Assembly (NCBI GenBank): GCA_026003195.1
Contig: BPGU01000002.1
Span: 62,001-126,000, forward strand
DNA: 64,000 nt
Direction: 5' to 3'
Origin: Armatimonadota bacterium
Lineage (GTDB): Bacteria; Armatimonadota; HRBIN16
Positions 1 through 64,000 of the stretch are shown here, one piece after another (the stretch's first letter is position 1; the number at the start of each line of letters is the position of its first letter). Made by a program: the position numbers and the translations under genes. The notes beneath the pieces are model-generated. The model worked only from the letters and a program-made list of their open reading frames with translations. It searched no databases and had not been told where the DNA came from.

Positions 1-130
1 CCCATATCAGTGCTCCCAGTACACACGCTATCGTTACCACTGTCCCAAACCGGTGCGGATATTCGAGAGGCGCTGGGGGCATCGGCCCCTGAGCCTGTAT
101 CCGGTCGAGGTCATAAACTGTATGTTCCAT
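1..130 (-). CDS. N-terminal part of an unrecognised membrane protein (runs off the left edge)
   Basis: An open frame begins with ATG at 130-128 and stays open to the window edge, giving 43 residues. AAGGGG lies 8 nt upstream of the ATG on the minus strand, a good ribosome binding site. The peptide begins MEHTVYDLDRIQAQGPMPP, is proline-rich, then enters a hydrophobic stretch (FGTVVTIACVLGALIW) that looks like the start of a first membrane helix. The family cannot be told from this fragment; a subunit of a respiratory or other membrane complex is possible, but nothing here proves it. It is divergent from the AddB-like gene at 486. Confidence 0.55.
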   Translation of the reverse strand, partial: MEHTVYDLDRIQAQGPMPPAPLEYPHRFGTVVTIACVLGALIW

Positions 131-212
131 CCTCGAAGCCCCTTAGCCATGAAGTAACCTGCACACTACCACTCTGTCAAGACTAGCTGTTGTTATAGGT
201 CACCCGGCGTCT

Positions 213-300
213 GGAAGTCGCGGGCAAAAACCACAAAACCCCCCTTCGGAGGTGGATAACCTGCGTGAGCAGGTTTCGTGCCCCGTTGCCCGCGATTTTC
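213..300 (+). ncRNA. Candidate structured RNA (long outer helix with two inner hairpins)
   Basis: The arms TCGCGGGCAA (218-227) and TTGCCCGCGA (286-295) are perfect inverted repeats. The helix extends outward to 213/300 with two G-U pairs (217:296 and 214:299), giving about 15 bp. Inside are a hairpin closed by a UUCG loop (CCAC 231-234 with GTGG 252-255, loop 245-248, one inner mismatch) and a 7-bp hairpin with a GUGA tetraloop (258-264 / 269-275). The G-U pairs would be C-A mismatches on the other strand, so a plus-strand RNA is favoured. It matches no riboswitch or small-RNA family I can recall. A dispersed palindromic repeat is the main alternative. Confidence 0.4.
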
Positions 301-337
301 CATCGCTGGGACTACACCAATATCTTCAGAAGCAGGT

Positions 338-366
338 TTGACAAACTACTACGAGATGGTTATGTT
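338..366 (+). promoter_or_regulatory. Sigma-70-like promoter for the AddB-like gene
   Basis: TTGACA (338-343), a 17-bp spacer and TATGTT (361-366). Transcription would start near 373, leaving a leader of about 110 nt before the ATG at 486. Confidence 0.5.
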
Positions 367-485
367 GCTGAACCGTTCAACCCCTTGCTTGGGGAGGGTA
401 GACTTCCCAAAGGATGCGACAGCACAAACCGCTAATAGTGTACTGCATCCGACAAGCGTGAATCAATCACCGCAGATACAGAAAC

Positions 486-3400
486 ATGAAACCACCTTTA
501 ACCGTCTGGACAGCACCTGCGCTGGAAGGCAAAACTCGTCGGTGCATCGCTACGTGCATGCAGCAGGGCGAACGTGTGTGCCTGATAATGCCCTCGGACC
601 TGCAGGCACAGATGGCGCGCGCTATCCTGAAAGCGGAGGGAATGCCTCCCGAGCAGGCTGACAGGGCGGTACAGAGTCTACACTCTTTCGCCTCTGAGGT
701 GGCATCGCCAGCAGCAGCGGTCAGGGTGGTTCCTCAGCATCTGCGTCGCTGGATTTTACGCACAGCCGTTCGCTCCCTGGCTCAGCCCGGAAGCCTTCTG
801 GAGCATGCTGTTCATCGCGACGGGATACTGAGTCTTCTCTCGACATGGGTCCGAGAGATGGCTCGCGAGAGGATTACATCGGAGATGCTATACACCCTGA
901 GCCAGCATTCCTCGGAAAGGGAAAAGGTGGTTGCGCTGGCGCAAGTATGGGGTGCGTATCGCCGCTTACTCGCTCAGCAAGGATGGCAAGAGGAAGAGGA
1001 TGTATACCTCATTGCCGCTCAGGCACTACGTGCAGCGATTCAGGCTCCCCATATCCCTCACCGTGTGCTGTTCGACGGCTTCGCCCGTTTTTGTGCGAGC
1101 GAACTGGAGTTCCTGCGCGCTCTCGCCGAAGCCGGACACGACGTGGTGGTAACGCTCTGCTGGGAGGCAGGGCGAGATGCCCTGTTTGAAAGCACTACCG
1201 CGCTCCTGAAATGGCTCCGAGAGCATTTTGAGGTACACCACGAACAGGTGACTTCCTCTCCTGACGAAGAGACCTCTCCAGCCGTCCGCCATATCGCCGC
1301 GAATCTGCTCTCCCCCTCACCCGTGGCGGCGCCTGCGCAGGTATCGCCTTCTGTGGAGATATGGGAGGCTCCGTATCTGCTGGCAGAGATAGAGTGGATT
1401 GCTCGCGAGATCGCACGTCTCCATCACCACGGCATGGCATGGGGTGAGATAGCCGTGCTGTGTCGTGACCTTCCGGATGTACTGTCGACGATGGAAACGG
1501 TATTCGCTCGCTTCGCCATTCCGACGCAGAGTTTTGAAACACGGCTCCTCGGCGAGCATCCCCTGATGCGAACCCTTATCGGTTTCCTGCGCCTCCACGA
1601 AAACGACTATCCCCGCGAATCGGTGCTGCAATGGCTCAAAAGTGGCTACCTGCCGATAGATATCCTGGATGCCGACCTCCTGCGCCTGCGGGCGGTTCGC
1701 CGGGGAATACGTTCCGGAGCTGCGAACTGGTTGCGACTGGCAAAGGATGTATCCGATGAAAGCAGCCTCGCAGCGCACCTTCTCCATGCAACGATGGAGT
1801 GGACACAGGCTTTGTCACAAGCTGCCACCCCCCGCCAATGGCTGGACACGTTCCAAAAAGCACTGGATGCCATGAAGTTCGGCACTCCTCTGGAAGCCGA
1901 GACAGATGATGTCTTCGCGCAGGCGATAGAAGTGGCACACCAGGTGGTTGCCTTGCTGGCGAACGAGGAATCGGGCACGCCGCCAGAGTGGACGAAAGCG
2001 GTGGAACAGGCGTGGGCGGTCACCCCTCAAAGGCATAGCCAGTCTCCACGCAACGCCGTGTGGCTTCTGGAAGCTGCCCGAAGTCGCCCCCTGCGCCCGC
2101 GCGTGGCGTTCGTCATGGGAATGCAGGAAGGACGCTTCCCCAAACGCTTCATGGAGGACGCTTTGCTGCGAGATGACGACCGCCGCTGGCTGAACGAACA
2201 CGTCGGCTGCTCCCTTCCGCTCAGCACCGACGCCGCCGCTCTGGAAAGGCTTGTTTTCTATCAGGCGGCTACCTGCGCCTCACAGAGGGTGGTTTTCACC
2301 TATTCCCGTACCGAGGGTGACCACGATGTCCAGCCCTCGTTCTACCTGCGCTCGCTGCGTGAGATTTTCCCTCCCGAAGGGATCATCCAGCGCAGTTTGC
2401 GCTTGAGCGACGTCACCGCTCCCCTCTCCCATACGGTGAACCAGCAAGATACCGAGCGCACCCTGGTGGAATCCCTCTTTGATTGGGACCCGCACACGCG
2501 CCGCGTGATGGATGCCACCGAGCGACTGCAGGCGGCGCAGATGCTACACCGCTGGTTGATGGAATACCCCGAAAGATGCAGGCAGTGGTGGCGGTGGCGC
2601 TCTTTGCCTGATTTTCCCCGCCTCACCGTTTTCGTGCCACAGCCTGCTCGTCGCGCCTATTCGGCGAGCGAACTGGAAGATTTGCAGCAATGTCCGTTTC
2701 GACATTTCCTGCGGTGGGAGATGAAACTGCGCGGAGAGAGAACCCACTATACCGTCGGACAGGGTCGCTGGCTCCATGCGGTGTTGCACCACCATCGCCG
2801 CAACCCGGAGCAACCGCTGGACGCTCTGCTTGAGGAGGCAGCTCAACAACATCCGATAGATCGCCCCATCGGAGAGCGACACCTGCTTCTGCAGCAGCTG
2901 GAAGATATGGTGCGCTCGGTGCTGGAGCGCGAAGAGCAGATATACACGAGGTTCGGCTTGCAAACCCTGTATACGGAAGCGGTATTCGGTCCTGCCGTGG
3001 ACGACGAGGAGGAACACCCACAGGATACGGCTCCCCCACTGCGGCTGACCCTGCCTGATGGGGAAAAGATGCTGATATGCGGCAGGATAGACCGCGTGGA
3101 TATCTGCCCGCAGACAGCCGCGGCAGTGCTCGTAGACTACAAACGCAATCTGAGCGACAGTTGGTGGCAAAAGATACAGACCGGCGACGATTTGCAGACG
3201 GTGCTGTATGTGGCTGCCTTGAGACAGGTTTGGAAACTGACCCCTGCTGCCGTCGCTTTGGACGGTGCGCTAGAGGGCAAGCGATGCCGCGTGCTGTTCA
3301 CCGATACAGCAAGCTCCGACCTCCTGCAAAGATTGGGTAAGCAACCTCAGGAAGAACCCGGCGTGGTACAGCGCGTGCATGGTCAACGTTGGAAAAGCAT

Positions 3401-3575
3401 CGAGCGCACCGCCGCGCAAAAAATCAGAGACTTACTGCATCGTCTGAAAACAGGAGACATCGCCCCGACACCGGGAGACCATTGCAGCCTGTGTGAGTAC
3501 GGAGGAATCTGCCGTACCGTGAAGGGAACAGAGGCACCCGTGCACGACGGTGAACCGTATCCCACAGACAGGTAA
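486..3575 (+). CDS. AddB-like helicase/PD-(D/E)XK exonuclease with Fe-S cysteines
   Basis: A 1029-residue protein resembling the B subunit of AddAB/RexAB double-strand-break-processing enzymes. The N-terminus has a Walker A-like APALEGKT. The C-terminal third carries a RecB-type nuclease: GRIDRVD (about residue 865) and VDYKR (about 882) supply the acidic and lysine motifs. Four cysteines in the iron-sulfur pattern flank it, one in LQQCPFRHFL (about 736) and three in CSLCEYGGIC (about 1000, C-X2-C-X5-C). This C-X(n)-C-X2-C-X5-C arrangement is typical of AddB and Cas4-like nucleases. No AddA-type UvrD helicase lies next to it: the upstream neighbour is divergent and the downstream gene is metabolic. 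Expected role: end resection for recombination, in the cytoplasm. The start has no strong ribosome binding site, so an alternative start is possible. Confidence 0.8.
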   Translation: MKPPLTVWTAPALEGKTRRCIATCMQQGERVCLIMPSDLQAQMARAILKAEGMPPEQADRAVQSLHSFASEVASPAAAVRVVPQHLRRWILRTAVRSLAQPGSLLEHAVHRDGILSLLSTWVREMARERITSEMLYTLSQHSSEREKVVALAQVWGAYRRLLAQQGWQEEEDVYLIAAQALRAAIQAPHIPHRVLFDGFARFCASELEFLRALAEAGHDVVVTLCWEAGRDALFESTTALLKWLREHFEVHHEQVTSSPDEETSPAVRHIAANLLSPSPVAAPAQVSPSVEIWEAPYLLAEIEWIAREIARLHHHGMAWGEIAVLCRDLPDVLSTMETVFARFAIPTQSFETRLLGEHPLMRTLIGFLRLHENDYPRESVLQWLKSGYLPIDILDADLLRLRAVRRGIRSGAANWLRLAKDVSDESSLAAHLLHATMEWTQALSQAATPRQWLDTFQKALDAMKFGTPLEAETDDVFAQAIEVAHQVVALLANEESGTPPEWTKAVEQAWAVTPQRHSQSPRNAVWLLEAARSRPLRPRVAFVMGMQEGRFPKRFMEDALLRDDDRRWLNEHVGCSLPLSTDAAALERLVFYQAATCASQRVVFTYSRTEGDHDVQPSFYLRSLREIFPPEGIIQRSLRLSDVTAPLSHTVNQQDTERTLVESLFDWDPHTRRVMDATERLQAAQMLHRWLMEYPERCRQWWRWRSLPDFPRLTVFVPQPARRAYSASELEDLQQCPFRHFLRWEMKLRGERTHYTVGQGRWLHAVLHHHRRNPEQPLDALLEEAAQQHPIDRPIGERHLLLQQLEDMVRSVLEREEQIYTRFGLQTLYTEAVFGPAVDDEEEHPQDTAPPLRLTLPDGEKMLICGRIDRVDICPQTAAAVLVDYKRNLSDSWWQKIQTGDDLQTVLYVAALRQVWKLTPAAVALDGALEGKRCRVLFTDTASSDLLQRLGKQPQEEPGVVQRVHGQRWKSIERTAAQKIRDLLHRLKTGDIAPTPGDHCSLCEYGGICRTVKGTEAPVHDGEPYPTDR

Positions 3576-3726
3576 ACCTCACCCTACCCCTTGAGGCAGA
3601 GAACAACAGACCGACACACCTTGTGAAAAATGCGGGTGATATATGGAACAACCCCTACGAGAACCCTCCTCCCGTAGGATACTGTCCTTTACTCTGGTGT
3701 CCGCCGCAGCCAGCGGCGTTGGAATA

Positions 3727-3755
3727 GGCACAGGCTTCTTGCCTGTGCCATTTGC
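3727..3755 (+). terminator. Candidate terminator or repeat hairpin after the AddB-like gene
   Basis: GGCACAGGC (3727-3735), loop TTCTT, GCCTGTGCC (3741-3749): a perfect 9-bp stem followed by the weakly T-rich ATTTGCTTT. It could end transcription from 486-3575. It lies 150 nt past the stop codon, so it may instead be a dispersed palindromic unit. Confidence 0.4.
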
Positions 3756-3811
3756 TTTACGGTTGCCAGTCTACGGAAGGACCTTGCCCGACTATTGGCG
3801 TTGCTTCATGG

Positions 3812-3840
3812 TTGCGCATACCGTTCCTGCCCAGTATAAT
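3812..3840 (+). promoter_or_regulatory. Promoter of the NAPRTase/epimerase operon
   Basis: TTGCGC (3812-3817), 17-bp spacer, perfect TATAAT (3835-3840). Start near 3847; the leader to the ATG at 3920 is about 73 nt. Confidence 0.6.
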
Positions 3841-3919
3841 GATTCCGGTTGCTCTGGCACAAACAGAGCGCTGACACCGCCCCACGGTCACAACACTCTC
3901 ATCAACGGGGTTCTGAGAG

Positions 3920-5284
3920 ATGAGTCTTTTTGACGGTAAACGGATACCTGCAGACAAGCTGAACCTGGATTGGGAAGGCATCCGACGCGGCGAGTACAGC
4001 GACCGCTACTTCTGGAACGGCATGACCATCCTCACGCAACTGGCAAGAGAGGGCTATCGTTTCAGTGGACATTCTACCCTGCTGGAAGCACAGGGTATCC
4101 ACGAATATCACCACCTGCCCACTGGCGACACGGTGGTGGAGATGCAGTGGTTTCCCCGCCGTAAGCCCTTCACGGTGGTGGCAGGCGTGGACATAGCGAT
4201 TGCCATCCTGCAACGGTGCAGCGGCGAGTGGGAAGGAGATACCTTCATCCCTACCGGCGATCAGATAGAGATTCTGGCAGTGCAGGATGGCGACCTCGCA
4301 CCCTACGCAGGCAACCCGATGGAGATCACTCCCGTGCTGAAGGTGCGGGGACGCTACCGCGACTTCGCCATTCTGGAGACCCCCACTCTTGGCGTGCTCA
4401 CCCGAGCCAGCCGAATCGCCACCAACACCTATTACCTCTTGCAGGCAGCACGAGGCAAACCGGTGCTGTTCTTCCCTGCCCGTTTCGACCTGCCTGCCAC
4501 GCAGGCAATAGACGGCTATGCCTACACTATCGGCGTGCAGCGATATAATCATGACTTCGGCGGCAACACCGCTCCCTTCGTGTCCACCCCCGCGCAAGCC
4601 TCTCTGTGGGGCGGACAGGCTGGAGGAACCGTGGCACATGCCCTGATTGCCTGCTTTCTGGGCGACACGACGGAGCTGATGCTACAGTTTGCCCGCATCC
4701 TGCCGCCCAACGTGCCCCGCATCGCGCTGGTGGACTTCCACAACGACTGCGTCCACACCTCCTTGCAGGTAGCACGAGCCTTCTTTGAACGCTACCGAAA
4801 GACGGTGGAATCGGGCGACCCGGAAGGGGCGCAGCGATATCAACTGTTTGGCGTCCGACCCGACACAGGCGGCGAGCTGCGTGACCGCAGCCTGCAGCAC
4901 CTCCCCGATGAACCCTCTTTGTATGGCGTCAGCCCTGCACTGCTCCGCGCCCTGCGAGAAGCACTGGACAACGCCTGGAAGGACTGGGAGTTGCCGAGTG
5001 AATGGCGCGATCGTGCCGCCGAATATTGCCGCCTGATCAAAATCGTGGCGACGGGCGGCTTCAACCTGCAGCGCATTCGCCAGTTTGAGGAAGAGGGCAT
5101 ACCGGTGGACATCTACGGCGTCGGTTCTTCCTTCTTCTCCAACAGCTCGGTGGAGGGCACGGTGACCGACTTCACTGCCGATGTGGTGCGGGTGAAAATA
5201 GACGACCGCTGGGTGCACATGGCCAAAGAGGGGCGCAAAGCCTGTGACAATCCCAGCCTGCAGCGTATGGAGAAGACACTATGA
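3920..5284 (+). CDS. pncB: Nicotinate phosphoribosyltransferase family protein
   Basis: A 454-residue protein of the nicotinate/quinolinate phosphoribosyltransferase superfamily. These enzymes join nicotinate to PRPP to make nicotinate mononucleotide in NAD salvage. Visible hallmarks are the N-terminal EYSDRYFWN segment (family version Y-[ST]-D-x-Y-F), the GQAGGTVAHAL segment near residue 235, the barrel strand ALVDFHNDCVHTSL near 274, and GVRPDTGGELRDRS near 312, which contributes to phosphate binding. Length fits the family. It overlaps the next gene by 4 nt (ATGA), so the two are translationally coupled. With nadB at 11.2-12.8 kb the window holds both a salvage and a de novo NAD enzyme. 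Exact substrate (nicotinate or nicotinamide) is not settled by sequence alone. Confidence 0.8.
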   Translation: MSLFDGKRIPADKLNLDWEGIRRGEYSDRYFWNGMTILTQLAREGYRFSGHSTLLEAQGIHEYHHLPTGDTVVEMQWFPRRKPFTVVAGVDIAIAILQRCSGEWEGDTFIPTGDQIEILAVQDGDLAPYAGNPMEITPVLKVRGRYRDFAILETPTLGVLTRASRIATNTYYLLQAARGKPVLFFPARFDLPATQAIDGYAYTIGVQRYNHDFGGNTAPFVSTPAQASLWGGQAGGTVAHALIACFLGDTTELMLQFARILPPNVPRIALVDFHNDCVHTSLQVARAFFERYRKTVESGDPEGAQRYQLFGVRPDTGGELRDRSLQHLPDEPSLYGVSPALLRALREALDNAWKDWELPSEWRDRAAEYCRLIKIVATGGFNLQRIRQFEEEGIPVDIYGVGSSFFSNSSVEGTVTDFTADVVRVKIDDRWVHMAKEGRKACDNPSLQRMEKTL

Positions 5285-6468
5285 ACGAGATGAGCTTGCC
5301 TTCCGCACAGCATATCCAAGCGCATGTGCTGCGCAACCTGCAGTTCTGGGCGGAACATGCGGTGGACCGCGAACAGGGAGGCTTCTGGACGCACCTGAAA
5401 CGCGATGGTAGCCGCTACGGAGATGGGCAGAAGTTTCTGGTGATGCAGGCGCGGATGACCTACGCCTTCGCAATTGCCGCCCTCTGGAGCGGAGATAGTG
5501 CGTGGAAAGAGCTGGTAGAGCATGGCGTACGCTTCTTGCAGGAGAAGATGCATGACCCCAAATGTGGTGGCTGGTTCTGGACGGTCTCGCGCGAAGGCGA
5601 GCTCACCAACGGCAGTAAGATGGCTTATGGACACGCCTTTGCGGTGTACGCCCTCGCCTATGCAGGACACGCCCTGCAAGACGATGCCCTCTTGCACGAT
5701 GCCGAAGAAGGGCTGCACTGGATGCATGAGCACCTGTGGGATACGGACAGAGGCGGTTACGTGCAATCGCTCACACGCTGCCTGTTTCCGCTCGACAACA
5801 CCAAGCGGCTGGACACGCAGCTGCACAGCATGGAGGCAGCTTCGGCGGTGGCGGCGTTCTGTGGCACGCCTTTCGCGCGAGAGCATCTGCACGAGCTGGC
5901 GCAAACCGTCACTACCCGAACACTGCATCCCAACGGCAAGTGCGTCCGTGAGTGGTTCTTGAACGACTGGAGCGAGAACGTAGATGCCACCGGAGGCAAC
6001 GTGAGCATCGGGCATAATCTGGAAGCAGCGTGGTTCCTGCGTGTGGCAGGGCTGCAGCTGGGTACGGAGCAGTTCACCCCCGTTACCGATACTCTGCTTC
6101 GCTTTTGCCTGCAGTACGGCTGGGATGCACAACGCCAGGCATTCATCCAGACCACTACTCCTGACGGTGTGCCAGTGAACCAGCACCTCATCTACTGGAC
6201 ACAAGGCGAGGCGATGGGCGCGTTATCCCTCTGGTGGCGATGGACGGGCAAAGATGAGTTTCGCGAGCGCCTGGCGCAGGTGTGTCACACAGTGCTTCAT
6301 CGTTTCTACGATGCCGAGTACGGCGAATACTACGAAACACTGGACGAATCTTACCAGCCCACACACACATACAAGGGCAGCGCATGGAAAGCAGCGTACC
6401 ACCTGACACAAGCATGGTGGCATGTTGCGAGGAATCTGTACGGACAGGGGGTGGAAAGCACACTATAG
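5281..6468 (+). CDS. AGE-family sugar 2-epimerase/isomerase
   Basis: A 395-residue (alpha/alpha)6-barrel protein of the N-acylglucosamine 2-epimerase family, which includes renin-binding protein, cellobiose 2-epimerase and mannose isomerase. Family features are DREQGGFWTHLKRDGS near the N-terminus, KFLVMQARMTYAFA, a GHAFAVYALAYA helix near 117, LHSMEAASAV near 181 and SIGHNLEAAWFL near 241, which carry the conserved histidines and acids of the active site. It most likely interconverts glucose- and mannose-type sugars, free or in disaccharides; the substrate cannot be chosen from sequence. Its ATG overlaps the stop of the phosphoribosyltransferase gene. Its stop (CTATAG) overlaps the stop of convergent rsgA by 6 nt, with no terminator between them. 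Confidence 0.8.
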   Translation: MNEMSLPSAQHIQAHVLRNLQFWAEHAVDREQGGFWTHLKRDGSRYGDGQKFLVMQARMTYAFAIAALWSGDSAWKELVEHGVRFLQEKMHDPKCGGWFWTVSREGELTNGSKMAYGHAFAVYALAYAGHALQDDALLHDAEEGLHWMHEHLWDTDRGGYVQSLTRCLFPLDNTKRLDTQLHSMEAASAVAAFCGTPFAREHLHELAQTVTTRTLHPNGKCVREWFLNDWSENVDATGGNVSIGHNLEAAWFLRVAGLQLGTEQFTPVTDTLLRFCLQYGWDAQRQAFIQTTTPDGVPVNQHLIYWTQGEAMGALSLWWRWTGKDEFRERLAQVCHTVLHRFYDAEYGEYYETLDESYQPTHTYKGSAWKAAYHLTQAWWHVARNLYGQGVESTL

Positions 6469-7440
6469 GTTGTTCTTCGAAGCTTCCTTCGCCAGTGTGA
6501 GTGCACTCTGGTAGCGGCGGATGTCTACTTTCCCCTGCTCCACCGCTTCTTTCACCGCGCAATCGGGCTCTGTGTCGTGCTGGCAGTCAGGGAAATAGCA
6601 CTCGCCCAGATAAGGACGTATTTCGGAAAAGGCTTCCCAAACCGTCTGTGCGTCTACAGCCCACAGTTCGAAGTTGCGCATACCGGGCGTATCGGCAACC
6701 CAGCTGTCTTCGCCCAGGCGGATGAGCTGTGCCAAGGTGGTAGTATGCCTGCCCTTATGCGTTACCTCTCCTACTTGTCCCACCTTCAGCCCCAAACCGG
6801 GCTGCAGGGCATTGAGGATACTGCTTTTACCCACCCCGGAGGGACCGCACACCGCGGAGATCAGCCCACGTAACCGCTCCCGCAACAGCGGGATGTTATC
6901 ACCTCGCGTCGCGCTGACGCGAATCACCTCGTAGCCGGCATCGGCATACACCCGCAGATGGCACTCGGTCGGTGGCTCGATGGGCAGATCGCACTTGTTG
7001 GCGACAATGATGGGATGTAGCCCGTTCGCATACGCTGCCACCAGAAAGCGGTCCAGTTGCCACGGGTCTAAGCGAGGCTCCAGCACCGAGAAGACCACCA
7101 GCAACAGGTCGATGTTTGCCACAATCACCTGCACCTCTTTCGTGCGAGGGATAAAACGCACCACCGCCGAACGACGCGCTTCAACTTCGGTAATCACTCC
7201 CTGGTGCGAGGTGGTGTAGTGGAACCAGACGGTGTCACCCACTGCCACGGGGTTGGTTAATCGCTTGCGCTTCGCCTGAATCACTCGCGGGGCGCGGCTG
7301 GCGCTCTCGGTCATCACCAGCTCCTTCTTCAGGTTGCCGCGTATCGTACAGAGCACCTCGCGCCCTTCAGAGAAAACCGTATAGTTGCCCGCGCTGGCAC
7401 GAATGACCAGGCCTTGGAGCTTATGCGGTGCCGTGCTCAT
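6463..7440 (-). CDS. rsgA: Ribosome small-subunit-dependent GTPase A
   Basis: A circularly permuted GTPase that assists late 30S maturation. From the ATG at 7440 it is about 325 residues. Order of parts: N-terminal OB-fold (LQGLVIRASAGNYTV), then the permuted GTPase with NKCD (G4), GPSGVGKSSILN (P-loop, G1) and DTPGMRNF (G3), then a C-terminal zinc finger with CYFPDCQHDTEPDC. I chose ATG 7440 over an in-frame GTG at 7455 because GAAGGG sits 7 nt upstream of it. The start lies 20 nt inside the end of larC, so the two are probably co-transcribed and coupled. The 3' end overlaps the AGE-epimerase stop codon. Confidence 0.93.
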   Translation of the reverse strand: MSTAPHKLQGLVIRASAGNYTVFSEGREVLCTIRGNLKKELVMTESASRAPRVIQAKRKRLTNPVAVGDTVWFHYTTSHQGVITEVEARRSAVVRFIPRTKEVQVIVANIDLLLVVFSVLEPRLDPWQLDRFLVAAYANGLHPIIVANKCDLPIEPPTECHLRVYADAGYEVIRVSATRGDNIPLLRERLRGLISAVCGPSGVGKSSILNALQPGLGLKVGQVGEVTHKGRHTTTLAQLIRLGEDSWVADTPGMRNFELWAVDAQTVWEAFSEIRPYLGECYFPDCQHDTEPDCAVKEAVEQGKVDIRRYQSALTLAKEASKNNL

Positions 7441-8614
7441 CGTGACGCCCTTCACGATACTGTCGCATCGCCTCCGCGTAGACCTCTTTCAGGGTGACAT
7501 CATGCTCTTCGGCGCGTGCGGCACAATCGGCATACTCCGGAGAGGCGGTCATCTCCCTGCCGTTCCAGAGACCCACCTTGACGCGCACCTCTCCATAGCA
7601 CGTTTGCACCGTCTCCCAACGACGCTCCATACACAGCCTTTGCCACCGACTGAAACGTGCGCCGAAGGTGGTAGTCTCGCGGAAAAGAGCCTCTAGCAAG
7701 GCGATCTCCCTGCCCGGCTCACACAAGACGCAGACCTGTGTTGCAGGGCGCCCACGCTTCATCATTATCGGCACATAATACACATCGAGAGCCCCTGCCT
7801 CAAACAGCTTCTGCTGCACATGCGGATAGTACTCCGGGTTCATGTCGTCTATATTGACTTCAATCAGCACCGTATCCTGCACGGGCAGATCCGGCACCGC
7901 CTCTCCTACCACCACCCGAAGCAGATTGGGGCGTGCTGCGAACCGCTTCTTGCCCGCGCCGTAGCCCACCTGTTCTATCCTCATGCGGGGAAAGCCGCCG
8001 AAGCGCCGCGCTAAGGTCACCATCAGCGCCGCGCCTGTGGGGGTTACCGTTTCACCCTGCACAGCATCGTCGGGAACCACCTCTGCCCCTTGGAGCAGCT
8101 CCATCACCGCAGGCGCAGGCACCGGTATGACCCCATGCGCCGCCTCCACGAAACCGCGCGACATCGGCAAGGGCGCACTTTCCACCACATCCGCGCCCAG
8201 CACGTCCAGCAACACGCACACTCCCAGAATATCAGCAATGGCATCTACCGCGCCAACTTCATGGAAGTGTACCCGCTCCACGCTCGTACCATGCACACGC
8301 GCCTCCGCCTCCGCCAGTCGCCGAAACACCGCACTCGCCCACTCCTTTGCCCTCACCGAGGCAGCACTCTGCTCGATAACCTCCAACACATCAGACAGGT
8401 GACGGTGAGGTTGCTTCTCCTCAGAGCGGATGCTCACATCGACCGCCTCGATGCCGTGGATGGTGGTCTTCTCCAGCTGGTAGCTCCAGCCGGAAACAGG
8501 CAGACTGCTCCATACCTCTTTTAGAATCCCTTCCGGCGCGCCGGCGGAAAGCAACGCTCCCAGCGCCATGTCGCCTGAAATGCCCGAAAAGCAGTCGAAA
8601 TAGGCAATTCTCAT
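7421..8614 (-). CDS. larC: LarC-type nickel insertion protein
   Basis: About 397 residues from ATG 8614, chosen because MRIAYFDCFSGISGDMALG is the canonical LarC N-terminus; an upstream in-frame start would add 17 unconserved residues. LarC inserts nickel into the pincer pyridinium cofactor (NPN) used by lactate racemase LarA and related racemases/epimerases. Other family segments are HFHEVGAVDAIADILG near residue 108 and VLIEVNIDDMNPEYY near 250. LarB, LarE and LarA-like genes are not in this window, so the cofactor pathway must be completed elsewhere. It is followed directly by rsgA with a 20-nt overlap. Confidence 0.88.
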   Translation of the reverse strand: MRIAYFDCFSGISGDMALGALLSAGAPEGILKEVWSSLPVSGWSYQLEKTTIHGIEAVDVSIRSEEKQPHRHLSDVLEVIEQSAASVRAKEWASAVFRRLAEAEARVHGTSVERVHFHEVGAVDAIADILGVCVLLDVLGADVVESAPLPMSRGFVEAAHGVIPVPAPAVMELLQGAEVVPDDAVQGETVTPTGAALMVTLARRFGGFPRMRIEQVGYGAGKKRFAARPNLLRVVVGEAVPDLPVQDTVLIEVNIDDMNPEYYPHVQQKLFEAGALDVYYVPIMMKRGRPATQVCVLCEPGREIALLEALFRETTTFGARFSRWQRLCMERRWETVQTCYGEVRVKVGLWNGREMTASPEYADCAARAEEHDVTLKEVYAEAMRQYREGRHDEHGTA

Positions 8615-8631
8615 CCTGTTCCCTGTGTGAC

Positions 8632-8661
8632 TTGCGGTTGTATCGTTGCTCGTTGTATGAT
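8632..8661 (+). promoter_or_regulatory. Promoter of the LTPEQ-repeat periplasmic gene
   Basis: TTGCGG (8632-8637), 18-bp spacer, TATGAT (8656-8661). It lies in the divergent gap between larC and the gene starting at 8710. Confidence 0.45.
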
Positions 8662-8709
8662 ACACTTAGCGATGAGAGGATGTTTTCCCTTTTCGGAAGG
8701 AGGCGACTG

Positions 8710-9390
8710 ATGAAAGGTTTATGGTGGACATGGATAGTCATGATTGCTATAAACGCGCTTTGTGTAGCCACATCGCCTGCACAGGAGGCAACCCAACAGC
8801 CCGCAGAGACAAAAACGCCTCCGTCTTTCACCCGCGCTGCGTCCTCGGACCCCGCGCTCCCGCCTGTATCGATGCTGGTCAGGCTCCTGTCGCTGACGCC
8901 AGAGCAGGAGCAGAAAGTACGCCAGTTCTTCACGGAGCATAACAAACGATATGGCGAAGTGCTCCAGCAGAAACTCTCTGCGAAGGAACGACAGGAGAAA
9001 ATGCGCGAGCTGCGCAGGAGTCTGCAGAAGAAGCTGGAGTCTGTGCTGACACCTCAGCAATTGCAAAAGCTGCGCCGGCTGGAGCCCGAATCGATGCTGG
9101 TGGACAGGCTTACGGTGGCACTGAAACTGACAGAAGAGCAGAGCACGCAGCTGCTGGAGGTGATGCGTGAACAGAGCGCAGGCATCCGCGCCATTGAGAA
9201 GCAGGCACAGGAGAACAACTGGAGCGAACAGCAAAAGAAACAGAAGCTGGCGGAGCTGCGCAAGCAGATAGATGAGAAGGTGAGCAGGATACTGACGCCG
9301 GAGCAACAGCAAAAGCTCCGACAACTTCTGCAGGGTGAAGCGGAAAAACCAGCAACGCCTCCCCAGGAGGGACAGAAGCAGTCTCCATAG
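8710..9390 (+). CDS. Secreted Spy/CpxP-like helical protein with LTPEQ repeats
   Basis: A 226-residue protein. ATG 8710 follows GGAAGGAGG at optimal distance, which rules out longer in-frame starts. Residues 1 to about 24 form a signal peptide (MKGLWWTWIVMIAINALCVA, then SPAQ). The mature part is highly charged, helical and Gln/Lys/Glu-rich, with the motif LTPEQ(E/Q)QK(V/L)R near residues 62 and 196 and the variants LTPQQLQKLR near 112 and LTEEQ near 138. Such repeats mark the LTXXQ/Spy/CpxP group of periplasmic chaperone-like or metal-stress proteins. A general periplasmic chaperone or sensor role is plausible but not proven. It sits alone between larC (divergent) and trpB2, which has its own promoter. 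Confidence 0.65.
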   Translation: MKGLWWTWIVMIAINALCVATSPAQEATQQPAETKTPPSFTRAASSDPALPPVSMLVRLLSLTPEQEQKVRQFFTEHNKRYGEVLQQKLSAKERQEKMRELRRSLQKKLESVLTPQQLQKLRRLEPESMLVDRLTVALKLTEEQSTQLLEVMREQSAGIRAIEKQAQENNWSEQQKKQKLAELRKQIDEKVSRILTPEQQQKLRQLLQGEAEKPATPPQEGQKQSP

Positions 9391-9402
9391 CTCTTCCGTC
9401 AT

Positions 9403-9431
9403 TTGACGAAATCGCGCAAACTCCCTATAAT
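9403..9431 (+). promoter_or_regulatory. Strong promoter of trpB2
   Basis: TTGACG (9403-9408), 17-bp spacer, TATAAT (9426-9431). Its position excludes in-frame start codons upstream of about 9438 and supports ATG 9469. Confidence 0.7.
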
Positions 9432-9468
9432 GATGCCCAGTAAAAGACAAGGAGGATTGCCAGGGAGT

Positions 9469-10770
9469 ATGACGACCCATTTTACGTTGACCCAGGCGGA
9501 TATTCCGACGCACTGGTACAATATCCTCACCGATTTGCCGGAGCCGCTGCCACCACCCTTGCATCCGGCAACTCAGAAACCTATTCAACCGGATGACATG
9601 TTCCCCATCTTTCCGGAAAACCTGGTGATGCAGGAGTTTAGCCCCGAGCGGTGGGTGGAGATTCCCGAACCGGTGCGCGAAGTGTATGCCCTGTGGCGCC
9701 CAACTCCTTTGCTGCGTGCAGTCCGATTAGAAAAGGCGCTGCAGACCCCGGCACATATCTATTACAAGTATGAGGGCGTCAGTCCTGCCGGTAGTCACAA
9801 ACCCAACACCGCCGTCGCTCAGGCTTACTACAACAAGATAGCGGGTATCGAGCGTCTGGCGACCGAAACCGGAGCGGGACAATGGGGGTCTGCTCTGTCA
9901 CTGGCGTGCCGACTGTTTGGTCTGGAATGCACCGTGTATATGGTGAAAGTAAGCTACTACCAAAAGCCTTACCGCAAGATGATGATGGAAACATGGGGTG
10001 CTACCGTCTACCCCAGCCCCAGCGAAAACACCGAGTACGGGCGTAAACTGCTGCGGGAAGACCCCGACTGTCCGGGCAGCCTGGGTATTGCTATCAGCGA
10101 GGCGATAGAGGATACGGTACGCTCGAAGAACACCAAGTACTCGTTGGGCAGCGTGTTGAACCACGTCTGCCTGCACCAGACGGTCATCGGTTTGGAAGCC
10201 CTCCAGCAGATGGAGATGGCTGGCGAGGAACCCGATGTGATTATCGGTTGCGTGGGGGGCGGCAGCAACTTTGCTGGCTTGGCTTTCCCCTTCGTGCGCA
10301 AGAAAATCACGGAAGGCAAGAAGTACCGCGTCGTGGCGGTAGAACCGAGCGCGTGCCCGTCACTGACAAAGGGCGAGCTCCGCTACGATTTCGGAGACAC
10401 GGCGATGACCACTCCTCTGATGTGGATGTACACGCTGGGTCACGACTTCATGCCACCCCGGATTCATGCCGGAGGCTTGCGCTACCACGGCATGGCACCA
10501 CTGGTGAGCCATCTGTATCATCTGGGGCTGATTGAGGCGGTTGCCTATCCGCAGACGAAGGTGTTCGAAGCGGCGGTGACCTTTGCTCGCACGGAGGGCA
10601 TTATCCCCGCACCTGAATCGTCGCACGCCGTCCGAGCGGCGATGGATGAAGCCATCCGGGCGCGCGAAGCAGGCGAAAAGAAGGTCATCCTGTTCAACCT
10701 GTCTGGTCACGGGATGCTGGACCTCACCGCCTACGAGGCGTATCTGTCCGGCTCGCTACAAGACGTATAA
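9469..10770 (+). CDS. trpB: TrpB2-type tryptophan synthase beta chain
   Basis: A 433-residue PLP enzyme of the TrpB2 (TrpB-like) group, longer than canonical TrpB and common in thermophiles and archaea. It makes tryptophan from indole and serine, often without a tightly bound TrpA. The PLP lysine is in [12 protein letters not shown] (K111). The phosphate-binding loop is [13 protein letters not shown], and the indole-site region is [12 protein letters not shown]. The C-terminus has [15 protein letters not shown]. No other trp gene is nearby, which fits an indole-salvage role. Two ribosome-binding-like stretches precede the ATG (AAGGAGG 13 nt away, AGGGAG 1 nt away); neither is ideally spaced. 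It is followed by a folded leader and a PII-like gene. Confidence 0.9.
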
Positions 10771-10780
10771 GGTGTATATT

Positions 10781-10889
10781 CTGGAGGGGGCAGCTCCGTC
10801 TGAGCGGTGAAGAGTGCCCAACTCACTTCAGGACGTACAGCGCGTCTCTGTGAGGAAGCCATCGCACAGCCCGGGGCGCGACCCTCCAG
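10781..10889 (+). promoter_or_regulatory. Candidate folded 5' leader of the PII-like gene
   Basis: CTGGAGGG (10781-10788) and CCCTCCAG (10882-10889) form a perfect 8-bp closing helix around about 93 nt. Inside, in order, are a hairpin GCTC-CGTCT-GAGC, a hairpin TGAAGAGT/ACT(CA)CTTCA with a 5-nt loop, a hairpin GACG/CGTC, and a hairpin CTGTG/CACAG with a 12-nt loop. The closing strand ends 15 nt before the AGGGAGG ribosome binding site (10905-10911). This is a multibranched riboswitch-like layout. I do not recognise the conserved core of any known class. Confidence 0.35.
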
Positions 10890-10918
10890 TGCCGTACATC
10901 TCTCAGGGAGGCGCAGGA

Positions 10919-11221
10919 ATGGCGGAAATGCAGATGGTGTTGATTGTGTGTGATGCGGGTGTGACAAATCGGGTGAAGGAGATAGTGGACGAAGCCGGAG
11001 CACCCGGCTACACGGTACTGCAAGATGCCACAGGAAAAGGTGAAAGCGGTCCACGTGAAAACACGCCGATATGGCCCGGCCTCAACAGCGTGATTCTATG
11101 TGCCGCGCCTTCGGAGTGTGTACCCAAGATTCGCGAAGGGCTGGATGCCCTGCGCAAGCAACGCAGTGCCCGGCATCTGCCTCTGAAGATGTTTGTGTGG
11201 GACCTGGCAGAGACAGGCTAA
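10919..11221 (+). CDS. PII-like signalling protein
   Basis: A 100-residue protein with the ferredoxin-like PII fold. It begins MQMVLIVCDAGVTNRVKEIV (beta1-alpha1), then GYTVLQDATGKGESG, where canonical PII has its nucleotide-binding strand and T-loop region, then WPGLNSVILCAAP. It lacks the full T-loop with the uridylylated tyrosine of GlnB/GlnK, so it belongs with the degenerate PII-like or transporter-associated group. Start ATG 10919 is set by AGGGAGG 7 nt upstream; the longer frame has no such site. No transporter or amtB is adjacent. Its TAA overlaps the stop of convergent nadB by 3 nt within the shared CTAA. A ligand is unknown; adenine nucleotides are usual for the fold. Confidence 0.6.
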   Translation: MAEMQMVLIVCDAGVTNRVKEIVDEAGAPGYTVLQDATGKGESGPRENTPIWPGLNSVILCAAPSECVPKIREGLDALRKQRSARHLPLKMFVWDLAETG

Positions 11222-12804
11222 TCGGTCTTGCACAACACCGTATCGCGTTTGAAATGCACATCGTCCCGCTCGGGGAAGTCCACCAGCGTGTGCAACCCGC
11301 GGCTCTCACGACGGCGCAGGGCGCATTGCACCACCAGGTTGCCCACAAGGGCGAGGTTCCAGTCTTCCCACGCTTCTACCCGGTGAGGCTCCTTTTGCAT
11401 GGCTGTCTGAGCTTGCCGTTCGATGTGTTGCAGCTCTTGCGCCGCCTCCTCCAGCGACGATAGCCGGCGCACAATGCCCACCTTCTGGTGCATCACCGTA
11501 TGGAGCTGGCGTCGAACGCCCTCGTGCTCCCTCTCGCCCGCGACGCCGCTTGCCCGCGAGAGGGCTCCCAAGGTGGGTACAGGGTTGGTCTGAGGCAGGC
11601 TCCACCCAGCCTCCATCGCATGCACCGCCGCGCGGTCGGCAAACACCAGCGCCTCCAGCAGGCTGTTGCTGGCTAGCCGATTTGCTCCGTGCACGCCCGT
11701 GCAGGCAACCTCACCTGCTGCATAGAGACGCGGAATCGTGGCTCTGCCGTGCAGGTCGGTCTGGACACCGCCGCACATGTAATGCGCAGCGGGAACAACA
11801 GGTATCCACTCTCGCGCCATGTCGATACCCACGCTTTGCAACCTGCTGTAGATAACGGGGAACCGCTGGCGCAGAAACTCTGCAGGGCGATGAGTGATAT
11901 CCAGATACACGCACGGGATGCCCAGTCGCTTCATCTCCGCATCGATAGCACGTGCCACCACATCGCGAGGTGCGAGGTCTTTCATCGGGTGATACTTCTC
12001 CATGAACGGCGTGCCGTCAGGCAGGCGCAATATCGCCCCCTCGCCCCGCACCGCCTCGGAGATGAGGAAACTGCGCGCCTCAGGATGGTACAGGGTGGTG
12101 GGATGGAACTGCATGAACTCCATGTTGGCGATGCACGCCCCCGCCCGCCACGCCATGCCGATTCCATCACCGGTGGCAATAGGTGGGTTGGTGGTGTGTG
12201 GATAGACCTGTCCGCAGCCCCCCGTTGCCAGTAGCACTGCTCGTGCGAAAAAGGCTTCCGGCTCCTCAGAATGGGTGTTCAGCACCCATACCCCCACACA
12301 CTCCCCATCACGGAGGATGAGGTCTAACGCGAAGAAGTGCTCGTAGATAGTAATGCGCGGATGGTGGCGCGTGGCTTCCAGCAAGGTGCGTTCTATCTCC
12401 CAGCCTGTCTGATCTGCGTAGTGTACGATGCGGTTGCGCGAGTGTCCTCCCTCCCTGCCTAAAGCCAGCACCGGGTGGCCCTGTGCGTCCCGCTCCATGT
12501 CGAAGCGGGCTCCAAGCTCTATCAGCCGCTGAATCTGGCGCGGTCCTTCCTGCACCAGCACGCGCACGGCATCTTCATGGCACAGCCCCGCGCCCGCGTT
12601 GAGCGTATCCTGAATATGTAGTTCAAAGGTATCCTCCGGCGACAACACCCCCGCGATGCCGCCCTGCGCGTAGTTGGTGTTGGACTCGCTACGCTCCTTC
12701 TTGGTGATCACCACCACCTCCGCTTGCTCCGCCGCGCGCAGAGCGAAGGTCAATCCCGCAATCCCACTGCCAATCACCACAAAATCGGTCTGATGGACAC
12801 TCAT
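11218..12804 (-). CDS. nadB: L-aspartate oxidase
   Basis: A 528-residue flavoenzyme of the succinate dehydrogenase/fumarate reductase flavoprotein superfamily. It oxidises aspartate to iminoaspartate, the first step of de novo NAD synthesis. The N-terminal FAD-binding motif is VIGSGIAGLTFALRAA. NTNYAQGGIAG and the substrate-site arginine region (RDVVARAIDAEMKR) are conserved, and HYMCGGVQTDLHGRATIPRLYAAGE is split over the FAD domain. The C-terminal helical domain has RESRGLHTLVDFPERDD. nadA and nadC are not adjacent. A palindromic operator candidate lies 25 nt upstream of the start. Confidence 0.93.
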   Translation of the reverse strand: MSVHQTDFVVIGSGIAGLTFALRAAEQAEVVVITKKERSESNTNYAQGGIAGVLSPEDTFELHIQDTLNAGAGLCHEDAVRVLVQEGPRQIQRLIELGARFDMERDAQGHPVLALGREGGHSRNRIVHYADQTGWEIERTLLEATRHHPRITIYEHFFALDLILRDGECVGVWVLNTHSEEPEAFFARAVLLATGGCGQVYPHTTNPPIATGDGIGMAWRAGACIANMEFMQFHPTTLYHPEARSFLISEAVRGEGAILRLPDGTPFMEKYHPMKDLAPRDVVARAIDAEMKRLGIPCVYLDITHRPAEFLRQRFPVIYSRLQSVGIDMAREWIPVVPAAHYMCGGVQTDLHGRATIPRLYAAGEVACTGVHGANRLASNSLLEALVFADRAAVHAMEAGWSLPQTNPVPTLGALSRASGVAGEREHEGVRRQLHTVMHQKVGIVRRLSSLEEAAQELQHIERQAQTAMQKEPHRVEAWEDWNLALVGNLVVQCALRRRESRGLHTLVDFPERDDVHFKRDTVLCKTD

Positions 12805-12828
12805 CTCTCCACGCCTCTGCTTGGACTA

Positions 12829-12852
12829 GTAAACTTATTTTACCCCGTAAAC
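12829..12852 (-). promoter_or_regulatory. Candidate operator upstream of nadB
   Basis: GTAAA (12829-12833), 5-nt spacer and TTTAC (12839-12843) form a perfect palindrome, followed by another GTAAAC at 12847-12852, 18 nt downstream in the same orientation. GTAAA/TTTAC half-sites resemble those reported for some NAD regulators (NrtR, NadR types), but no regulator gene is in view. The assignment is inference. Confidence 0.35.
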
Positions 12853-12920
12853 CGGTCGGCAGGAGCCTCGCCCTCCACAGGGGGAAGGTAAAATCACATG
12901 CTGGACAGACAGTACCCCCG

Positions 12921-12949
12921 TTTACATTTTTCCCACTCGCGCTTATAAT
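12921..12949 (+). promoter_or_regulatory. Promoter of the prolyl oligopeptidase operon
   Basis: TTTACA (12921-12926), 17-bp spacer, perfect TATAAT (12944-12949), about 37 nt before the chosen start. Confidence 0.65.
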
Positions 12950-12985
12950 ACATTCCAAGATGCCACTGAAGAAGAGGTGCGGTGT

Positions 12986-15142
12986 ATGATGCCTGCAGGA
13001 CTGCTGGAAGTTTGCTTCATTCTGCTGCTGGCGCTGTTAGCCGTCGAGGCGACAGCACAGCCTCCTCTGCAGTACCCACCCTCCCGTAAGGTGGACGTGG
13101 TAGACAACTATCACGGCACGCTCGTGCCGGACCCCTACCGCTGGCTGGAAGATACCGAATCCCCCGAAACGAAGGCTTGGATCGAAGCACAGAACGCACT
13201 CACCCTGCCTTATCTGCGTAACCTGCCACACCGCGAGCCACTGCGGCGCATCCTCATCCGTCGCTGGAACTACACGCGCTACGGCATCCCCTTCAAACGG
13301 GGCAGACGCTATTTCTACTTCAAGAACGATGGGCTGCAGAATCAGGCGGTGCTCTACTGGCAGCCGACACTGACAGGCAAACCGCGCGTGCTGCTGGACC
13401 CCAACCTGCTCTCGTCGGACGGCACGGTGTCGGTCTCTAACGTATCGGTCTCCGAGAACGGACGCTGGCTGGCGTACGGGCTCTCCGACGCCGGCTCCGA
13501 CTGGCAGCGCATCCGCATACGCTCGGTGGAAACGAGTGAAGACCTGCCCGATGACCTGCAGTGGGTGAAGTTCTCCAGTATCGCATGGACGAAGGATGGC
13601 AAAGGCTTTTTCTACTGCCGCTACCCCGAGCCGCCCCAAAATGCCAACCCAATGTGGCATCCCAACCTGAATCAGAAGGTGTACTATCACCGCCTGGGTA
13701 CGCCGCAGTCGGAGGACCTGCTGATCCTCGAACGACCGGACAAGCCTGAATGGCGGTTCTCTGTGGTGGTGAGCGAGGATGGGCGTTACGCGGTCATCGA
13801 GGTCAGCGAAGCCGGACCCAAAAACCTGGTGTACGTTATCGACCTGCAACGCCCCAACCAACCAGCGGTGCAATCGCCGGCACGTCCACTTATAGACCAG
13901 TTCGAGGCATCCTATCAGTTCCTGGGCAACGACGGTACGCTTTTTTATTTTCGCACCGACCTCGACGCGCCGCGTGGCAGGGTCATCGCGATAGACCTGC
14001 GCCAGCCCGACAGGACGCACTGGAAAACGGTCCTGCCCGAAGGCGAGGACACCCTGCAGGCGGTCACACTGATGGGCAAGCAGATGGCGGTCGTCACCCT
14101 GCACAACGCCACCAGTACGGTGCGTGTGTATACACTGCAAGGAGAGTTCGTGAAAGAGATACCTCTGCCCACTCTGGGCACGTGCAGCGGGTTCATGGGC
14201 AGGCGCCATCAGCAGGAGTTTTTCTACGGCTTCACCTCGTTCGTGTACCCATACACCATCTACCGCTACAACGCTCGCACGGGCGAAAGCACCCTCTTCC
14301 ACGCTCCTCAAATAGAGGGGTTAGACCCCTCGCAATACCAGACCAAACAGGTCTGGTATCGCAGCAAAGACGGCACGCGCGTGCCGATGTTCATTACCCA
14401 TCGCAAAGGATTGCCACTGGACGGCGAGAACCCGACCCTGCTCACCGGCTACGGAGGCTTCAACATCTCCATCACGCCCTACTTCTCCGTCAGCAACCTG
14501 GTCTGGCTGGAACAAGGGGGCGTGCTGGCAGTGCCTAACCTGCGCGGCGGAGGCGAGTTCGGCGAGCAGTGGCATCAGGCGGGCACGAAGGAACGCAAGC
14601 AGAACGTTTTCGACGACTTCATCGCCGCTGCGGAGTACCTGATAGACCATCGCTACACCAGCCCGCGCAAGCTGGCGATTCGTGGCGGCTCCAACGGCGG
14701 TTTGCTGGTGGGAGCAGTGATGTGCCAGCGTCCAGACCTGTTCGCCGTCGCCTTGCCTGCAGTAGGCGTGATGGATATGCTGCGTTACCACAAGTTTACC
14801 ATCGGCTCGGCGTGGAAGGAGGACTATGGCACCAGCGACGACCCGCAGATGTTCCGGGCGCTGTACGCCTACTCGCCCCTGCATAATCTGAAACCCGGCG
14901 TACGCTACCCAGCCACGCTGGTCACCACCGGCGACCACGACGACCGCGTGATGCCTGCACACTCTTTCAAGTTCGCCGCGCGTTTGCAGGAGGTGCAGGC
15001 AGGAGATGCCCCTGTGCTCATTCGAATCCAGACCCGTGCCGGACACGGAGCAGGCAAGCCCACTTTGCTGGTTATCGAAGAGGAAGCTGACGTGCTGGCG
15101 TTCACCATGTATCATCTCGGCATGGAGGTGCCCAAAGAGTGA
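12986..15142 (+). CDS. Prolyl oligopeptidase (S9A), probably secreted
   Basis: A 718-residue serine peptidase that cuts after proline in short peptides. The hydrophobic N-terminus (GLLEVCFILLLALLAVEATAQ) looks like a signal peptide, so it should act in the periplasm or outside. Then come the S9A start KVDVVDNYHGTLVPDPYRWLED, a seven-bladed beta-propeller, and the C-terminal alpha/beta hydrolase. The nucleophile is S569 in GGSNGG, the acid lies in GDHDDRVMPAHS and the histidine in RAGHGAGKP. ATG 12986 was chosen because GAAGAGG is 8 nt upstream; another ATG follows at once. Its TGA overlaps the GTG start of the next gene (GTGA), indicating an operon. Confidence 0.9.
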   Translation: MMPAGLLEVCFILLLALLAVEATAQPPLQYPPSRKVDVVDNYHGTLVPDPYRWLEDTESPETKAWIEAQNALTLPYLRNLPHREPLRRILIRRWNYTRYGIPFKRGRRYFYFKNDGLQNQAVLYWQPTLTGKPRVLLDPNLLSSDGTVSVSNVSVSENGRWLAYGLSDAGSDWQRIRIRSVETSEDLPDDLQWVKFSSIAWTKDGKGFFYCRYPEPPQNANPMWHPNLNQKVYYHRLGTPQSEDLLILERPDKPEWRFSVVVSEDGRYAVIEVSEAGPKNLVYVIDLQRPNQPAVQSPARPLIDQFEASYQFLGNDGTLFYFRTDLDAPRGRVIAIDLRQPDRTHWKTVLPEGEDTLQAVTLMGKQMAVVTLHNATSTVRVYTLQGEFVKEIPLPTLGTCSGFMGRRHQQEFFYGFTSFVYPYTIYRYNARTGESTLFHAPQIEGLDPSQYQTKQVWYRSKDGTRVPMFITHRKGLPLDGENPTLLTGYGGFNISITPYFSVSNLVWLEQGGVLAVPNLRGGGEFGEQWHQAGTKERKQNVFDDFIAAAEYLIDHRYTSPRKLAIRGGSNGGLLVGAVMCQRPDLFAVALPAVGVMDMLRYHKFTIGSAWKEDYGTSDDPQMFRALYAYSPLHNLKPGVRYPATLVTTGDHDDRVMPAHSFKFAARLQEVQAGDAPVLIRIQTRAGHGAGKPTLLVIEEEADVLAFTMYHLGMEVPKE

Positions 15143-16059
15143 TTATCGACATGCACACCCACATTGGTGACCTGCGCTCGTTGGGTGGTATGCACCGCAA
15201 ACCCATCCTGATAGAAGACCTGATCGCTCGTCTGGACGATGAGGGAATCGACAGGGCGGTACTGCTTCCCTGGCCCGCCTCACCCGATGGCGTACAGTTT
15301 CCTGGGCTGTTTCAGCCGCAGGCGGACATTGTATCCCAAATCCGTGAAGGGCAGCGCTATCCCGACCGCATCATCCTCTTCGGCAACGCCGACCCTCGCT
15401 GGGGTGGCAATAGCGCTAAGACCGACTTCTCCTGGCTGTTCGAGCGGTTTGTGGAGTTGGGCTGTGTAGGCATCGGCGAAATCAGTGCGAACTTGCCTTA
15501 TGACGACCCTCGCGTGGTGAACCTGTTCCGCCAGTGTGGCGAGTGGCAGTTCCCCGTGACCATCCACGCTACCGGCGTCGGCGAGGGACAGTACGGGCTG
15601 ATAGACGAACCGGGCTCCCCGCACCTGCTGAACCTGCTGCAACAGGCTCCGAATACGGTCATTATCGGGCACGGACCCGGCTTCTGGGCGCAAATCAGCG
15701 CGGACGCGACGCCTGAAGACCTGCTGGGCTACCCCAAAGGACCCATCCGGGGCGAGGGCATGGTGCAGAAGCTGCTGCGCGACTTTCCCAACATGTATGC
15801 TGACATCTCGGCACACAGCGGCTACAACGCACTCACCCGAGACCCCGAATACGGCATACGCTTCCTGAACGAGTTTCAGGATAAGCTGATGTTCGGCACG
15901 GACGTGTGTTTCGCAGACGAAGAGGGGCGAATGCCCCACTTGAACTACCTGAAGGAGCGCCTCGCTGCTGGAGAGGTCTCGCAAGAGGTGTACGAGAAAA
16001 TCACGCACAGAAACGCCCTGAAAGTGTTGAGACGGTGGAAACCACCGTCACACGGATAG
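15139..16059 (+). CDS. Amidohydrolase-2 family TIM-barrel protein
   Basis: A 306-residue metal-dependent hydrolase/decarboxylase-type barrel. The N-terminal IIDMHTHIGD gives the first metal ligands (HxH), TIHATGVGE and VIIGHGPGFW give later histidines, and MFGTDVCF gives the last aspartate. The family (Amidohydro_2) includes ACMSD-like decarboxylases and many uncharacterised hydrolases, so the reaction is open. Translation starts at GTG 15139, overlapping the stop of the S9 peptidase gene. A role linked to a breakdown product of that peptidase's pathway is only a guess. Confidence 0.7.
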   Translation: MIIDMHTHIGDLRSLGGMHRKPILIEDLIARLDDEGIDRAVLLPWPASPDGVQFPGLFQPQADIVSQIREGQRYPDRIILFGNADPRWGGNSAKTDFSWLFERFVELGCVGIGEISANLPYDDPRVVNLFRQCGEWQFPVTIHATGVGEGQYGLIDEPGSPHLLNLLQQAPNTVIIGHGPGFWAQISADATPEDLLGYPKGPIRGEGMVQKLLRDFPNMYADISAHSGYNALTRDPEYGIRFLNEFQDKLMFGTDVCFADEEGRMPHLNYLKERLAAGEVSQEVYEKITHRNALKVLRRWKPPSHG

Positions 16060-16154
16060 AATCTCCGCAGCCACAGTGAGATCTGCAGGGGTTCTCTTCC
16101 AGCGCCGTACACCCCAGCGGTCTCGGTGAAAGAATCGGCAAGAGAGCGAAAAGC

Positions 16155-16182
16155 GGCACCGGTGCGGGGGGGCGCACCGGCT
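16155..16182 (-). terminator. Candidate terminator of the prepilin-like gene
   Basis: CCGGTGCG (16159-16166), a 6-nt loop and CGCACCGG (16173-16180). Read on the minus strand the stem is followed after about 6 nt by CTTTTCG. It lies just past the stop codon at 16189. Confidence 0.5.
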
Positions 16183-16188
16183 CTCCTC

Positions 16189-16938
16189 CTAGGGCTCAGG
16201 GTCTGGGTAACGCCCGTTCCACCAGCGGTTATCCTCATCCAGCTCGGCGGTTTTCATCCACTTGGCGTGACCGTCTACAAAGGCGATATTTGCCCCTCCA
16301 CTGTGGCGTGGGTGTAGAGGTGTGCGCACGCCCGGCGTTCCCCCTGTGCCATATCGATTCGGACCACCTCCGCTCCGGCATGGAGGGAGCAGCGGCGGAT
16401 CGATGGTATAGCCGTGATTGCCCAAACAGTCCAGATTGCGATAGTCCGGGTCTGTGGGCTCATCGTTGTCGCAGATGCGTGTACCAGAGCCCTGGCTGTC
16501 ACCGACAAGAATGGTGTGAGCAGGGGTGAGTATCTCCGCATCACTGACCGGTACGTTGGAACAGTTGCTTCGTGAGTTTCCCAAATACTGATAGTTGTAT
16601 CCGTAGGCAGTGTTTCGCCCGAACTTGAGGTGCGGTACCGATGGGCAAGAGTGGAGTTGCTGGTTGCGAACGTAAGGCACAACCTGGTCAAACCACCGGT
16701 ACTCGACACCCCCTTCCACTTTGGCGTACAGGGGGAACCCCTCGTAGTCTTGCACGTACATTGCCGTCGCCAGACCTACCTGCTTGAGGTTGCTCAGACA
16801 AGTTGTTTGCCGTGCCTTCTCGCGCGCCTGCGCGAAGACAGGAAACAGTATCGCCGCCAGTATTGCGATAATCGCGATCACGACGAGTAGCTCGATAAGC
16901 GTAAACGCGAGCCTGTTTGCATCGCGTGTGGTTTGCAT
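16189..16938 (-). CDS. Type II prepilin-like protein with C-terminal H-X9-DG motif
   Basis: A 249-residue pseudopilin-like protein. The short basic leader [11 protein letters not shown] is followed by [20 protein letters not shown], the prepilin N-methylation motif whose hydrophobic helix anchors the protein. The C-terminus has [18 protein letters not shown], the H-X9-DG motif seen in large paralogous families (DUF1559) of Planctomycetota and Armatimonadota. Four central cysteines could form disulfides. The ATG is preceded by AAAGGAGG. A strong promoter lies at 16973-17002. No pilus assembly genes are near, so it is probably one of several scattered surface or secretion pseudopilins. Confidence 0.85.
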
Positions 16939-16972
16939 CGTGAACCTCCTTTTAGGGATGATTTACAGTGGG

Positions 16973-17002
16973 ATTATACAAAAAGATAAAATAATATTTC
17001 AA
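16973..17002 (-). promoter_or_regulatory. Promoter of the prepilin-like gene
   Basis: On the minus strand: TTGAAA (17002-16997), 18-bp spacer, perfect TATAAT (16978-16973). It sits at the edge of the AT-rich block 16973-17062, whose A/T tracts could act as an UP element. Confidence 0.65.
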
Positions 17003-17062
17003 TACTCTGAATAAAAATTTTTATGATATTTAAAAATTGATAATGAATCTTATTCTCGCTAA
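16979..17062. other. Strongly AT-rich intergenic block
   Basis: About 84 bp of mostly A and T (for example AAAAATTTTTATGATATTTA) in an otherwise GC-rich window. No coding frame. It separates the prepilin promoter from the promoter of the decayed HEPN gene. It could be promoter-enhancing DNA or the scar of an insertion. Confidence 0.5.
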
Positions 17063-17075
17063 ATAATCTGTCGCG

Positions 17076-17105
17076 TTGGACCGCAAGGGTAGGCTCGTGT
17101 ATACT
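17076..17105 (+). promoter_or_regulatory. Promoter of the decayed HEPN-MNT locus
   Basis: TTGGAC (17076-17081), 18-bp spacer, TATACT (17100-17105), placed just upstream of GGGAGG (17112-17117) and the GTG at 17125. Confidence 0.45.
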
Positions 17106-17124
17106 GAAAGCGGGAGGATATGCC

Positions 17125-17370
17125 GTGGGCGGACAGGATATTCGCTGGATACAGCGGCTCCATCACTTCTCCAAAGCTCTCGCGCAGCTCGACAGGTTTG
17201 TCGAGAAAGGCGAGCGTAATGAGTTCGAGAAGCAGGGACTCATTAAGGCATTTGAATACACCTAATGATCTGGCGTGGAACGTGCTCAAAGACTATCTGG
17301 GGTCGCAAGGCGAAACAGACTATTCACGGCAGCCGCAATGCCTTCCGTTTGGCGTTCCAGCGTGGTATCC
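17125..17370 (+). pseudogene. Decayed HEPN-type (HI0074-like) nucleotidyltransferase partner
   Basis: Reading GTG 17125 after GGGAGG gives VGGQDIRWIQRLHHFSKALA, continuing to IKAFEYT and a TAA at 17263. This is the start of an HI0074-type nucleotidyltransferase substrate-binding (HEPN) protein. The family's next residues continue one frame over from 17264: NDLAWNVLKDYLGSQGETD. The homology then shifts again at 17322: IHGSRNAFRLAFQRGI. Two single-base frameshifts therefore break the gene, and the C-terminal part with the RNase-like R-X4-6-H motif is missing. The promoter and ribosome binding site survive. It runs straight into the remnant at 17371. Confidence 0.72.
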
Positions 17371-17472
17371 CTGGCTATCCTGAGCCACATCCGCAATCCC
17401 GAGGTGCCGGAGCACATCCAGCGCGTCGGCGTAACCTTCTATGAGCGAGCAGAGGCTCACGAAGGGGAGTGA
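17371..17472 (+). pseudogene. C-terminal remnant of an MNT-type nucleotidyltransferase antitoxin
   Basis: The frame ending at TGA 17470 reads LAILSHIRNPEVPEHIQRVG then VTFYERAEAHEGE. This resembles the C-terminus of minimal nucleotidyltransferase (HI0073/MntA-like) proteins, where L-x-x-I-x-NP-x-x-x-EHI-x-x-x-G-x-x-FYER is common. The catalytic GSxAxG domain is absent. It directly abuts the decayed HEPN gene, so an internal deletion seems to have fused the two ends of a HEPN-MNT pair. Confidence 0.6.
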
Positions 17473-17480
17473 GCCTCTGC
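17449..17480. terminator. Strong hairpin between convergent units
   Basis: GCAGAGGCTCAC (17449-17460), 8-nt loop and GTGAGCCTCTGC (17469-17480): a perfect 12-bp stem. It overlaps the end of the MNT remnant and lies 9 nt past the stop of the minus-strand lipoprotein gene. There is no T-tract on either side, so termination may be factor-dependent, or the hairpin may protect the 3' end. Confidence 0.45.
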
Positions 17481-17488
17481 CCAAAGGG

Positions 17489-18553
17489 CTACAGGTCAAC
17501 CATCCACCTCCGGGAGCCGTCCGGGCGTGCGACCCGAAGACGCAATCGGGTTTGTTCTACCTGCTGGTTCTTTAGTTCCCGGAGTGTTAGGAAGGTCATC
17601 CGCTCCGAGTTGGGCGACCAGGCTACATCTACCAGGATCTCATCGCTCTGAACGCTGAGCACCCTTACCGACCGCCCGCCGGACATGGGCAACACGAAAA
17701 CCTTCTGGTAGAGAGGCAGTTCCTTCTCTTCATAGCTTGCTGCAACCATCAGGACGACCGCCTTACCGTCCGGTGAGAACTGCACCCTGACAAAGGTTTT
17801 CGCACCGCGAGGCAAGGTCGCACGCGCTAAGTCGCGCACCGACACCTGCAAGGGAAGCTTTTGCACGCTTCGGGTGTCCAGGTCGTAGGCAAAGGTGGTC
17901 ACGGTAGCGTTCGTGTCGTATCCTGTCTGCCGTGCCCAGAGTAGCCGCTTGCCGTCCGGTGATAGCCCCAAGCCTATCACATCACCGGTGGTGCTGATGC
18001 GGTACACCTTGCCTGCCTCTACCGTATACACATCTATACCTCTTTTTTCTTCCTGTGCCATGAAGGCAACCCCGTATCGGTCAGGCAACCAGTGTAGTCG
18101 GGTGTTTTGTGGGGTCACTGGACAGGCTACTTCGAGCAATCTGTCACCAGCGGGCACATCGAACCACACCAGGCACGCTTTCTCCTTATCCCATGCCACC
18201 ACCTGCCTGCCGTCATCGCTGAAGGTGTATGGTATGGAGAGATGCCCAGGCAAAGCGCGGGCGGATTTGGTGTGCAGGTCGTAGAGGAACACTGCCGAGC
18301 AGTTGCTCATCCAGTCGGTGCGTTCGTACAGGATATAACGCCCATCCGGACTCCAGAGGGCATACGCCGCACCCTTCGTGTTTGGCAGAAGCTGGCTGCC
18401 GGAACCGTCTGCGTTCACCAGCACAAGCCCTTTCTCGCCTCCGCTGACCAGCAGCGTCTTGCCGTCGGGGGAGAACTCTACGTGAATGCCACATCCCGAC
18501 AGCATGGTTACCGCCATGAGAGCCACCATTGCCCTCATTGTTCGAGCAAGCAT
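17489..18553 (-). CDS. Beta-propeller lipoprotein (TolB/WD40-like)
   Basis: A 354-residue secreted protein. The N-terminus MLARTMRAMVALMAVTMLSG ends in a lipobox (LSGC, Cys about 21). The rest is a run of SPDGK-type blade repeats: FSPDGKTLLVSGGEKG, WSPDGRYILYE, LSPDGKRLLWA, FSPDGKAVVLM and WSPNSERMTFL, typical of TolB/PD40 propellers. It probably displays a binding or scaffolding surface at a membrane; no enzymatic residues are evident. AAGGAGG lies 8 nt upstream of the ATG. It is downstream of, and in the same direction as, mqnD's operon but separated by a gap of 38 nt. Confidence 0.75.
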   Translation of the reverse strand: MLARTMRAMVALMAVTMLSGCGIHVEFSPDGKTLLVSGGEKGLVLVNADGSGSQLLPNTKGAAYALWSPDGRYILYERTDWMSNCSAVFLYDLHTKSARALPGHLSIPYTFSDDGRQVVAWDKEKACLVWFDVPAGDRLLEVACPVTPQNTRLHWLPDRYGVAFMAQEEKRGIDVYTVEAGKVYRISTTGDVIGLGLSPDGKRLLWARQTGYDTNATVTTFAYDLDTRSVQKLPLQVSVRDLARATLPRGAKTFVRVQFSPDGKAVVLMVAASYEEKELPLYQKVFVLPMSGGRSVRVLSVQSDEILVDVAWSPNSERMTFLTLRELKNQQVEQTRLRLRVARPDGSRRWMVDL

Positions 18554-18591
18554 AGTAATCGCCTCCTTGCATTGAGAAGACGAAACGCGCT

Positions 18592-19419
18592 TTACTCTAT
18601 AAACTCAACCTCCCCCACGGGAGGGATGACCCCTGCCTCTGCCCCCCTCTGGAGGAACAGCCGTATCGCCTCTTTGCCCGCCTCACCCATGTCCACCGTC
18701 CACTCGTTCACGTACATGCCCACAAAGCGGTCGGCGACATCCTGCCCGATACCGCGCCCGAAATCCAGCGCGTACTGCAGGGCATCCTGCCGGTGTTGCA
18801 GCGAGTACTCAATGCTCTGTCGTAGAATGCGGGCAATGGCTTTCTGAGTGTCCGCAGGCAGGTCCCGCCGCACCGCATTCACCCCCAGCGGCAACGGCAA
18901 CCCTGTCTGCTGTTTCCACCACGCGCCCAGGTCTGCGACGCTATGCACCCCTGCCTCGCGGTGTGTGAGCTGTCCTTCATGAATCAATAGACCCGCTAGC
19001 ACCTGCTTGTGTTGCACCGCAGGCAGAATCTGGTCGAAGGGCATCGCTATCGTGCGCGCTTCTGGCTGGAACAGCTTCAGCGCAAGATACGCGCTGGTGA
19101 GCAAACCGGGCACCGCGATGGTCACGTGGCGCAGGTGATCGAGCGACATTGGCTCTGCGCTGACGATGAGCGGTCCATAGCCGTCGCCCATACTGGCGCC
19201 GGAGGTGAGGATGGCGTATTTATCGCGCACATAGGCGTAGGCGTGCACGGAGATGGCAGTCACCTCCATCCTGCCTTCGCGCGCCCATTCGTTGAGCGTC
19301 TGGATGTCGCGCAGCACATGCTCGAAGCGCAGTCCTTCGGTGTCTATCAGCTCTTTAGCGAGCGCGTAGAACATGAAAGCGTCGTCCGCATCGGGGCTGT
19401 GGGCAAGATGGATAGTCAT
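18592..19419 (-). CDS. mqnD: MqnD-like 1,4-dihydroxy-6-naphthoate synthase
   Basis: A 275-residue protein with the periplasmic-binding-protein-like fold of MqnA/MqnD. MqnD converts cyclic dehypoxanthinyl futalosine to 1,4-dihydroxy-6-naphthoate in the futalosine route to menaquinone. The start HSPDADDAFMFYAL matches the family's SP(C/D)xxDxFxFxA signature. ISVHAYAYVRDKYAILTSGASMGDGYGPL matches the substrate loop, and GLLIHEGQLTH the core. The paralogue MqnA is similar in size, so an MqnA-like or deviating member cannot be wholly excluded. It overlaps the Uma2 gene upstream by 4 nt. Confidence 0.75.
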   Translation of the reverse strand: MTIHLAHSPDADDAFMFYALAKELIDTEGLRFEHVLRDIQTLNEWAREGRMEVTAISVHAYAYVRDKYAILTSGASMGDGYGPLIVSAEPMSLDHLRHVTIAVPGLLTSAYLALKLFQPEARTIAMPFDQILPAVQHKQVLAGLLIHEGQLTHREAGVHSVADLGAWWKQQTGLPLPLGVNAVRRDLPADTQKAIARILRQSIEYSLQHRQDALQYALDFGRGIGQDVADRFVGMYVNEWTVDMGEAGKEAIRLFLQRGAEAGVIPPVGEVEFIE

Positions 19420-20060
19420 GCCTGCAACCCCTCCAGCACCTCATGCACAGGCGGTCTTTCGTCACCGAGCAGCCACTCTGCACGCAGATGGATGTGAGGT
19501 ATCACCGCACACTCTATCGCTCCCTCGCGGAACTCCAGCTCCTCGTAGCGGTCGTCACTTTTGCGTAGCACACGCACGCGCCCGCGAGGACGATCCACCA
19601 GCCATATCTCCTGTACGCCTATCGTGCGGTAGTCCGCCTCGCGCTGGATGATATCCGAGCGGCGGTCGCTGGGGGAGATAATCTCTATCACCATGTCGGG
19701 CGCGCCCTCAATCGCTTCCTGCTGCACGATATGCACCCGTTCTGCGCTAACGAACAGTAGGTCAGGCAAGCGACCACGAAATTCACTGATGCGCACCGCC
19801 GAGCGCGAACCAAGCACAATGCCCAGATGGTGCTGTTCTGTGTGTATCGTGAGCAGGGTGAGTAACCACGCGAAGAGCCTCTCATGGTCCAACTGCACTG
19901 CCATTCTCTCTACTGCCACTCCGTCAATGAGTTCATAGTCGTCATCCTTGCCGAAGATGTCCAGATACTGCTCAAAGGTGATCGGCGCGGTATCCGCCAG
20001 CACCTCCATGCACTCCTGCAAACGCTGCAGTTTCTCGAGAGCCACTACCATTCTGTTCAC
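19416..20060 (-). CDS. Uma2 family PD-(D/E)XK nuclease-like protein (copy 1)
   Basis: A 214-residue DUF820/Uma2 protein. The restriction-endonuclease-like core shows ELIDGVAVERMA, LPDLLFVSAERV (metal-binding Asp) and APDMVIEIISPSDRRSDIIQ, where the E-x-x-S-P-S motif holds the catalytic acid. QEIWLVDRPRGRVRVLR follows. These genes occur in many copies in Cyanobacteria, Chloroflexota and Armatimonadota; the biological role is unknown. It is translationally coupled to mqnD by an ATGA overlap, a partner with no evident functional link. Confidence 0.8.
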   Translation of the reverse strand: MNRMVVALEKLQRLQECMEVLADTAPITFEQYLDIFGKDDDYELIDGVAVERMAVQLDHERLFAWLLTLLTIHTEQHHLGIVLGSRSAVRISEFRGRLPDLLFVSAERVHIVQQEAIEGAPDMVIEIISPSDRRSDIIQREADYRTIGVQEIWLVDRPRGRVRVLRKSDDRYEELEFREGAIECAVIPHIHLRAEWLLGDERPPVHEVLEGLQA

Positions 20061-20072
20061 CTCCAGCCTATT

Positions 20073-20780
20073 TTACCCCAGCAGACTGGTCACACGCCGA
20101 CGGTGTGCGCTGGGCGGCACAGCAAACGCCACCGCATACTGGCAGCCGATTTCCGCGCCACGCACCCGCGCCAGCGCCTTGTAGTATTCCACGTAGGGGA
20201 AGCGCGACACCCCGCCCCGAAACAGCTCCAGCTTCTCCGCCGCCGTCTGCCACAATGCCATATCCTCTTCGGTGACCTCCAGAAAGATTTCGGGCAGGAA
20301 GCCGTCCTGGTCTTCCCAGTTTTCGGCAAAGTAGAGACGCGGCACCCAGTGCGGCGGGTCTTTGCGCACGAAGCCCTTAATCGCCGCGTAGAAAATGGCG
20401 TGAGGGATGTTGAGGGCGCAGGCGGTGTGGTCTTTATGGATACTGCCCTGCCAGTGCGTGAGGATGGCTTGCGGGCGACAGGCGCGAATCACGTCGCAAA
20501 TCTGGAACTGCACCTCGTCGTTGACGGGCAACTCGCCGTCGCGGTAGTCCAGGAAGTAGACCTGTGCCCCATACACCGCCGCCGCCTCACGCGCTTCGGC
20601 GATTTTCTGCTTCGCATACTCTTCAGGCAGCAGGGTCGGGTGTCCCTTCTCGCCGGGTGTCAGATGCAGTATGGCTACCTTCTTGCCCTGGCGCACATGC
20701 GCCGCCAGAGCCATCCCGCAGGCGATTTCCACGTCACCGATGTGCGCCCCGATTGCCAGAATGTCTACACTCTCAGCCAT
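20073..20780 (-). CDS. PIG-L family deacetylase
   Basis: A 235-residue zinc-dependent N-deacetylase of the PIG-L/LmbE group (MshB, BshB, TmrD-like). It starts at ATG 20780 behind AAAGGAG. The zinc motif usually written AHPDD is AHIGDVE here: the histidine and second aspartate are kept, while the usual P-D changes to I-G. The third ligand lies in GSIHKDHTA. PGEKGHPT and RDGELPVNDE also fit the family. The proposed catalytic base is the first aspartate of AHPDD, which is Gly here, so activity could be altered. It follows the tandem GNAT gene directly (TGA-G-ATG), so the two form an operon. Confidence 0.75.
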   Translation of the reverse strand: MAESVDILAIGAHIGDVEIACGMALAAHVRQGKKVAILHLTPGEKGHPTLLPEEYAKQKIAEAREAAAVYGAQVYFLDYRDGELPVNDEVQFQICDVIRACRPQAILTHWQGSIHKDHTACALNIPHAIFYAAIKGFVRKDPPHWVPRLYFAENWEDQDGFLPEIFLEVTEEDMALWQTAAEKLELFRGGVSRFPYVEYYKALARVRGAEIGCQYAVAFAVPPSAHRRRVTSLLG

Positions 20781-20781
20781 C

Positions 20782-21726
20782 TCACAGCTCCTTTCGCAGC
20801 AGTGCAAAGCGTCTCGTTTCCACAAAACCAGCGGCGTTATATAGCCTCTCCGCTGTGCGGTCGTCCGACCAGAGGAAGAAGGCGTTATGCAGTCCCTGCA
20901 GGCGCATGGCTTGCAGGGTTTTGTATATCAGCACCTGCCCGATGCCCCTTCCGCGTTGCGATTGCGCAACACCGATGGGTCCGAACCGTTCGCCCTCGAA
21001 GTGACTGTAGCCCAACACCTCGCCTCTCTCGTGGGCAATCCACAGTCTGGTGGGAGTGTCTCCCTGTTCGATGCGGGCAATGGCGTCGCGCGCGAATCGC
21101 TGCCAGTCGCCGGGGAACTCCGTCCTCAGGAAACGGAAGAGCGCAGTTATCAGCTGCGGGCGGTAGTGTTCCACCGCCAGCCCCTCCTGCGCCAGAGCCT
21201 CTTCGCGTTGTTGCACCCACTCCGGCACACGCAGGTTCAGCAGGTTGCAGTCCATCGAGATAGGGCGATACACCTCCTGGTAACCATGCTTGAGGAAAAA
21301 CCGCAGTCCGCCTGCGTAGGCGTTCACATCCACGCCGGGCGTGAAGTAGTTGGGTGCATAGGGAGAGACGAGCACCTGTTTCCTCTCACGTGAGCGCAGG
21401 TAATCTTCCATCCTCTGTAGCAGTTGTGAACCGATGCCCTGCCGTTGATACCGAGGATGCACCGCCAGCAAGGTGATGTAGCCTCTGTCCCAGTCTGGAG
21501 GGGCGTCCTCCAGAGGCAGACGGCGGGCGATACTCAACCCGAAACCGACCACCTGTCCATCCGCCAGCGCAATCGGCGCACCTTCTGGCTCGAAGTTGGG
21601 GTCAATGAGTACTTTGCGCACGAAAAGGCTACGCGAAATGGGGTCGGCGTGCAGCGTTTGCTGTAGCAACTGCACCACATCGTCTAGCAGATCACCTTCC
21701 AACGGGATAATGTGTACGCTGTGCAT
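20782..21726 (-). CDS. Tandem-GNAT acetyltransferase
   Basis: A 314-residue protein with two GNAT domains. Each has an acetyl-CoA pyrophosphate loop: VHPRYQRQGIGSQLL (about residues 93-107) and VAQSQRGRGIGQVLIY (about 257-272). The layout and length recall mycothiol synthase MshD, but many tandem GNATs have other substrates. The promoter's -10 element ends only 6 nt before the ATG, and there is no ribosome binding site, so the message is probably leaderless. The PIG-L deacetylase gene follows with one base between stop and start. Confidence 0.75.
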   Translation of the reverse strand: MHSVHIIPLEGDLLDDVVQLLQQTLHADPISRSLFVRKVLIDPNFEPEGAPIALADGQVVGFGLSIARRLPLEDAPPDWDRGYITLLAVHPRYQRQGIGSQLLQRMEDYLRSRERKQVLVSPYAPNYFTPGVDVNAYAGGLRFFLKHGYQEVYRPISMDCNLLNLRVPEWVQQREEALAQEGLAVEHYRPQLITALFRFLRTEFPGDWQRFARDAIARIEQGDTPTRLWIAHERGEVLGYSHFEGERFGPIGVAQSQRGRGIGQVLIYKTLQAMRLQGLHNAFFLWSDDRTAERLYNAAGFVETRRFALLRKEL

Positions 21727-21732
21727 GGCTCT

Positions 21733-21761
21733 ATTGTATAGGCTGGGTACGGTGGAGTCAA
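21733..21761 (-). promoter_or_regulatory. Promoter of the GNAT/PIG-L operon (leaderless mRNA)
   Basis: On the minus strand: TTGACT (21761-21756), 17-bp spacer, TACAAT (21738-21733). The predicted start site falls on or next to the ATG at 21726, so little or no leader would be made. Confidence 0.6.
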
Positions 21762-21793
21762 GCTGCTGCGAGGGTATCTGAAAACATACCTCT

Positions 21794-21817
21794 GGAGGGC
21801 GAGGCTCCTGCCGAGCT
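21794..21817 (+). repeat. Dispersed 24-bp element, copy 1
   Basis: Begins GGAGGGCGAGGCTCC and ends TGCCGAGCT. Shares its core with copies at 21902-21925 (inverted), 21952-21975 and 46243-46263. All copies are intergenic. Confidence 0.6.
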
Positions 21818-21901
21818 GTCAGCCCCCCTGTAGTCCCCCCGCAGGCAGGGGGACACTTTCTCTTCCCGCGTGCGGGGAGGTCGGGTGGGGCTACATGTTT
21901 C

Positions 21902-21925
21902 GGCTCACCCGGAGGTTCGCCCTCC
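21902..21925 (-). repeat. Dispersed 24-bp element, copy 2 (inverted, diverged)
   Basis: On the minus strand it reads GGAGGGCGAACCTCC followed by GGGTGAGCC, matching copy 1 except at two central bases and the TGCC segment. Confidence 0.5.
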
Positions 21926-21951
21926 AGAACTGTTCATCGCACCATCCCCCT

Positions 21952-21975
21952 GGAGAGCGAGGCTCCCGCCAAGCC
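21952..21975 (+). repeat. Dispersed 24-bp element, copy 3
   Basis: Reads GGAGAGCGAGGCTCC followed by CGCCAAGCC. Same register and orientation as copy 1. Confidence 0.55.
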
Positions 21976-22012
21976 GTTGGGGGACGTGATGTTCGGCTCA
22001 CAGCCTGAGCGG

Positions 22013-22624
22013 TTACTGTGCTTTTGCATCGGCAGGCGGTATCAGTTCAGGAACTTCGTTTTTGATAGGCGGAAGCGACTTGAGGTACGCCAGAATCGCC
22101 TTCAGGTCGTCGTCAGTCATCTGGGCGTAGTTGTGCCAGGGCATGATGCGAGCGATGTCGCGCCCGGCGCCCCAGTGCTTGCCTGTGCGGATGGCGTTGA
22201 TGAACATCTGTTCGTCCCAGATGCCAATGCCGGTTTCCTCATCGGGGGTGAGGTTGGCTGCAAAAGCGACGCCCCACGGACCAAAGAAGGCGGTGTTGGT
22301 GCGCCACGCCAGGATCGTCCAGTTCTGGGGCGTGCCAGCTGGCGGCGTCACCTTCTCATCTTGCGGATGCCCGGAGAGGAGACGTGTCTCATCGGGTTCC
22401 GGTCCTTTCGGTCCCATCTTATGGGGGGTATGGCACTCTCCACAGCCAGCAACGGTGACCAGATACTTCCCGCGTTGTATCACATCCTCCGAGGAGGCAG
22501 CGGCGGCTGGTGCTGGTTGCTCTTTCTGTTCCGTCCTCTGCTGCGGCTGACATCCTGCTACCCAGATAGCGCACACTGTTGCCGCTGTGGTGAGCGTAAG
22601 CCCAATGAGCCTTTTTGCCGTCAT
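22013..22624 (-). CDS. Membrane-anchored cytochrome c (lipoprotein)
   Basis: A 203-residue monohaem cytochrome. ATG 22624 starts a leader ending in the lipobox WVAGC, followed by a Gln/Pro/Ala-rich linker. The haem site is AGCGECHTPH (CxxCH). MPWHNYAQMTDDDLKAILAYLKSLPP at the C-terminus provides the methionine ligand region and the terminal helix usual in this class, which serves periplasmic dehydrogenases and oxidases as electron carrier. AGGAGG is 13 nt upstream, a little far. No dehydrogenase gene is adjacent. Confidence 0.8.
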   Translation of the reverse strand: MTAKRLIGLTLTTAATVCAIWVAGCQPQQRTEQKEQPAPAAAASSEDVIQRGKYLVTVAGCGECHTPHKMGPKGPEPDETRLLSGHPQDEKVTPPAGTPQNWTILAWRTNTAFFGPWGVAFAANLTPDEETGIGIWDEQMFINAIRTGKHWGAGRDIARIMPWHNYAQMTDDDLKAILAYLKSLPPIKNEVPELIPPADAKAQ

Positions 22625-22676
22625 GCTGACTTCAAAACCTCCTGTGGTTAGATGTTTAGCTGTACGAACTCTGGTG

Positions 22677-24236
22677 TTAGTATACCAGAAACGGAGGCAA
22701 CGACGTCTCGCCGAGTGGGGGAGATAGTCCCCTGTTCGGGTCATCGTAGGGCAACAGCGGCTTCAGCAGAGCGATACGTTCCTGCAGCTGCTCTCGCCAC
22801 CGTTGCAGGTGTTGAGGGGTGGGGGTGAAAGGTGCGTCCACGTGGCAGTTGAAGAGCATGTCGGGCTGCAGCTCCAGCAGCAGCTGCAAACAGAAGTCGT
22901 AGCCCACCCCTTCACCCAGCAGGTTGCGGTTGAAGGCGCAATAGTCGTCCAGACCGGTTGGGGTGAACGAATCGCCGCAGAAAAAGAGGCGCAGCCCACG
23001 CCCCTCCACCAGCAAACCGCTATGGTACAGGCTCTGCCCCGGGAAATGGTAAGCGGTAAGCGTGAACTCCTGCCACTGCCACGTCTCACCGTGCTGCACC
23101 ACGCGGTCTACCGGTATCGCCCATGGGGAAAGACAGGGTAGTCGCCACGCACTGGGCTGGGAGATGACCTGTGCCACCGATTCTTCCGCGATGACCGGGC
23201 AATGGAACCGCTGGCGAAACGGCAGAATAGCATCCACGTGGTCGTCGTGGTAGTGGGTAATCCAGAGGGCATCTACCGCCTTCCCCTCGCCGGAAGCCAT
23301 CCACTGCTCAACATGATGTATTACCTCCTCGCTGCCGCAATCCATCACCAGCAGATGACCGCTCTGGCTCTGCATCATCCAGCTGGTTCCGACGTGCCGC
23401 AGAAAGGGCGGAGTGGGTAGAGAGGGAGCGACTGCAACCGGGTTGGCAGTAGGTGATTGCTCGCGCAGCAGTTCGGGGAAGTAGTACCACAGCGCGGAGG
23501 TGGAGAGGTAGTTCTCATACAGCTGGTGCAAGCGGGCTTCCAGCAGATCTATCGCCCTTTGGGGGTCGCGGATGATGTTGCCGTGCGAGGGGACGAGCAC
23601 AGTCGCTCCGGTCGATTCGATGCGTCGCAGGCTGGCAACCACCTCGCGCCACGCGCTCATGAAGCCGTGATAATCGGTCAGTCCCCCGAAGCCTTTTTGC
23701 AGGCTGTACAAATCCAGAATCTGCCCTTCATCGTATATCAGGTCACCACAGAAGGCGATGCGCTGTCCGTCTACGTCCACCAGATAGGTCATGCTACCGT
23801 CGGTGTGTCCGGGAGTGTGCAGGGCAGTGATGCGGGCTGGCGACCAGTGGAGCGTATCGCCGTCGACAAAAGTACGGTGTATCGGCACAGGCTCGGTGAG
23901 CACATGGTGAGGACGGAAGTGATACACATGCCAGCGGTTTCTGGGGTCGCTCCAGTAGGTGTCCGCCTCCTCGAACAGCGTGCGTTCCGCCTCTGGTGCA
24001 CCCGTCCAGCCTCCCCCAGCCAGCACACGAGGTGCTCCTAATGCCTGATCGCGGTGATGGTGGGTGAACAGCACGCCGTCCACCCAGCGAATGCCACAAC
24101 CCTCCAGCGCATCCACCACGGAGCCGTCGCCGACATCGATAAGTAACGCCTCCTCGCCCCGGTAGACAACGCCAACGTTCACCTCGCCTCGATAGACGAA
24201 CAGATGCTGGCTGATAGCGGTCAATGTGGTAGACAT
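22677..24236 (-). CDS. Protein with two metallo-beta-lactamase-fold domains
   Basis: A 519-residue protein from ATG 24236 (AAGGGA upstream). Domain 1 (about 1-260) has THHHRDQALGA, in which the last histidine of HxHxDH is replaced by Gln, plus HTPGHTDGSM, FCGDLIYDEG and VPSHGN. Domain 2 (about 290-510) has a full THYHDDHVDAI plus HFPGQSLYHSGLL, FCGDSFTPTG and NCHVDAPF. Such folds bind two metals and cut esters, thioesters or phosphodiesters. The Gln change may reduce metal binding in domain 1. The substrate is unknown. No signal peptide is seen. No close neighbour suggests a pathway. Confidence 0.75.
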   Translation of the reverse strand: MSTTLTAISQHLFVYRGEVNVGVVYRGEEALLIDVGDGSVVDALEGCGIRWVDGVLFTHHHRDQALGAPRVLAGGGWTGAPEAERTLFEEADTYWSDPRNRWHVYHFRPHHVLTEPVPIHRTFVDGDTLHWSPARITALHTPGHTDGSMTYLVDVDGQRIAFCGDLIYDEGQILDLYSLQKGFGGLTDYHGFMSAWREVVASLRRIESTGATVLVPSHGNIIRDPQRAIDLLEARLHQLYENYLSTSALWYYFPELLREQSPTANPVAVAPSLPTPPFLRHVGTSWMMQSQSGHLLVMDCGSEEVIHHVEQWMASGEGKAVDALWITHYHDDHVDAILPFRQRFHCPVIAEESVAQVISQPSAWRLPCLSPWAIPVDRVVQHGETWQWQEFTLTAYHFPGQSLYHSGLLVEGRGLRLFFCGDSFTPTGLDDYCAFNRNLLGEGVGYDFCLQLLLELQPDMLFNCHVDAPFTPTPQHLQRWREQLQERIALLKPLLPYDDPNRGLSPPLGETSLPPFLVY

Positions 24237-24310
24237 GGTGATTCCCTTCTTATCTGCCTGTGTCCAGCACATCATAGCGAGAAGAAGGGGTCAGAGTCAA
24301 GGCGAACAGA

Positions 24311-24362
24311 GGGGAAAACGGAAAAGGGTGCTCCTGCCGGACGTGTGCCAGCAGGAACACCC
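24311..24362 (-). terminator. Rho-independent terminator of the PEP-CTERM gene
   Basis: Arms at 24326-24337 and 24351-24362 pair over 12 positions with one G-U when read on the minus strand, 15 nt after the stop codon. They are followed by TTTTCCGTTTT. Confidence 0.75.
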
Positions 24363-24377
24363 CCGGTGCGACAGGTG

Positions 24378-24965
24378 TTACGCACGTCGGCGGAGTTTCC
24401 ACATCAGGGACGCCAGTCCCCCACCCAGTACCAGCAAGCCGCTCGGTTCGGGCACAGGGCGGAGCATCTGCCAGTCGTTGATGCTGATCACAGCGTCGCC
24501 GATGTACACCGCGTCGTTCAGGTAGAGCTTCGCTGTAATATACGAGGTGGGAGAGGGGTTGCCAATCACCTCATACGCACGTGCACCATACGCACCGACT
24601 ACCAGCGGATTGATGCCGGTTACCTCACCTTCCAGATGGACAGTCAGGTCACGCACCCAGATATTGCTGCCCGCGTCGTAATGAGTGGGGTCCACAACGT
24701 GAGCAGTAAGGTGTGTGCCCGATACCACACCCGGCACGGTGATGGGGAAACCAGAAATCGTCAAGGGCATCACGATATCGGTGGCACTGCTCTGGGTGAT
24801 GGTAAGTGGCTGATTGTCTACATTCACCGGGTCGCTGCCAAGAGGCGTGGTGAGTGTGCCATGCAAGCTAAAAAGCCAGTCGCTGCCTTCAAAGGTGTAG
24901 GCATGTGCCGCCTGAGCGAGACAAACACTGACGACAAAAACTGCTGCAAGCAACAAACGTTTCAT
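24378..24965 (-). CDS. Exported PEP-CTERM protein
   Basis: A 195-residue surface or secreted protein. It begins MKRLLLAAVFVVSVCLAQAA (signal peptide) and ends VPEPSGLLVLGGGLASLMW followed by KLRRRA. This is a PEP-CTERM signal: Pro-Glu-Pro, membrane helix, basic tail. It is the sorting tag recognised by exosortases, one of which is encoded at 42023 in this window. The mature region is beta-rich with no recognised domain. A promoter (25039-25068) and a clear terminator make it a single-gene unit. Confidence 0.85.
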   Translation of the reverse strand: MKRLLLAAVFVVSVCLAQAAHAYTFEGSDWLFSLHGTLTTPLGSDPVNVDNQPLTITQSSATDIVMPLTISGFPITVPGVVSGTHLTAHVVDPTHYDAGSNIWVRDLTVHLEGEVTGINPLVVGAYGARAYEVIGNPSPTSYITAKLYLNDAVYIGDAVISINDWQMLRPVPEPSGLLVLGGGLASLMWKLRRRA

Positions 24966-25038
24966 GCTGTAGATGTACCTCCTTTCGGTAAGATGAGATA
25001 TCGTGACAGCATCATGCTAAGCCAGGCAGACCATTCTG

Positions 25039-25068
25039 TCTATACGGTAAACGAAACCGTGCTTACAA
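25039..25068 (-). promoter_or_regulatory. Promoter of the PEP-CTERM gene
   Basis: On the minus strand: TTGTAA (25068-25063), 18-bp spacer, TATAGA (25044-25039). AAAGGAGG follows shortly before the ATG at 24965. Confidence 0.5.
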
Positions 25069-25115
25069 GACAGGTATAAAACTGGTACTTTTGCTAGGTG
25101 AATGGCAGGTATCCA

Positions 25116-25940
25116 TTATACCCTGCGTCTCCTAGGATCCCACATATCGCGCAAGCCGTCGCCCAGGAAGTTGAGCGCCATCACCGTTAGCGAGAGCATC
25201 ACCGCCGGATAGACCAGCAACATGGGATGACTGCGCATCAGCTGACGGGCGTCGTCGATCATGCGTCCCCACGAGGGCAGGGGTGGTTGCGCTCCCAGCC
25301 CCAAGAAGCTGAGCGCACTCTCTGCCAGCACGATGCCTGCCGCGTCCACAGTGGCCGCTACCACAATGGTAGGCAACAGGTTAGGCAGTATATGGCGCAG
25401 CAGGATGCGCGCATGGCTGAGACCTATCGCCCGCGCCGCTTCCACAAACTCCCGCTCGCGCAGCGCCAGAGCCTGCGAACGCACTACCCGCGCCATGCTG
25501 GGCCACCCTGTGAGCGCGAGGGCGATAAACACGTTATGCAAACCCGGTCCCAGTATCGCCACAATCAGTATCGCCAGCAGGATGTCGGGGAAAGCGAACA
25601 TCATATCGGTCCATCGCATGATGAGCGCGTCCCACCTGCCCCGAAAATATCCTGCCAGCAAGCCCAGCGTCACGCCAATCAGCACCTCCAGCAGCTCCAC
25701 CTGCAGTACCACTGTCAGCGATACCCTGGCTCCGTACACCAGCCTGCTGAACACATCCCGTCCCAGCTCATCGGTGCCCAGCAGGTGTTTGGCGGATGGT
25801 GGCTGTAGCACTGCGGAGGCATCCTGTGCATCGTAGCGATAGGGAGCGATGACAGGAGCAAACAGGGCTACCGTCGCCACCAGACACAGATAAACCAGCG
25901 ACGCCAGCGCCAGTGGATGCTCCTTCCAGGTATGCCACAT
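25116..25940 (-). CDS. ABC transporter permease, DppC/OppC type
   Basis: A 274-residue inner-membrane permease of the dipeptide/oligopeptide/nickel family. The N-terminal helix (LALASLVYLCLVATVALFAP) is followed by HLLGTDELGRDVFSRLVYGAR, the DppC signature. The EAA loop EFVEAARAIGLSHARILLRH contacts the ATPase, and several more helices follow. It pairs with the DppB-type permease at 26981. Its ATG shares one base with the stop codon of the alcohol dehydrogenase gene lying between the two permeases. No substrate-binding protein or ATPase gene is present in the window. Confidence 0.88.
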   Translation of the reverse strand: MWHTWKEHPLALASLVYLCLVATVALFAPVIAPYRYDAQDASAVLQPPSAKHLLGTDELGRDVFSRLVYGARVSLTVVLQVELLEVLIGVTLGLLAGYFRGRWDALIMRWTDMMFAFPDILLAILIVAILGPGLHNVFIALALTGWPSMARVVRSQALALREREFVEAARAIGLSHARILLRHILPNLLPTIVVAATVDAAGIVLAESALSFLGLGAQPPLPSWGRMIDDARQLMRSHPMLLVYPAVMLSLTVMALNFLGDGLRDMWDPRRRRV

Positions 25941-26965
25941 CAGGCAGAATCACCCCACGGGTAAAGCAGTACTTTTCCGCAGTTTCCCGTTAGCTGCAGT
26001 TCCCAGGCATCCTGCACCCGACTCAACGGGAAACGATGGGTGATCATCTTGTCCAGCAGGTGCCCCATCGCGCGGATGGTCTGCATCATGCGTGGTGCAT
26101 CCGCCAGATTCCAGTGCCAGATTCCATGCACCTCCAGTCCTTTGCGCAGCAGGTCGTTGCTCACGTGTACGGTGAACTCGCCTGCCTCTGCTACGAACGC
26201 CACACGCCCACGCCGGCGGACGGCGTTGATCATGAACCGCTGTGCTTCTGGAGTGCCTGCACATTCCACCGCCTTATCCACGCCTGTGCCTCCCGTGAGG
26301 CTCAGAATTTGCTGCATGGCGGTGGGGTCGTTGGGGTCTATTGCCGCGATGGCTCCCAGCTCCAGCGCGAGGTTCCTGCGGTAGGGATGGGGTTCTACCG
26401 CAATCACCTTCGCCCCCCGGTACACCGCATTCACCACCCCGCCCAGCCCCACCGGACCCATGCCGGTAATCAGCACAGTGTCGTAGGCGTCTACCTCCAG
26501 ACGCTGCATCGCGCCAAAGGTGGGTCCCAGACCGCAACACGCCATGCTCGCATGCTCAGAGGAAATGTCGTCGGGTATGGGAATCAGCAGCCAGTCCTGC
26601 TTGAGGATGTACTGCGCGTAGGTTGCCGTGCCTGCGCTGTTGCCGGTGAGGCGAAGGATGTCCAGATTGTTGAGGCAATACACGTAGTCCCCCGCGAGGC
26701 AGTATCTGCAAATTCCACACGGGTACTGAGGCATCACCACCACTCGATCGCCGACCTTCACCCTGCCCGGTTGGGCGACCTCCACCACTTCCCCCGCCGC
26801 CTCGTGCCCCAGCACATCGGTCACATGCCCATCGCGGTACAGTTTGTACTCGGTGCACATCGGCGTCACGTGGATTTTCACCACCGCCACATCGCCCCAC
26901 GCATGGGGCGTTTCACGTTCCACCAGCTGTGCCTGTCTTTTGCCGGTAACAGTTGCGACTTGCAT
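25940..26965 (-). CDS. Zinc-dependent alcohol dehydrogenase family (MDR)
   Basis: A 341-residue medium-chain dehydrogenase. The catalytic-zinc start is in HVTPMCTEYKLY and GHEAAGEVVEV. The structural-zinc cysteines follow in QYPCGICRYCLAGDYVYCLNN. The NAD(P) motif is GMGPVGLGGVVNAV. The family oxidises alcohols or sugars (for example threonine or polyol dehydrogenases); the substrate is open. The gene lies between the genes for the two permease subunits: 15 nt after dppB-like and overlapping dppC-like by one base. It has its own AAAGGAGG. This suggests its substrate may be related to what the transporter imports. Confidence 0.85.
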   Translation of the reverse strand: MQVATVTGKRQAQLVERETPHAWGDVAVVKIHVTPMCTEYKLYRDGHVTDVLGHEAAGEVVEVAQPGRVKVGDRVVVMPQYPCGICRYCLAGDYVYCLNNLDILRLTGNSAGTATYAQYILKQDWLLIPIPDDISSEHASMACCGLGPTFGAMQRLEVDAYDTVLITGMGPVGLGGVVNAVYRGAKVIAVEPHPYRRNLALELGAIAAIDPNDPTAMQQILSLTGGTGVDKAVECAGTPEAQRFMINAVRRRGRVAFVAEAGEFTVHVSNDLLRKGLEVHGIWHWNLADAPRMMQTIRAMGHLLDKMITHRFPLSRVQDAWELQLTGNCGKVLLYPWGDSA

Positions 26966-26980
26966 GGAATGTTCCTCCTT

Positions 26981-27904
26981 TTACCCACGAAATCGCACTC
27001 TGGGGTCTAACCTCGTGTACAAAATATCCACCACCAGATTGACCATGATAAACAGGAACGCGAACAGAAGGGTGGTCGCCTGAATGACGGGATAGTCACG
27101 GCGCAGGATGGCTTCTATCGATTTATAGCCCACCCCGGGCACCGCAAACACCGTCTCCACAATGAACGAACCCGTGAGCAGATAGCCGAAGGCGTTGCCG
27201 ATAACGGTAACCACCGGCAGCAGCGCGTTGGGCAGGGCGTGCTTCAGGATGACCGCACGTTCGGGCACGCCCTTCGCGCGGGCGGTGCGGATGTAGTCTT
27301 GTTGGAGCACTTCCAGCATCGAGGTGCGGGTGAACCGCGCGATACTTGCCGATGGACGCGCCGCCAGCACCAGCACGGGCAACACCAGATACTCCGGCGC
27401 GCCCCAGCCTGCCACAGGCAACCATCCCAGCCGCACCGACACCAGCAAGATGAGCAACGTCGCCAGCACGAAGTTGGGCACGGAGATCCCCAGCACCACA
27501 CCCACCATGCTGAGCCTGTCGGGTAGCCGATTATGCCATACCGCCGCCACGATGCCCGCCGGGATGCCAACCGCTATTGCCAGCAGAATCGCCAGCACCG
27601 CCAGCGTGGCGGTTGCCGGAAAAGATTCCTGAAGGATGTCCCCCACTGGACGCCGGTTATACAGGGAGATCCCGAAGTCGCCCTTCAGCGCGTTCCACAC
27701 GAAACGTCCATACTGCACGTACCAGGGCTGATCCAATCCCAGTTCGCGACGCACTTGCGCCACCGCTTGCGGGTCAGAATGTTCGCCCAAAATCATGCGG
27801 ATGGGGTCGCCCGGCGCCAGCAAGCCCATGAGGAAGGTGAGGAAGGAGATGAGCAACAAGGTGGGTATCGCCTGCAGCAAACGGGATGCCACGTAGCGTG
27901 TCAT
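26981..27904 (-). CDS. ABC transporter permease, DppB/OppB type
   Basis: A 307-residue permease. RYVASRLLQAIPTLLLISFL is the first helix of the DppB family. DPIRMILGEHSDPQAVAQVRRELGLDQP is the periplasmic segment. DYIRTARAKGVPERAVILKHALPN is the EAA loop. It is separated from the corA stop by one base and followed by the dehydrogenase. Together with 25116-25940 it forms the membrane channel of a peptide-, nickel- or sugar-type importer lacking local ATPase and binding protein. Confidence 0.9.
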   Translation of the reverse strand: MTRYVASRLLQAIPTLLLISFLTFLMGLLAPGDPIRMILGEHSDPQAVAQVRRELGLDQPWYVQYGRFVWNALKGDFGISLYNRRPVGDILQESFPATATLAVLAILLAIAVGIPAGIVAAVWHNRLPDRLSMVGVVLGISVPNFVLATLLILLVSVRLGWLPVAGWGAPEYLVLPVLVLAARPSASIARFTRTSMLEVLQQDYIRTARAKGVPERAVILKHALPNALLPVVTVIGNAFGYLLTGSFIVETVFAVPGVGYKSIEAILRRDYPVIQATTLLFAFLFIMVNLVVDILYTRLDPRVRFRG

Positions 27905-27905
27905 A

Positions 27906-28886
27906 CTATATCCACCCCTTGCGCTTGAAGATATACCACTCGATCACTCCTACCAGCACCATCATTGCCCCCGCGAACGGATAACCCGCTTTCCACTGCA
28001 GTTCGGGCATGTGCGCGAAGTTCATACCGTAGATTCCTGCAATCAGCGCGGCAGACATGAGGATCGTCGAGATAACCGTGAGGATGCGCATCACCTCATT
28101 GAGACGGTTGGATACAACGGACAGGTGGGCATCCAGCACGCCTGCCAGAATATCGCGGTTGAGGTCGGCGAGCTCGGCGATGCGCAGCGTGTGGTCGTAC
28201 ACGTCCTGCAAGTAGGGCACCACTTCGTCGGGAATAAGCTCCACATCTCGGCGCAGCAAGGCGTTCAGGATGTCCCGCAAAGGGGTGATATGCTGGCGCA
28301 GCTCCAGCAGCCTGCGCTTCACCTGCAAGATGTCTGCCACCTGCACCGCGCTGCTGCCGGTGAAGATGGCATCCTCCAGGTCGTCCGCTTTCTCCTCCAG
28401 TGTATCTCCAATGGGGAAATACTCATCCACCACCGCATCCAAAAGCAGATGCAACAGATGCGCGGGGGTCTTCCCTACCCGTTCCGGCTGAACGGTCCAG
28501 CGTTCGAGCCAGTGGTCGATCAGCGGCACGGGTTCAGTATGAACGGTCACCAGAAAGTGACCTCCTAGGAAAAAACCGATTTCGCGGTACACCTCCTCAC
28601 CGTCCTGCTGCAGCACCGCATGAGCCGCCAGAAAGAGCACCCCATCGTAGCGCTGCAAAGCGGGGCGTTCGTAAGGACTGAGCGCATCTTCCACAGCCAG
28701 TGGATGGAATCGAAAACGTTCCGTCAACAGAGGGAACACGGCTTTCGGTTGGCACGCTTCCACATCTACCCACAGCATCCCCTCGCCGCGCGAAAAAGCA
28801 TCCAGTGCACCCGCCTCATCCAGCAGAACGGGCGCACCGGGCGGTAGCCACCATGCAGCGCGAAGGTGATAGAGAGTGTTTTTCAT
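27906..28886 (-). CDS. corA: CorA-type divalent cation channel
   Basis: A 326-residue CorA-family Mg2+/Co2+ transporter. A large N-terminal cytoplasmic domain is followed by a long stalk helix (LNEVMRILTVISTILMSAALIAG). The selectivity motif is YGMNF, then a second membrane helix and the basic tail FKRKGWI. ATG 28886 with AGGG 7 nt upstream is preferred to a GTG at 28907. Its stop is one base from the dppB-like start, so it may lead that operon. Co-transcription with an Opp/Dpp-type importer could hint at metal import, but this is speculative. Confidence 0.9.
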   Translation of the reverse strand: MKNTLYHLRAAWWLPPGAPVLLDEAGALDAFSRGEGMLWVDVEACQPKAVFPLLTERFRFHPLAVEDALSPYERPALQRYDGVLFLAAHAVLQQDGEEVYREIGFFLGGHFLVTVHTEPVPLIDHWLERWTVQPERVGKTPAHLLHLLLDAVVDEYFPIGDTLEEKADDLEDAIFTGSSAVQVADILQVKRRLLELRQHITPLRDILNALLRRDVELIPDEVVPYLQDVYDHTLRIAELADLNRDILAGVLDAHLSVVSNRLNEVMRILTVISTILMSAALIAGIYGMNFAHMPELQWKAGYPFAGAMMVLVGVIEWYIFKRKGWI

Positions 28887-28931
28887 GCGAGTACCCTGCG
28901 AGATCACGCGACGGAACGCCCCGCGTCTGTC

Positions 28932-31889
28932 TTATTCTTTGCGCTTCCGGTGTTTCTTTCCCCCACGCCTGCGCCGTTTCTTGCCGGTCGCACCTGATGT
29001 CGTTTCCTGCACCGCTTCCCCGCTCCGCTCAGGAACAGGTATACCCAGTGTAACGAGCTGTTCGTAGGAGCCGACGGCATAGAGGGCGCTTTGCCCCATG
29101 CGCATGTTGAGACGCAGGTTTCCCGCATCGTCTGCAAGCAGACGTCCCTGTACGAGGTCATACACCATCTGCTTTTGTGGGAACTGCAGGTATACCACGC
29201 CATCGCCCACCGAGTGCACCGCAAGGAACGGCGGAGCGACACGAACCACATCGCTGCTCTGCGACCACACGTGTACGCCTGCAAATCGGCACAAGCCTCG
29301 CAGCAGATCGACGTTCAGCTGGCGTTCGCCAATAAACACGGAACGCCACGTTCCCATGTCCTTGACCGCGATGGAAGGCAAGCCCGTCTGAATGTACTCT
29401 CCCAACACCACAACCTTCTCGTCCAGCACGTAGAAAGAGGGGTTCACCCGTTCCCGAGTGCCTATCTGCTTGTTGCGCAGCCGCTCTGAAATGGGGTGAC
29501 GGTCGTTGCTGATGATCGAACCCGTTTCACTGTTCCACGGTTGCGCTTTGATTGCTATCCCGGCGACGTCACGCGGTCCGTCGGGCGTGTAGCCGTTTTC
29601 ATCGAACAGCGCTACCGCATAGAGCCATACCAGCGTTTTGCCGTCACGCTGGAGCCTCTCCCGAATCACCTCGCGTACTTCGGAGTCTATCTCTATCGGG
29701 TTGAGGAAAAGGTACATTTTGGCGTCGGGGAACGCCTTGCGCACGAGGTCGCTCTGCAGATAGATGCCGTAGTGGATGCCTGCACGCGCCAGCACCTCCT
29801 GTTGCCCGATAACAAGAGGCTCCAGCAGCGCTTTGGGTGACTGGATGCGGGTGAGGCTTCGCTCGTCGACGATGACAGCGACCTCGGGTGTTTCGGGAAG
29901 CCTTTGTCGAATGTGAGCCAGATACAGGGTGGACAGGTTCTCCGCTTGCCGCCAGACCTCGCTGTCGCTGACCCAGCCCTCGCCCCACAGGTCCATCCAC
30001 GAGACGCCAGCGTGATGTAGCAAAGCGGTGGTTGCATTGCGCAGGCGCACCTGCCGGGTGGACTCGGCATCGGAACAGCGAGGGTTATAGTCATCCGGCG
30101 TGTTGTTCTGCGCGGTGTGAGGTTTGGTATCGTCTTCCAGCACGAATAGTTTGCCGTGCAGACGCACCGACGCAACCGGAACCGGCACGCTGCCCGGCTG
30201 AGCGGAGCATCGGTCGCGGTATGATACCGGCGCGCATATCAGGTCAATACTCTGCGCCGACAGCACCTCCGAAAGTGCCAGATGCCCACTGTGAGGTACT
30301 GGAAAATCCAGAACGTAGCCGTACGATACCGCAACCAGACGACGATCCTCGCAGTTCTTCTTCACGGTTCGCGAGAGGGTCACAATACGACGCGCAATGA
30401 TTTCAGAAGCAAAGCACAGGTAGTCCACATACCTCTGTCCTTTACGGCTCTCGTAAAGCACTGTCGCAGGAACAGTATCTCCCCGGTAAGTGGGTATGCT
30501 GGCACTGGTAAAGGTTACTGAACCATCATGCCATGCTGCGCGCAGTCGCACCACGTCGTTTTTGTATCGCCCACGCAGCCATTGCCGGAAAGCCTCCTGC
30601 GCCGCCGGGCTGTAATCGTAGCCTCGCTGATACTCGTAGAACCACTCCCTGCAGTCCAGATGATAACCGAGAATGTAGCGCGACTCCTCGGTCACTTCCA
30701 GCTGACGCACCAGCAGGGTTAAAGCAGCTTCTGCCTCCTGCCAGTATCGCTCGGAGGCAAACGAAGGTTCACCGGTAGAACCATCGGCGTAGGTGGTCAT
30801 CGCCTCAGGATACAGCTTTTGCCAATCCGGCGGCGGGGAGAATACGACCCGAAACATCACGTAACCCTGCGGGTCGTGCTGGCGTACCAGGTGCAGAAGG
30901 CGCAGCGCCTCGTTCACGCTATAGGAAACCATCGGGACCGACACAGGCAGGTCCAGCAACAGCGCGTGCAGGTGCACCCCAGCCGACGCCGCTTGCCGAA
31001 TCTGCTCACACACCCTGCGCTCTGACGCTGCCGAATCGATATTGCCGAAAAAGAAGAGAGGTACGACAGGCTCACCGTCGATAATAATCTCCGGATGCCC
31101 CTGCCGTATCCCCAGGCGCACGCCCTCGCGTTTGCGTCTGCGCAGCTCCGTTGCCTTCTCCTCGGCGACAGCCTCCGCCGATGGCAACTCCTCTGCCTCT
31201 GCCTTTGTCGTGCGTCGTGAGCGTCTTCTACGTCGAGCAGGAGGAGCTGCCACCTCCGTCGGTGCTTCTGGTATACTTTCCGGCTCGGCAACCTCTTCGG
31301 TCGGCAGAGCTGCTTCCAGAGAGGGCTCCCCCTGCTCCACGAGTGATACCGGCACAGGCGGTTCTTCAGCAGGTGTCTCTTCCACAAACTCCTGCGCGGT
31401 GAAGGCGGGCGCCTCTTCGGGAGCGGGTACTGTTTCCTCTGGCGTCTCCTCAACAATCTGTGGGGAAATCTCTGCTGGCGCTTCTTCAGCCGTCACCCGG
31501 CTTTTGGCTCGCTGGCGTGTAGACCTGCGCCGCTTGCGAGTGGCAGGGGTCGTCTCGCTCACAGCCGAGACAGCCTCCTGCGCTTCGCTCACGCTTTCGG
31601 TGGACTGTTCGACCGCCGGTACGACCTCTGCGATTTCGACAGCAGGAACAGATTCCGCGCTCTCCGTGCCCTCCTCAGAAATGGCGGCGGATTGCGCTTC
31701 CGTTTTGGCGGTTTTTGTGGACCGACGACGTGTGCGTCGTTTCGGCGCAGGAGCAGGTTCGTGCGGCGTTCCTTCTTGCTGAGAACCAACCTCACCCTCC
31801 TGCGACGGACTGGCAGCCTCTGCTGTTTCAGGTGATGCAACAAGCGGCTCCCCGCTCTCCGGCGCGGAGCGACGTCGACGTGATGGCAT
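28932..31889 (-). CDS. GH42-like glycosidase-fold protein with disordered and basic ends
   Basis: A 985-residue protein in three parts. Residues 1 to about 250 are low-complexity, Glu/Ala/Pro/Ser-rich with Arg/Lys clusters (KRRTRRRSTKTAKT, RKRRRSTRQRAKS, RRRRRSRRTTK). Residues about 255-950 resemble family 42 beta-galactosidases: DGEPVVPLFFFGN at the barrel start, YILGYHLDCREWFYEY where GH42 has its W-x-I-D-N-E acid/base strand, YSPAAQEAFRQWLRGRY, and the trimerisation-like domain EVAVIVDERSLTRIQSP through IYLQSDLVRKAFPDAKMYLFLN. The C-terminus is GKKRRRRGGKKHRKRKE. There is no signal peptide. The catalytic Asn-Glu pair is Arg-Glu here with one extra residue, so activity is uncertain. The basic tails look nucleic-acid-binding. 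AAAGGAGG lies 12 nt before the ATG. Confidence 0.65.
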   Translation of the reverse strand: MPSRRRRSAPESGEPLVASPETAEAASPSQEGEVGSQQEGTPHEPAPAPKRRTRRRSTKTAKTEAQSAAISEEGTESAESVPAVEIAEVVPAVEQSTESVSEAQEAVSAVSETTPATRKRRRSTRQRAKSRVTAEEAPAEISPQIVEETPEETVPAPEEAPAFTAQEFVEETPAEEPPVPVSLVEQGEPSLEAALPTEEVAEPESIPEAPTEVAAPPARRRRRSRRTTKAEAEELPSAEAVAEEKATELRRRKREGVRLGIRQGHPEIIIDGEPVVPLFFFGNIDSAASERRVCEQIRQAASAGVHLHALLLDLPVSVPMVSYSVNEALRLLHLVRQHDPQGYVMFRVVFSPPPDWQKLYPEAMTTYADGSTGEPSFASERYWQEAEAALTLLVRQLEVTEESRYILGYHLDCREWFYEYQRGYDYSPAAQEAFRQWLRGRYKNDVVRLRAAWHDGSVTFTSASIPTYRGDTVPATVLYESRKGQRYVDYLCFASEIIARRIVTLSRTVKKNCEDRRLVAVSYGYVLDFPVPHSGHLALSEVLSAQSIDLICAPVSYRDRCSAQPGSVPVPVASVRLHGKLFVLEDDTKPHTAQNNTPDDYNPRCSDAESTRQVRLRNATTALLHHAGVSWMDLWGEGWVSDSEVWRQAENLSTLYLAHIRQRLPETPEVAVIVDERSLTRIQSPKALLEPLVIGQQEVLARAGIHYGIYLQSDLVRKAFPDAKMYLFLNPIEIDSEVREVIRERLQRDGKTLVWLYAVALFDENGYTPDGPRDVAGIAIKAQPWNSETGSIISNDRHPISERLRNKQIGTRERVNPSFYVLDEKVVVLGEYIQTGLPSIAVKDMGTWRSVFIGERQLNVDLLRGLCRFAGVHVWSQSSDVVRVAPPFLAVHSVGDGVVYLQFPQKQMVYDLVQGRLLADDAGNLRLNMRMGQSALYAVGSYEQLVTLGIPVPERSGEAVQETTSGATGKKRRRRGGKKHRKRKE

Positions 31890-31918
31890 CTTCTTGAACA
31901 GCCTCCTTTATCTCACGG

Positions 31919-32653
31919 CTAACTGCTTGCCGTGGGGATGCCGACACGCGCCATCTCTTCGTCTGCACGCCGCGCCAGCGACCGGAAAAACTCTCGAAGC
32001 TGGGCAGGCTCCTCCAAGAGCCAGTCGGGCGATTCCGCACGCAGAACTTCCACGGGATGCGCGCCCCAGCCGACGGCTATCACCCGCACGCCAGCTTCAC
32101 GAGCACACTGGATATCGTACACCGTGTCGCCGACAAACACAGATTCCTGCGGACGCGCCTCTAACCTTTGCAGTGCCAGCAGCACCGAGTCGGGCGCGGG
32201 TTTCGGACGAGTCACGTCAGAGGAACTCACCACCGCGTCTACCCATCCGTTGACACCCAGACGCGGAAGAAACATCTCCAGTTCCAGCCTGTTCTTGGAG
32301 GTGACCAGCGCCGTACGCAAACCTGCTCGCTTCGCCTCTTTCAAAGCATCCACCGCCTCGGGAAGAATACGCTCCAGATGCTTGTGCGACTCGTAATAGT
32401 CGATCTCATCCGCTTCCATAGCGCGGTGGTCCGGCGTAAAGTCCACCAGATGGTCGAACAGGCGTACTTGCTTGTGCAGAGGTAGCCCGATCGTTCGACG
32501 CAACTCGTCTCGCGAAATTTGCACTCCCAAATGCTTGCGGAAAGTATGGTCTAAAGCGCGGACGATTAACTCCACGGTGTCGACCAGAGTACCGTCTATA
32601 TCGAACAGCGCGCAACGAAAAGGTGGCTGTGTCGTTGTCAATGCACTCCCCAT
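31919..32653 (-). CDS. HAD-family phosphatase (phosphoglycolate phosphatase-like)
   Basis: A 244-residue haloacid-dehalogenase hydrolase. Motif I is LFDIDGTLVDT (nucleophile and acid Asp), motif II VTSKNR, motif III lysine in RPKPAPDSV, and motif IV GDTVYDIQCA. The helical cap sits between motifs I and II, as in Gph and PpaX. A role in removing phosphoglycolate or another small phosphoester is likely; the substrate is not fixed by sequence. It is divergent from the transketolase genes and followed by the GH42-like gene after 29 nt. Confidence 0.85.
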   Translation of the reverse strand: MGSALTTTQPPFRCALFDIDGTLVDTVELIVRALDHTFRKHLGVQISRDELRRTIGLPLHKQVRLFDHLVDFTPDHRAMEADEIDYYESHKHLERILPEAVDALKEAKRAGLRTALVTSKNRLELEMFLPRLGVNGWVDAVVSSSDVTRPKPAPDSVLLALQRLEARPQESVFVGDTVYDIQCAREAGVRVIAVGWGAHPVEVLRAESPDWLLEEPAQLREFFRSLARRADEEMARVGIPTASS

Positions 32654-32716
32654 CTACCAAGTGATATTACTGCGGATAGTCTTTCCCTTGTGCATTATAC
32701 GGGCAAAGAGGGGATA

Positions 32717-32761
32717 TTGTCAACGGCGTGTTTGACAACGTCGTGCTTATCGGGATAGAAT
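32717..32761 (+). promoter_or_regulatory. Promoter of the transketolase operon with an overlapping inverted repeat
   Basis: TTGACA (32732-32737), 18-bp spacer, TAGAAT (32756-32761). TTGTCAA (32717-32723) and TTGACAA (32732-32738) form a perfect inverted repeat with 8 nt between them and cover the -35 element, a likely repressor site. Confidence 0.55.
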
Positions 32762-32794
32762 AACCTACGAACCTTTGTGCAGGAGGTTGGTGCG

Positions 32795-33625
32795 TTGGTC
32801 ACAACAAGCGTTTCCGTCGAACAGCTGGAGCGAACGGCACGCAAGCTGCGTCGCCACATTGTGAAGATGCTGGCAATCGCAGGAAGTGGGCATCCTGGCG
32901 GTTCCCTTTCTGCCATTGACATTCTCACCGCGCTTTTCTTTGGCAACGTCATGCGCTACGACCCGAAGAACCCACGCTGGGTAGAGCGCGACCGGTTTAT
33001 CCTCAGCAAGGGACATGCTGTTCCCGCGCTGTACGCGGTGCTCGCCGAAGCCGGTTTCATCCCCGAAGATTGGCTATGGCAACTGCGCAAAATCGACACC
33101 CCGATGCAAGGGCACCCTTCCGTGAAGGACATTCCGGCGGTGGAGGCATCTACCGGTAGCCTGGGACAGGGACTGAGCATCGGTCTGGGCATGGCGCTGG
33201 CAGCGCGGCTGGACGACAAGCCGTACCGCGTGTACGTGATGATCGGCGATGGCGAGTCCGAAGAGGGACAGGTCTGGGAAGCGGCGATGGCCGCTTCGCA
33301 CTTCCGCGTCGGCAATCTGACGGCTATTCTGGACTACAATCGGTATCAACTGGACGGCGCGATTGGAGAAATCATGAGCATCGAACCGGTCGTCGCCAAA
33401 TGGGAAGCCTTTGGATGGGCAGTGCGCGAGATAGACGGGCACAACATGAAGCAGATTCTGGAAGCCCTGCACTGGGCAAAAGAGCCGCGCGAGCAACCGT
33501 CCATCATTATAGCCCATACGGTCAAAGGCAAAGGCGTCTCGTTTATGGAGAACAACAACGAGTTTCACGGCAAAGCGCCCACGCAAGCTGAACTGGAACA
33601 GGCGCTGGCGGAACTCGCTGACTGA
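32795..33625 (+). CDS. Transketolase, N-terminal (thiamine pyrophosphate-binding) subunit
   Basis: About 276 residues. The start is set at TTG 32795 because AGGAGG (32781-32786) lies 8 nt upstream; a GTG at 32777 has none. It corresponds to the N-terminal half of transketolase: AGSGHPGGSLSAIDILTALFF at the start, DRFILSKGHAVPALYAVL, TGSLGQGLSIGLGMAL, and the ThDP motif GDGESEEGQVWEAAMAASH through DYNRYQLDG. With the C-terminal subunit at 33655 it forms a split transketolase, common in thermophiles and archaea. It moves two-carbon units between sugar phosphates in the pentose phosphate pathway. Confidence 0.92.
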   Translation: MVTTSVSVEQLERTARKLRRHIVKMLAIAGSGHPGGSLSAIDILTALFFGNVMRYDPKNPRWVERDRFILSKGHAVPALYAVLAEAGFIPEDWLWQLRKIDTPMQGHPSVKDIPAVEASTGSLGQGLSIGLGMALAARLDDKPYRVYVMIGDGESEEGQVWEAAMAASHFRVGNLTAILDYNRYQLDGAIGEIMSIEPVVAKWEAFGWAVREIDGHNMKQILEALHWAKEPREQPSIIIAHTVKGKGVSFMENNNEFHGKAPTQAELEQALAELAD

Positions 33626-33654
33626 ACACCAGGGTGTAACAGGAGGGACAAGCA

Positions 33655-34614
33655 ATGGCAAGACCACTGGGTGAAGCCACCCGTGAAGCATACGGTAAGG
33701 CGTTGGCAGAACTCGGACGTGAAAATCCGAACATCGTGGTGCTGGACGGCGACCTGTCTAAGTCCACGATGACCAAATACTTTGCTCAGGAGTTTCCCGA
33801 CCGCTTCTTCAACGTGGGTATTGCTGAGGCGAACATGGTGGGCATGGCGGCAGGGCTGGCGGCATCAGGCAAAATCGCTTTCGCATCTAGCTTCGCCTGC
33901 TTCGTCATGTGTAAGGCGTTCGACCAGATGCGCCTGGCGGTGGCTTACAGCGGGAACAACGTGAAGATTGTGGGAACGCACGGCGGCATCTCCATCGGCG
34001 AGGACGGCGTATCGCAGATGGGACACGAAGACATTGGTCTGGCGTTATCCTTGCCCGGCTTTGTGGTGCTGGTTCCCGCAGATGGCGCGGAGACACGGGA
34101 GGCAGTGCGGGCAGCGGCAGAACATGTGGGACCGGTTTATATCCGCGTGGGACGCCCGAAAGCACCCGTCGTGTACGAAAATGGGTGCCCACACTTCCGC
34201 ATAGGCAAAGCCATTACCCTGCGTGACGGAGACGATGTGACCCTGATCGCTAACGGTCTGATGGTAGCAGCTGCCCTGGACGCTGCGGAGACTCTGGCGC
34301 AACAGGGCATCTCGGCGCGAGTACTGGATATGCATACCGTGCGCCCGCTGGATGAGGAGGCGGTGGAGAAGGCGGCACGCGAAACTGGAGCCATTGTGGT
34401 TGCGGAAGAGCACTTGCTGTACACCGGCTTGGCTTCGCAAGTAGCCATGGCGGTAGCAAAGCGTTATCCTGTGCCGATGCGTTTTGTCGGGCTGTACGAC
34501 TACGCCGAGTCCGGTGCACCGGATGCATTGATGCGCAAATATGGCTTAACCGCCGAAGACATCGCACGAGAAGCTGTGGAGCTGGTACACATGCGCCAGG
34601 AAGCTGTCGTATAG
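33655..34614 (+). CDS. Transketolase, C-terminal subunit
   Basis: A 319-residue partner of the preceding subunit. It carries the pyrimidine-binding domain (VVLDGDLSKSTMTKYF, FFNVGIAEANMVGMAAGLA, ASSFACFV) and the C-terminal domain (VLDMHTVRPLDEEAV, VVAEEHLLYTGLASQVA). The GIAEANM glutamate activates ThDP. It has its own ribosome binding site (AGGAGGG) 29 nt past the N-subunit stop. A terminator follows at 34632-34668, so the pair is a two-gene operon. Confidence 0.92.
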   Translation: MARPLGEATREAYGKALAELGRENPNIVVLDGDLSKSTMTKYFAQEFPDRFFNVGIAEANMVGMAAGLAASGKIAFASSFACFVMCKAFDQMRLAVAYSGNNVKIVGTHGGISIGEDGVSQMGHEDIGLALSLPGFVVLVPADGAETREAVRAAAEHVGPVYIRVGRPKAPVVYENGCPHFRIGKAITLRDGDDVTLIANGLMVAAALDAAETLAQQGISARVLDMHTVRPLDEEAVEKAARETGAIVVAEEHLLYTGLASQVAMAVAKRYPVPMRFVGLYDYAESGAPDALMRKYGLTAEDIAREAVELVHMRQEAVV

Positions 34615-34631
34615 GCACGAAGACCAGTTTG

Positions 34632-34668
34632 CAGGGCAATCCACAGGCTCGGATTGCCCTGTGCTTTT
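34632..34668 (+). terminator. Rho-independent terminator of the transketolase operon
   Basis: CAGGGCAATCC (34632-34642), 8-nt loop, GGATTGCCCTG (34651-34661), followed by TGCTTTT: an 11-bp perfect stem with a T-run. Confidence 0.8.
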
Positions 34669-34776
34669 CGATGTGATGAAAACCGCTAACATTACCAGTT
34701 CGAACCTCTTGCGAAAATTGCGCAAACATGCGAAAATGAGATACCCGTGAATATCGGGCGGAAGGGAGAGTGGGAG

Positions 34777-36657
34777 ATGCGCCGCGATATAGCGATATTC
34801 TCTCTGGCGATTTGGCTGCTGAGCGTGGAAGCGTACGCCCAGAGTGTGGGGAGACAACCTGTGCCTCAGCCAGTACCGAGGCACCGCATCCTCTGGATAG
34901 TGCTGAAAGAACAGCCGATGGCAGAGGCAGCAGAGCGCTGGCAGCCCGCGCTGCGCCAGCGGCTAGAAGAGATAGACCTGGCGCGGCGTGCGCTTGCGGG
35001 AAACCCTGCAGTGTCCCCCGACATGCTTGCCGGGGCACATATCGCCGCTCAAATACAAAGTGCAGAAGCTCTGAACACCTATCGCCTGGCAGTGTACGTG
35101 GACTCGGCGCACCCTTTGATGCTGTCACGAGCGAGACTGATCTCACGGGTGGCACTGCTGGGGGGAAAGGTGCTGACGCATATTCCCTTCTTAAACGCAT
35201 TCGCCGTCAGTATTCCTGCACAGCGCGTACGCGACCTGCAGAAGATACCGGAGGTCGCTCTGGTATGGAATCCCCCGGTGCTGCGTGCCCAGCTGGATGT
35301 CTCCACTCCCACTCTGCTCGCACCAGCGGTCTGGGACGAGGGGTACACCGCCCCTACCTGGGCGGTAGCTATCATGGATACGGGAGTCAACTACGTACAC
35401 ACTGCCCTGAACTCCCATACATGGATCATCCCCAATCGCACGGTGTCGGGGTTGGGAAGCGGTATCCAGGCATTTCACGATTATGGCAGGCTGGACACCG
35501 ATTCCAGCGGCAATCCCATTTATAACGACAACTATATGAGTGCGCGTGACCTGCAAGGGCACGGCACAGCGGTAGCGGGATGTGCTTTAGCCAACAGCAC
35601 GACCAGAAAAGGGGTGGCACCTTTTGCGGGCTACGGTGTGATTCTCAAGGCGGGCTATCGCACCACCAGCGGCGGCGGGTCTATGAATGCAGCGGATGCG
35701 CTGATCGCTCTGGACTGGGCTGCGCGCGAAGCTCCCCTTCCGCAAGGCGTAGGGATTGCGGGCATTAACTTCAGCTTCGGAGGTCCGACCAGCCTCGACG
35801 ACGACATTTTGACGCAGGCGTTCGATGCGTTTATCTACACGTATCAAATACCGCTTTCTATTGCAGCGGGCAATGGTGGAGGGACGACCAGGACCCTGTT
35901 TACACCTGCGCCCGCCTACAATGGTATCGCCGTCGCCGCCTCGGACGACAAAAACACCCTCTCCCGCGCCGACGATGTGATTGCCAGCTTCAGCAGCAAA
36001 GGTCCGACCATCGCCGGGCGCAAAAAGCCAGATGTCACAGTGCCGGGAGCAAACATCTCCACCACTACTGGTTCGTCCAGTAGCTTCAGCTCGGCGAGCG
36101 GCACCAGTTTGGCGGCGCCCCATCTGGCGGGCGCACTGGCGTTGCTGCACGACGTGGGCATCCACGACCCGTTACTGCTGAAAGCAGTGCTCATCAACAG
36201 CGCGGAAGATAGGGGTACCGCTGGCTGGGATAAGGAATGGGGCTGGGGCTACGTGGACCTGCGCTCCGCGATGCAACATGTGATCAACCGACAGTACGCC
36301 ACCGGTTCGGTGAAGCCGGCGGGCATGTCGGGCAGCATTGCCTACTTCCGAACGAGGCTTCCCGCAGGAGGGAAGGTGACACTGGTGTGGCATCGTCACG
36401 CCGGTTTTTCGCCGACACAGGGATATACTTACCTGCGTAGCCTGGCAAACTTGAAGCTCACACTGATTGACGAAAGCACGGGCAACGTCATCGGCACCTC
36501 CGCTTCAACCATTGACAACGTGCAGCAGGTGGTGGTGCCTGTAGCGTACGCGCGCGTACTGGTCAAGGTAGAAGCAACCAGTGCTTTTGACCAGTACCTG
36601 AACGAGCCGTTTGCTGTCGCAAGCAGCGGCGTTCTGGTGCCCGTGAGCAGCCCTTAG
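34777..36657 (+). CDS. Secreted subtilisin-like serine protease (S8)
   Basis: A 626-residue subtilase. ATG 34777 follows GAAGGGAGAG; residues 1-22 (MRRDIAIFSLAIWLLSVEAY) are a signal peptide. A propeptide-like region to about 190 includes LISRVALLGGKVLTHIP, similar to inhibitor I9-type domains. The catalytic domain has D201 (IMDTGVNYVH), H262 (LQGHGTAVAG), the oxyanion Asn in IAAGNGGG and S444 (GTSLAAPHLAG). A beta-rich C-terminal domain of about 140 residues follows. It should degrade proteins outside the cytoplasm. It lies just upstream of the exopolysaccharide operon in the same direction, but its link to that operon is unclear. Confidence 0.9.
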   Translation: MRRDIAIFSLAIWLLSVEAYAQSVGRQPVPQPVPRHRILWIVLKEQPMAEAAERWQPALRQRLEEIDLARRALAGNPAVSPDMLAGAHIAAQIQSAEALNTYRLAVYVDSAHPLMLSRARLISRVALLGGKVLTHIPFLNAFAVSIPAQRVRDLQKIPEVALVWNPPVLRAQLDVSTPTLLAPAVWDEGYTAPTWAVAIMDTGVNYVHTALNSHTWIIPNRTVSGLGSGIQAFHDYGRLDTDSSGNPIYNDNYMSARDLQGHGTAVAGCALANSTTRKGVAPFAGYGVILKAGYRTTSGGGSMNAADALIALDWAAREAPLPQGVGIAGINFSFGGPTSLDDDILTQAFDAFIYTYQIPLSIAAGNGGGTTRTLFTPAPAYNGIAVAASDDKNTLSRADDVIASFSSKGPTIAGRKKPDVTVPGANISTTTGSSSSFSSASGTSLAAPHLAGALALLHDVGIHDPLLLKAVLINSAEDRGTAGWDKEWGWGYVDLRSAMQHVINRQYATGSVKPAGMSGSIAYFRTRLPAGGKVTLVWHRHAGFSPTQGYTYLRSLANLKLTLIDESTGNVIGTSASTIDNVQQVVVPVAYARVLVKVEATSAFDQYLNEPFAVASSGVLVPVSSP

Positions 36658-36729
36658 GGCGTTACATGCAGTGATAACGGGGAGATACAGACACAGCGGA
36701 TACCCCGACAAAGGAGGAAAGATGAGAGT

Positions 36730-37650
36730 ATGAGAACATGGTGGTTCGCAATGCTCCTGCTTACCGTGAGCGCGTTGGCTCTGTGTGCCGACGACTATCG
36801 GATACAGCGCGACGACGTGTTGCAGATTACGGTGGTGGAGGACCCTGCCCTGAGCAGGGAGACGGTAGTGGCTCAAGATGGTACCATCAACCTGCCTGTG
36901 GTGGGCACCATTACCGTGCGCGGCATGACAACAGGCGAGCTGGCAGAAAAGATTCGCACCGCGCTCATCGAAGCGCAGTATCTGCGAGACCCGCATGTCA
37001 GCATCAGCCTGAAAGTGATCAACCGACCGCGCGTTGCCGTGCTGGGAATGGTGCAGCGCCCGGGCACCTACGATTTTAAGGAAGGGGAAACGGTGATGCA
37101 CGCCATCTCGATGGCTGGCAGCTTTGACCCCGACCGCGCACGTTTGCAGGATGCAGTGCTTCGCCGCAAACGCCCTGATGGCACCGAAGAGACTATTCCC
37201 CTGGACCTGGAGAAGCTCTTCTTCAAGGGCGACATGAGCCAGAATTATCGGCTGCAGCCCGACGACGTGATATTCATCCCGGAAGATGTAGTCAACCGCG
37301 TCTATGTTCTGGGCAAGGTGGTTCGTCCGGGTCTCTATCCGTGGAAGAGTAGCACGACGGTGCTGGAAGCTATCAACCGAGCAGGAGGTCAGCAGGAGAA
37401 GGGCACCCTGAGCAGGGTGTACATCATCCGCCCCAATCCGAACGCCCCGGACAAGCCGCAGCGTATTGAGGTCAACCTGCTCAGACTCATCGACAAAGGA
37501 GATACCTCTCAGGATATCGCTTTGCAGCCGGGCGATACGGTGTACGTGCCCGAAGTCAAGAAGCCCGACTGGAACCAGATATACAGTATTGTCGCAACTA
37601 TCGCTCTCACACGAAATCTCATTCGTGATAGAGCATTCTATCGGTACTAA
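36730..37650 (+). CDS. Wza-like polysaccharide export protein
   Basis: A 306-residue outer-membrane/periplasmic exporter. Signal peptide 1-19 (MRTWWFAMLLLTVSALALC; no clear lipobox). The poly-export domain is DDYRIQRDDVLQITVVEDP through DPHVSISLKVINRPRV. Two SLBB domains follow: VAVLGMVQRPGTYDFKEGE and VYVLGKVVRPGLYPWKSS. It forms the channel through which the polymer leaves the cell. First gene of a seven-gene operon; AAAGGAGG is 9 nt upstream. The Wzz/kinase-like gene follows after 16 nt. Confidence 0.88.
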   Translation: MRTWWFAMLLLTVSALALCADDYRIQRDDVLQITVVEDPALSRETVVAQDGTINLPVVGTITVRGMTTGELAEKIRTALIEAQYLRDPHVSISLKVINRPRVAVLGMVQRPGTYDFKEGETVMHAISMAGSFDPDRARLQDAVLRRKRPDGTEETIPLDLEKLFFKGDMSQNYRLQPDDVIFIPEDVVNRVYVLGKVVRPGLYPWKSSTTVLEAINRAGGQQEKGTLSRVYIIRPNPNAPDKPQRIEVNLLRLIDKGDTSQDIALQPGDTVYVPEVKKPDWNQIYSIVATIALTRNLIRDRAFYRY

Positions 37651-37666
37651 AGGAGGCGAGCCACAG

Positions 37667-39787
37667 GTGGAGTTTTGGCGTCAATATCTGATCCTGAAAC
37701 GGCGATGGCGCATCATCGCACTGGTGGTGGTGTTGTGCACCGGTGCGGTGCTAGTGTGGTCACGCAACAGCCCTCAGCAGTACGAAGCCGTCGCCGTCCT
37801 GCGCGAACAACGCCCGATTGGTGAAACAAGCACCGAGATTTACCCTGTTCGCGCCCTGATTAACGACCCGGTGCTGCGTCAGCAGAACCTGCTTCAGCTG
37901 GTGTCCAGCAACACCGTTATCGGGAAGACGATTAGCGACCTGCAGGTTATCCGTCCCAGCATGCTGGAAGGGGAAACACCAGCCGAGCAGATTCTGACCT
38001 TCGGCGGCAAGCTTCGCGTCGAGCCGATACCGAACACCGAATACCTGCGCGTGCGATTACGCGATACCGACCCTCAAAGCGCGCTGACCGGTTTGAGCGT
38101 TCTGGTCGCCAAAGCCACCGAGCGCTATGATGAGCTGTACCAGGGTTCGGTGCGCGCGGAGCGCGAGCGTATCGAGAATGAACTGCTGCCCGCTGCGAAG
38201 GCGGACCTGGAAGCCAAACGCAAGGCACTGGCAGACTACAAGCTGGCGAACCGCATTAGCGGCGACCTCACCTTCCAGACCCAGGTGCTGGTGCAGCGCG
38301 CGGCGCAGTACCGTGCCAACTACGACCAGGCGATGGTCGAGATGGAAGAGGCGAAAGCGCGGCGTATCGCAGCGGAGCAAGAGCTCCGGAGCCGGTACGC
38401 GCGCAACGAATACGAAGAGATGCAGCGCGTAATGGCGACCAACCCGGTACTACAGCAGTTGCGCATTGACCTGGCAAGGGCACAGGCAGAGCTGCAAAAG
38501 GAGCTGCAGACCAAAGCAGAACGCCATCCTGACGTCGTTGCGCTCAAAGCGCAGATTGCGGAAATCGAGGCACGCATGCGCACGGAAAGCGAGCAGATTC
38601 TGAACTCACAGACGCGCTCGCGCAACCCGATTCGTGATGCTGCCCTGGAGGCGTATATCTCCGCGCGCGTGACCGAAGAAGCGGCTGCAAAGCGCGCTCA
38701 GGCATATTACGAGCCTCTACAGCGAGCGATGGCGGACCTCGCCGACATGCCCCGCAAAGAGGCCGGTCTTGCCCGCCATGAACTGGCAGCGCGTACCGCT
38801 GAACAAGTGTACAATCTGTACCTGCAGAAACTGGAAGAGGCGCGCGCTAAGGAGAGAGGCGCACAGGCAGCAACACTGATGCTGCTTGATCCCCCGCAGG
38901 TTTTTGCCGTTCCCAAGCAGACAGGACTGAAGGTCGCGCTGGCGCTGCTGTTGTCGTTGCTGCTGGCAAGCAGTGTTGCGCTGCTGCTCGGGCAGCTGGA
39001 TACCTCAGTACGCACCCCGGAGGAAGCCGAGCGGCTGCTCCAGCTGCCTGTTTTTGCGGTGATACCGTTGATGAAGCCGAATGCCCTCGACAAACAGGAT
39101 GGCTTCACGCCGGTTGGTGCGTCGTACCAGATACTCTCCACCAACCTGTGGTATGCCAGTCGCCAGATGCAAGGTTCTGCAGTGGTGATTGCCAGCGCAG
39201 AGCCTAACGTAGGGCGAAGCTCCACCGCTGCGAACCTTGCCATCACGCTTGCTCGGGATGGAGCCAGAGTGCTGCTGGTGGATGGCGATATGCGTCAGCC
39301 CATCCTGCATACCCGTTTCGGCGTGGATAACTCGCTGGGACTGTCGGACATATTGGCAGGCGAGAAGTCCATCGAAGATGTCGCCGTGCCGACCATGATT
39401 GAAGGGCTCGTACTGATACCCGCAGGTTCGTCGGCGAATAACCCGGTGCGTCTGTTGCGCTCGCCGGCTATGGAGCAGTTTATCGAGCGTACCACACGTC
39501 TGGCGGACTTCGTCATTTTCGACTCGCCAGCAGGCGCGATATTCGCCGACAGCACCCTGATCGCTGCACACGTGAAGAACGTGATTATCGTACATGCAGC
39601 GGGGCAACCCTCCCGAGGTGCAGAAGCCGAATTTCATGCGCGCCTCGAGCAGGTGGGAGCAAACCTGATTGGCGCGGTGTTGAACAAGGTACGCCCTGAG
39701 GACAGCCGCGGCGTCTACTATTACCGTCGCGCCTATCGAGAGCTGGCGCTGCGGCAACCCACGTCGCGCGCCCTACCCCGAGGATAG
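37667..39787 (+). CDS. Wzz/BY-kinase-like protein with an altered Walker A
   Basis: About 706 residues from GTG 37667 (AGGAGG 10 nt upstream; the longer frame overlaps the exporter gene). Order: Wzz chain-length domain with N-terminal helix (IIALVVVLCTGAVLVW), long periplasmic coiled coil (about 150-400), second helix (VALALLLSLLLASSVALLL), then the cytoplasmic BY-kinase domain. The latter has Walker A AEPNVGRSSTAANLA, where the usual GK(S/T)T lysine is Arg517; Walker A' VLLVDGDMRQP; Walker B FVIFDSPAG; and a tyrosine-rich tail (GVYYYRRAYRELALR). It normally controls polymer length and assembly through tyrosine autophosphorylation. The K-to-R change casts doubt on kinase activity, so it may act mainly as a structural co-polymerase. 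Confidence 0.85.
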   Translation: MEFWRQYLILKRRWRIIALVVVLCTGAVLVWSRNSPQQYEAVAVLREQRPIGETSTEIYPVRALINDPVLRQQNLLQLVSSNTVIGKTISDLQVIRPSMLEGETPAEQILTFGGKLRVEPIPNTEYLRVRLRDTDPQSALTGLSVLVAKATERYDELYQGSVRAERERIENELLPAAKADLEAKRKALADYKLANRISGDLTFQTQVLVQRAAQYRANYDQAMVEMEEAKARRIAAEQELRSRYARNEYEEMQRVMATNPVLQQLRIDLARAQAELQKELQTKAERHPDVVALKAQIAEIEARMRTESEQILNSQTRSRNPIRDAALEAYISARVTEEAAAKRAQAYYEPLQRAMADLADMPRKEAGLARHELAARTAEQVYNLYLQKLEEARAKERGAQAATLMLLDPPQVFAVPKQTGLKVALALLLSLLLASSVALLLGQLDTSVRTPEEAERLLQLPVFAVIPLMKPNALDKQDGFTPVGASYQILSTNLWYASRQMQGSAVVIASAEPNVGRSSTAANLAITLARDGARVLLVDGDMRQPILHTRFGVDNSLGLSDILAGEKSIEDVAVPTMIEGLVLIPAGSSANNPVRLLRSPAMEQFIERTTRLADFVIFDSPAGAIFADSTLIAAHVKNVIIVHAAGQPSRGAEAEFHARLEQVGANLIGAVLNKVRPEDSRGVYYYRRAYRELALRQPTSRALPRG

Positions 39788-39890
39788 GAATGGTGAACTC
39801 GGTTCGCCTCGGTTTGCGTAAAAGGAATAGAGGCGTACGAACTCGACACACTGGTTTGGGTTTATTTGGGAGAAGGGAGTTTGAGAGACG

Positions 39891-40598
39891 ATGGCACATG
39901 CGCAAGCGCCTTTGCCGGGCGTGGTGCCTCCCGCCGTGGGAGAGGCAGAAATGCCACGTTTGCAGATAAACGTGCCGGTGCTTGAACTGCCGAGGGTCTA
40001 CCGCCTCGCCAAGCGCGCCCTGGACATCGTGGTAGCGAGTGTGGCACTGGTGCTGCTGGCACCGCTGATGCTTCTCATCGCCATCGCGATCAAGGTGGAC
40101 TCGCCGGGACCTGTGCTCTTCCGACAGGTGCGTATCGGCAGAGGAGGCAAGCCGTTCTGGTTCATCAAGTTTCGCTCGATGGTGAAAAACGCTGAGCAGA
40201 TGAAGAAAGACCTGATGAATCACAATGAGGTGAAGGGCGGTCCGGTTTTCAAAATGCGCAACGACCCGCGCATTACGCGAGTGGGCAGGTTCCTGCGTCG
40301 CTACAGCCTGGATGAACTGCCTCAGCTCATCCATGTGTTGCACGGCGAGATGAGCCTGGTGGGTCCGCGCCCTCCTCTGCCCTCTGAGGTGGCAAATTAC
40401 GGCGAGTGGGAGATGCGCAGGCTCAGCGTCACACCGGGCTTAACTTGCTTGTGGCAAATCAGCGGGCGCAGTGATATCGGCTTCCGCGAATGGATAGAGC
40501 TGGACCACATCTATATCGATACCATGAGTTTCTGGACCGACCTGAAGATTTTGTTGTTCACTGTTCCCGCGGTGATTACCGGTAAAGGAGCCTGTTAA
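39891..40598 (+). CDS. Polyprenyl-phosphate sugar-1-phosphate transferase (initiating)
   Basis: A 235-residue short-form bacterial sugar transferase (WbaP/PglC core without the large N-terminal membrane domain). One membrane segment (DIVVASVALVLLAPLMLLIA) precedes KVDSPGPVLFRQVRIGRGGK, FWFIKFRSM, RRYSLDELPQLIHVLHGEMSLVGPRPPLP and TPGLTCLWQISGRSD, all diagnostic motifs. It loads the first sugar phosphate on undecaprenyl phosphate to begin the repeat unit. It is 103 nt after the kinase-like gene. This type is frequent in exosortase-linked exopolysaccharide loci. Confidence 0.9.
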   Translation: MAHAQAPLPGVVPPAVGEAEMPRLQINVPVLELPRVYRLAKRALDIVVASVALVLLAPLMLLIAIAIKVDSPGPVLFRQVRIGRGGKPFWFIKFRSMVKNAEQMKKDLMNHNEVKGGPVFKMRNDPRITRVGRFLRRYSLDELPQLIHVLHGEMSLVGPRPPLPSEVANYGEWEMRRLSVTPGLTCLWQISGRSDIGFREWIELDHIYIDTMSFWTDLKILLFTVPAVITGKGAC

Positions 40599-40625
40599 CA
40601 AAGTAGCGGTGGATGGGACAGTGGG

Positions 40626-41543
40626 ATGAAAGGGTTCCAGCAGGCTGAGGTTTCACTACAGCGGTCGCATCCTCTGGAGTGGTTCAAATGGAGCCTTGTG
40701 GCGATGCGACCTCGCCAGTGGAGCAAAAATCTATTGCTGTTCGCTGGACTGCTTTTCGCCGAGAAGCTGGGAGATACCACCAGAGTATGGCTCAACCTGC
40801 TGGCGTTCCTCAGCTTCTGCCTGATTTCGGGTGCGGTGTATATCTACAACGACCTTCGGGACGTCGAGGAGGACCGCCTGCACCCACAGAAGCGGCTGCG
40901 CCCCATCGCCTCGGGTAGATTGCCCGCTACGGTTGCAGGTTGGTGGATGACGGGTGCGATGTTGGCCGGGCTGTTGCTGGCTTTCTGGATACGCCCAGCT
41001 TTCGGCTGGCTGGCGGTGCTCTATGTGGTGCTTTCGCTGGCTTATTCGCTCGGTGCGAAGCACATCGTGATCCTGGACGTGTTTTTGATTGCGGCGGGAT
41101 TTGTGTTGCGCGCGCTGGCGGGAGCAGTGGCCATCGACGTGAATATTTCGGGATGGTTACTGGCGTGCACCACCCTGCTCGCGCTCTTCCTGGGCTTCTG
41201 CAAACGCAGGCAGGAGATTATCACGCTGGGCGAGGAGGCAGTCAACCATCGAGTAACTCTGGGAGAATATAGCGTTGGGCTGCTGGACCAGTTCATTTCC
41301 ATAGTCAGCTCGGCAACCATCATCACCTACGCGCTTTACACTATCCAGAGCACGACCGCGGCGCAGCACGAAAACCTGAAGTATACTATTCCACTGGTCA
41401 TGTACGGTATCTTTAGATACCTGTATCTGGTGCATCGGAAGGACCTGGGAGGCGCACCCGAACAGGTGCTCCTCGAGGATAGAGGTATTCAAGCCACTAT
41501 ATTCTTGTGGATAGTGGTGGCGGTGTGGGCAATCTTGCGATAG
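40626..41543 (+). CDS. UbiA-family decaprenyl-phosphate phosphoribosyltransferase-like protein
   Basis: A 305-residue integral membrane prenyl-acceptor transferase. The first Asp-rich motif with its family extension is YNDLRDVEEDRLHPQKRLRP, and the second region is YSLGAKHIVILDVFLIAAGF. This pattern (NDxxDxxxDRxHPxKRxRP, then YS-x-x-x-K) is that of enzymes attaching phosphoribose from PRPP to polyprenyl phosphate, as in mycobacterial arabinan precursor synthesis (Rv3806c type). No DprE1/DprE2 epimerase genes are in the window. It is followed after 9 nt by a GtrA gene. Inferred product: polyprenyl-phospho-pentose for a surface glycan. Confidence 0.82.
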   Translation: MKGFQQAEVSLQRSHPLEWFKWSLVAMRPRQWSKNLLLFAGLLFAEKLGDTTRVWLNLLAFLSFCLISGAVYIYNDLRDVEEDRLHPQKRLRPIASGRLPATVAGWWMTGAMLAGLLLAFWIRPAFGWLAVLYVVLSLAYSLGAKHIVILDVFLIAAGFVLRALAGAVAIDVNISGWLLACTTLLALFLGFCKRRQEIITLGEEAVNHRVTLGEYSVGLLDQFISIVSSATIITYALYTIQSTTAAQHENLKYTIPLVMYGIFRYLYLVHRKDLGGAPEQVLLEDRGIQATIFLWIVVAVWAILR

Positions 41544-41552
41544 GAGATGTGC

Positions 41553-42026
41553 ATGAACGGTATCTGGCTCCACAATTGGGTATCAGGACAACTGCAGAGG
41601 AAAGGTGTCCGGCAGTTCATCAAGTTCTGCATCGTGGGCACGAGCAGCACGCTTATCGATTTCGCTGTGGCGAACGTGGCGTACTACCTGTTGAACGTGC
41701 GCCCCGCTGCGCTGGCGAGTGTGATGGGGTTCTGTGTGGCAGTGGTCAACGGTTACATCTGGAACAGCCACTGGACGTTCCGCGACCGCGTACGCGGTGC
41801 GGTACATGAGGAGTTCTTCCGTTTTGTGGCGGTGAATATCGTGGGGGCGACGCTGAACTATACTATCGTCAGCGCCGTGCTCCTGCTCGATCATCACGAC
41901 CCCCATCCCAAGTGGGTATTCAATGGAGCAAAGATGCTGGCTACAGGCATCGTGGTTTTCTGGAACTTTTTCGCCAACAGGCACTGGACGTTTGGCAGTC
42001 GGAAAGGAGCAGTGAAGACACCATGA
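41553..42026 (+). CDS. GtrA-family membrane protein
   Basis: A 157-residue four-helix GtrA/DPMS-flippase family protein. It shows QFIKFCIVGTSSTLIDFAVA, VMGFCVAVVNGYIWNSHWTF and GIVVFWNFFANRHWTFGS, the family signature. Members are thought to help move polyprenyl-phosphate-linked sugars across the membrane. Position right after the UbiA-type transferase recalls the mycobacterial pairing of GtrA-like Rv3789 with arabinan donor synthesis. ATG 41553 is chosen over the ATG at 41547 because AGGAG is then 6 nt away instead of touching. The stop overlaps the exosortase ATG (ATGA). Confidence 0.88.
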   Translation: MNGIWLHNWVSGQLQRKGVRQFIKFCIVGTSSTLIDFAVANVAYYLLNVRPAALASVMGFCVAVVNGYIWNSHWTFRDRVRGAVHEEFFRFVAVNIVGATLNYTIVSAVLLLDHHDPHPKWVFNGAKMLATGIVVFWNFFANRHWTFGSRKGAVKTP

Positions 42027-42895
42027 ACGAAGCGCGAACGGGAAAACTGCTGGGTGTTCCTGCGGGACGCCTTCTTCAGAACCCGCTGGTGTGGGCTGGA
42101 GCGGGTGTACTTGTTGCACTCGCAGTGGTCTACTACTCGGTGTTTGACTACTGGCAGTACAACTGGTTTCGCTCGAACGGTTATTATTCACACGGTATAC
42201 TGGTGCCGTTCCTGGCGTTATATATGGTCTGGATGCGACGCGAAGAGCTGCGTCAAGCAGAGGCTCGCCCCAGCTCAGGGGGGCTGGTAGTGGTGCTCAT
42301 CGCCCTGGCGTTGCGTGTTCTGGGGCATTTGACGCAATCCTCTACTCTCTCTTCACTGTCGTTCCTGCTGCTGGTATACGGTGTGGTGGCATCGTTGCTG
42401 GGATGGCACATCGTGCGCCTGGTATGGTTCCCTATTTTGTTCCTGGGCTTTATGATGCCTCTGCCATCCACCATCTTTGACGAGATCTCTCAACCCGCTC
42501 AGGAATGGTCCACCATCATCGCCAATGTCATACTCAAAACGATAGGCTATGAAACCCATCGCGTGGGCAACGTGATCTACATTCCCGGTGGATTTGACCT
42601 GGACGTCGGCGTTCCTTGCAGCGGCTTCAAGATGCTGGTCTCGATGGCAACCTTCGCCTTCTTCTTTGCGTATTATATCCGCGTCGAGCTCTGGCGACAG
42701 GTGTTGCTAGTGGTGCTGGCACTGCCTCTTGCACTGGTGATTAACGGCTTGCGTATCGCGCTCATCGGCATTGTGGGCACCAAATTTGGCGAAGCGGCAG
42801 GTTACGACTTCCACGACTGGAGTGGCTATCTGGTGCTGGTGGTGGCGTTCGCCGTACTCTTTCAACTGGGGAGGTGGCTGGGATGGCAACGATAG
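42023..42895 (+). CDS. Exosortase (PEP-CTERM sorting transpeptidase)
   Basis: A 290-residue multi-helix protein. The exosortase triad is present: Cys199 in DVGVPCSGFKML, Arg244 in NGLRIALIG and His264 in DFHDWSGYLV. About eight hydrophobic segments are visible. It should cleave PEP-CTERM tails at the inner membrane and attach or release the proteins. A target candidate is encoded at 24378-24965. It overlaps gtrA by 4 nt and epsI by 13 nt, so it is part of the exopolysaccharide operon. Confidence 0.92.
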   Translation: MNEARTGKLLGVPAGRLLQNPLVWAGAGVLVALAVVYYSVFDYWQYNWFRSNGYYSHGILVPFLALYMVWMRREELRQAEARPSSGGLVVVLIALALRVLGHLTQSSTLSSLSFLLLVYGVVASLLGWHIVRLVWFPILFLGFMMPLPSTIFDEISQPAQEWSTIIANVILKTIGYETHRVGNVIYIPGGFDLDVGVPCSGFKMLVSMATFAFFFAYYIRVELWRQVLLVVLALPLALVINGLRIALIGIVGTKFGEAAGYDFHDWSGYLVLVVAFAVLFQLGRWLGWQR

Positions 42896-43560
42896 TCTCT
42901 TCGGAACAATTGCGCAACCCTGCTCTGCGTCGGAATCTGTGGGTGATCCTCGTGCTGAGCACAGTGGTAGCAGTGCTCGTACTGACCCTTCCCCCTCTCA
43001 GGGGCAAGGTGCTTCGCGATATCGACGATGCTTTGATCCCCTTCCAGCTGGGCGGATGGGTTGGTCAACGCTACGACATGGGCGCGCAAGTCTTTGAGGC
43101 GCTGCGTCCCGATGCCATTGTATCCAGGCACTATTTCAACGAAAAGGGACAACAACTGGATTTTGTTCTGCTGGCAGGCACGCACGCAGAAACCTTCCAT
43201 AACCCCCACGCCTGCTTCCCCAGCCAGGGCTGGAAGCTGGAAAAAGAGCGAAAGATAGAGTTCAGTGTGCCCGGCGTGGATAAACCTTTTCACGCTCGCC
43301 TTTTCAGTGTAGACAACAACGGCAGGAAAGCAACGGTCATCTACTGGTTCCGTACGCCTTTCGGCACTACCGGCTCGATGGGACTGGCTCGCGTTTCCAC
43401 CTACACGGCACGCCTCATCGGGATGGAACGTCAGCAGACGTTCTTCTTCCGGTTTATTGTTCCGTCTTCAGGAGACACCCAGCAGGATGTAGAGACTATC
43501 CGGCAGTTCGCCGCCGAGCTGTTTGGTGCGCTGAAGCAGACACTGCCAGAGGTGGTATAG
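42883..43560 (+). CDS. epsI: EpsI family exosortase-associated protein
   Basis: A 225-residue protein with one N-terminal membrane helix (LWVILVLSTVVAVLVLTLP) and a periplasmic EpsI domain. The signature ETFHNPHACFPSQGWKLEKE is followed by a beta-rich part with VIYWFRTPFGTTGSM. EpsI is fused or adjacent to many exosortases and is needed for exopolysaccharide output, by an unknown mechanism. ATG 42883 has GGGGAGG 8 nt upstream. It is the last gene of the operon; a hairpin follows immediately. Confidence 0.88.
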   Translation: MATIVSSEQLRNPALRRNLWVILVLSTVVAVLVLTLPPLRGKVLRDIDDALIPFQLGGWVGQRYDMGAQVFEALRPDAIVSRHYFNEKGQQLDFVLLAGTHAETFHNPHACFPSQGWKLEKERKIEFSVPGVDKPFHARLFSVDNNGRKATVIYWFRTPFGTTGSMGLARVSTYTARLIGMERQQTFFFRFIVPSSGDTQQDVETIRQFAAELFGALKQTLPEVV

Positions 43561-43564
43561 ACAA

Positions 43565-43603
43565 GGAGGGCGCCGGGTTGTTGCTCCACCCATTACGCCC
43601 TCC
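43565..43603. terminator. Hairpin between the exopolysaccharide operon and beta-mannosidase
   Basis: GGAGGGCG (43565-43572) pairs perfectly with CGCCCTCC (43596-43603); a smaller GGGT/ACCC pair lies inside. It is located between convergent genes. No T-run is present, so intrinsic termination is weakly supported. Confidence 0.45.
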
Positions 43604-43633
43604 GAATCCTTAGCGATTGGTTCTCGTCATGCC

Positions 43634-46171
43634 CTACCCCTTTACCTCCATCTCTACCCTGTCCACATGCAAGCCCCCTATCTGTATCTGTCGGGGATCA
43701 CAGGGCTCGGGGCAGGTGAAATCTACCGTGCGAGGCTCACTGGGCAACAGGAACAGATAGTTATCGCTCACCTGCACAGCGTCCTGCGGAAACACCAGAT
43801 GCACGAAGTGCGCATATTGATCCGAGCGCAGTGTGCACTCCCACTCGCACCCCTCCTGTCCCTTCAAGGTAAACACCGCCTGCACCGTCGCCTTCGGCAT
43901 CTGCAGGTGCTTCCACTCCGTGAAGAAGTGCACGTTGTCGGGAGCAGTGTGACCGCGCTTCACCTGCACCACCAGAAACTCATTATTGGGGTCTTTCGCG
44001 GGCGCAAGCCGTAACAGCTGCTGGCTGCTATTGGCTGGCACATGCGCAGTATGCTCTTGTTCCTCTATCATGCCACCATCCAAACGCAGCCTGCGGATGC
44101 GCAACACGCTGCATGCCTTCTGCAACCGGTCGTTCACGCCCCACAAGGTCACCGAGCCGTCCTCCTCCTGTCGGAAGGTGTACAACAACGGTGCGAAGGC
44201 TCGGGTCACGTAGTGATAGGAGCCTTTCGGGTTCAGGTAGTAGTCGATCACGCTCCACGAGATGCCAGGCCAGCAGTCGTTCAGCTGCCAGAAGAGCGCA
44301 CCACTGCACTCGAACTTGCGCCTGCGGTAATGCTCGATGCCGAACTTTAGCCCCTCCGCCTGCACGAGCTGCGACAGCAGCACGAACTCCTGAATGTCCT
44401 TTGGCTGCCACACGTGCGCCTCGAACATCTTCTCCTTGCGGGAGGTATCGGGGTCCTTGATGCGGTACAGGAAGCCTTCACTGTCATAGAAGAACTGCTC
44501 GGGTGGAATGTTGCGTTGCAGGGTGCGCAGGGCAGGTGCGCCGTGCATCCCGAATTCACTGATAAATCGCCCCTTGTCGTGCGCGTAATGGCGGTAAGAG
44601 ACGCCCTCCGGTGTGGGGTTCGAACGAGGCTCCTCGCGACTGGTTCGCGGGTAAATCATACCCGCCCATACCTGCCAGTTGTGCTTATCACCCGCCTTGT
44701 CGCTGTTGGCGTCGTCGCCGCCCCAGGGACTGCCGTGCCAGTAGAGACGCGAAGGGTCATGCTGGGCACAAGCCTGCGGAAGTACCTCGTCGTAAATGCG
44801 CTTGCCAAAGAAGGGAAACTCGGGCTCGTTCCAGTGAATCATGCTGTCAATCCACTGGTTCTCATTGTTGCCGCACCACAGGGCGATGCACGGGTGGTTG
44901 CGCAGCTGCTTCAACACCACCCCCGCCTCGCGCTGCACCTCTTGGACGAAACCCTCGTCATTGTCAGGATAGGCGGCGCAGCTGAACATGAAGTCCTGCC
45001 AGACCAGCAAGCCCATCTCGTCACAGGCGTTGTAGAACTCGGGCGACTCGTAGATGCCCCCACCCCACACGCGCAGCATGTTCATCTTGGCGTCGCGCGC
45101 CATCTGCACCAGTTTGCGATAGCGTTCGGCGGGGATGGAGCCTATCAGGTTGTCGGCGGGTATCCAGTCTGCCCCCTTCGCAAAGAGCTTCACACCGTTC
45201 AGCACGAAGGTAAAGTTCGTGGTGTCCGGTTCTAGCCCGGGCGATTGGTCTACCTCAATGGTGCGCACGCCGAAGCGCACAGAGTCGGAGTGCACCACTT
45301 TCGAACCGTCCAGCAGTTCCGCCTCTACGGTATAAAGGTGTGGCGTACCCAGGTCGTGTGTCCACCATAGCTGGGGCGTTTCCATCCACAACGTGGTTTC
45401 CGCCTTGCCGTCGATCACTGGCGCGCTCACGCGCCAGTCCTGCCCGTGGTCGCGCACGAAAAAGTTGACCACCAGCGGACGATCGTCTTCGCCGATGCGT
45501 TCTATCTCTGCGCTCAGACGCACCTCTGCCCCATTTTCAGTGAGGCGCGTGGTGTACGCAAACAGATGGGCGATTCGCGCCACCGAGTGCGCCTCCAGCC
45601 AAACCGGCCGCCACACGCCGACGGTGACGAAACGAGGTCCCCAGTCCCAGCCCCAGTTCATCTGCGCTTTGCGCACCCACACGCGCGGCTTGTAAAACGC
45701 CGCCCAGTAGCGCGAGACGTCCTTCTTCTCCGCCTCCAGCACCACCGGGTGGAAGCAGATTGCCAGCGTGTTCTCCTCGCCACGGCGCAGGTGTGGGGTG
45801 ACATCGAAGCGATACGGCGTAAACATGTTCTGCGCGGAGCCCACCTTCTCGCCGTTCAGGTAGACGTCCGCCAGGGTATCCAGCCCCTCGAAAACGAGGT
45901 CCAATCGCTCGCCCTGCATGTCTGCGGGCACGGCGAAGCGGGTGCGATACCACCACTCATAGTCCTCCACCCAACCACAGGCTTCGGGGTTCTCGTCGTA
46001 GTAGGGGTCGGGCAAGATACCCGCGCGAATCAGTGCGGTATGAACATCACCGGGTACATCCACTGCGATGGCATCACGCTCGGGGAAGTCTTCGCGATGC
46101 GCCCCTCTTTGTATGCCTTGTCCGGGCTCAAAGTAGAAAAGATTCCAGACGCCGTTGAGAGATAACTGCAT
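43634..46171 (-). CDS. Beta-mannosidase (GH2)
   Basis: An 845-residue GH2 enzyme. The N-terminal jelly-roll has SLNGVWNLFYFEPGQG, YEWWYRTRF, FEGLDTLADVYLNGEKVG and NWGWDWGPRFV, all typical of beta-mannosidases. The barrel has NMLRVWGGGIYESPEFYNACDEMGLLVWQDFMF, the acid/base Glu in CGNNENQ and the nucleophile Glu in FISEFGMHG. There is no signal peptide, so it probably hydrolyses manno-oligosaccharides after uptake. A promoter lies at 46198-46227 and AAGGAGG precedes the ATG. It may feed mannose to the AGE-type epimerase at 5.3 kb. Confidence 0.92.
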   Translation of the reverse strand: MQLSLNGVWNLFYFEPGQGIQRGAHREDFPERDAIAVDVPGDVHTALIRAGILPDPYYDENPEACGWVEDYEWWYRTRFAVPADMQGERLDLVFEGLDTLADVYLNGEKVGSAQNMFTPYRFDVTPHLRRGEENTLAICFHPVVLEAEKKDVSRYWAAFYKPRVWVRKAQMNWGWDWGPRFVTVGVWRPVWLEAHSVARIAHLFAYTTRLTENGAEVRLSAEIERIGEDDRPLVVNFFVRDHGQDWRVSAPVIDGKAETTLWMETPQLWWTHDLGTPHLYTVEAELLDGSKVVHSDSVRFGVRTIEVDQSPGLEPDTTNFTFVLNGVKLFAKGADWIPADNLIGSIPAERYRKLVQMARDAKMNMLRVWGGGIYESPEFYNACDEMGLLVWQDFMFSCAAYPDNDEGFVQEVQREAGVVLKQLRNHPCIALWCGNNENQWIDSMIHWNEPEFPFFGKRIYDEVLPQACAQHDPSRLYWHGSPWGGDDANSDKAGDKHNWQVWAGMIYPRTSREEPRSNPTPEGVSYRHYAHDKGRFISEFGMHGAPALRTLQRNIPPEQFFYDSEGFLYRIKDPDTSRKEKMFEAHVWQPKDIQEFVLLSQLVQAEGLKFGIEHYRRRKFECSGALFWQLNDCWPGISWSVIDYYLNPKGSYHYVTRAFAPLLYTFRQEEDGSVTLWGVNDRLQKACSVLRIRRLRLDGGMIEEQEHTAHVPANSSQQLLRLAPAKDPNNEFLVVQVKRGHTAPDNVHFFTEWKHLQMPKATVQAVFTLKGQEGCEWECTLRSDQYAHFVHLVFPQDAVQVSDNYLFLLPSEPRTVDFTCPEPCDPRQIQIGGLHVDRVEMEVKG

Positions 46172-46197
46172 ATCCCTACCTCCTTGCCTACTGCATA

Positions 46198-46227
46198 GTT
46201 ATACAGGAGCTGGGGCAAGTTCGTCAA
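46198..46227 (-). promoter_or_regulatory. Promoter of the beta-mannosidase gene
   Basis: On the minus strand: TTGACG (46227-46222), 18-bp spacer, TATAAC (46203-46198). Confidence 0.6.
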
Positions 46228-46242
46228 GACTGTGCGGATTAC

Positions 46243-46263
46243 GAGGGCGAGGCTCCCGCCGAG
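46243..46263 (+). repeat. Dispersed 24-bp element, copy 4 (partial)
   Basis: GAGGGCGAGGCTCCC followed by GCCGAG, matching the elements near 21.8-22.0 kb. Intergenic, between the beta-mannosidase promoter and the tricorn-like gene. Confidence 0.5.
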
Positions 46264-46409
46264 TAGACAAGGGCGTGCAAATGCTTCGCGGCACTTGTAT
46301 GTGCTTCAATCGCTGGCGGCGAGCACAGACATCTGTAGCAGGCATAGCAGACATCAAGGACGAATATGGTGCTATCCTTACTGCAGGACGGAGGTCATCG
46401 AAGCACAGG

Positions 46410-49400
46410 ATGAAGTGGCTGATTCGGTTTACTGCGTTTGCCGGGGTGGTTCTCTTTCTGGCAACTCACTGCACTGCCCAGACCGCTGTCCGCTTCGCAC
46501 GCTACCCTGCTCCCTCGCCCGATGGCAAACAGATTGCGTTCTCGTGGCAGGGTGACCTGTGGCTGGTGAGCAGTACGGGCGGAGAAGCGAAACGGTTGAC
46601 CGTTCATGAAGGCTACGATTTCGCCCCTGTCTGGTCGCCCGATGGCACCAGGATTGCTTTCACCTCCGACCGCTTCGGCAACGACGACGTGTTCGTGCTG
46701 AACCTGCGCGACGGCACGATACAGCGACTGACTTACTGGTCGGGGCGCGACCGCGCGCTCGGCTGGACGCCCGACGGCAAAGCGGTCATTTTCGATTCCA
46801 CACGCGATTGGGAACCGTACGGCGCGGAACCGTGCGTGTACGTGGCGCCGCTGTCAGGGGGAACACCCTACCGCCTGCACTACGCTACGGGTACACCCGC
46901 CGCCCTCTCGCCTGACGGGGAGAAGCTTGCCTTCGTACGACGCGACTCCAGCTGGTGGCGTAAGGGATACCGGGGTAGCGCCACAGGAGACATCTGGCTG
47001 CACGACCTGAAGACGGATCAGTTCGTCCGACTCACGCAGACGGACACCCCCGACACCTTCCCGCTCTGGTCGCCAGACGGCAAAACGCTCTACTTCCTCT
47101 CCGAGCGCGACGGTACTTATAACCTGTGGGCGATGGATATCGCTATCCGCAGTGTGAAGCAGCTCACGCGCTACAAAGGTGACGGTGTGCGCTTCCCGCA
47201 GATAGCACGCAACGGTAGCCTGATTGCCTACGAACAGGGTATGGACCTGTGCACCCTCAGCCCTGCTACGGGTGAAATGCGCATCCTGAACATCACTGCT
47301 CCCGCTGCCGACGCACGCAGACCGCAGGGGTTCTGGCAGCAGGTGCGCAGCGGCGATGTCTCGGAGTTTGCCATTGCCCCCAACGGCAAAGAGGTAGCGT
47401 TCGTGGTGCGCGGGGAGGTATTCGTCACGCGCTATCCCGAAGGAGGCGCAGCACGCCGCCTGACCGAGACGGTGGAGCCCGAGTACGACCTCGCCTGGTC
47501 ACCGGATAGCAAGTCGCTGGTGTTCGCCTCCGAGCGCGGCGGTACTACCAGCCTGTATCGGGTCACCTCCGACGATCCCGAGGAGCCTCGCCTGCGCCGC
47601 ACCACGAAGCTGAAGACCGAGCGGCTGACCAGCTCCTCCTTGCCTGATACCTCCCCTGTCTTCTCGCCGGACGGCAAAAAGATCGCCTTCCGCCGCGGCA
47701 ACGGCGACCTGATGTTGCTGGACATGGAAACGAAGCAAGAACGCGCCCTGTTGCGCCACTGGAATCTGGGGCGGTTCGCGTGGTCGCCCGACAGCCGGTG
47801 GATAGCATACGAGATGGAGGACAACGAGTACAACAGCGACATCTACATCCTCTCGGTGGAAGACGGCAAAAGCGTGAACATCAGCCGCCACCCCAACAAC
47901 GACATCAACCCTTCGTGGTCGGCGGACGGGCGTGCGCTGGCGTTTCTCTCCCAGCGCGATGGGCGCAACTTCAACATCTGCTACCTGTTCCTGCGCAAGG
48001 CGGACGACGAAAAGAGCAAAGCCGACTGGCAGGATGAAGAGGACGCGAAGTACGACGCCCCCAGGAAGCCTGAGGAGAAGCCCAAAGACTCTAAAGAAAG
48101 GGAGCCGGTGCAGATCGATTTCGAAGACATCCACGACCGCGTGCGCCAGGTGACCCGATATGTGGGAGGGGTGCAGGAGGTTGCCCTCTCACCCGACGGC
48201 AAGAAGATAGCTTTCCGCAGCAGCTATCAGGGGCAGAGCGACCTGTACGTGATAGACTGGGACGGAAGCAACGAGCGACGCCTGACGACGGGTGGAGCGT
48301 CGCCGAGTGACATCCGCTGGAGCAGTGATGGCAACCAGATTACCTTCCTCAGCCGTGGGCGCATCTCACGACTGCCTGCCGCAGGGGGCAACGTGCAGAC
48401 GACCGACTTCAACGCGCAGATGCGGGTAGACCTCGCCGCTGAGCGTGAGTATATCTATGATGCGGTCTGGCGCACCCTGAACCAGGTCTTCTACGACGAA
48501 CGCTTCCACGGCACCGACTGGGCGGCAATGCGCGTCAAGTACCGCACTTATCTGCCGCACGCCACCGAAGAGCGCGACTTCACCGCCGTCATCTACATGC
48601 TACTGGGCGAGCTGAACTCGTCGCATGTGGGCTTTACGCCGCGACAGTCCAGCAACCCCGAGTCGACGGAGACGGGAATGCTGGGCGTGGTGTGGGCAAA
48701 CACGCGCGACGGTGAAGGGTTACTGATCGAAGCGGTCATCCCGAACACGCCTGCCGCGCGCGTAGATGTCAACCTTCAGCCCGGCGAGCGCGTGATAGCC
48801 CTCAACGGCAAACGCATTACGCCGACAGTCAACGTCTGGCAGCTGCTGAACGGCACCGTCGGCGAAAAGACGGAGTTGCTGGTGCGTTCGACGGACGGCA
48901 AGGAGCGCATCGTGACCCTGCGCCCGATCTCCCCCTCCGATTTCCGTCGCGCCCACTACGAACACTGGGTGAAGCGCAATCGCCAGTGGGTGGAGGAGCA
49001 ATCCGGTGGAACGCTGGGCTACGTGCACATTCAAGGCATGGGCGAGATGAACGTATACGAGTTTATCCGTCAGCTGCACGCGGTGGCTTACGGCAAGAAA
49101 GGGTTGCTGATAGACGTACGATTCAACGGCGGCGGCTGGACGACCGACTACCTGCTGGCGATTCTGATGGCAAAGCGCCACGCCTATACCCTTTCGCGTG
49201 GAGGCGAGCCGGGCTACCCGCAAGACCGCCTGCCGTTGTACGTGTGGACGAAGCCCATCGCCGTGCTGTGCAACGAACGCAGCTTCAGCAACGCCGAAAT
49301 CTTTACGCACGCCATCCAGACCCTGAAGCGCGGACCTGTAGTCGGGATGCCGACCGCCGGCGGTGTGATTAGCACGGGCAGGCGCACGCTCATCGACGGC

Positions 49401-49607
49401 AGCTCCGTTTCCACTCCGGGGCGAGGTTGGTTCACCATCGATAAAGGCGTGAATATGGAGCGCAACGGCGCTGTGCCCGACTACGTGGTGGAGGACATGC
49501 CCAACGACCTCGCTGCAGGGCGTGACCGCCAGCTGCAGAAGGCGGTGGAGGTGCTGATGAACCTCGTGCGGGAGGCACCGCCGGAGTTCCCACAACGGAC
49601 ACGGTAG
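46410..49607 (+). CDS. Tricorn-like protease (propellers, PDZ, S41 core), secreted
   Basis: 1065 residues from ATG 46410, where the signal peptide MKWLIRFTAFAGVVLFLATH begins; the longer frame has no ribosome binding site. Residues about 30-650 hold many SPDGK/WSPDS propeller blades forming two beta-propellers. A charged insert (DDEKSKADWQDEEDAKYDAP, about 535-570) sits in the second. A helical segment, a PDZ domain (GMLGVVWANTRDGEGLLIEAV through PGERVIALNGKRI, about 775-850) and the S41 core follow. The core has GYVHIQGMGEMN, DVRFNGGGWTTDYLL and the nucleophile region NERSFSNAEIF (probable Ser960). Tricorn-type proteases trim peptides. Export distinguishes this from the cytosolic archaeal enzyme. 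Confidence 0.88.
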   Translation: MKWLIRFTAFAGVVLFLATHCTAQTAVRFARYPAPSPDGKQIAFSWQGDLWLVSSTGGEAKRLTVHEGYDFAPVWSPDGTRIAFTSDRFGNDDVFVLNLRDGTIQRLTYWSGRDRALGWTPDGKAVIFDSTRDWEPYGAEPCVYVAPLSGGTPYRLHYATGTPAALSPDGEKLAFVRRDSSWWRKGYRGSATGDIWLHDLKTDQFVRLTQTDTPDTFPLWSPDGKTLYFLSERDGTYNLWAMDIAIRSVKQLTRYKGDGVRFPQIARNGSLIAYEQGMDLCTLSPATGEMRILNITAPAADARRPQGFWQQVRSGDVSEFAIAPNGKEVAFVVRGEVFVTRYPEGGAARRLTETVEPEYDLAWSPDSKSLVFASERGGTTSLYRVTSDDPEEPRLRRTTKLKTERLTSSSLPDTSPVFSPDGKKIAFRRGNGDLMLLDMETKQERALLRHWNLGRFAWSPDSRWIAYEMEDNEYNSDIYILSVEDGKSVNISRHPNNDINPSWSADGRALAFLSQRDGRNFNICYLFLRKADDEKSKADWQDEEDAKYDAPRKPEEKPKDSKEREPVQIDFEDIHDRVRQVTRYVGGVQEVALSPDGKKIAFRSSYQGQSDLYVIDWDGSNERRLTTGGASPSDIRWSSDGNQITFLSRGRISRLPAAGGNVQTTDFNAQMRVDLAAEREYIYDAVWRTLNQVFYDERFHGTDWAAMRVKYRTYLPHATEERDFTAVIYMLLGELNSSHVGFTPRQSSNPESTETGMLGVVWANTRDGEGLLIEAVIPNTPAARVDVNLQPGERVIALNGKRITPTVNVWQLLNGTVGEKTELLVRSTDGKERIVTLRPISPSDFRRAHYEHWVKRNRQWVEEQSGGTLGYVHIQGMGEMNVYEFIRQLHAVAYGKKGLLIDVRFNGGGWTTDYLLAILMAKRHAYTLSRGGEPGYPQDRLPLYVWTKPIAVLCNERSFSNAEIFTHAIQTLKRGPVVGMPTAGGVISTGRRTLIDGSSVSTPGRGWFTIDKGVNMERNGAVPDYVVEDMPNDLAAGRDRQLQKAVEVLMNLVREAPPEFPQRTR

Positions 49608-49613
49608 ACACGA

Positions 49614-49692
49614 TTGGAAACACCGCTGAGAACGCTGAGGCCGCAGGGAGAGTTTTCAAATTTACTTCGCGTCCACTGCGCTCCCTGCGGTA
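49614..49692. repeat. Palindromic intergenic repeat (CGCTGAG type)
   Basis: Short near-repeats CGCTGAGAA and CGCTGAGG run into CCGCAGGGAG (49641-49650), which pairs perfectly with CTCCCTGCGG (49681-49690) across a 30-nt loop. It looks like the palindromic CGC(A/T)GAG-type intergenic repeats seen in many environmental bacteria. It may also slow transcription after the tricorn-like gene. Confidence 0.45.
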
Positions 49693-49708
49693 GAATGCTT
49701 TTCTTATC

Positions 49709-49738
49709 TTGATAAAACATTCTCCCATCTGCTATACT
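49709..49738 (+). promoter_or_regulatory. Promoter of tpx
   Basis: TTGATA (49709-49714), 18-bp spacer, TATACT (49733-49738). It rules out the in-frame TTG at 49709 as start codon. Confidence 0.6.
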
Positions 49739-49780
49739 GAAAGAGTCATCAACCTACAAACCCGGAAAGGAGCTAACGAG

Positions 49781-50299
49781 ATGTCAGTGGAACGCCCTGG
49801 TGCGGTCACGTTTAAAGGACAACCGTTGACGCTTGTCGGACCGGAGCTGAAACCCGGAGACAAGGCGCCCGATTTCACCATTATAGACCAGTCGTTGCAG
49901 CCTGCATCACTGAAAGATTACGCGGGAAAGGTCATCCTGCTGAGCGTCGTGCCCTCTCTGGATACCGGCATCTGTTCGGCGCAAACGAAACGGTTCAACG
50001 AAGAGGCGGCCAATCTACCGGAAGACGTGGCTATCCTCACCGTGAGCATGGACCTGCCCTTTGCGCAAGCCCGCTTCTGCGGCGCGGAGAACATCGACCG
50101 CGTGAAGGTGCTTTCCGACCACCGAGACGGCTCCTTCGCGCAGGCTTACGGCACGCTGGTGAAAGAACTACGGCTGGAGTCTCGCGCGATTTTCGTGATA
50201 GACCGTGATGGGGTCGTCCGCTACGTGGAGTACGTGCCTGAAATCGCCAGCCATCCCAACTACGACGCCGCGCTGCAGGCGGTGAAGAGTTTGCTGTAG
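49781..50299 (+). CDS. tpx: Thiol peroxidase
   Basis: A 172-residue atypical 2-Cys peroxiredoxin that reduces hydrogen peroxide and organic peroxides with thioredoxin. It starts SVERPGAVTFKGQPLTLVG, the Tpx signature. The peroxidatic Cys is in VPSLDTGICSAQT and the resolving Cys in ARFCGAENI. MDLPFAQARF and the C-terminal YEYVPEIASHPNYDAAL-like strand also match. ATG 49781 follows AAGGAG. Single-gene unit with its own promoter. Confidence 0.93.
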   Translation: MSVERPGAVTFKGQPLTLVGPELKPGDKAPDFTIIDQSLQPASLKDYAGKVILLSVVPSLDTGICSAQTKRFNEEAANLPEDVAILTVSMDLPFAQARFCGAENIDRVKVLSDHRDGSFAQAYGTLVKELRLESRAIFVIDRDGVVRYVEYVPEIASHPNYDAALQAVKSLL

Positions 50300-50390
50300 T
50301 GCGCGGGCGCCCCTCGGGCGCCCCGACTGTCTGCTACCTTTTGCCACATCTTGCCTTCCCTGTACAAAACAGCCGCAACAGTGTGAACCT

Positions 50391-50975
50391 TTATCTACCA
50401 CCCTCCTTTACTGGGAGAAATACCTCCTCCGGGCGAGCCTGCCAACCTGCAAACAGACGGGGATGGAATGAAGCACTTCCGCTCGTCGTCTGCACACACA
50501 GGTAACCCTCCGGTGTCCACTGGTACTCTTCGACCACCAGCGTCTCCTGGTCTACCAACCACACCCAGGGCACACCCGCGCGCCGATAAGCGTCGAACTT
50601 CTCCACCCTGTCGTAGGCAGCAGTACTGGGAGAAAGAATCTCCACCACCAGGTCCGGTGTGCCCACGATATACCCTTTCGCCTCGTCGTAACTGGACAGA
50701 TGTTCCTTGCGCAGATACACGATGTCCGGGCTCAGCACATCTCCTGTTGGCAACTCGACGTTGATGTCCACCCACACCTCTCCCAGTTTTGCCTGGCGCA
50801 CAAATTGCCATAACGATGACGCCAGCCACACGACCAGCTGCTGATGGCGTCCAGAAGGTCTGTTCACCTCTATAGCCTCTCCCCCGATATAGTCGTAGTA
50901 AGGAGGACCGGGAGGCAGCTGTTCAAACTCCTGCCTCGTCATCCGCACTCGCCGCGATGGGGCAACGATCGCCAT
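50391..50975 (-). CDS. Uma2 family PD-(D/E)XK nuclease-like protein (copy 2)
   Basis: A 194-residue DUF820/Uma2 protein. It has RMTRQEFEQLPPGPPYYDYIGGEAIEV, VLSPDIVYLRKEH (metal Asp), TPDLVVEILSPSTAAYDRVEK (catalytic Glu in E-x-L-S-P-S) and VPWVWLVDQETLVVEEY. It differs clearly from copy 1 at 19.4 kb, so it is not a recent duplication. It stands alone, convergent with tpx. GAGGTGA precedes the ATG. Function of the family is unknown. Confidence 0.82.
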   Translation of the reverse strand: MAIVAPSRRVRMTRQEFEQLPPGPPYYDYIGGEAIEVNRPSGRHQQLVVWLASSLWQFVRQAKLGEVWVDINVELPTGDVLSPDIVYLRKEHLSSYDEAKGYIVGTPDLVVEILSPSTAAYDRVEKFDAYRRAGVPWVWLVDQETLVVEEYQWTPEGYLCVQTTSGSASFHPRLFAGWQARPEEVFLPVKEGGR

Positions 50976-51055
50976 CTGTCATCACCTCATGTACTCAGTA
51001 TACATCGACGCACCAACAGGAATCCACCACTTTTGCCACGAAACCTTCCAGTGAC

Positions 51056-52741
51056 ATGAAGGGCGCACGTTCGCGAACATCCCCCCTGATAACGATTTTA
51101 CCCGTTGCCCTGCCGGTTATCGCGCTGGGGATGGGCTGCTTTTGGGGGTTGAGCGCAGCCGGGCTGTTCGACCTCGACGAAGGACTGTACGCCACCGCCG
51201 CGCGTCAGATGGTGGAGTCGGGCGACTGGCTGGTGCCTCGCGTGGGCACAGGCGTCTTCTTCGATAAGCCTCCCCTCACCTACTGGTTGCAGGCGCTGTG
51301 TATGAAGGTCTTCGGGTTCACCCCGCTGGCGGCGCGGTTACCATCGGCAGTAGCAGCCCTGCTCACCGCGTGGCTGATATGGCAGTGGGCAAAGCGTCGC
51401 GGGATAGAGCGCGTCGGCTGGCTCGCTTTGATGATCTACCCTCTTTGCCCGCTGACCATGGGCTTAGCACGCCAGGCGATTATGGACAGCCTGCTGACCC
51501 TGTGGTTCACGCTGGCGGTGGTCGGCTGGGTGGAGGGCTATACAGGCGATCGCCGAGGCTATCTGCTCATGGCGCTGGGGGCTGGACTGGCGACGATGAC
51601 CAAGGGCTTGATCGGTCTGCTGTTGCCGGGCGCCGCGCTGGTGCTCTGGATCCTGCTCCGGCGCGATTGGGCGGAGCTGAAACGCATTCCGTGGTTATCT
51701 GCGTTCGGTATCTACCTGCTGATCGTGCTACCCTGGCACCTGGCGGTGTGGCGTGCTGCAGGCGACCTGTTTGTGCGCGAATATATCATCCATCACCATA
51801 TCCAGCGGTTCCTGGGTAAAGATTTCGGACATGTTGCCCCGTTCTGGTTCTACATCCCAATACTGCTGGTGGGAATGTACCCCTGGAGCGCGTTCGTGCC
51901 CGTCATCGGCTGGCAGGCGATGAGCGGATGGAGATGTGAAAGGGACAAGTTATGCTGCGCGTGGGCGATGTGGGCGTTCTGGGCGGTGGTGGTGGTGGTC
52001 TTCTTCTCCCTGAGTAAATCCAAGCTGCCGGGCTATGTCTTGCCTGCAGTGCCAGCTCTCACATTGCTCACCGCCTTGCGCTTGCACTCCCTCTGGAAGG
52101 TGCCCAACGGCTTGCGCGCGGGCGAAGCGGCTCTGATGGGCTTCACCGGGCTGATTCTGAGCGGGGTGTTTGCGCTGGCAGGGGTGCTTGGGTGGCAATG
52201 GAGGGGTCAGCAGAGCATAGAGCTGATGGGCAAGAGCGTGCCAACCGATGTGGCTCAGGCAGTAGCACACATGTCGCCGTTCGCGCTGATGCTGGCAGCG
52301 CTGTTCCTGTTGAGCGTGTTCGTTCTCTTCGCCCGATGGTCCTCCACCCCGCGCGTGACCGGCGCGGCGATACTCTTTGCGCTGCTGTTCGTCTTTCTGG
52401 TAGGACACGACGGCTTGCCGCGTTGGAACGCATACGACATCGAGCCGCTACACCAAGTGGGGCGTTCGCTGGTTCCCGCCTTGGAACAGGGCCAATCGGT
52501 GGCCATCTACGCTTTCGAGCCAAGCCGTCCCAGCCTGCGCTTCATCATGGGGCATCCTGCGCAGATATCCGAACCGGGCACCCCAGAGGAGCTGAAACGA
52601 ACATTGCACAGCCTATCGGGCGAGGGCTATATCCTGACCGAGAAGCGTCACGCCCTGCCCGCAGACCTTCCCTGCCACCCTGTGCTCGAGCGTGAGGCAG
52701 GACGGTGGGTGCTGTACCGATGCGAGCCATCCGTAAAATAG
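51056..52741 (+). CDS. ArnT/GT39-like membrane glycosyltransferase
   Basis: A 561-residue integral membrane protein of the dolichyl-phosphate-mannose mannosyltransferase/ArnT group. After a short basic N-terminus and first helix comes FDLDEGLYATAARQMVESGD, the family's Asp-Glu catalytic loop, then FFDKPPLTYWLQALCMKVFG and ARLPSAVAALLTAWLIWQWA. About ten helices follow and the C-terminal domain is soluble. It transfers a sugar from a polyprenyl-phosphate donor to lipid or protein outside the inner membrane. It could use the donor made by the UbiA/GtrA genes; this is inference. Start ATG 51056 has no clear ribosome binding site. It overlaps glycerate kinase by 22 nt. Confidence 0.85.
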   Translation: MKGARSRTSPLITILPVALPVIALGMGCFWGLSAAGLFDLDEGLYATAARQMVESGDWLVPRVGTGVFFDKPPLTYWLQALCMKVFGFTPLAARLPSAVAALLTAWLIWQWAKRRGIERVGWLALMIYPLCPLTMGLARQAIMDSLLTLWFTLAVVGWVEGYTGDRRGYLLMALGAGLATMTKGLIGLLLPGAALVLWILLRRDWAELKRIPWLSAFGIYLLIVLPWHLAVWRAAGDLFVREYIIHHHIQRFLGKDFGHVAPFWFYIPILLVGMYPWSAFVPVIGWQAMSGWRCERDKLCCAWAMWAFWAVVVVVFFSLSKSKLPGYVLPAVPALTLLTALRLHSLWKVPNGLRAGEAALMGFTGLILSGVFALAGVLGWQWRGQQSIELMGKSVPTDVAQAVAHMSPFALMLAALFLLSVFVLFARWSSTPRVTGAAILFALLFVFLVGHDGLPRWNAYDIEPLHQVGRSLVPALEQGQSVAIYAFEPSRPSLRFIMGHPAQISEPGTPEELKRTLHSLSGEGYILTEKRHALPADLPCHPVLEREAGRWVLYRCEPSVK

Positions 52742-53847
52742 TGATCGCGCCAACTGCCTTCAAGGGGAGCCTAACACCGGTGGAAGCCGCCCGGGCGATG
52801 GAGCGCGGCGTGCGTCGCGCCCTGCCCGAAGCAGAGGTGGTAGCACTGCCACTGGCGGACGGCGGAGACGGCATGTTACAGTGTCTGGCGCACGCCGGAG
52901 TGTGTACCTTGCACCGGCACACTGTTTCGGATGCGTTCGCGCGACCGCAACAGTCTGTTTACGGACTGAGCACAGATGGGCATACCGGCTTTATCGAGAT
53001 GGCGCAAATCTGCGGTCTAGCTCAGCTGCGTCCCGAAGAGCGTGACCCACGTCGCACTACCACTCTGGGCGTTGGCGAGATGATTGCCCACCTGCTGGCG
53101 CAAGGGGTCAGGAAGCTGGTCATCGGTCTGGGCGGTAGCGCAACCAACGATGGAGGTTCCGGTGCGCTGATGGCGTTGGGCTGGCAACTGCTGGACAAAA
53201 TGGACAAACCGATACCTCCTGGCAACTCGGGGCTGCTTCGCCTGCACCGTGTGGTGCCTCCCTCTCCGCCCGATGAACAGGTGGAGGTCGTGCTGGCGGC
53301 GGATGTACGCAACCCTCTGCTGGGCAAGCATGGAGCGGCTGCCGTCTTCGCACCGCAGAAAGGGGCGACGCCCGAGATGCTGCCCGAATTGGAACGCGCC
53401 ATGCGCCGCTGGGCGATGGCAGTACACAGAGCGATTGGCAGAAAGATTTCGCGCGTGCCGGGTACAGGCGCGGCAGGAGGACTGGCATTCGGTCTGCTCG
53501 CGCATTTTCCGCGAGCGCAGATTGTCTCAGGAGCGGAGTTCGTGATGCAAGCGGTCGGCTTCACGGATGCCCTGAGCGACGCCGACCTGGTGTTGACCGG
53601 TGAGGGACAAGTGGATGCCACCACTCTGCACGGCAAACTGCTGATGCGGTTGCTCCGGGCAGCAAGAAAGCAGAAGGTGCCCGTTGCAGTGATATGCGGG
53701 GATATGCGCGGCGACCACGCGATGCTGACTGCTTATGGTGCGATAGCGTGTCAAACGCTGGTTTCCCCAAACATCCCCCGTGAGGAAGCGATGCGCAGAG
53801 CAAACTTCTTGATAGAGGAAAAAACGGTGAAACTACTGGGGGGATGA
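52720..53847 (+). CDS. Glycerate kinase (GlxK/GarK family)
   Basis: A 375-residue kinase phosphorylating D-glycerate. It has IRKIVIAPTAFKGSLTPVEAA, LPLADGGDGMLQCL, IGLGGSATNDGGSGAL, the FAPQKGAT segment and VPGTGAAGGLAFGLLAHF, and ends with DLVLTGEGQVDATTLHGK: all signatures of the type-II glycerate kinase family. It starts at ATG 52720 inside the end of the glycosyltransferase gene, implying one transcript, though the two products have no obvious common pathway. Confidence 0.92.
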   Translation: MRAIRKIVIAPTAFKGSLTPVEAARAMERGVRRALPEAEVVALPLADGGDGMLQCLAHAGVCTLHRHTVSDAFARPQQSVYGLSTDGHTGFIEMAQICGLAQLRPEERDPRRTTTLGVGEMIAHLLAQGVRKLVIGLGGSATNDGGSGALMALGWQLLDKMDKPIPPGNSGLLRLHRVVPPSPPDEQVEVVLAADVRNPLLGKHGAAAVFAPQKGATPEMLPELERAMRRWAMAVHRAIGRKISRVPGTGAAGGLAFGLLAHFPRAQIVSGAEFVMQAVGFTDALSDADLVLTGEGQVDATTLHGKLLMRLLRAARKQKVPVAVICGDMRGDHAMLTAYGAIACQTLVSPNIPREEAMRRANFLIEEKTVKLLGG

Positions 53848-53881
53848 ACCAGTCTTTTAGTTAGCCGAGCACGCAGGAATC

Positions 53882-53910
53882 TTGCATTGCCTGCGCGAAA
53901 TGGCTATAAT
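53882..53910 (+). promoter_or_regulatory. Promoter of the outer-membrane barrel gene
   Basis: TTGCAT (53882-53887), 17-bp spacer, perfect TATAAT (53905-53910). Confidence 0.65.
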
Positions 53911-53947
53911 ACAAACAACCTGTTCATCTTACGAGGAGGTGTTTCGC

Positions 53948-54481
53948 ATGAAACGAGTTTGGTTCGCGTTCGCAGCGGCAGTGGTGCTGGCGGCGTGGAC
54001 GGTGCCAGCGTTTGCGCAGTGGGGCGAGGAAACGACGGGCAACAACCTCCGCGTGCGCATCGGCGCGTTCTTCCCCAGCAAGTCCATCTCCCGCGATGAA
54101 GCCAGTGCCTGGTTCGGAGCCGGTGTAGATTACGTATTGCAGCGTGACGTCGTCTTGAGCGAGGGCTACGCCGCGGACCTGGGCGTGAGCGTCGACTACT
54201 ACGGCTCCGGTGACGTGTACAACGTGCCGGTACTGCTCAACTACTGGGGCAAGATTGGCAGTGGCTTGAGCTACACCGCCGGCGTCGGCGTTGGCTTCTC
54301 GAAGCGACCGGTGAGCGGCGACACCAAGACGGGCTTTGCCTACACCATCGGTGTCGGCTATGACTTCACCGTCGGTCAGGAAGGGGGAACGAAGCTGTTC
54401 ATCGACCTGCGCTACAACGGGTTGACTGGCACCGACAACGAGCATAATGGTTTCGCGGTTTACCTTGGTGCGAGGTTCTAG
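53948..54481 (+). CDS. Small outer-membrane beta-barrel protein
   Basis: A 177-residue protein from ATG 53948, with GAGGAGG 8 nt upstream. A signal peptide (MKRVWFAFAAAVVLAAWTVP, then AFA-Q) precedes alternating amphipathic strands with aromatic girdles: NLRVRIGAFFPS, AWFGAGVDYVL, YAADLGVSVDYYG, VPVLLNYWGKI, LSYTAGVGVGF, GFAYTIGVGYDF, TKLFIDLRYNG and FAVYLGARF. The last residue is Phe, the usual signal for BamA-mediated insertion. About 8 strands, OmpX/OmpA-like size. Function unknown. It has its own promoter and a strong terminator, suggesting high expression. Confidence 0.78.
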   Translation: MKRVWFAFAAAVVLAAWTVPAFAQWGEETTGNNLRVRIGAFFPSKSISRDEASAWFGAGVDYVLQRDVVLSEGYAADLGVSVDYYGSGDVYNVPVLLNYWGKIGSGLSYTAGVGVGFSKRPVSGDTKTGFAYTIGVGYDFTVGQEGGTKLFIDLRYNGLTGTDNEHNGFAVYLGARF

Positions 54482-54500
54482 AAGCCGGTTTGTGTCGCGC

Positions 54501-54533
54501 AACGGCGGGAGCGTGCTCCCGCCGTTGTTTTTT
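54501..54533 (+). terminator. Rho-independent terminator of the barrel gene
   Basis: AACGGCGGGAG (54501-54511), loop CGTG, CTCCCGCCGTT (54516-54526), then GTTTTTT. Very stable. Confidence 0.92.
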
Positions 54534-54586
54534 GCCAGCATCAGGTGCTACAATAGTATGAAAACATCGCAGCAGGACAGGCAACC

Positions 54587-55765
54587 ATGTGGCAAATGGA
54601 GTATCCCCGACGCAAAACACGCCCTGTGCGTGTGGGCGCCATCACGATCGGCGGTGGACACCCCATCGTGGTGCAATCGATGATTACTGCGGAGACCTGG
54701 GATGTGCAGCGCGCCGCGCAGCAGGTGATGCAGTTGTGGGATGCGGGCGCAGAGATTGTCCGCATCACCGCCCCCAATCTGCGCGAAGCGCAGTGCATCG
54801 GTGAAATCCGCAATATACTGGTGCAAAAAGGTTACCGCGTGCCGCTGGTAGCGGACGTGCATCATCAGGGCACGGACATCGCGGTGGAGGTTGCACAGTA
54901 TGTAGACAAGATACGCATCAACCCGGGGCTGTTTGTCTACCGCAAGCCGCGCGGTCGTGCCGACGATTACACTCCAGAGGAGCACGAGCAGGAACGACAG
55001 GCGATTGAAGAGGCACTGGTGCCGGTTATCGAGGCGTGCAAGAAATACGGCATTGCCCTGCGTATCGGCGTTAACCACGGCAGCCTGGCGGAGCGGATGC
55101 TGGTGACCTATGGCGATACGCCGGAGGGCATGGTGCAGTCGGCACTGGAGTACATCGAGATATGCGAGAAGTACGATTTCCGCGACATCGTGATATCGAT
55201 GAAGGCGAGTCGCGTACCCATCATGCTGGCGGCGAACCGCCTGCTGGCGAAACGGCTGGACGAAACCGGGCGCGATTACCCCATTCACCTGGGCGTGACG
55301 GAAGCGGGTGACGGCACGTATGCCCGCATCAAGAGCACCGCTGGCATCGCCACCTTGCTGGCGGAAGGCATCGGCGACACCATCCGCGTCTCACTGGCTG
55401 AGGACCCGGTGAACGAAATCCCCGTCTGTTACGACATCCTGCAGGCGCTGGGCTTGCGCAAAACGCAGGTGGAGTATATCGCCTGTCCCTCCTGCGGCAG
55501 AACGAAGTTTGACCTACCTACCGTCTTGAATCAGGTCAGAAGTGTTACAAAACATCTGAAAGGTTTAGACATTGCCGTGATGGGATGTATTGTCAATGGA
55601 CCTGGCGAAATGGCAGACGCGGACTATGGCTACGTGGGCAGAGCGGCAGGCAAAATCGCGCTGTATCGCGGGCGTCAGCTGGTGAAGGATAACATCCCCC
55701 AAGAGCGCGGGGTGGAGGAGCTGATTAACCTGCTGAAGCAGGACGGCAAGTGGGTGGAACCTTAG
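54587..55765 (+). CDS. ispG: 4-hydroxy-3-methylbut-2-enyl diphosphate synthase
   Basis: A 392-residue bacterial-type IspG/GcpE, a [4Fe-4S] enzyme of the MEP pathway for isoprenoid precursors. [24 protein letters not shown] starts the TIM barrel. [12 protein letters not shown] and [10 protein letters not shown] belong to the substrate pocket. The C-terminal reductase domain binds the cluster through CPSCGR and [18 protein letters not shown] weak promoter (TTGTTT-18-TACAAT, 54525-54554) overlaps the preceding terminator. Its stop overlaps that of convergent alr within TTAG. Confidence 0.95.
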
Positions 55766-56892
55766 TCCACCATGACCCTTTGCACCCTTGCCGAAAGCAG
55801 AGTGGTGACCTCATGCGGTGTGGTATCCAGCCAGTGGGCAACCTCGTTGACCGTCATCTCCTGCCCATTCTGCGCGCCGATGAGGGTCACCACGTCGCCG
55901 ATTTCCGCACCGGTGTCGGTGGCGTCGATCATCATCTGGTCCATGCACACCCGCCCGATGACCGGCACGCGCCTGCCTCTCAACAATACCTGCGCACGGT
56001 TACCCAGCGCGCGGAGATAGCCATCACCGTAACCGACAGGCACGGTCGCGACGAGCGTCTCTCTCCGCGCCACAAAGGTCGCTCCATAGCCTACTGCTGT
56101 TCCCGTGGGGATACGGCGCAGTGCGGTGATTCTGGTGTGCAGGGAAAGAACCGGCTGCAGCCCCAGATCTGCAGAGCGATAACCTGACGGCGCGACACCG
56201 TACACCAGCAGCCCACAGCGCACCATGTCTGCAGTGGCTTCCGGCACATTCAGCACTGCCGCGCTGGCAGCCGCATGGCGCACCAACGGTCTGCCCAATC
56301 GGCGCGACACCTGCTCGGCAGTGCGTGCGAACAGATCCCACTGGGCGCGGGTTTGTTCGGGGTCGGAGTCCGCGCAGGGGAAATGGGTAGCGATACCCGT
56401 TAAGCGCACGCCGGGGATGCTTTCTATAGCCTCGGCGACCTCCGCAGCGCGGTCAGGCGAGACCCCGAAACGACTCATGCCCACATCTACCTTCAGATGC
56501 ACCACTGCGCTTTGCCCGCGTTTCGCCGCCGCCTGCGAAAGATGATTCACGAAATCCACATCCTGCACCAGACAAATCACCTGATTCGCCAGAACCGCTT
56601 CCACCTCCTCAGGCAGCACGGGGCTAAGCAGATAGATGGGCAAGGTCACACCGGCATCACGCAGTTCCTGCGCCTCCGCCGTCGCCGCCACGCCAAGGGC
56701 GTCCACGCCTATCCGTTGCAGGTCGGGCGCGACGAATGTCGCTCCATGCCCATAGGCGTTGGCTTTCACCACCGCCATGATTCGCGTACCCACCGGAAGA
56801 CGCTCACGAAGCCACCGGATGTTATGCACCAGCGCGGAACGACGAAGGACAGCGGTGGTTCGTGAGGAAAGCGGCAACTGCTTTGTTCTCAT
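55762..56892 (-). CDS. alr: Alanine racemase
   Basis: A 376-residue PLP enzyme making D-alanine for peptidoglycan. The PLP lysine is K43 in [11 protein letters not shown]. The barrel has [13 protein letters not shown] and [10 protein letters not shown]. The C-terminal domain has [13 protein letters not shown] (catalytic Tyr region) and [16 protein letters not shown] 56892 is preferred because it overlaps the aldolase stop (ATGA); an ATG 15 nt further upstream is also in frame. It is the last gene of an operon with the PfkB kinase and class II aldolase, an unusual setting for alr. Confidence 0.93.
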
Positions 56893-57716
56893 GTCTGTCC
56901 CGTGCATAACAGTATCTTGCTCTTCACCAGCTCCGTCACTGCCTGCATGGCTGGCGGGAAAACCTGCCGGATATCGATGCTCTCCGAGCCGGTGAGTGCC
57001 TCGCGCAGTCCAGCCATAAACGTATCCTTGATCTCGGTAGCGAAGTTCACCTTCACGATGCCGCTTCGCACTGCCTCACGCCACTGGTCATCCGGTATCC
57101 CCGATGCGCCATGCAACACCAGAAACGCCTCCACGCGCTTCCGAATAGCCTTCAACCGCTCGATATCCAGACGAGGTGGGCGCTTGTAAAAACCGTGCGC
57201 ATTGCCGATGGCAACTGCCAGCAAATCCACACCCGTCTCCCACACAAAGCGCTCCGCTTGTTCGGGCGAAGTCATCTCCAACTCCTGCGCCTCGCGCTCA
57301 CCCAGCTTCGGCACATACCCCAGCTCCGCTTCCACCAGAACACCTTGCGGACGCGCCAGTGCCACCACCTCGCGGGTGAGACGCACGTTGGTCTCAAAGT
57401 TCTTCTCGCTGGCGTCTATCATCACCGAGTCGTAACCAGCCTCCACACACCGCCGCACCAGTTCCGTATCGCGTGCGTGGTCCAGGTGCAGCCATGTCGT
57501 CACGCCCACCTCGCGGCTGGCGGCGCGAGCCATCGCTACAGTCGTCTCCAGCCCCAGGTAACCCACAGTAGCGGGCGATGTTTGCAGAATCAACACAGAG
57601 CCGGTCTCGCGGGCAGCACGCAACACCGCCAGCAGCGTCTCGGCGTTGTAAAAGTTGGTCGCGAGAACAGCCTCCCCACGCCGTCGATGAGATTGCAAAG
57701 CCTCTTTCAGGTGCAC
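56889..57716 (-). CDS. Class II fructose-bisphosphate/tagatose-bisphosphate aldolase family
   Basis: A 275-residue zinc aldolase. TNFYNAETLLAVLRAARETGS is followed by the zinc ligand segment WLHLDHARD, VEAELGYVPK, GNAHGFYKRPP, LHGASGIPDDQW and GIVKVNFATEIK. All fit the FbaA/GatY/KbaY family, which splits ketose 1,6-bisphosphates or related sugars into two trioses or similar products. Substrate specificity is not decided. It lies between a PfkB-type sugar kinase and alr; kinase then aldolase makes a credible sugar-phosphate catabolic pair. Confidence 0.88.
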   Translation of the reverse strand: MHLKEALQSHRRRGEAVLATNFYNAETLLAVLRAARETGSVLILQTSPATVGYLGLETTVAMARAASREVGVTTWLHLDHARDTELVRRCVEAGYDSVMIDASEKNFETNVRLTREVVALARPQGVLVEAELGYVPKLGEREAQELEMTSPEQAERFVWETGVDLLAVAIGNAHGFYKRPPRLDIERLKAIRKRVEAFLVLHGASGIPDDQWREAVRSGIVKVNFATEIKDTFMAGLREALTGSESIDIRQVFPPAMQAVTELVKSKILLCTGQT

Positions 57717-57731
57717 CTCTTTCCGTTCCTC

Positions 57732-58670
57732 CTACATGGACGACAAGAACGACTCCACCTGCGCAAGCGTAGGCAAACCCTCCATCGGTCCCTGCTGGGT
57801 AACCGCCAGTGCTCCGATAGCGCTGGCGAACCGCGCCGCTTCCGTCACCGACATCCCGCGCAGCATCGCCACCACGAAACCGCCGGCAAAGGCATCGCCT
57901 GCTCCTGTGGGGTCTACCTCCGTCACCGGGTAGGCGGGTATCTCCACCCTGTGCTGGTCAGTGAAGACAACGCATCCTTTTGCTCCGCGTTTCAGCACCA
58001 CGATGGGAACGCCTCTTGCTACCAGATTACGGCACGCGGACTCCTCATCGGCATCGCCCGTGAGCATGGTCGCTTCCGCACCACTGGGCAGCAGGATGTC
58101 GCACGACTGCAGAACGGGTTCGCACAGCATCCGAACCACGTCCACCCCAAGCAGTTCGGGGCGGATATTCGGGTCGAAGCTCACCAGTGCTCCATGTTGT
58201 TTGCACAGCCTGACTGCGCGATAACACGCCTCACGCGCGCTTTCGCTGATACTCAACGCCGAACCGGTGATGTGTAGTGCCCGCACATCATGCAAATAAT
58301 CCTCGCGGACGTCCTCCGGGCTCAGCAGCGCCGCCGCAGACTGCGGCAGATGGAACAGGAACTGCCGCGAGCCGTCCGAGCGATAGCTCACGAAAGCGAT
58401 GCCGGTGATGCGTTGCGACACCACCCGCACCTGTCGTGTATCTACGCCGTCCGCCTTCAGTCTGCGCAGCACACACCTGCCGAATGGGTCATCACCCACC
58501 ACGCCGAGGAAGCCACAGGACACTCCCAATCGCGCCACCGTATCGATAAAAATCGCCGGTGCACCGCTGGGAAACGGTCCCACAAACTGCCCCGGTTCGT
58601 CCAGCGGCTGGTCCACAGCAGGGCGCATCACCTCCACCAGAAGCTCACCCAGAGAAAGCACCTGTGGCAT
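57732..58670 (-). CDS. PfkB-family carbohydrate kinase
   Basis: A 312-residue ribokinase-superfamily enzyme. N-terminal motif: GPFPSGAPAIFIDTVARLG through FLGVVGDDPFGRCV. C-terminal motif: VDPTGAGDAFAGGFV, containing the catalytic Asp and anion hole. The general build resembles fructokinase, 2-keto-3-deoxygluconate kinase and 5-dehydro-2-deoxygluconokinase (IolC); being next to a class II aldolase gene favours an IolC- or fructose-type kinase. First gene of the minus-strand operon kinase-aldolase-alr, divergent from a sugar isomerase. Confidence 0.88.
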   Translation of the reverse strand: MPQVLSLGELLVEVMRPAVDQPLDEPGQFVGPFPSGAPAIFIDTVARLGVSCGFLGVVGDDPFGRCVLRRLKADGVDTRQVRVVSQRITGIAFVSYRSDGSRQFLFHLPQSAAALLSPEDVREDYLHDVRALHITGSALSISESAREACYRAVRLCKQHGALVSFDPNIRPELLGVDVVRMLCEPVLQSCDILLPSGAEATMLTGDADEESACRNLVARGVPIVVLKRGAKGCVVFTDQHRVEIPAYPVTEVDPTGAGDAFAGGFVVAMLRGMSVTEAARFASAIGALAVTQQGPMEGLPTLAQVESFLSSM

Positions 58671-58808
58671 GAGTGATCACCTCAACAGGATATAGCCATG
58701 TCTTGATTCCCCATATCCTTACCGCATCCTTCCCGACAAGCCCCCTCCAGCAGGATTCCGCAAAAGGGTTCGGGAAAGAAGCTTCCAAAGCGTGCAGGAG
58801 GTAGGACG

Positions 58809-59594
58809 ATGCCGAACGGACTGAAAAAAGCACTGGTGCTTTCCATGCTGCCCGGTAATCTCAGCTATGTGGAGCGGTTCAACCTGGCAAAAGAGGTGGG
58901 ATTCGACGGCATTGAAGCTCCCCCTATCAGCGACCCAGAAGAGATCAAGAAAGTTCGCGCGGCGTCAGAAGTGAGTGGTATCCCCGTTCATTCCATCATC
59001 TACGGGGGATGGCACGCTCCCCTCTCCAGCGCAGACCCGCGCACGGTGGAAAAGGGCATTCAAGACGTGCAGGCAGCTCTGCACTGTGCCAAAGAGCTGG
59101 GGGCGGATACGGTGCTGCTGGTGCCTGCCATTGTGAACGAAAGCACGCGCTATGCAGATGCGTACACCCGCTCTCAGCAAAACATCCGCAAGCTCATCCC
59201 GCTCGCAGAGAAGCTGAAGGTAGTGATTGCTGTGGAAAACGTATGGAATAACTTCCTGCTCAGCCCGCTGGAGTTTGCCCGCTATGTGGACGAGTTCCGC
59301 AGTCCCTTCGTGAAAGCGTACTTCGATGTGGGCAACGTGCTGGCGTTCGGCTGGTCAGAGGACTGGATACGCACACTGGGCAAACGCATCCAGCGTATCC
59401 ATCTGAAAGACTTCAAGCGCTCCACACGCCAGTTTGTGAACCTGCTGGAGGGCGATGTGAACTGGCGCGAGGTGCGCAAGGCGTTAGATGAGGTAGGGTA
59501 CCGGGGCTTTATGACCGCCGAGCTGGGCGGTGGCGATGCAGGTTATCTGCGTGACGTAGCGCAACGCATCGAGCGCATCATCGCCGGTGTATGA
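58809..59594 (+). CDS. Sugar phosphate isomerase/epimerase (AP-endonuclease-2-like TIM barrel)
   Basis: A 261-residue xylose-isomerase-like TIM barrel. The metal-binding acids and histidines appear in IAVENVWNNF (Glu), AYFDVGNVLAFG (Asp), RIHLKDFKR (His) and MTAELGGG (Glu). HSIIYGGWHAPL holds another histidine. The group contains hydroxypyruvate isomerase, IolE/IolI and ketose 3-epimerases. AGGAGGT is at optimal distance. Divergent from a kinase-aldolase operon, it may belong to the same sugar pathway. Confidence 0.85.
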   Translation: MPNGLKKALVLSMLPGNLSYVERFNLAKEVGFDGIEAPPISDPEEIKKVRAASEVSGIPVHSIIYGGWHAPLSSADPRTVEKGIQDVQAALHCAKELGADTVLLVPAIVNESTRYADAYTRSQQNIRKLIPLAEKLKVVIAVENVWNNFLLSPLEFARYVDEFRSPFVKAYFDVGNVLAFGWSEDWIRTLGKRIQRIHLKDFKRSTRQFVNLLEGDVNWREVRKALDEVGYRGFMTAELGGGDAGYLRDVAQRIERIIAGV

Positions 59595-59598
59595 ACGC

Positions 59599-59625
59599 AC
59601 AGGGGCGAGGGTACCTCGCCCCTGT
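59599..59625. terminator. Hairpin between the isomerase and ftsZ
   Basis: ACAGGGGCGAGG (59599-59610), 3-nt loop and CCTCGCCCCTGT (59614-59625): a perfect 12-bp stem, five bases past the isomerase stop and 33 bases past the ftsZ stop. No T-run on either strand. It probably stops or slows transcription from both sides. Confidence 0.5.
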
Positions 59626-59657
59626 ATAACCTGCATAAAGGGGTTCCTCCCGCGACC

Positions 59658-60812
59658 TTAACTGCGCCTGCGCAAGAAGGTTGGGATGTCGTAATCGGTT
59701 TCGTTGACCGGTGCTTGCTGGGGCTGGCGTTCCGGTGCACCCGGGGGCGCCGCCGGGGTACGCTCAGCGGGGCGGGTCGGTGTGCCTCCCATGCGTTCCG
59801 CGAGGGGTTCGGTTCGTCGCAAAGGCTCCGGGCGCTGTGCTGGACGCTCCGCCAGGGGTCCCTGCGAAGAAGCAGGCAAGCCCGCTGCCAGCACCGTAAT
59901 CTTCACTTCGCCCTCCATCTTCGGGTCTACGACGTGTCCGTAAATAATGTGCGCCGTTTCCAGATCGGAAAGGCTATGGATGACCGCTGCTGCTTCGTTC
60001 AACTCCTGCAGAGTCATATCCGGACCGCTGGTGACATTAATCAGAACCCGCTGTGCACCATCGATGGAGGTCTCCAGCAGAGGACTGTTCGTCGCGCCTT
60101 CTGCTGCCTCTCGCGCGCGGTGTTCGCCGCTACCGTGTCCGATGCCCATGAGCGCAGGACCCGCGTTGGACATGATAGTCTTCACGTCCGCGAAGTCCAC
60201 GTTAATTAAGCCCGGAATGGTAATAATGTCGGAGATGCCCTGTACGCCCTGACGCAGGATATCGTCGGCGGCGCGGAAGGCTTCCACTAAAGTAGTGCGT
60301 TTTTCGACGACGTTTAATAAACGCTCGTTGGGAATAACGATCAGCGTGTCTACGTGCTCGCGCAGATTGGCAATGCCTTCCTCAGCAATCTGCATCCGGC
60401 GCGGTCCTTCAAAATTAAACGGCTTGGTGACCACCGCGACAGTAAGCGCGCCCATCTCTTTTGCCAGCTGCGCCACTACAGGCGCTGCGCCCGTGCCCGT
60501 GCCGCCTCCCATGCCGGCGGTGATGAACACCATGTCCGCACCTTCCAGTGCTTTCACGATTTCGTTCTTGCTTTCCTCCGCGGCGCTGCGCCCAATCTGC
60601 GGATTACCACCGGCACCCAGACCGCGCGTCAGGTTTTCACCGAGTTGAACCTTCTTCTCTGCTGCCGAAATCTCCAGTACCTGGACATCGGTGTTCATGG
60701 CACAGAAGTCTACCCCGACCAACCCCGCTTCGATCATGCGGTTCACGGCGTTGGTGCCACCACCACCGATGCCGATGACCTTGATTTGAGCATACTGTCG
60801 TACGCCAGCCAT
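59658..60812 (-). CDS. ftsZ: Cell division protein FtsZ
   Basis: A 384-residue tubulin-like GTPase that forms the Z-ring. It shows [18 protein letters not shown], the tubulin signature [13 protein letters not shown], the T7 synergy loop [11 protein letters not shown], a Pro/Arg-rich linker (about 315-370) and the conserved C-terminal peptide [10 protein letters not shown] that binds FtsA. Order ftsQ-DUF881-sbp-ftsA-ftsZ on the minus strand, 30 nt after ftsA. Confidence 0.97.
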
Positions 60813-60842
60813 GGTGTTTAGCCCCCTATGATCAAATTGAGA

Positions 60843-62060
60843 TTACTGTGCAAAACGTGACAGCAGATGGCGGAACCACTCCGCCGCACCCTGCCAGAAA
60901 GAACGATGACGGGTATGACCGAGCATGTAAGAACGTTCCAGCCCGTACAGTAGAAGCCCTACGCCCGTTGCAAATATCGGGCTGTCTACCTTATCGACCA
61001 GTCCCCCCACGTTCATGGGCTTCCCCACCCGCACAGGCATGTCGGTCACCTCTCGTGCCAGTTCCACCACCCCACGCATCAAGCTGCCCCCTCCGCTCAA
61101 CACCAGTCCGCCGGGCAACATACCCGCCGTACCCGACTTCTTGATTTCCTCGTACACCAGCTCAAACAGCTCCCGCATGCGAGGCTCTACAATCTCTGCC
61201 AGCACTCGCGCTGGCACTTTCCGCTCCTCGTTGCTGCCCATCGGGCGATGGGGCACCATCTCGTTCTCTCCAACCAGATCCTTCAGCGCGCACGCATACT
61301 GGAGCTTGATTCGTTCGCTCTCCTCTGGCGGTGTGCGCAACCCCATCGAGATGTCGTTGGTCACATGGTTGCCACCGACAGGAATGACACCTGTATAGTA
61401 TATCTCCCCGTTGGTGAAAACCGCCACGTCCGTCGTACCGCCTCCGATGTCCGCCAGTGCGACCCCCAAATCCCGTTCAGCCTCCGTCAGCACCGCCGCG
61501 GCTGTGGCTATCGGCTCCACCACCAGCTCCTCAACCTGTAACCGAGCCCGCTGCACACACTTGGTAATGTTCTGCAGGAAGGTACTGCTGCCGTGAATGA
61601 TATGAGTCTCCACCTCCAGACGAGACCCACTCATGCCTTCGGGATGGCGGATGCCGTCCTGACCATCCACCGTATAACCCCTCGGAATGGCATGGATGAT
61701 TTCGCGGTCGGGTGTGAGCACCACCGTTCGCGAGCTTTCCATCACTCGCTCGACATCCTCCCGCGAAATCTCGTGCGTGGGGGAAGTGACCGCAATCATT
61801 CCCTTGGAGTTCAGGGAGCGGATGTGCTCACCGGTCACCCCGACAAAGACCGACTCGATGCGTCGTCCGGACATGTGCTGTGCTTGCTCCACCGCTTGCT
61901 CGATGGACTGGGTCGCTTGTTCGATATCCACGACCGCTCCCTTGCGCAGACCTCTGGAGGGAGCCACCCCAACCCCGATGATATTGACGCGCATGTCGTC
62001 GGTGACTTCTGCGATTAAGGCAGCTATTTTGGTTGTGCCGATATCCAGTCCGGCAATCAT
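60843..62060 (-). CDS. ftsA: Cell division protein FtsA
   Basis: A 405-residue actin-like protein tethering FtsZ to the membrane. It has GLDIGTTKIAALIAEV (phosphate 1), the 1C domain (VDIEQATQSIEQAVEQAQHMSG), ALADIGGGTTDVAVFTNG (phosphate 2) and GLVLSGGGSLMRGVVELA (adenosine motif). The C-terminal amphipathic helix is EWFRHLLSRF. Directly upstream of ftsZ. Confidence 0.96.
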   Translation of the reverse strand: MIAGLDIGTTKIAALIAEVTDDMRVNIIGVGVAPSRGLRKGAVVDIEQATQSIEQAVEQAQHMSGRRIESVFVGVTGEHIRSLNSKGMIAVTSPTHEISREDVERVMESSRTVVLTPDREIIHAIPRGYTVDGQDGIRHPEGMSGSRLEVETHIIHGSSTFLQNITKCVQRARLQVEELVVEPIATAAAVLTEAERDLGVALADIGGGTTDVAVFTNGEIYYTGVIPVGGNHVTNDISMGLRTPPEESERIKLQYACALKDLVGENEMVPHRPMGSNEERKVPARVLAEIVEPRMRELFELVYEEIKKSGTAGMLPGGLVLSGGGSLMRGVVELAREVTDMPVRVGKPMNVGGLVDKVDSPIFATGVGLLLYGLERSYMLGHTRHRSFWQGAAEWFRHLLSRFAQ

Positions 62061-62077
62061 CGATGTGAACTCCCGTT

Positions 62078-62446
62078 TCAGGTTCTTTCAGTATCCCGCT
62101 GTCGGGATATGCTCCACTGAGTCAAATAGTACCGGCGGATAAGCGACAGGTTCAAAAACATTCGTCCGCCCAGTGTGACCACCGCCGCTAGAAACAAGTC
62201 CACCCCAATCTGGTCGCCCAAATAAGCCAGCAGTGCCGCCAGCAGGGTGTTGAAGATAAACCCCGATATGAATACATCTACGTGAAACTTGCCCTCAATA
62301 CCTGCACGAATCCCTCCCAAAATCGAGTCCAACCCGGACAAAGTCGCCAGGCTCAGGTAGGGCGCATAATCGCTGGGCAACTGCAAAGGTACAAAGTAAA
62401 AGACAACGAACCCCAGCAGCAAAGCAATGACCGGCAACCAGTTCAT
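62078..62446 (-). CDS. sbp: Small basic protein family (DUF1290)
   Basis: A 122-residue membrane protein with about three helices (VIALLLGFVVFYF, FISGFIFNTLLAALLAYLGD, FLAAVVTLGGRMFLNLSLI). SLATLSGLDSILGGIRAGIEGKF is the family signature. It is found between DUF881 and division genes in Bacillota, Actinomycetota and relatives; function unknown. Its start overlaps the DUF881 stop by 4 nt. Confidence 0.88.
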   Translation of the reverse strand: MNWLPVIALLLGFVVFYFVPLQLPSDYAPYLSLATLSGLDSILGGIRAGIEGKFHVDVFISGFIFNTLLAALLAYLGDQIGVDLFLAAVVTLGGRMFLNLSLIRRYYLTQWSISRQRDTERT

Positions 62447-63240
62447 CGGGCACTATCCCTCTCTTCCTGCGATGCGTTACTGGAAGTGCTCACCACCGGC
62501 TTGGCGTAGCGGAAGACCAGACTACCCGTGTATGCCGGTATCTGAATGTTGTTTTTCTTGGTCACCTTCACCATATTCGGGTCTATCGCCTGAATATCCG
62601 CCAGCACCCCCTGAGGCAGATTCAATGCCCCCATCAGCGTCTCCGGGTCGCCGATCGCCTGAATCACATACGGCGAGGACAGCGCAATGCCGTTCACCTG
62701 TATCGTTGGCCCCACGCAACGGATGGCAGTGTTTGCGATGATACGCTGTCCGTTGATGGATACTGCCTCTGCCCCCGCTGCGTGCAGCTCATTGACCACC
62801 CTCTGCAAATCCGAGTCATGAATGATATAGTTTTCAATGTCTATCGGTGAATTCGCCGGCGGTCGCTTCTTGCTATCCTGCAAGACCACCTCGATGCCGG
62901 GCCCCTCCACCGGCGTGAGACCAGCCAGGAATTTCGCCTCCTGCAAGGCGTTATTCAATAATCTTGTTTTCTCCGACGCGCTTGCCATTTCATTCTCATA
63001 CTGCGTCGTACGCTCTCGGAGCTTGCTAATCTCCTCGTTTGCCATCTTCAGCTGCTCTTGCTGGTCGCGGTAAGCCGCAGCCAGCCCCGAGAAGCGGTTG
63101 GATGGTAACGAGGTTGACCGGATGCTCTGCTGGGTCTTCAAGGAGACCGCAAGCAGCGCTCCCAAAACCAGCGCCATCATCGTTACCGGGGTCACCCAAG
63201 GATTATTCCGAATGCTGGAGAGAAACACGTTCAGATTCAT
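62443..63240 (-). CDS. DUF881 family division-cluster protein
   Basis: A 265-residue protein. One N-terminal membrane helix (VTPVTMMALVLGALLAVSL) leads into a coiled coil (about 48-90, YRDQQEQLKMANEEISKLRER). The extracytoplasmic DUF881 domain follows, with GLTPVEGPGIEVVLQDS, IIHDSDLQRVVNELHAAGAEAVSINGQRI and GPTIQVNGIALSSPYVIQAIG. Such proteins accompany ftsQ and sbp in several phyla and are thought to help divisome assembly. It starts directly after ftsQ (63241). Confidence 0.88.
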   Translation of the reverse strand: MNLNVFLSSIRNNPWVTPVTMMALVLGALLAVSLKTQQSIRSTSLPSNRFSGLAAAYRDQQEQLKMANEEISKLRERTTQYENEMASASEKTRLLNNALQEAKFLAGLTPVEGPGIEVVLQDSKKRPPANSPIDIENYIIHDSDLQRVVNELHAAGAEAVSINGQRIIANTAIRCVGPTIQVNGIALSSPYVIQAIGDPETLMGALNLPQGVLADIQAIDPNMVKVTKKNNIQIPAYTGSLVFRYAKPVVSTSSNASQEERDSAR

Positions 63241-63996
63241 TTACAACGCCCCTTTCCCCTTCGCGCGTGGCTTCCAGACCGGTTTATCGATACAGCTCAC
63301 ATCCAGGTACTCAGCCTGCTGGACGATTTGAGGCTGAGTCCATAGTTCCGCGGTTCGAAGCATTTTCTGTGGTAACTCGGCACTATCTCCTATCTTCACT
63401 CGCGGCAACCCTCTTCTCATATTTAAACATAGATTGCCCTCCCGGTCAACTACTATTTGAGCCACAGGCAACTGATATTCTGGAACATATCGGTATAAAA
63501 TTTCCAGAGCAGTTTGTACAGGTTTGTTCTGCACTACTCGCCCCAGAGTGACCTTTAAAGGCGCCTCTACCCGAATGACCGGCAGCTGCCCTGCCCGATT
63601 CGTCTTCCAGAAAGGCACACCACGTGCATCTATCCAGATGCTTTCGTCAGCAGTACACAACAACGCCACGGGCTGACGCTCGAAGACCCGCACATACACC
63701 TTGCCGGGCAGTCCTCGCGAAACCACCGCTTCTGCAACTGTGGGCACCCTCTGCAACTGTTGAGCAATGCGAGATGCTGGCAGGAAGAACCAGCTGCTCC
63801 CCCTACGGATACGCGATTCACGTATCACCTGCTCCGGTCGTGTCAAAAAGATACCCTCTACCTCAACGTGCTTCACACTCCAAGCAGGGCTCGCCCACAA
63901 TGCCCAACCTATCTCTACGAGCAAAACCAGCAGCAGAAGAGATTTCCACAGAAGCCATGCCCTGCGCTCCGAACGCTGTCCGACAGCACGATGCAC
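63241..63996 (-). CDS. ftsQ: Cell division protein FtsQ/DivIB (5' end at the window edge)
   Basis: 251 residues from GTG 63996. A cytoplasmic basic segment and one membrane helix (LLWKSLLLLVLLVEIGWALW) precede the POTRA domain (VKHVEVEGIFLTRPEQVIRES through VPTVAEAVVSRGLPGKVYVRVFERQPVAL). The FtsQ beta domain follows (WIDARGVPFWK). It connects early and late divisome proteins. Only 4 nt of sequence remain upstream, so the true start may lie outside the window. Confidence 0.85.
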   Translation of the reverse strand: MHRAVGQRSERRAWLLWKSLLLLVLLVEIGWALWASPAWSVKHVEVEGIFLTRPEQVIRESRIRRGSSWFFLPASRIAQQLQRVPTVAEAVVSRGLPGKVYVRVFERQPVALLCTADESIWIDARGVPFWKTNRAGQLPVIRVEAPLKVTLGRVVQNKPVQTALEILYRYVPEYQLPVAQIVVDREGNLCLNMRRGLPRVKIGDSAELPQKMLRTAELWTQPQIVQQAEYLDVSCIDKPVWKPRAKGKGAL

Positions 63997-64000
63997 GGTA

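Follow-up and report, generated by a model that had tools for sequence, protein, structure and literature searches.

A GH42-like protein of Armatimonadota with conserved basic tails, possibly a tethered enzyme

Glycosidases are familiar as enzymes of nutrient breakdown or of the wall, and the question raised by the locus studied here is why a protein with a glycosidase fold should carry long, basic and disordered extensions at both ends. The gene lies on the minus strand at 28932..31889 of the window, by which we mean the whole 64,000-nucleotide stretch of contig BPGU01000002.1 (Armatimonadota bacterium, assembly GCA_026003195.1) that was analysed, and it encodes 985 amino acids plus a stop codon, as judged from the ORF call and from its orthologues. 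We found no description of a tailed GH42-like protein in the literature. Our working hypothesis, which is tentative and plausible rather than probable, is that the product is a GH42-like enzyme of the cytosol, probably still competent in catalysis, that its tails would tether to RNA, to ribosomes or to some other polyanion. If this is true, then sugar chemistry would be linked to RNA or ribosomes by a glycosidase-fold protein that is spread over several Armatimonadota classes.

A GH42-like core between two disordered tails

The window protein has a sole Pfam match, to GH42 (PF02449), which spans residues 351-518 with an E value of 4e-8 and a score of 33.4 bits, above the gathering score of 21; PF02449 also matches 20 of 35 group members at an E value of 0.01. 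A search of NCBIfam with the window protein gave no match, and a sequence search of the PDB gave nothing beyond GH42. The AF2 model, built with 35 orthologues in the alignment, has a core from approximately residue 255 to residue 955 with pLDDT mostly above 90, whereas residues 1-253 and approximately 958-985 have pLDDT below 50. From this model, the GH42 matches in Foldseek and the Pfam match, we delimit the folded core as residues 256-942 (29064..31124, minus strand), which would comprise, with limits taken from predicted secondary structure, a GH42-like barrel (approximately residues 256-665), a trimerization-like α/β domain (approximately 668-870) and a beta domain (approximately 871-942). 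The top PDB matches in Foldseek were GH42 β-galactosidases (E value 1e-25, 12-16% identity, TM by target 0.65-0.72); a β-1,2-glucosyltransferase and GH164 ranked lower. The model and the Foldseek matches thus place in the window protein the barrel, trimerization-like and beta domains of GH42, a three-domain fold over approximately 700 residues that it has in common with BiBga42A (8ibr) and A4-β-Gal (1kwg).

The N-terminal tail (residues 1-255; 31125..31889, minus strand) is rich in Pro, Glu and Ala and carries blocks of Arg and Lys at residues 50-62 (KRRTRRRSTKTAK, 31704..31742), 118-129 (RKRRRSTRQRAK, 31503..31538), 219-229 (RRRRRSRRTTK, 31203..31235) and 250-255 (RRRKRE, 31125..31142), the last at the junction with the core and all on the minus strand; a further basic cluster is found at residues 2-7. 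The C-terminal tail (residues 943-985; 28935..29063, minus strand), in which pLDDT is low from residue 958, contains one basic block at residues 970-984 (KKRRRRGGKKHRKRK, 28938..28982, minus strand). A sequence-only reading of this DNA had proposed a GH42-like barrel and a trimerization-like domain between basic, disordered tails, and Pfam, AF2 and Foldseek together confirm that layout. It had also claimed that the protein lacks a signal peptide; this was borne out, as no hydrophobic stretch could be read in the N-terminus, and the median N-terminal hydrophobicity of the tailed group is low, its members being mostly without a signal peptide, unlike most of the paralogues. Tat export by way of the MPSRRRR motif was rejected because the hydrophobic stretch that should follow the motif is missing.

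We also considered whether the tails might arise from a misplaced translation start. The ATG start has a Shine-Dalgarno sequence 12 nt upstream (AAAGGAGG), and this signal, the open reading frame, the retention of the tails across families and the third-position excess of changes led us to reject such an artefact.

Conservation of the tails in one orthologous group

The relatives of the window protein fall into two sets, one scoring above 400 bits, with approximately one member per genome and with tails, and one scoring below approximately 340 bits and tail-less. We aligned 102 distinct tailed members, of which 92 are complete. Each of the 39 genomes listed for seven families (f1, f7, f12, f13, f22, f24 and f33) has a tailed member, and none of the listed no-hit genomes belongs to these families; the census covers the listed genomes, and eight no-hit genomes fall outside the listing. 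Among the best 80 of 125 matches in a scan of GTDB representatives, the named ones were from Chthonomonadia, Fimbriimonadia and Capsulimonadaceae, all Armatimonadota, and one lay in a MAG labelled as an archaeon, which is probably a binning or naming error. In a tree of 86 rows, made by a quick method without a mixture model and with long branches among the paralogues, all tailed members fall to one side of a branch whose support is 100. The tail-less Armatimonadota paralogues (for example L023, L226 and L227) lie on the other side; over the core that they share with the tailed group they are approximately 30% identical to it, and the EW and E(D/S/A)D motifs are common to both sets, but the paralogues are mostly secreted, with a hydrophobic N-terminus, lack the basic tails and have additional residues before GEWF.

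At least one N-terminal basic block is present in all 92 complete orthologues, with two or more in 81 of them, and the C-terminal block, which reads RRRRRGGRGRG in several families, is present in 89 of the 92. The blocks are far more frequent than amino acid composition would produce: the N-terminal tail of the window protein has 4, as compared with 0.18 on average when the sequence is shuffled with its composition preserved (none of 2000 shuffles as high), and the complete orthologues together have 330 N-terminal blocks against 56 in shuffled sequences and 99 C-terminal blocks against 11. The 5 blocks of the window protein also exceed the two or fewer found in other ORFs of the same genome, a comparison based on 394 ORFs, some possibly spurious, from approximately 10% of the genome. 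The sequence-only reading had named the absence of tails from all orthologues, as local low-complexity drift, as one half of the outcome that would overturn it, the other half being robust β-galactosidase activity; the blocks in every complete orthologue, far above the shuffles, rule out this drift. Alignment and shuffling, together with the disorder that AF2 predicts for the window protein, thus point to conserved disordered regions with basic blocks, and we conclude from the sequence comparisons that the orthologues have kept their tails as a group.

What is conserved in the N-terminal tail is the blocks. In the closest within-genus pair, the core has 257 synonymous and 46 nonsynonymous codon changes, which indicates strong purifying selection, whereas the N-terminal tail has 107 nonsynonymous and 52 synonymous changes, so that its sequence drifts quickly while the blocks stay. 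Conservation is 0.65 at block positions and 0.31 in the linkers, with R and K treated as equal in a scoring that favors blocks somewhat. The length of the N-terminal tail varies freely in the group, from 101 to 437 residues; these lengths are approximate because start codons outside the window genus were picked by rule or by eye.

Other proteins with similar tails were sought by motif. RRRRGG gave 5 matches in the window's own genome, all in implausible frames, as compared with 11 in a backwards control, and of approximately 30 RRRGGRG matches examined in nine relatives, only L171, the tailed gene itself, looked coding. These searches left out AGR codons, and chance matches were many because the genomes are high in GC. 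The RNase E/G of the window's genome, checked as a tail-bearing partner, is without such tails. In the G001 orthologue (L005/L048), the C-terminal basic tail stops two residues short, at a TAG codon in frame (KHRKR*E).

Gene neighborhood and possible partners of the tails

Era, the 30S-assembly GTPase, is nearly universal, and its gene lies directly downstream of the tailed gene in 43 of the 98 orthologues with enough downstream sequence. The neighbors were scored by tblastn, since antisense ORFs are longer than era at some loci, and the G073 locus was confirmed separately. The gap from the tailed gene to era is mostly −3 to +7 nt when based on ORFs; the tblastn-based gaps, with their inexact alignment ends, scatter from −19 to +28. 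The neighbor scores above the NCBIfam equivalog cut-off for Era and has the KH_2 domain. The adjacency was seen in 10 of 10 f12 genomes examined and is limited to a single, Fimbriimonadaceae-like clade. The window's own genome has Era at a site away from the tailed gene (G000:C1:327686), and corA (27906-28907), which lies downstream of the tailed gene there, is not a conserved neighbor.

A conserved neighbor on the other side is a gene for a HAD-family phosphatase (31919..32653, minus strand), approximately 30 nt upstream of the tailed gene on the same strand, whose product is PpaX/phosphoglycolate-phosphatase-like and scores below the equivalog cut-offs. It is upstream in 40 of 94 orthologues, the window included, and 21 loci have both HAD and era. 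The tree, read with this distribution, suggests that the HAD linkage is the older one, being shared by the window genus and Fimbriimonadia, and that the linkage to era has a single origin within a subclade. Because it is probably one phylogenetic event, the 43 occurrences are not independent; the weight of the link is in its persistence while the Era proteins at the linked loci drew apart, retaining 44-65% identity with the probe, and the other neighbors scattered.

Genes for ribosome assembly are common neighbors of era, and many gammaproteobacteria show translational coupling of rnc to era; metabolic genes of unexplained meaning also persist beside era (PMC10582724). The tailed gene is placed as in the rnc-era and ybeY-era operons (PMC10582724), right before era and near or overlapping its start, but the partner is here a GH42-like protein, and in one clade only. 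Era appears to be missing from several families in which the tailed protein is retained; the function of the tailed protein therefore cannot depend on Era.

We favor a nucleic-acid, ribosome or polyanion context because the tails are conserved group-wide and because era abuts the gene in one large clade. The arrangement that we consider most plausible is that a cytosolic clan-A (GH42-like) glycosidase-fold protein is held at RNA, most likely at ribosomes or ribosome precursors, with the Arg/Lys-block tails at both ends as the tether. If the protein is a trimer, as GH42 enzymes are, each particle would present six tails, which might give multivalent, low-specificity binding to polyanions and possibly form condensates, while the core, a putative enzyme, would act on some sugar or glycoside. 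RNA as the partner of the tails, a role at the ribosome, trimerization and catalysis are all steps that we infer. RNase E scaffolds and BR-body proteins join a disordered region with basic blocks to an enzyme core, a layout that the tailed protein resembles by analogy; it has no sequence relation to them, and its own core has a glycosidase fold. Some members of the group come from lineages that bear the names of cultured genera (Chthonomonas and Fimbriimonas), and the tether hypothesis is therefore open to direct testing.

As ligands, DNA, polyphosphate, membranes or anionic polysaccharide would suit the basic tails just as well, and a possible, if somewhat unlikely, alternative is that the tails place a cytosolic glycosidase on such a polyanion (DNA or nucleoid, polyphosphate, an anionic membrane or an acidic polysaccharide used for storage), era being a neighbor through incidental housekeeping co-expression. 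The generic chemistry of the tails, with Arg/Lys blocks in Pro/Glu/Ala-rich linkers, the confinement of the era link to one clade and the conserved pair of Glu residues described below would all agree with this; however, the era gene order has been kept despite the divergence of Era, and the AT-hook core RGRP occurs in just 2 of the 102 tailed members. A more specific form of the RNA tether, which we consider unlikely as a whole, is a phylum-restricted factor of ribosome biogenesis or RNA metabolism, in which a catalytically competent GH42-like enzyme would be tethered to pre-ribosomes or RNA, with Era as operon partner in one clade, and would possibly have as its substrate an RNA or a ribosomal component that is glycosylated, or sense a sugar to tune ribosome assembly.

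Some further observations concern era and its surroundings. An Era match at 1e-40 was found in only 41 of 101 Armatimonadota genomes, and Era appears to be missing from, for example, G029 (a single contig), G042, G021, G034 and G077; in the first three of these, only other GTPases were matched. Each of these five genomes has one KH_2 protein of 268-291 residues, which is probably ribosomal protein S3, as compared with two in G000 and G056. According to a 2023 review, loss of Era in bacteria is confined to groups with extremely reduced genomes. At 12 Fimbriimonadia-type loci (L038, L070, L071, L122, L132, L134, L140, L141, L143, L149, L150 and L152), the second gene downstream, after era, belongs to a family with a weak match to the FtsZ-binding C-terminal domain of ZipA, the Pfam search having been run on the L038 member only. 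The tail-less secreted paralogue L226 (G075:C341) lies approximately 250 bp from era, and the two genes converge; this is probably a coincidence because the tree places L226 away from the tailed group.

The candidate active site

Glu415 of the window protein (30645..30647, minus strand; motif LDCREWF, LERGEWF in relatives) aligns by phmmer with the acid/base Glu of GH42 and is thus the candidate acid/base, matching the Glu of the β-galactosidases at that position. The candidate nucleophile is Glu585 (30135..30137, minus strand; motif LFVLEDDTKPH), at the end of a predicted strand (residues 581-586), where the nucleophile of a GH42 β-galactosidase would be expected; E318 of BiBga42A (PMC10688820) served as the comparison for this modeled position. 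Each is kept in 100 of the 102 tailed members, and both are present in 99. The Asn that precedes the acid/base Glu in GH42 is Arg in the window protein (LDCRE415W) and is replaced in nearly all of the tailed group, so that the Asn-Glu pair of GH42 is not found. Because this pair is absent and enzymatic activity is only predicted, the protein is GH42-like and is not assigned to GH42 proper; it differs from the GH42 β-galactosidases also in its 12-16% identity and in its long basic disordered tails. The tail-less paralogues likewise lack the Asn, and its loss therefore predates the tails or is independent of them. The sequence-only reading, which had called the Asn-Glu pair altered, was right about the Asn but not about the Glu, and the degenerate active site that it implied fits one genus only. 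Since both candidate catalytic residues are kept in nearly all species, the core is probably still an enzyme.

The three exceptions, L038 (E585L), L041 (E415N and E585L) and L077 (E415I), all belong to genus g12 of Fimbriimonadia, a single clade in which the tails and the era linkage are still present. Because this genus loses catalytic residues and keeps the tails and the core, part of the function of the tailed protein would be independent of catalysis. This raises the alternative of a pseudo-enzyme, in which a GH42-like fold without catalysis would serve as an RNA chaperone or as a scaffold for ribosome assembly, and for which the three patterns of Glu loss and the general absence of the acid/base Asn might be cited. 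We find this doubtful for the group as a whole, given that 99 of 102 members have both Glu residues and that the Asn, missing also from the tail-less paralogues, is no mark of lost catalysis here. The earlier suggestion that the fold was reused in a nucleic-acid or polyanion context is accordingly supported in part: the conserved tails and the era link in one clade favor the context, but reuse instead of an enzyme role fits only genus g12; elsewhere an enzyme plus a tether fits better. Lastly, an ordinary intracellular glycosidase with ligand-free solubility or entropic-bristle segments would suit the free drift of the N-terminal tail in sequence and length and a HAD sugar-phosphatase-like neighbor, but it is improbable because Arg and Lys are clustered far above shuffles, the C-terminal block is found in 97% of the complete orthologues, such tails are very rare among the ORFs sampled from the same proteome, and neutral spacers could do without basic blocks at both ends.

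For the tethered enzyme that we favor, genus g12 would be a natural case in which the enzymatic role is separated from the scaffold role, and L038, L041 and L077 form a natural pseudo-enzyme series within one genus.
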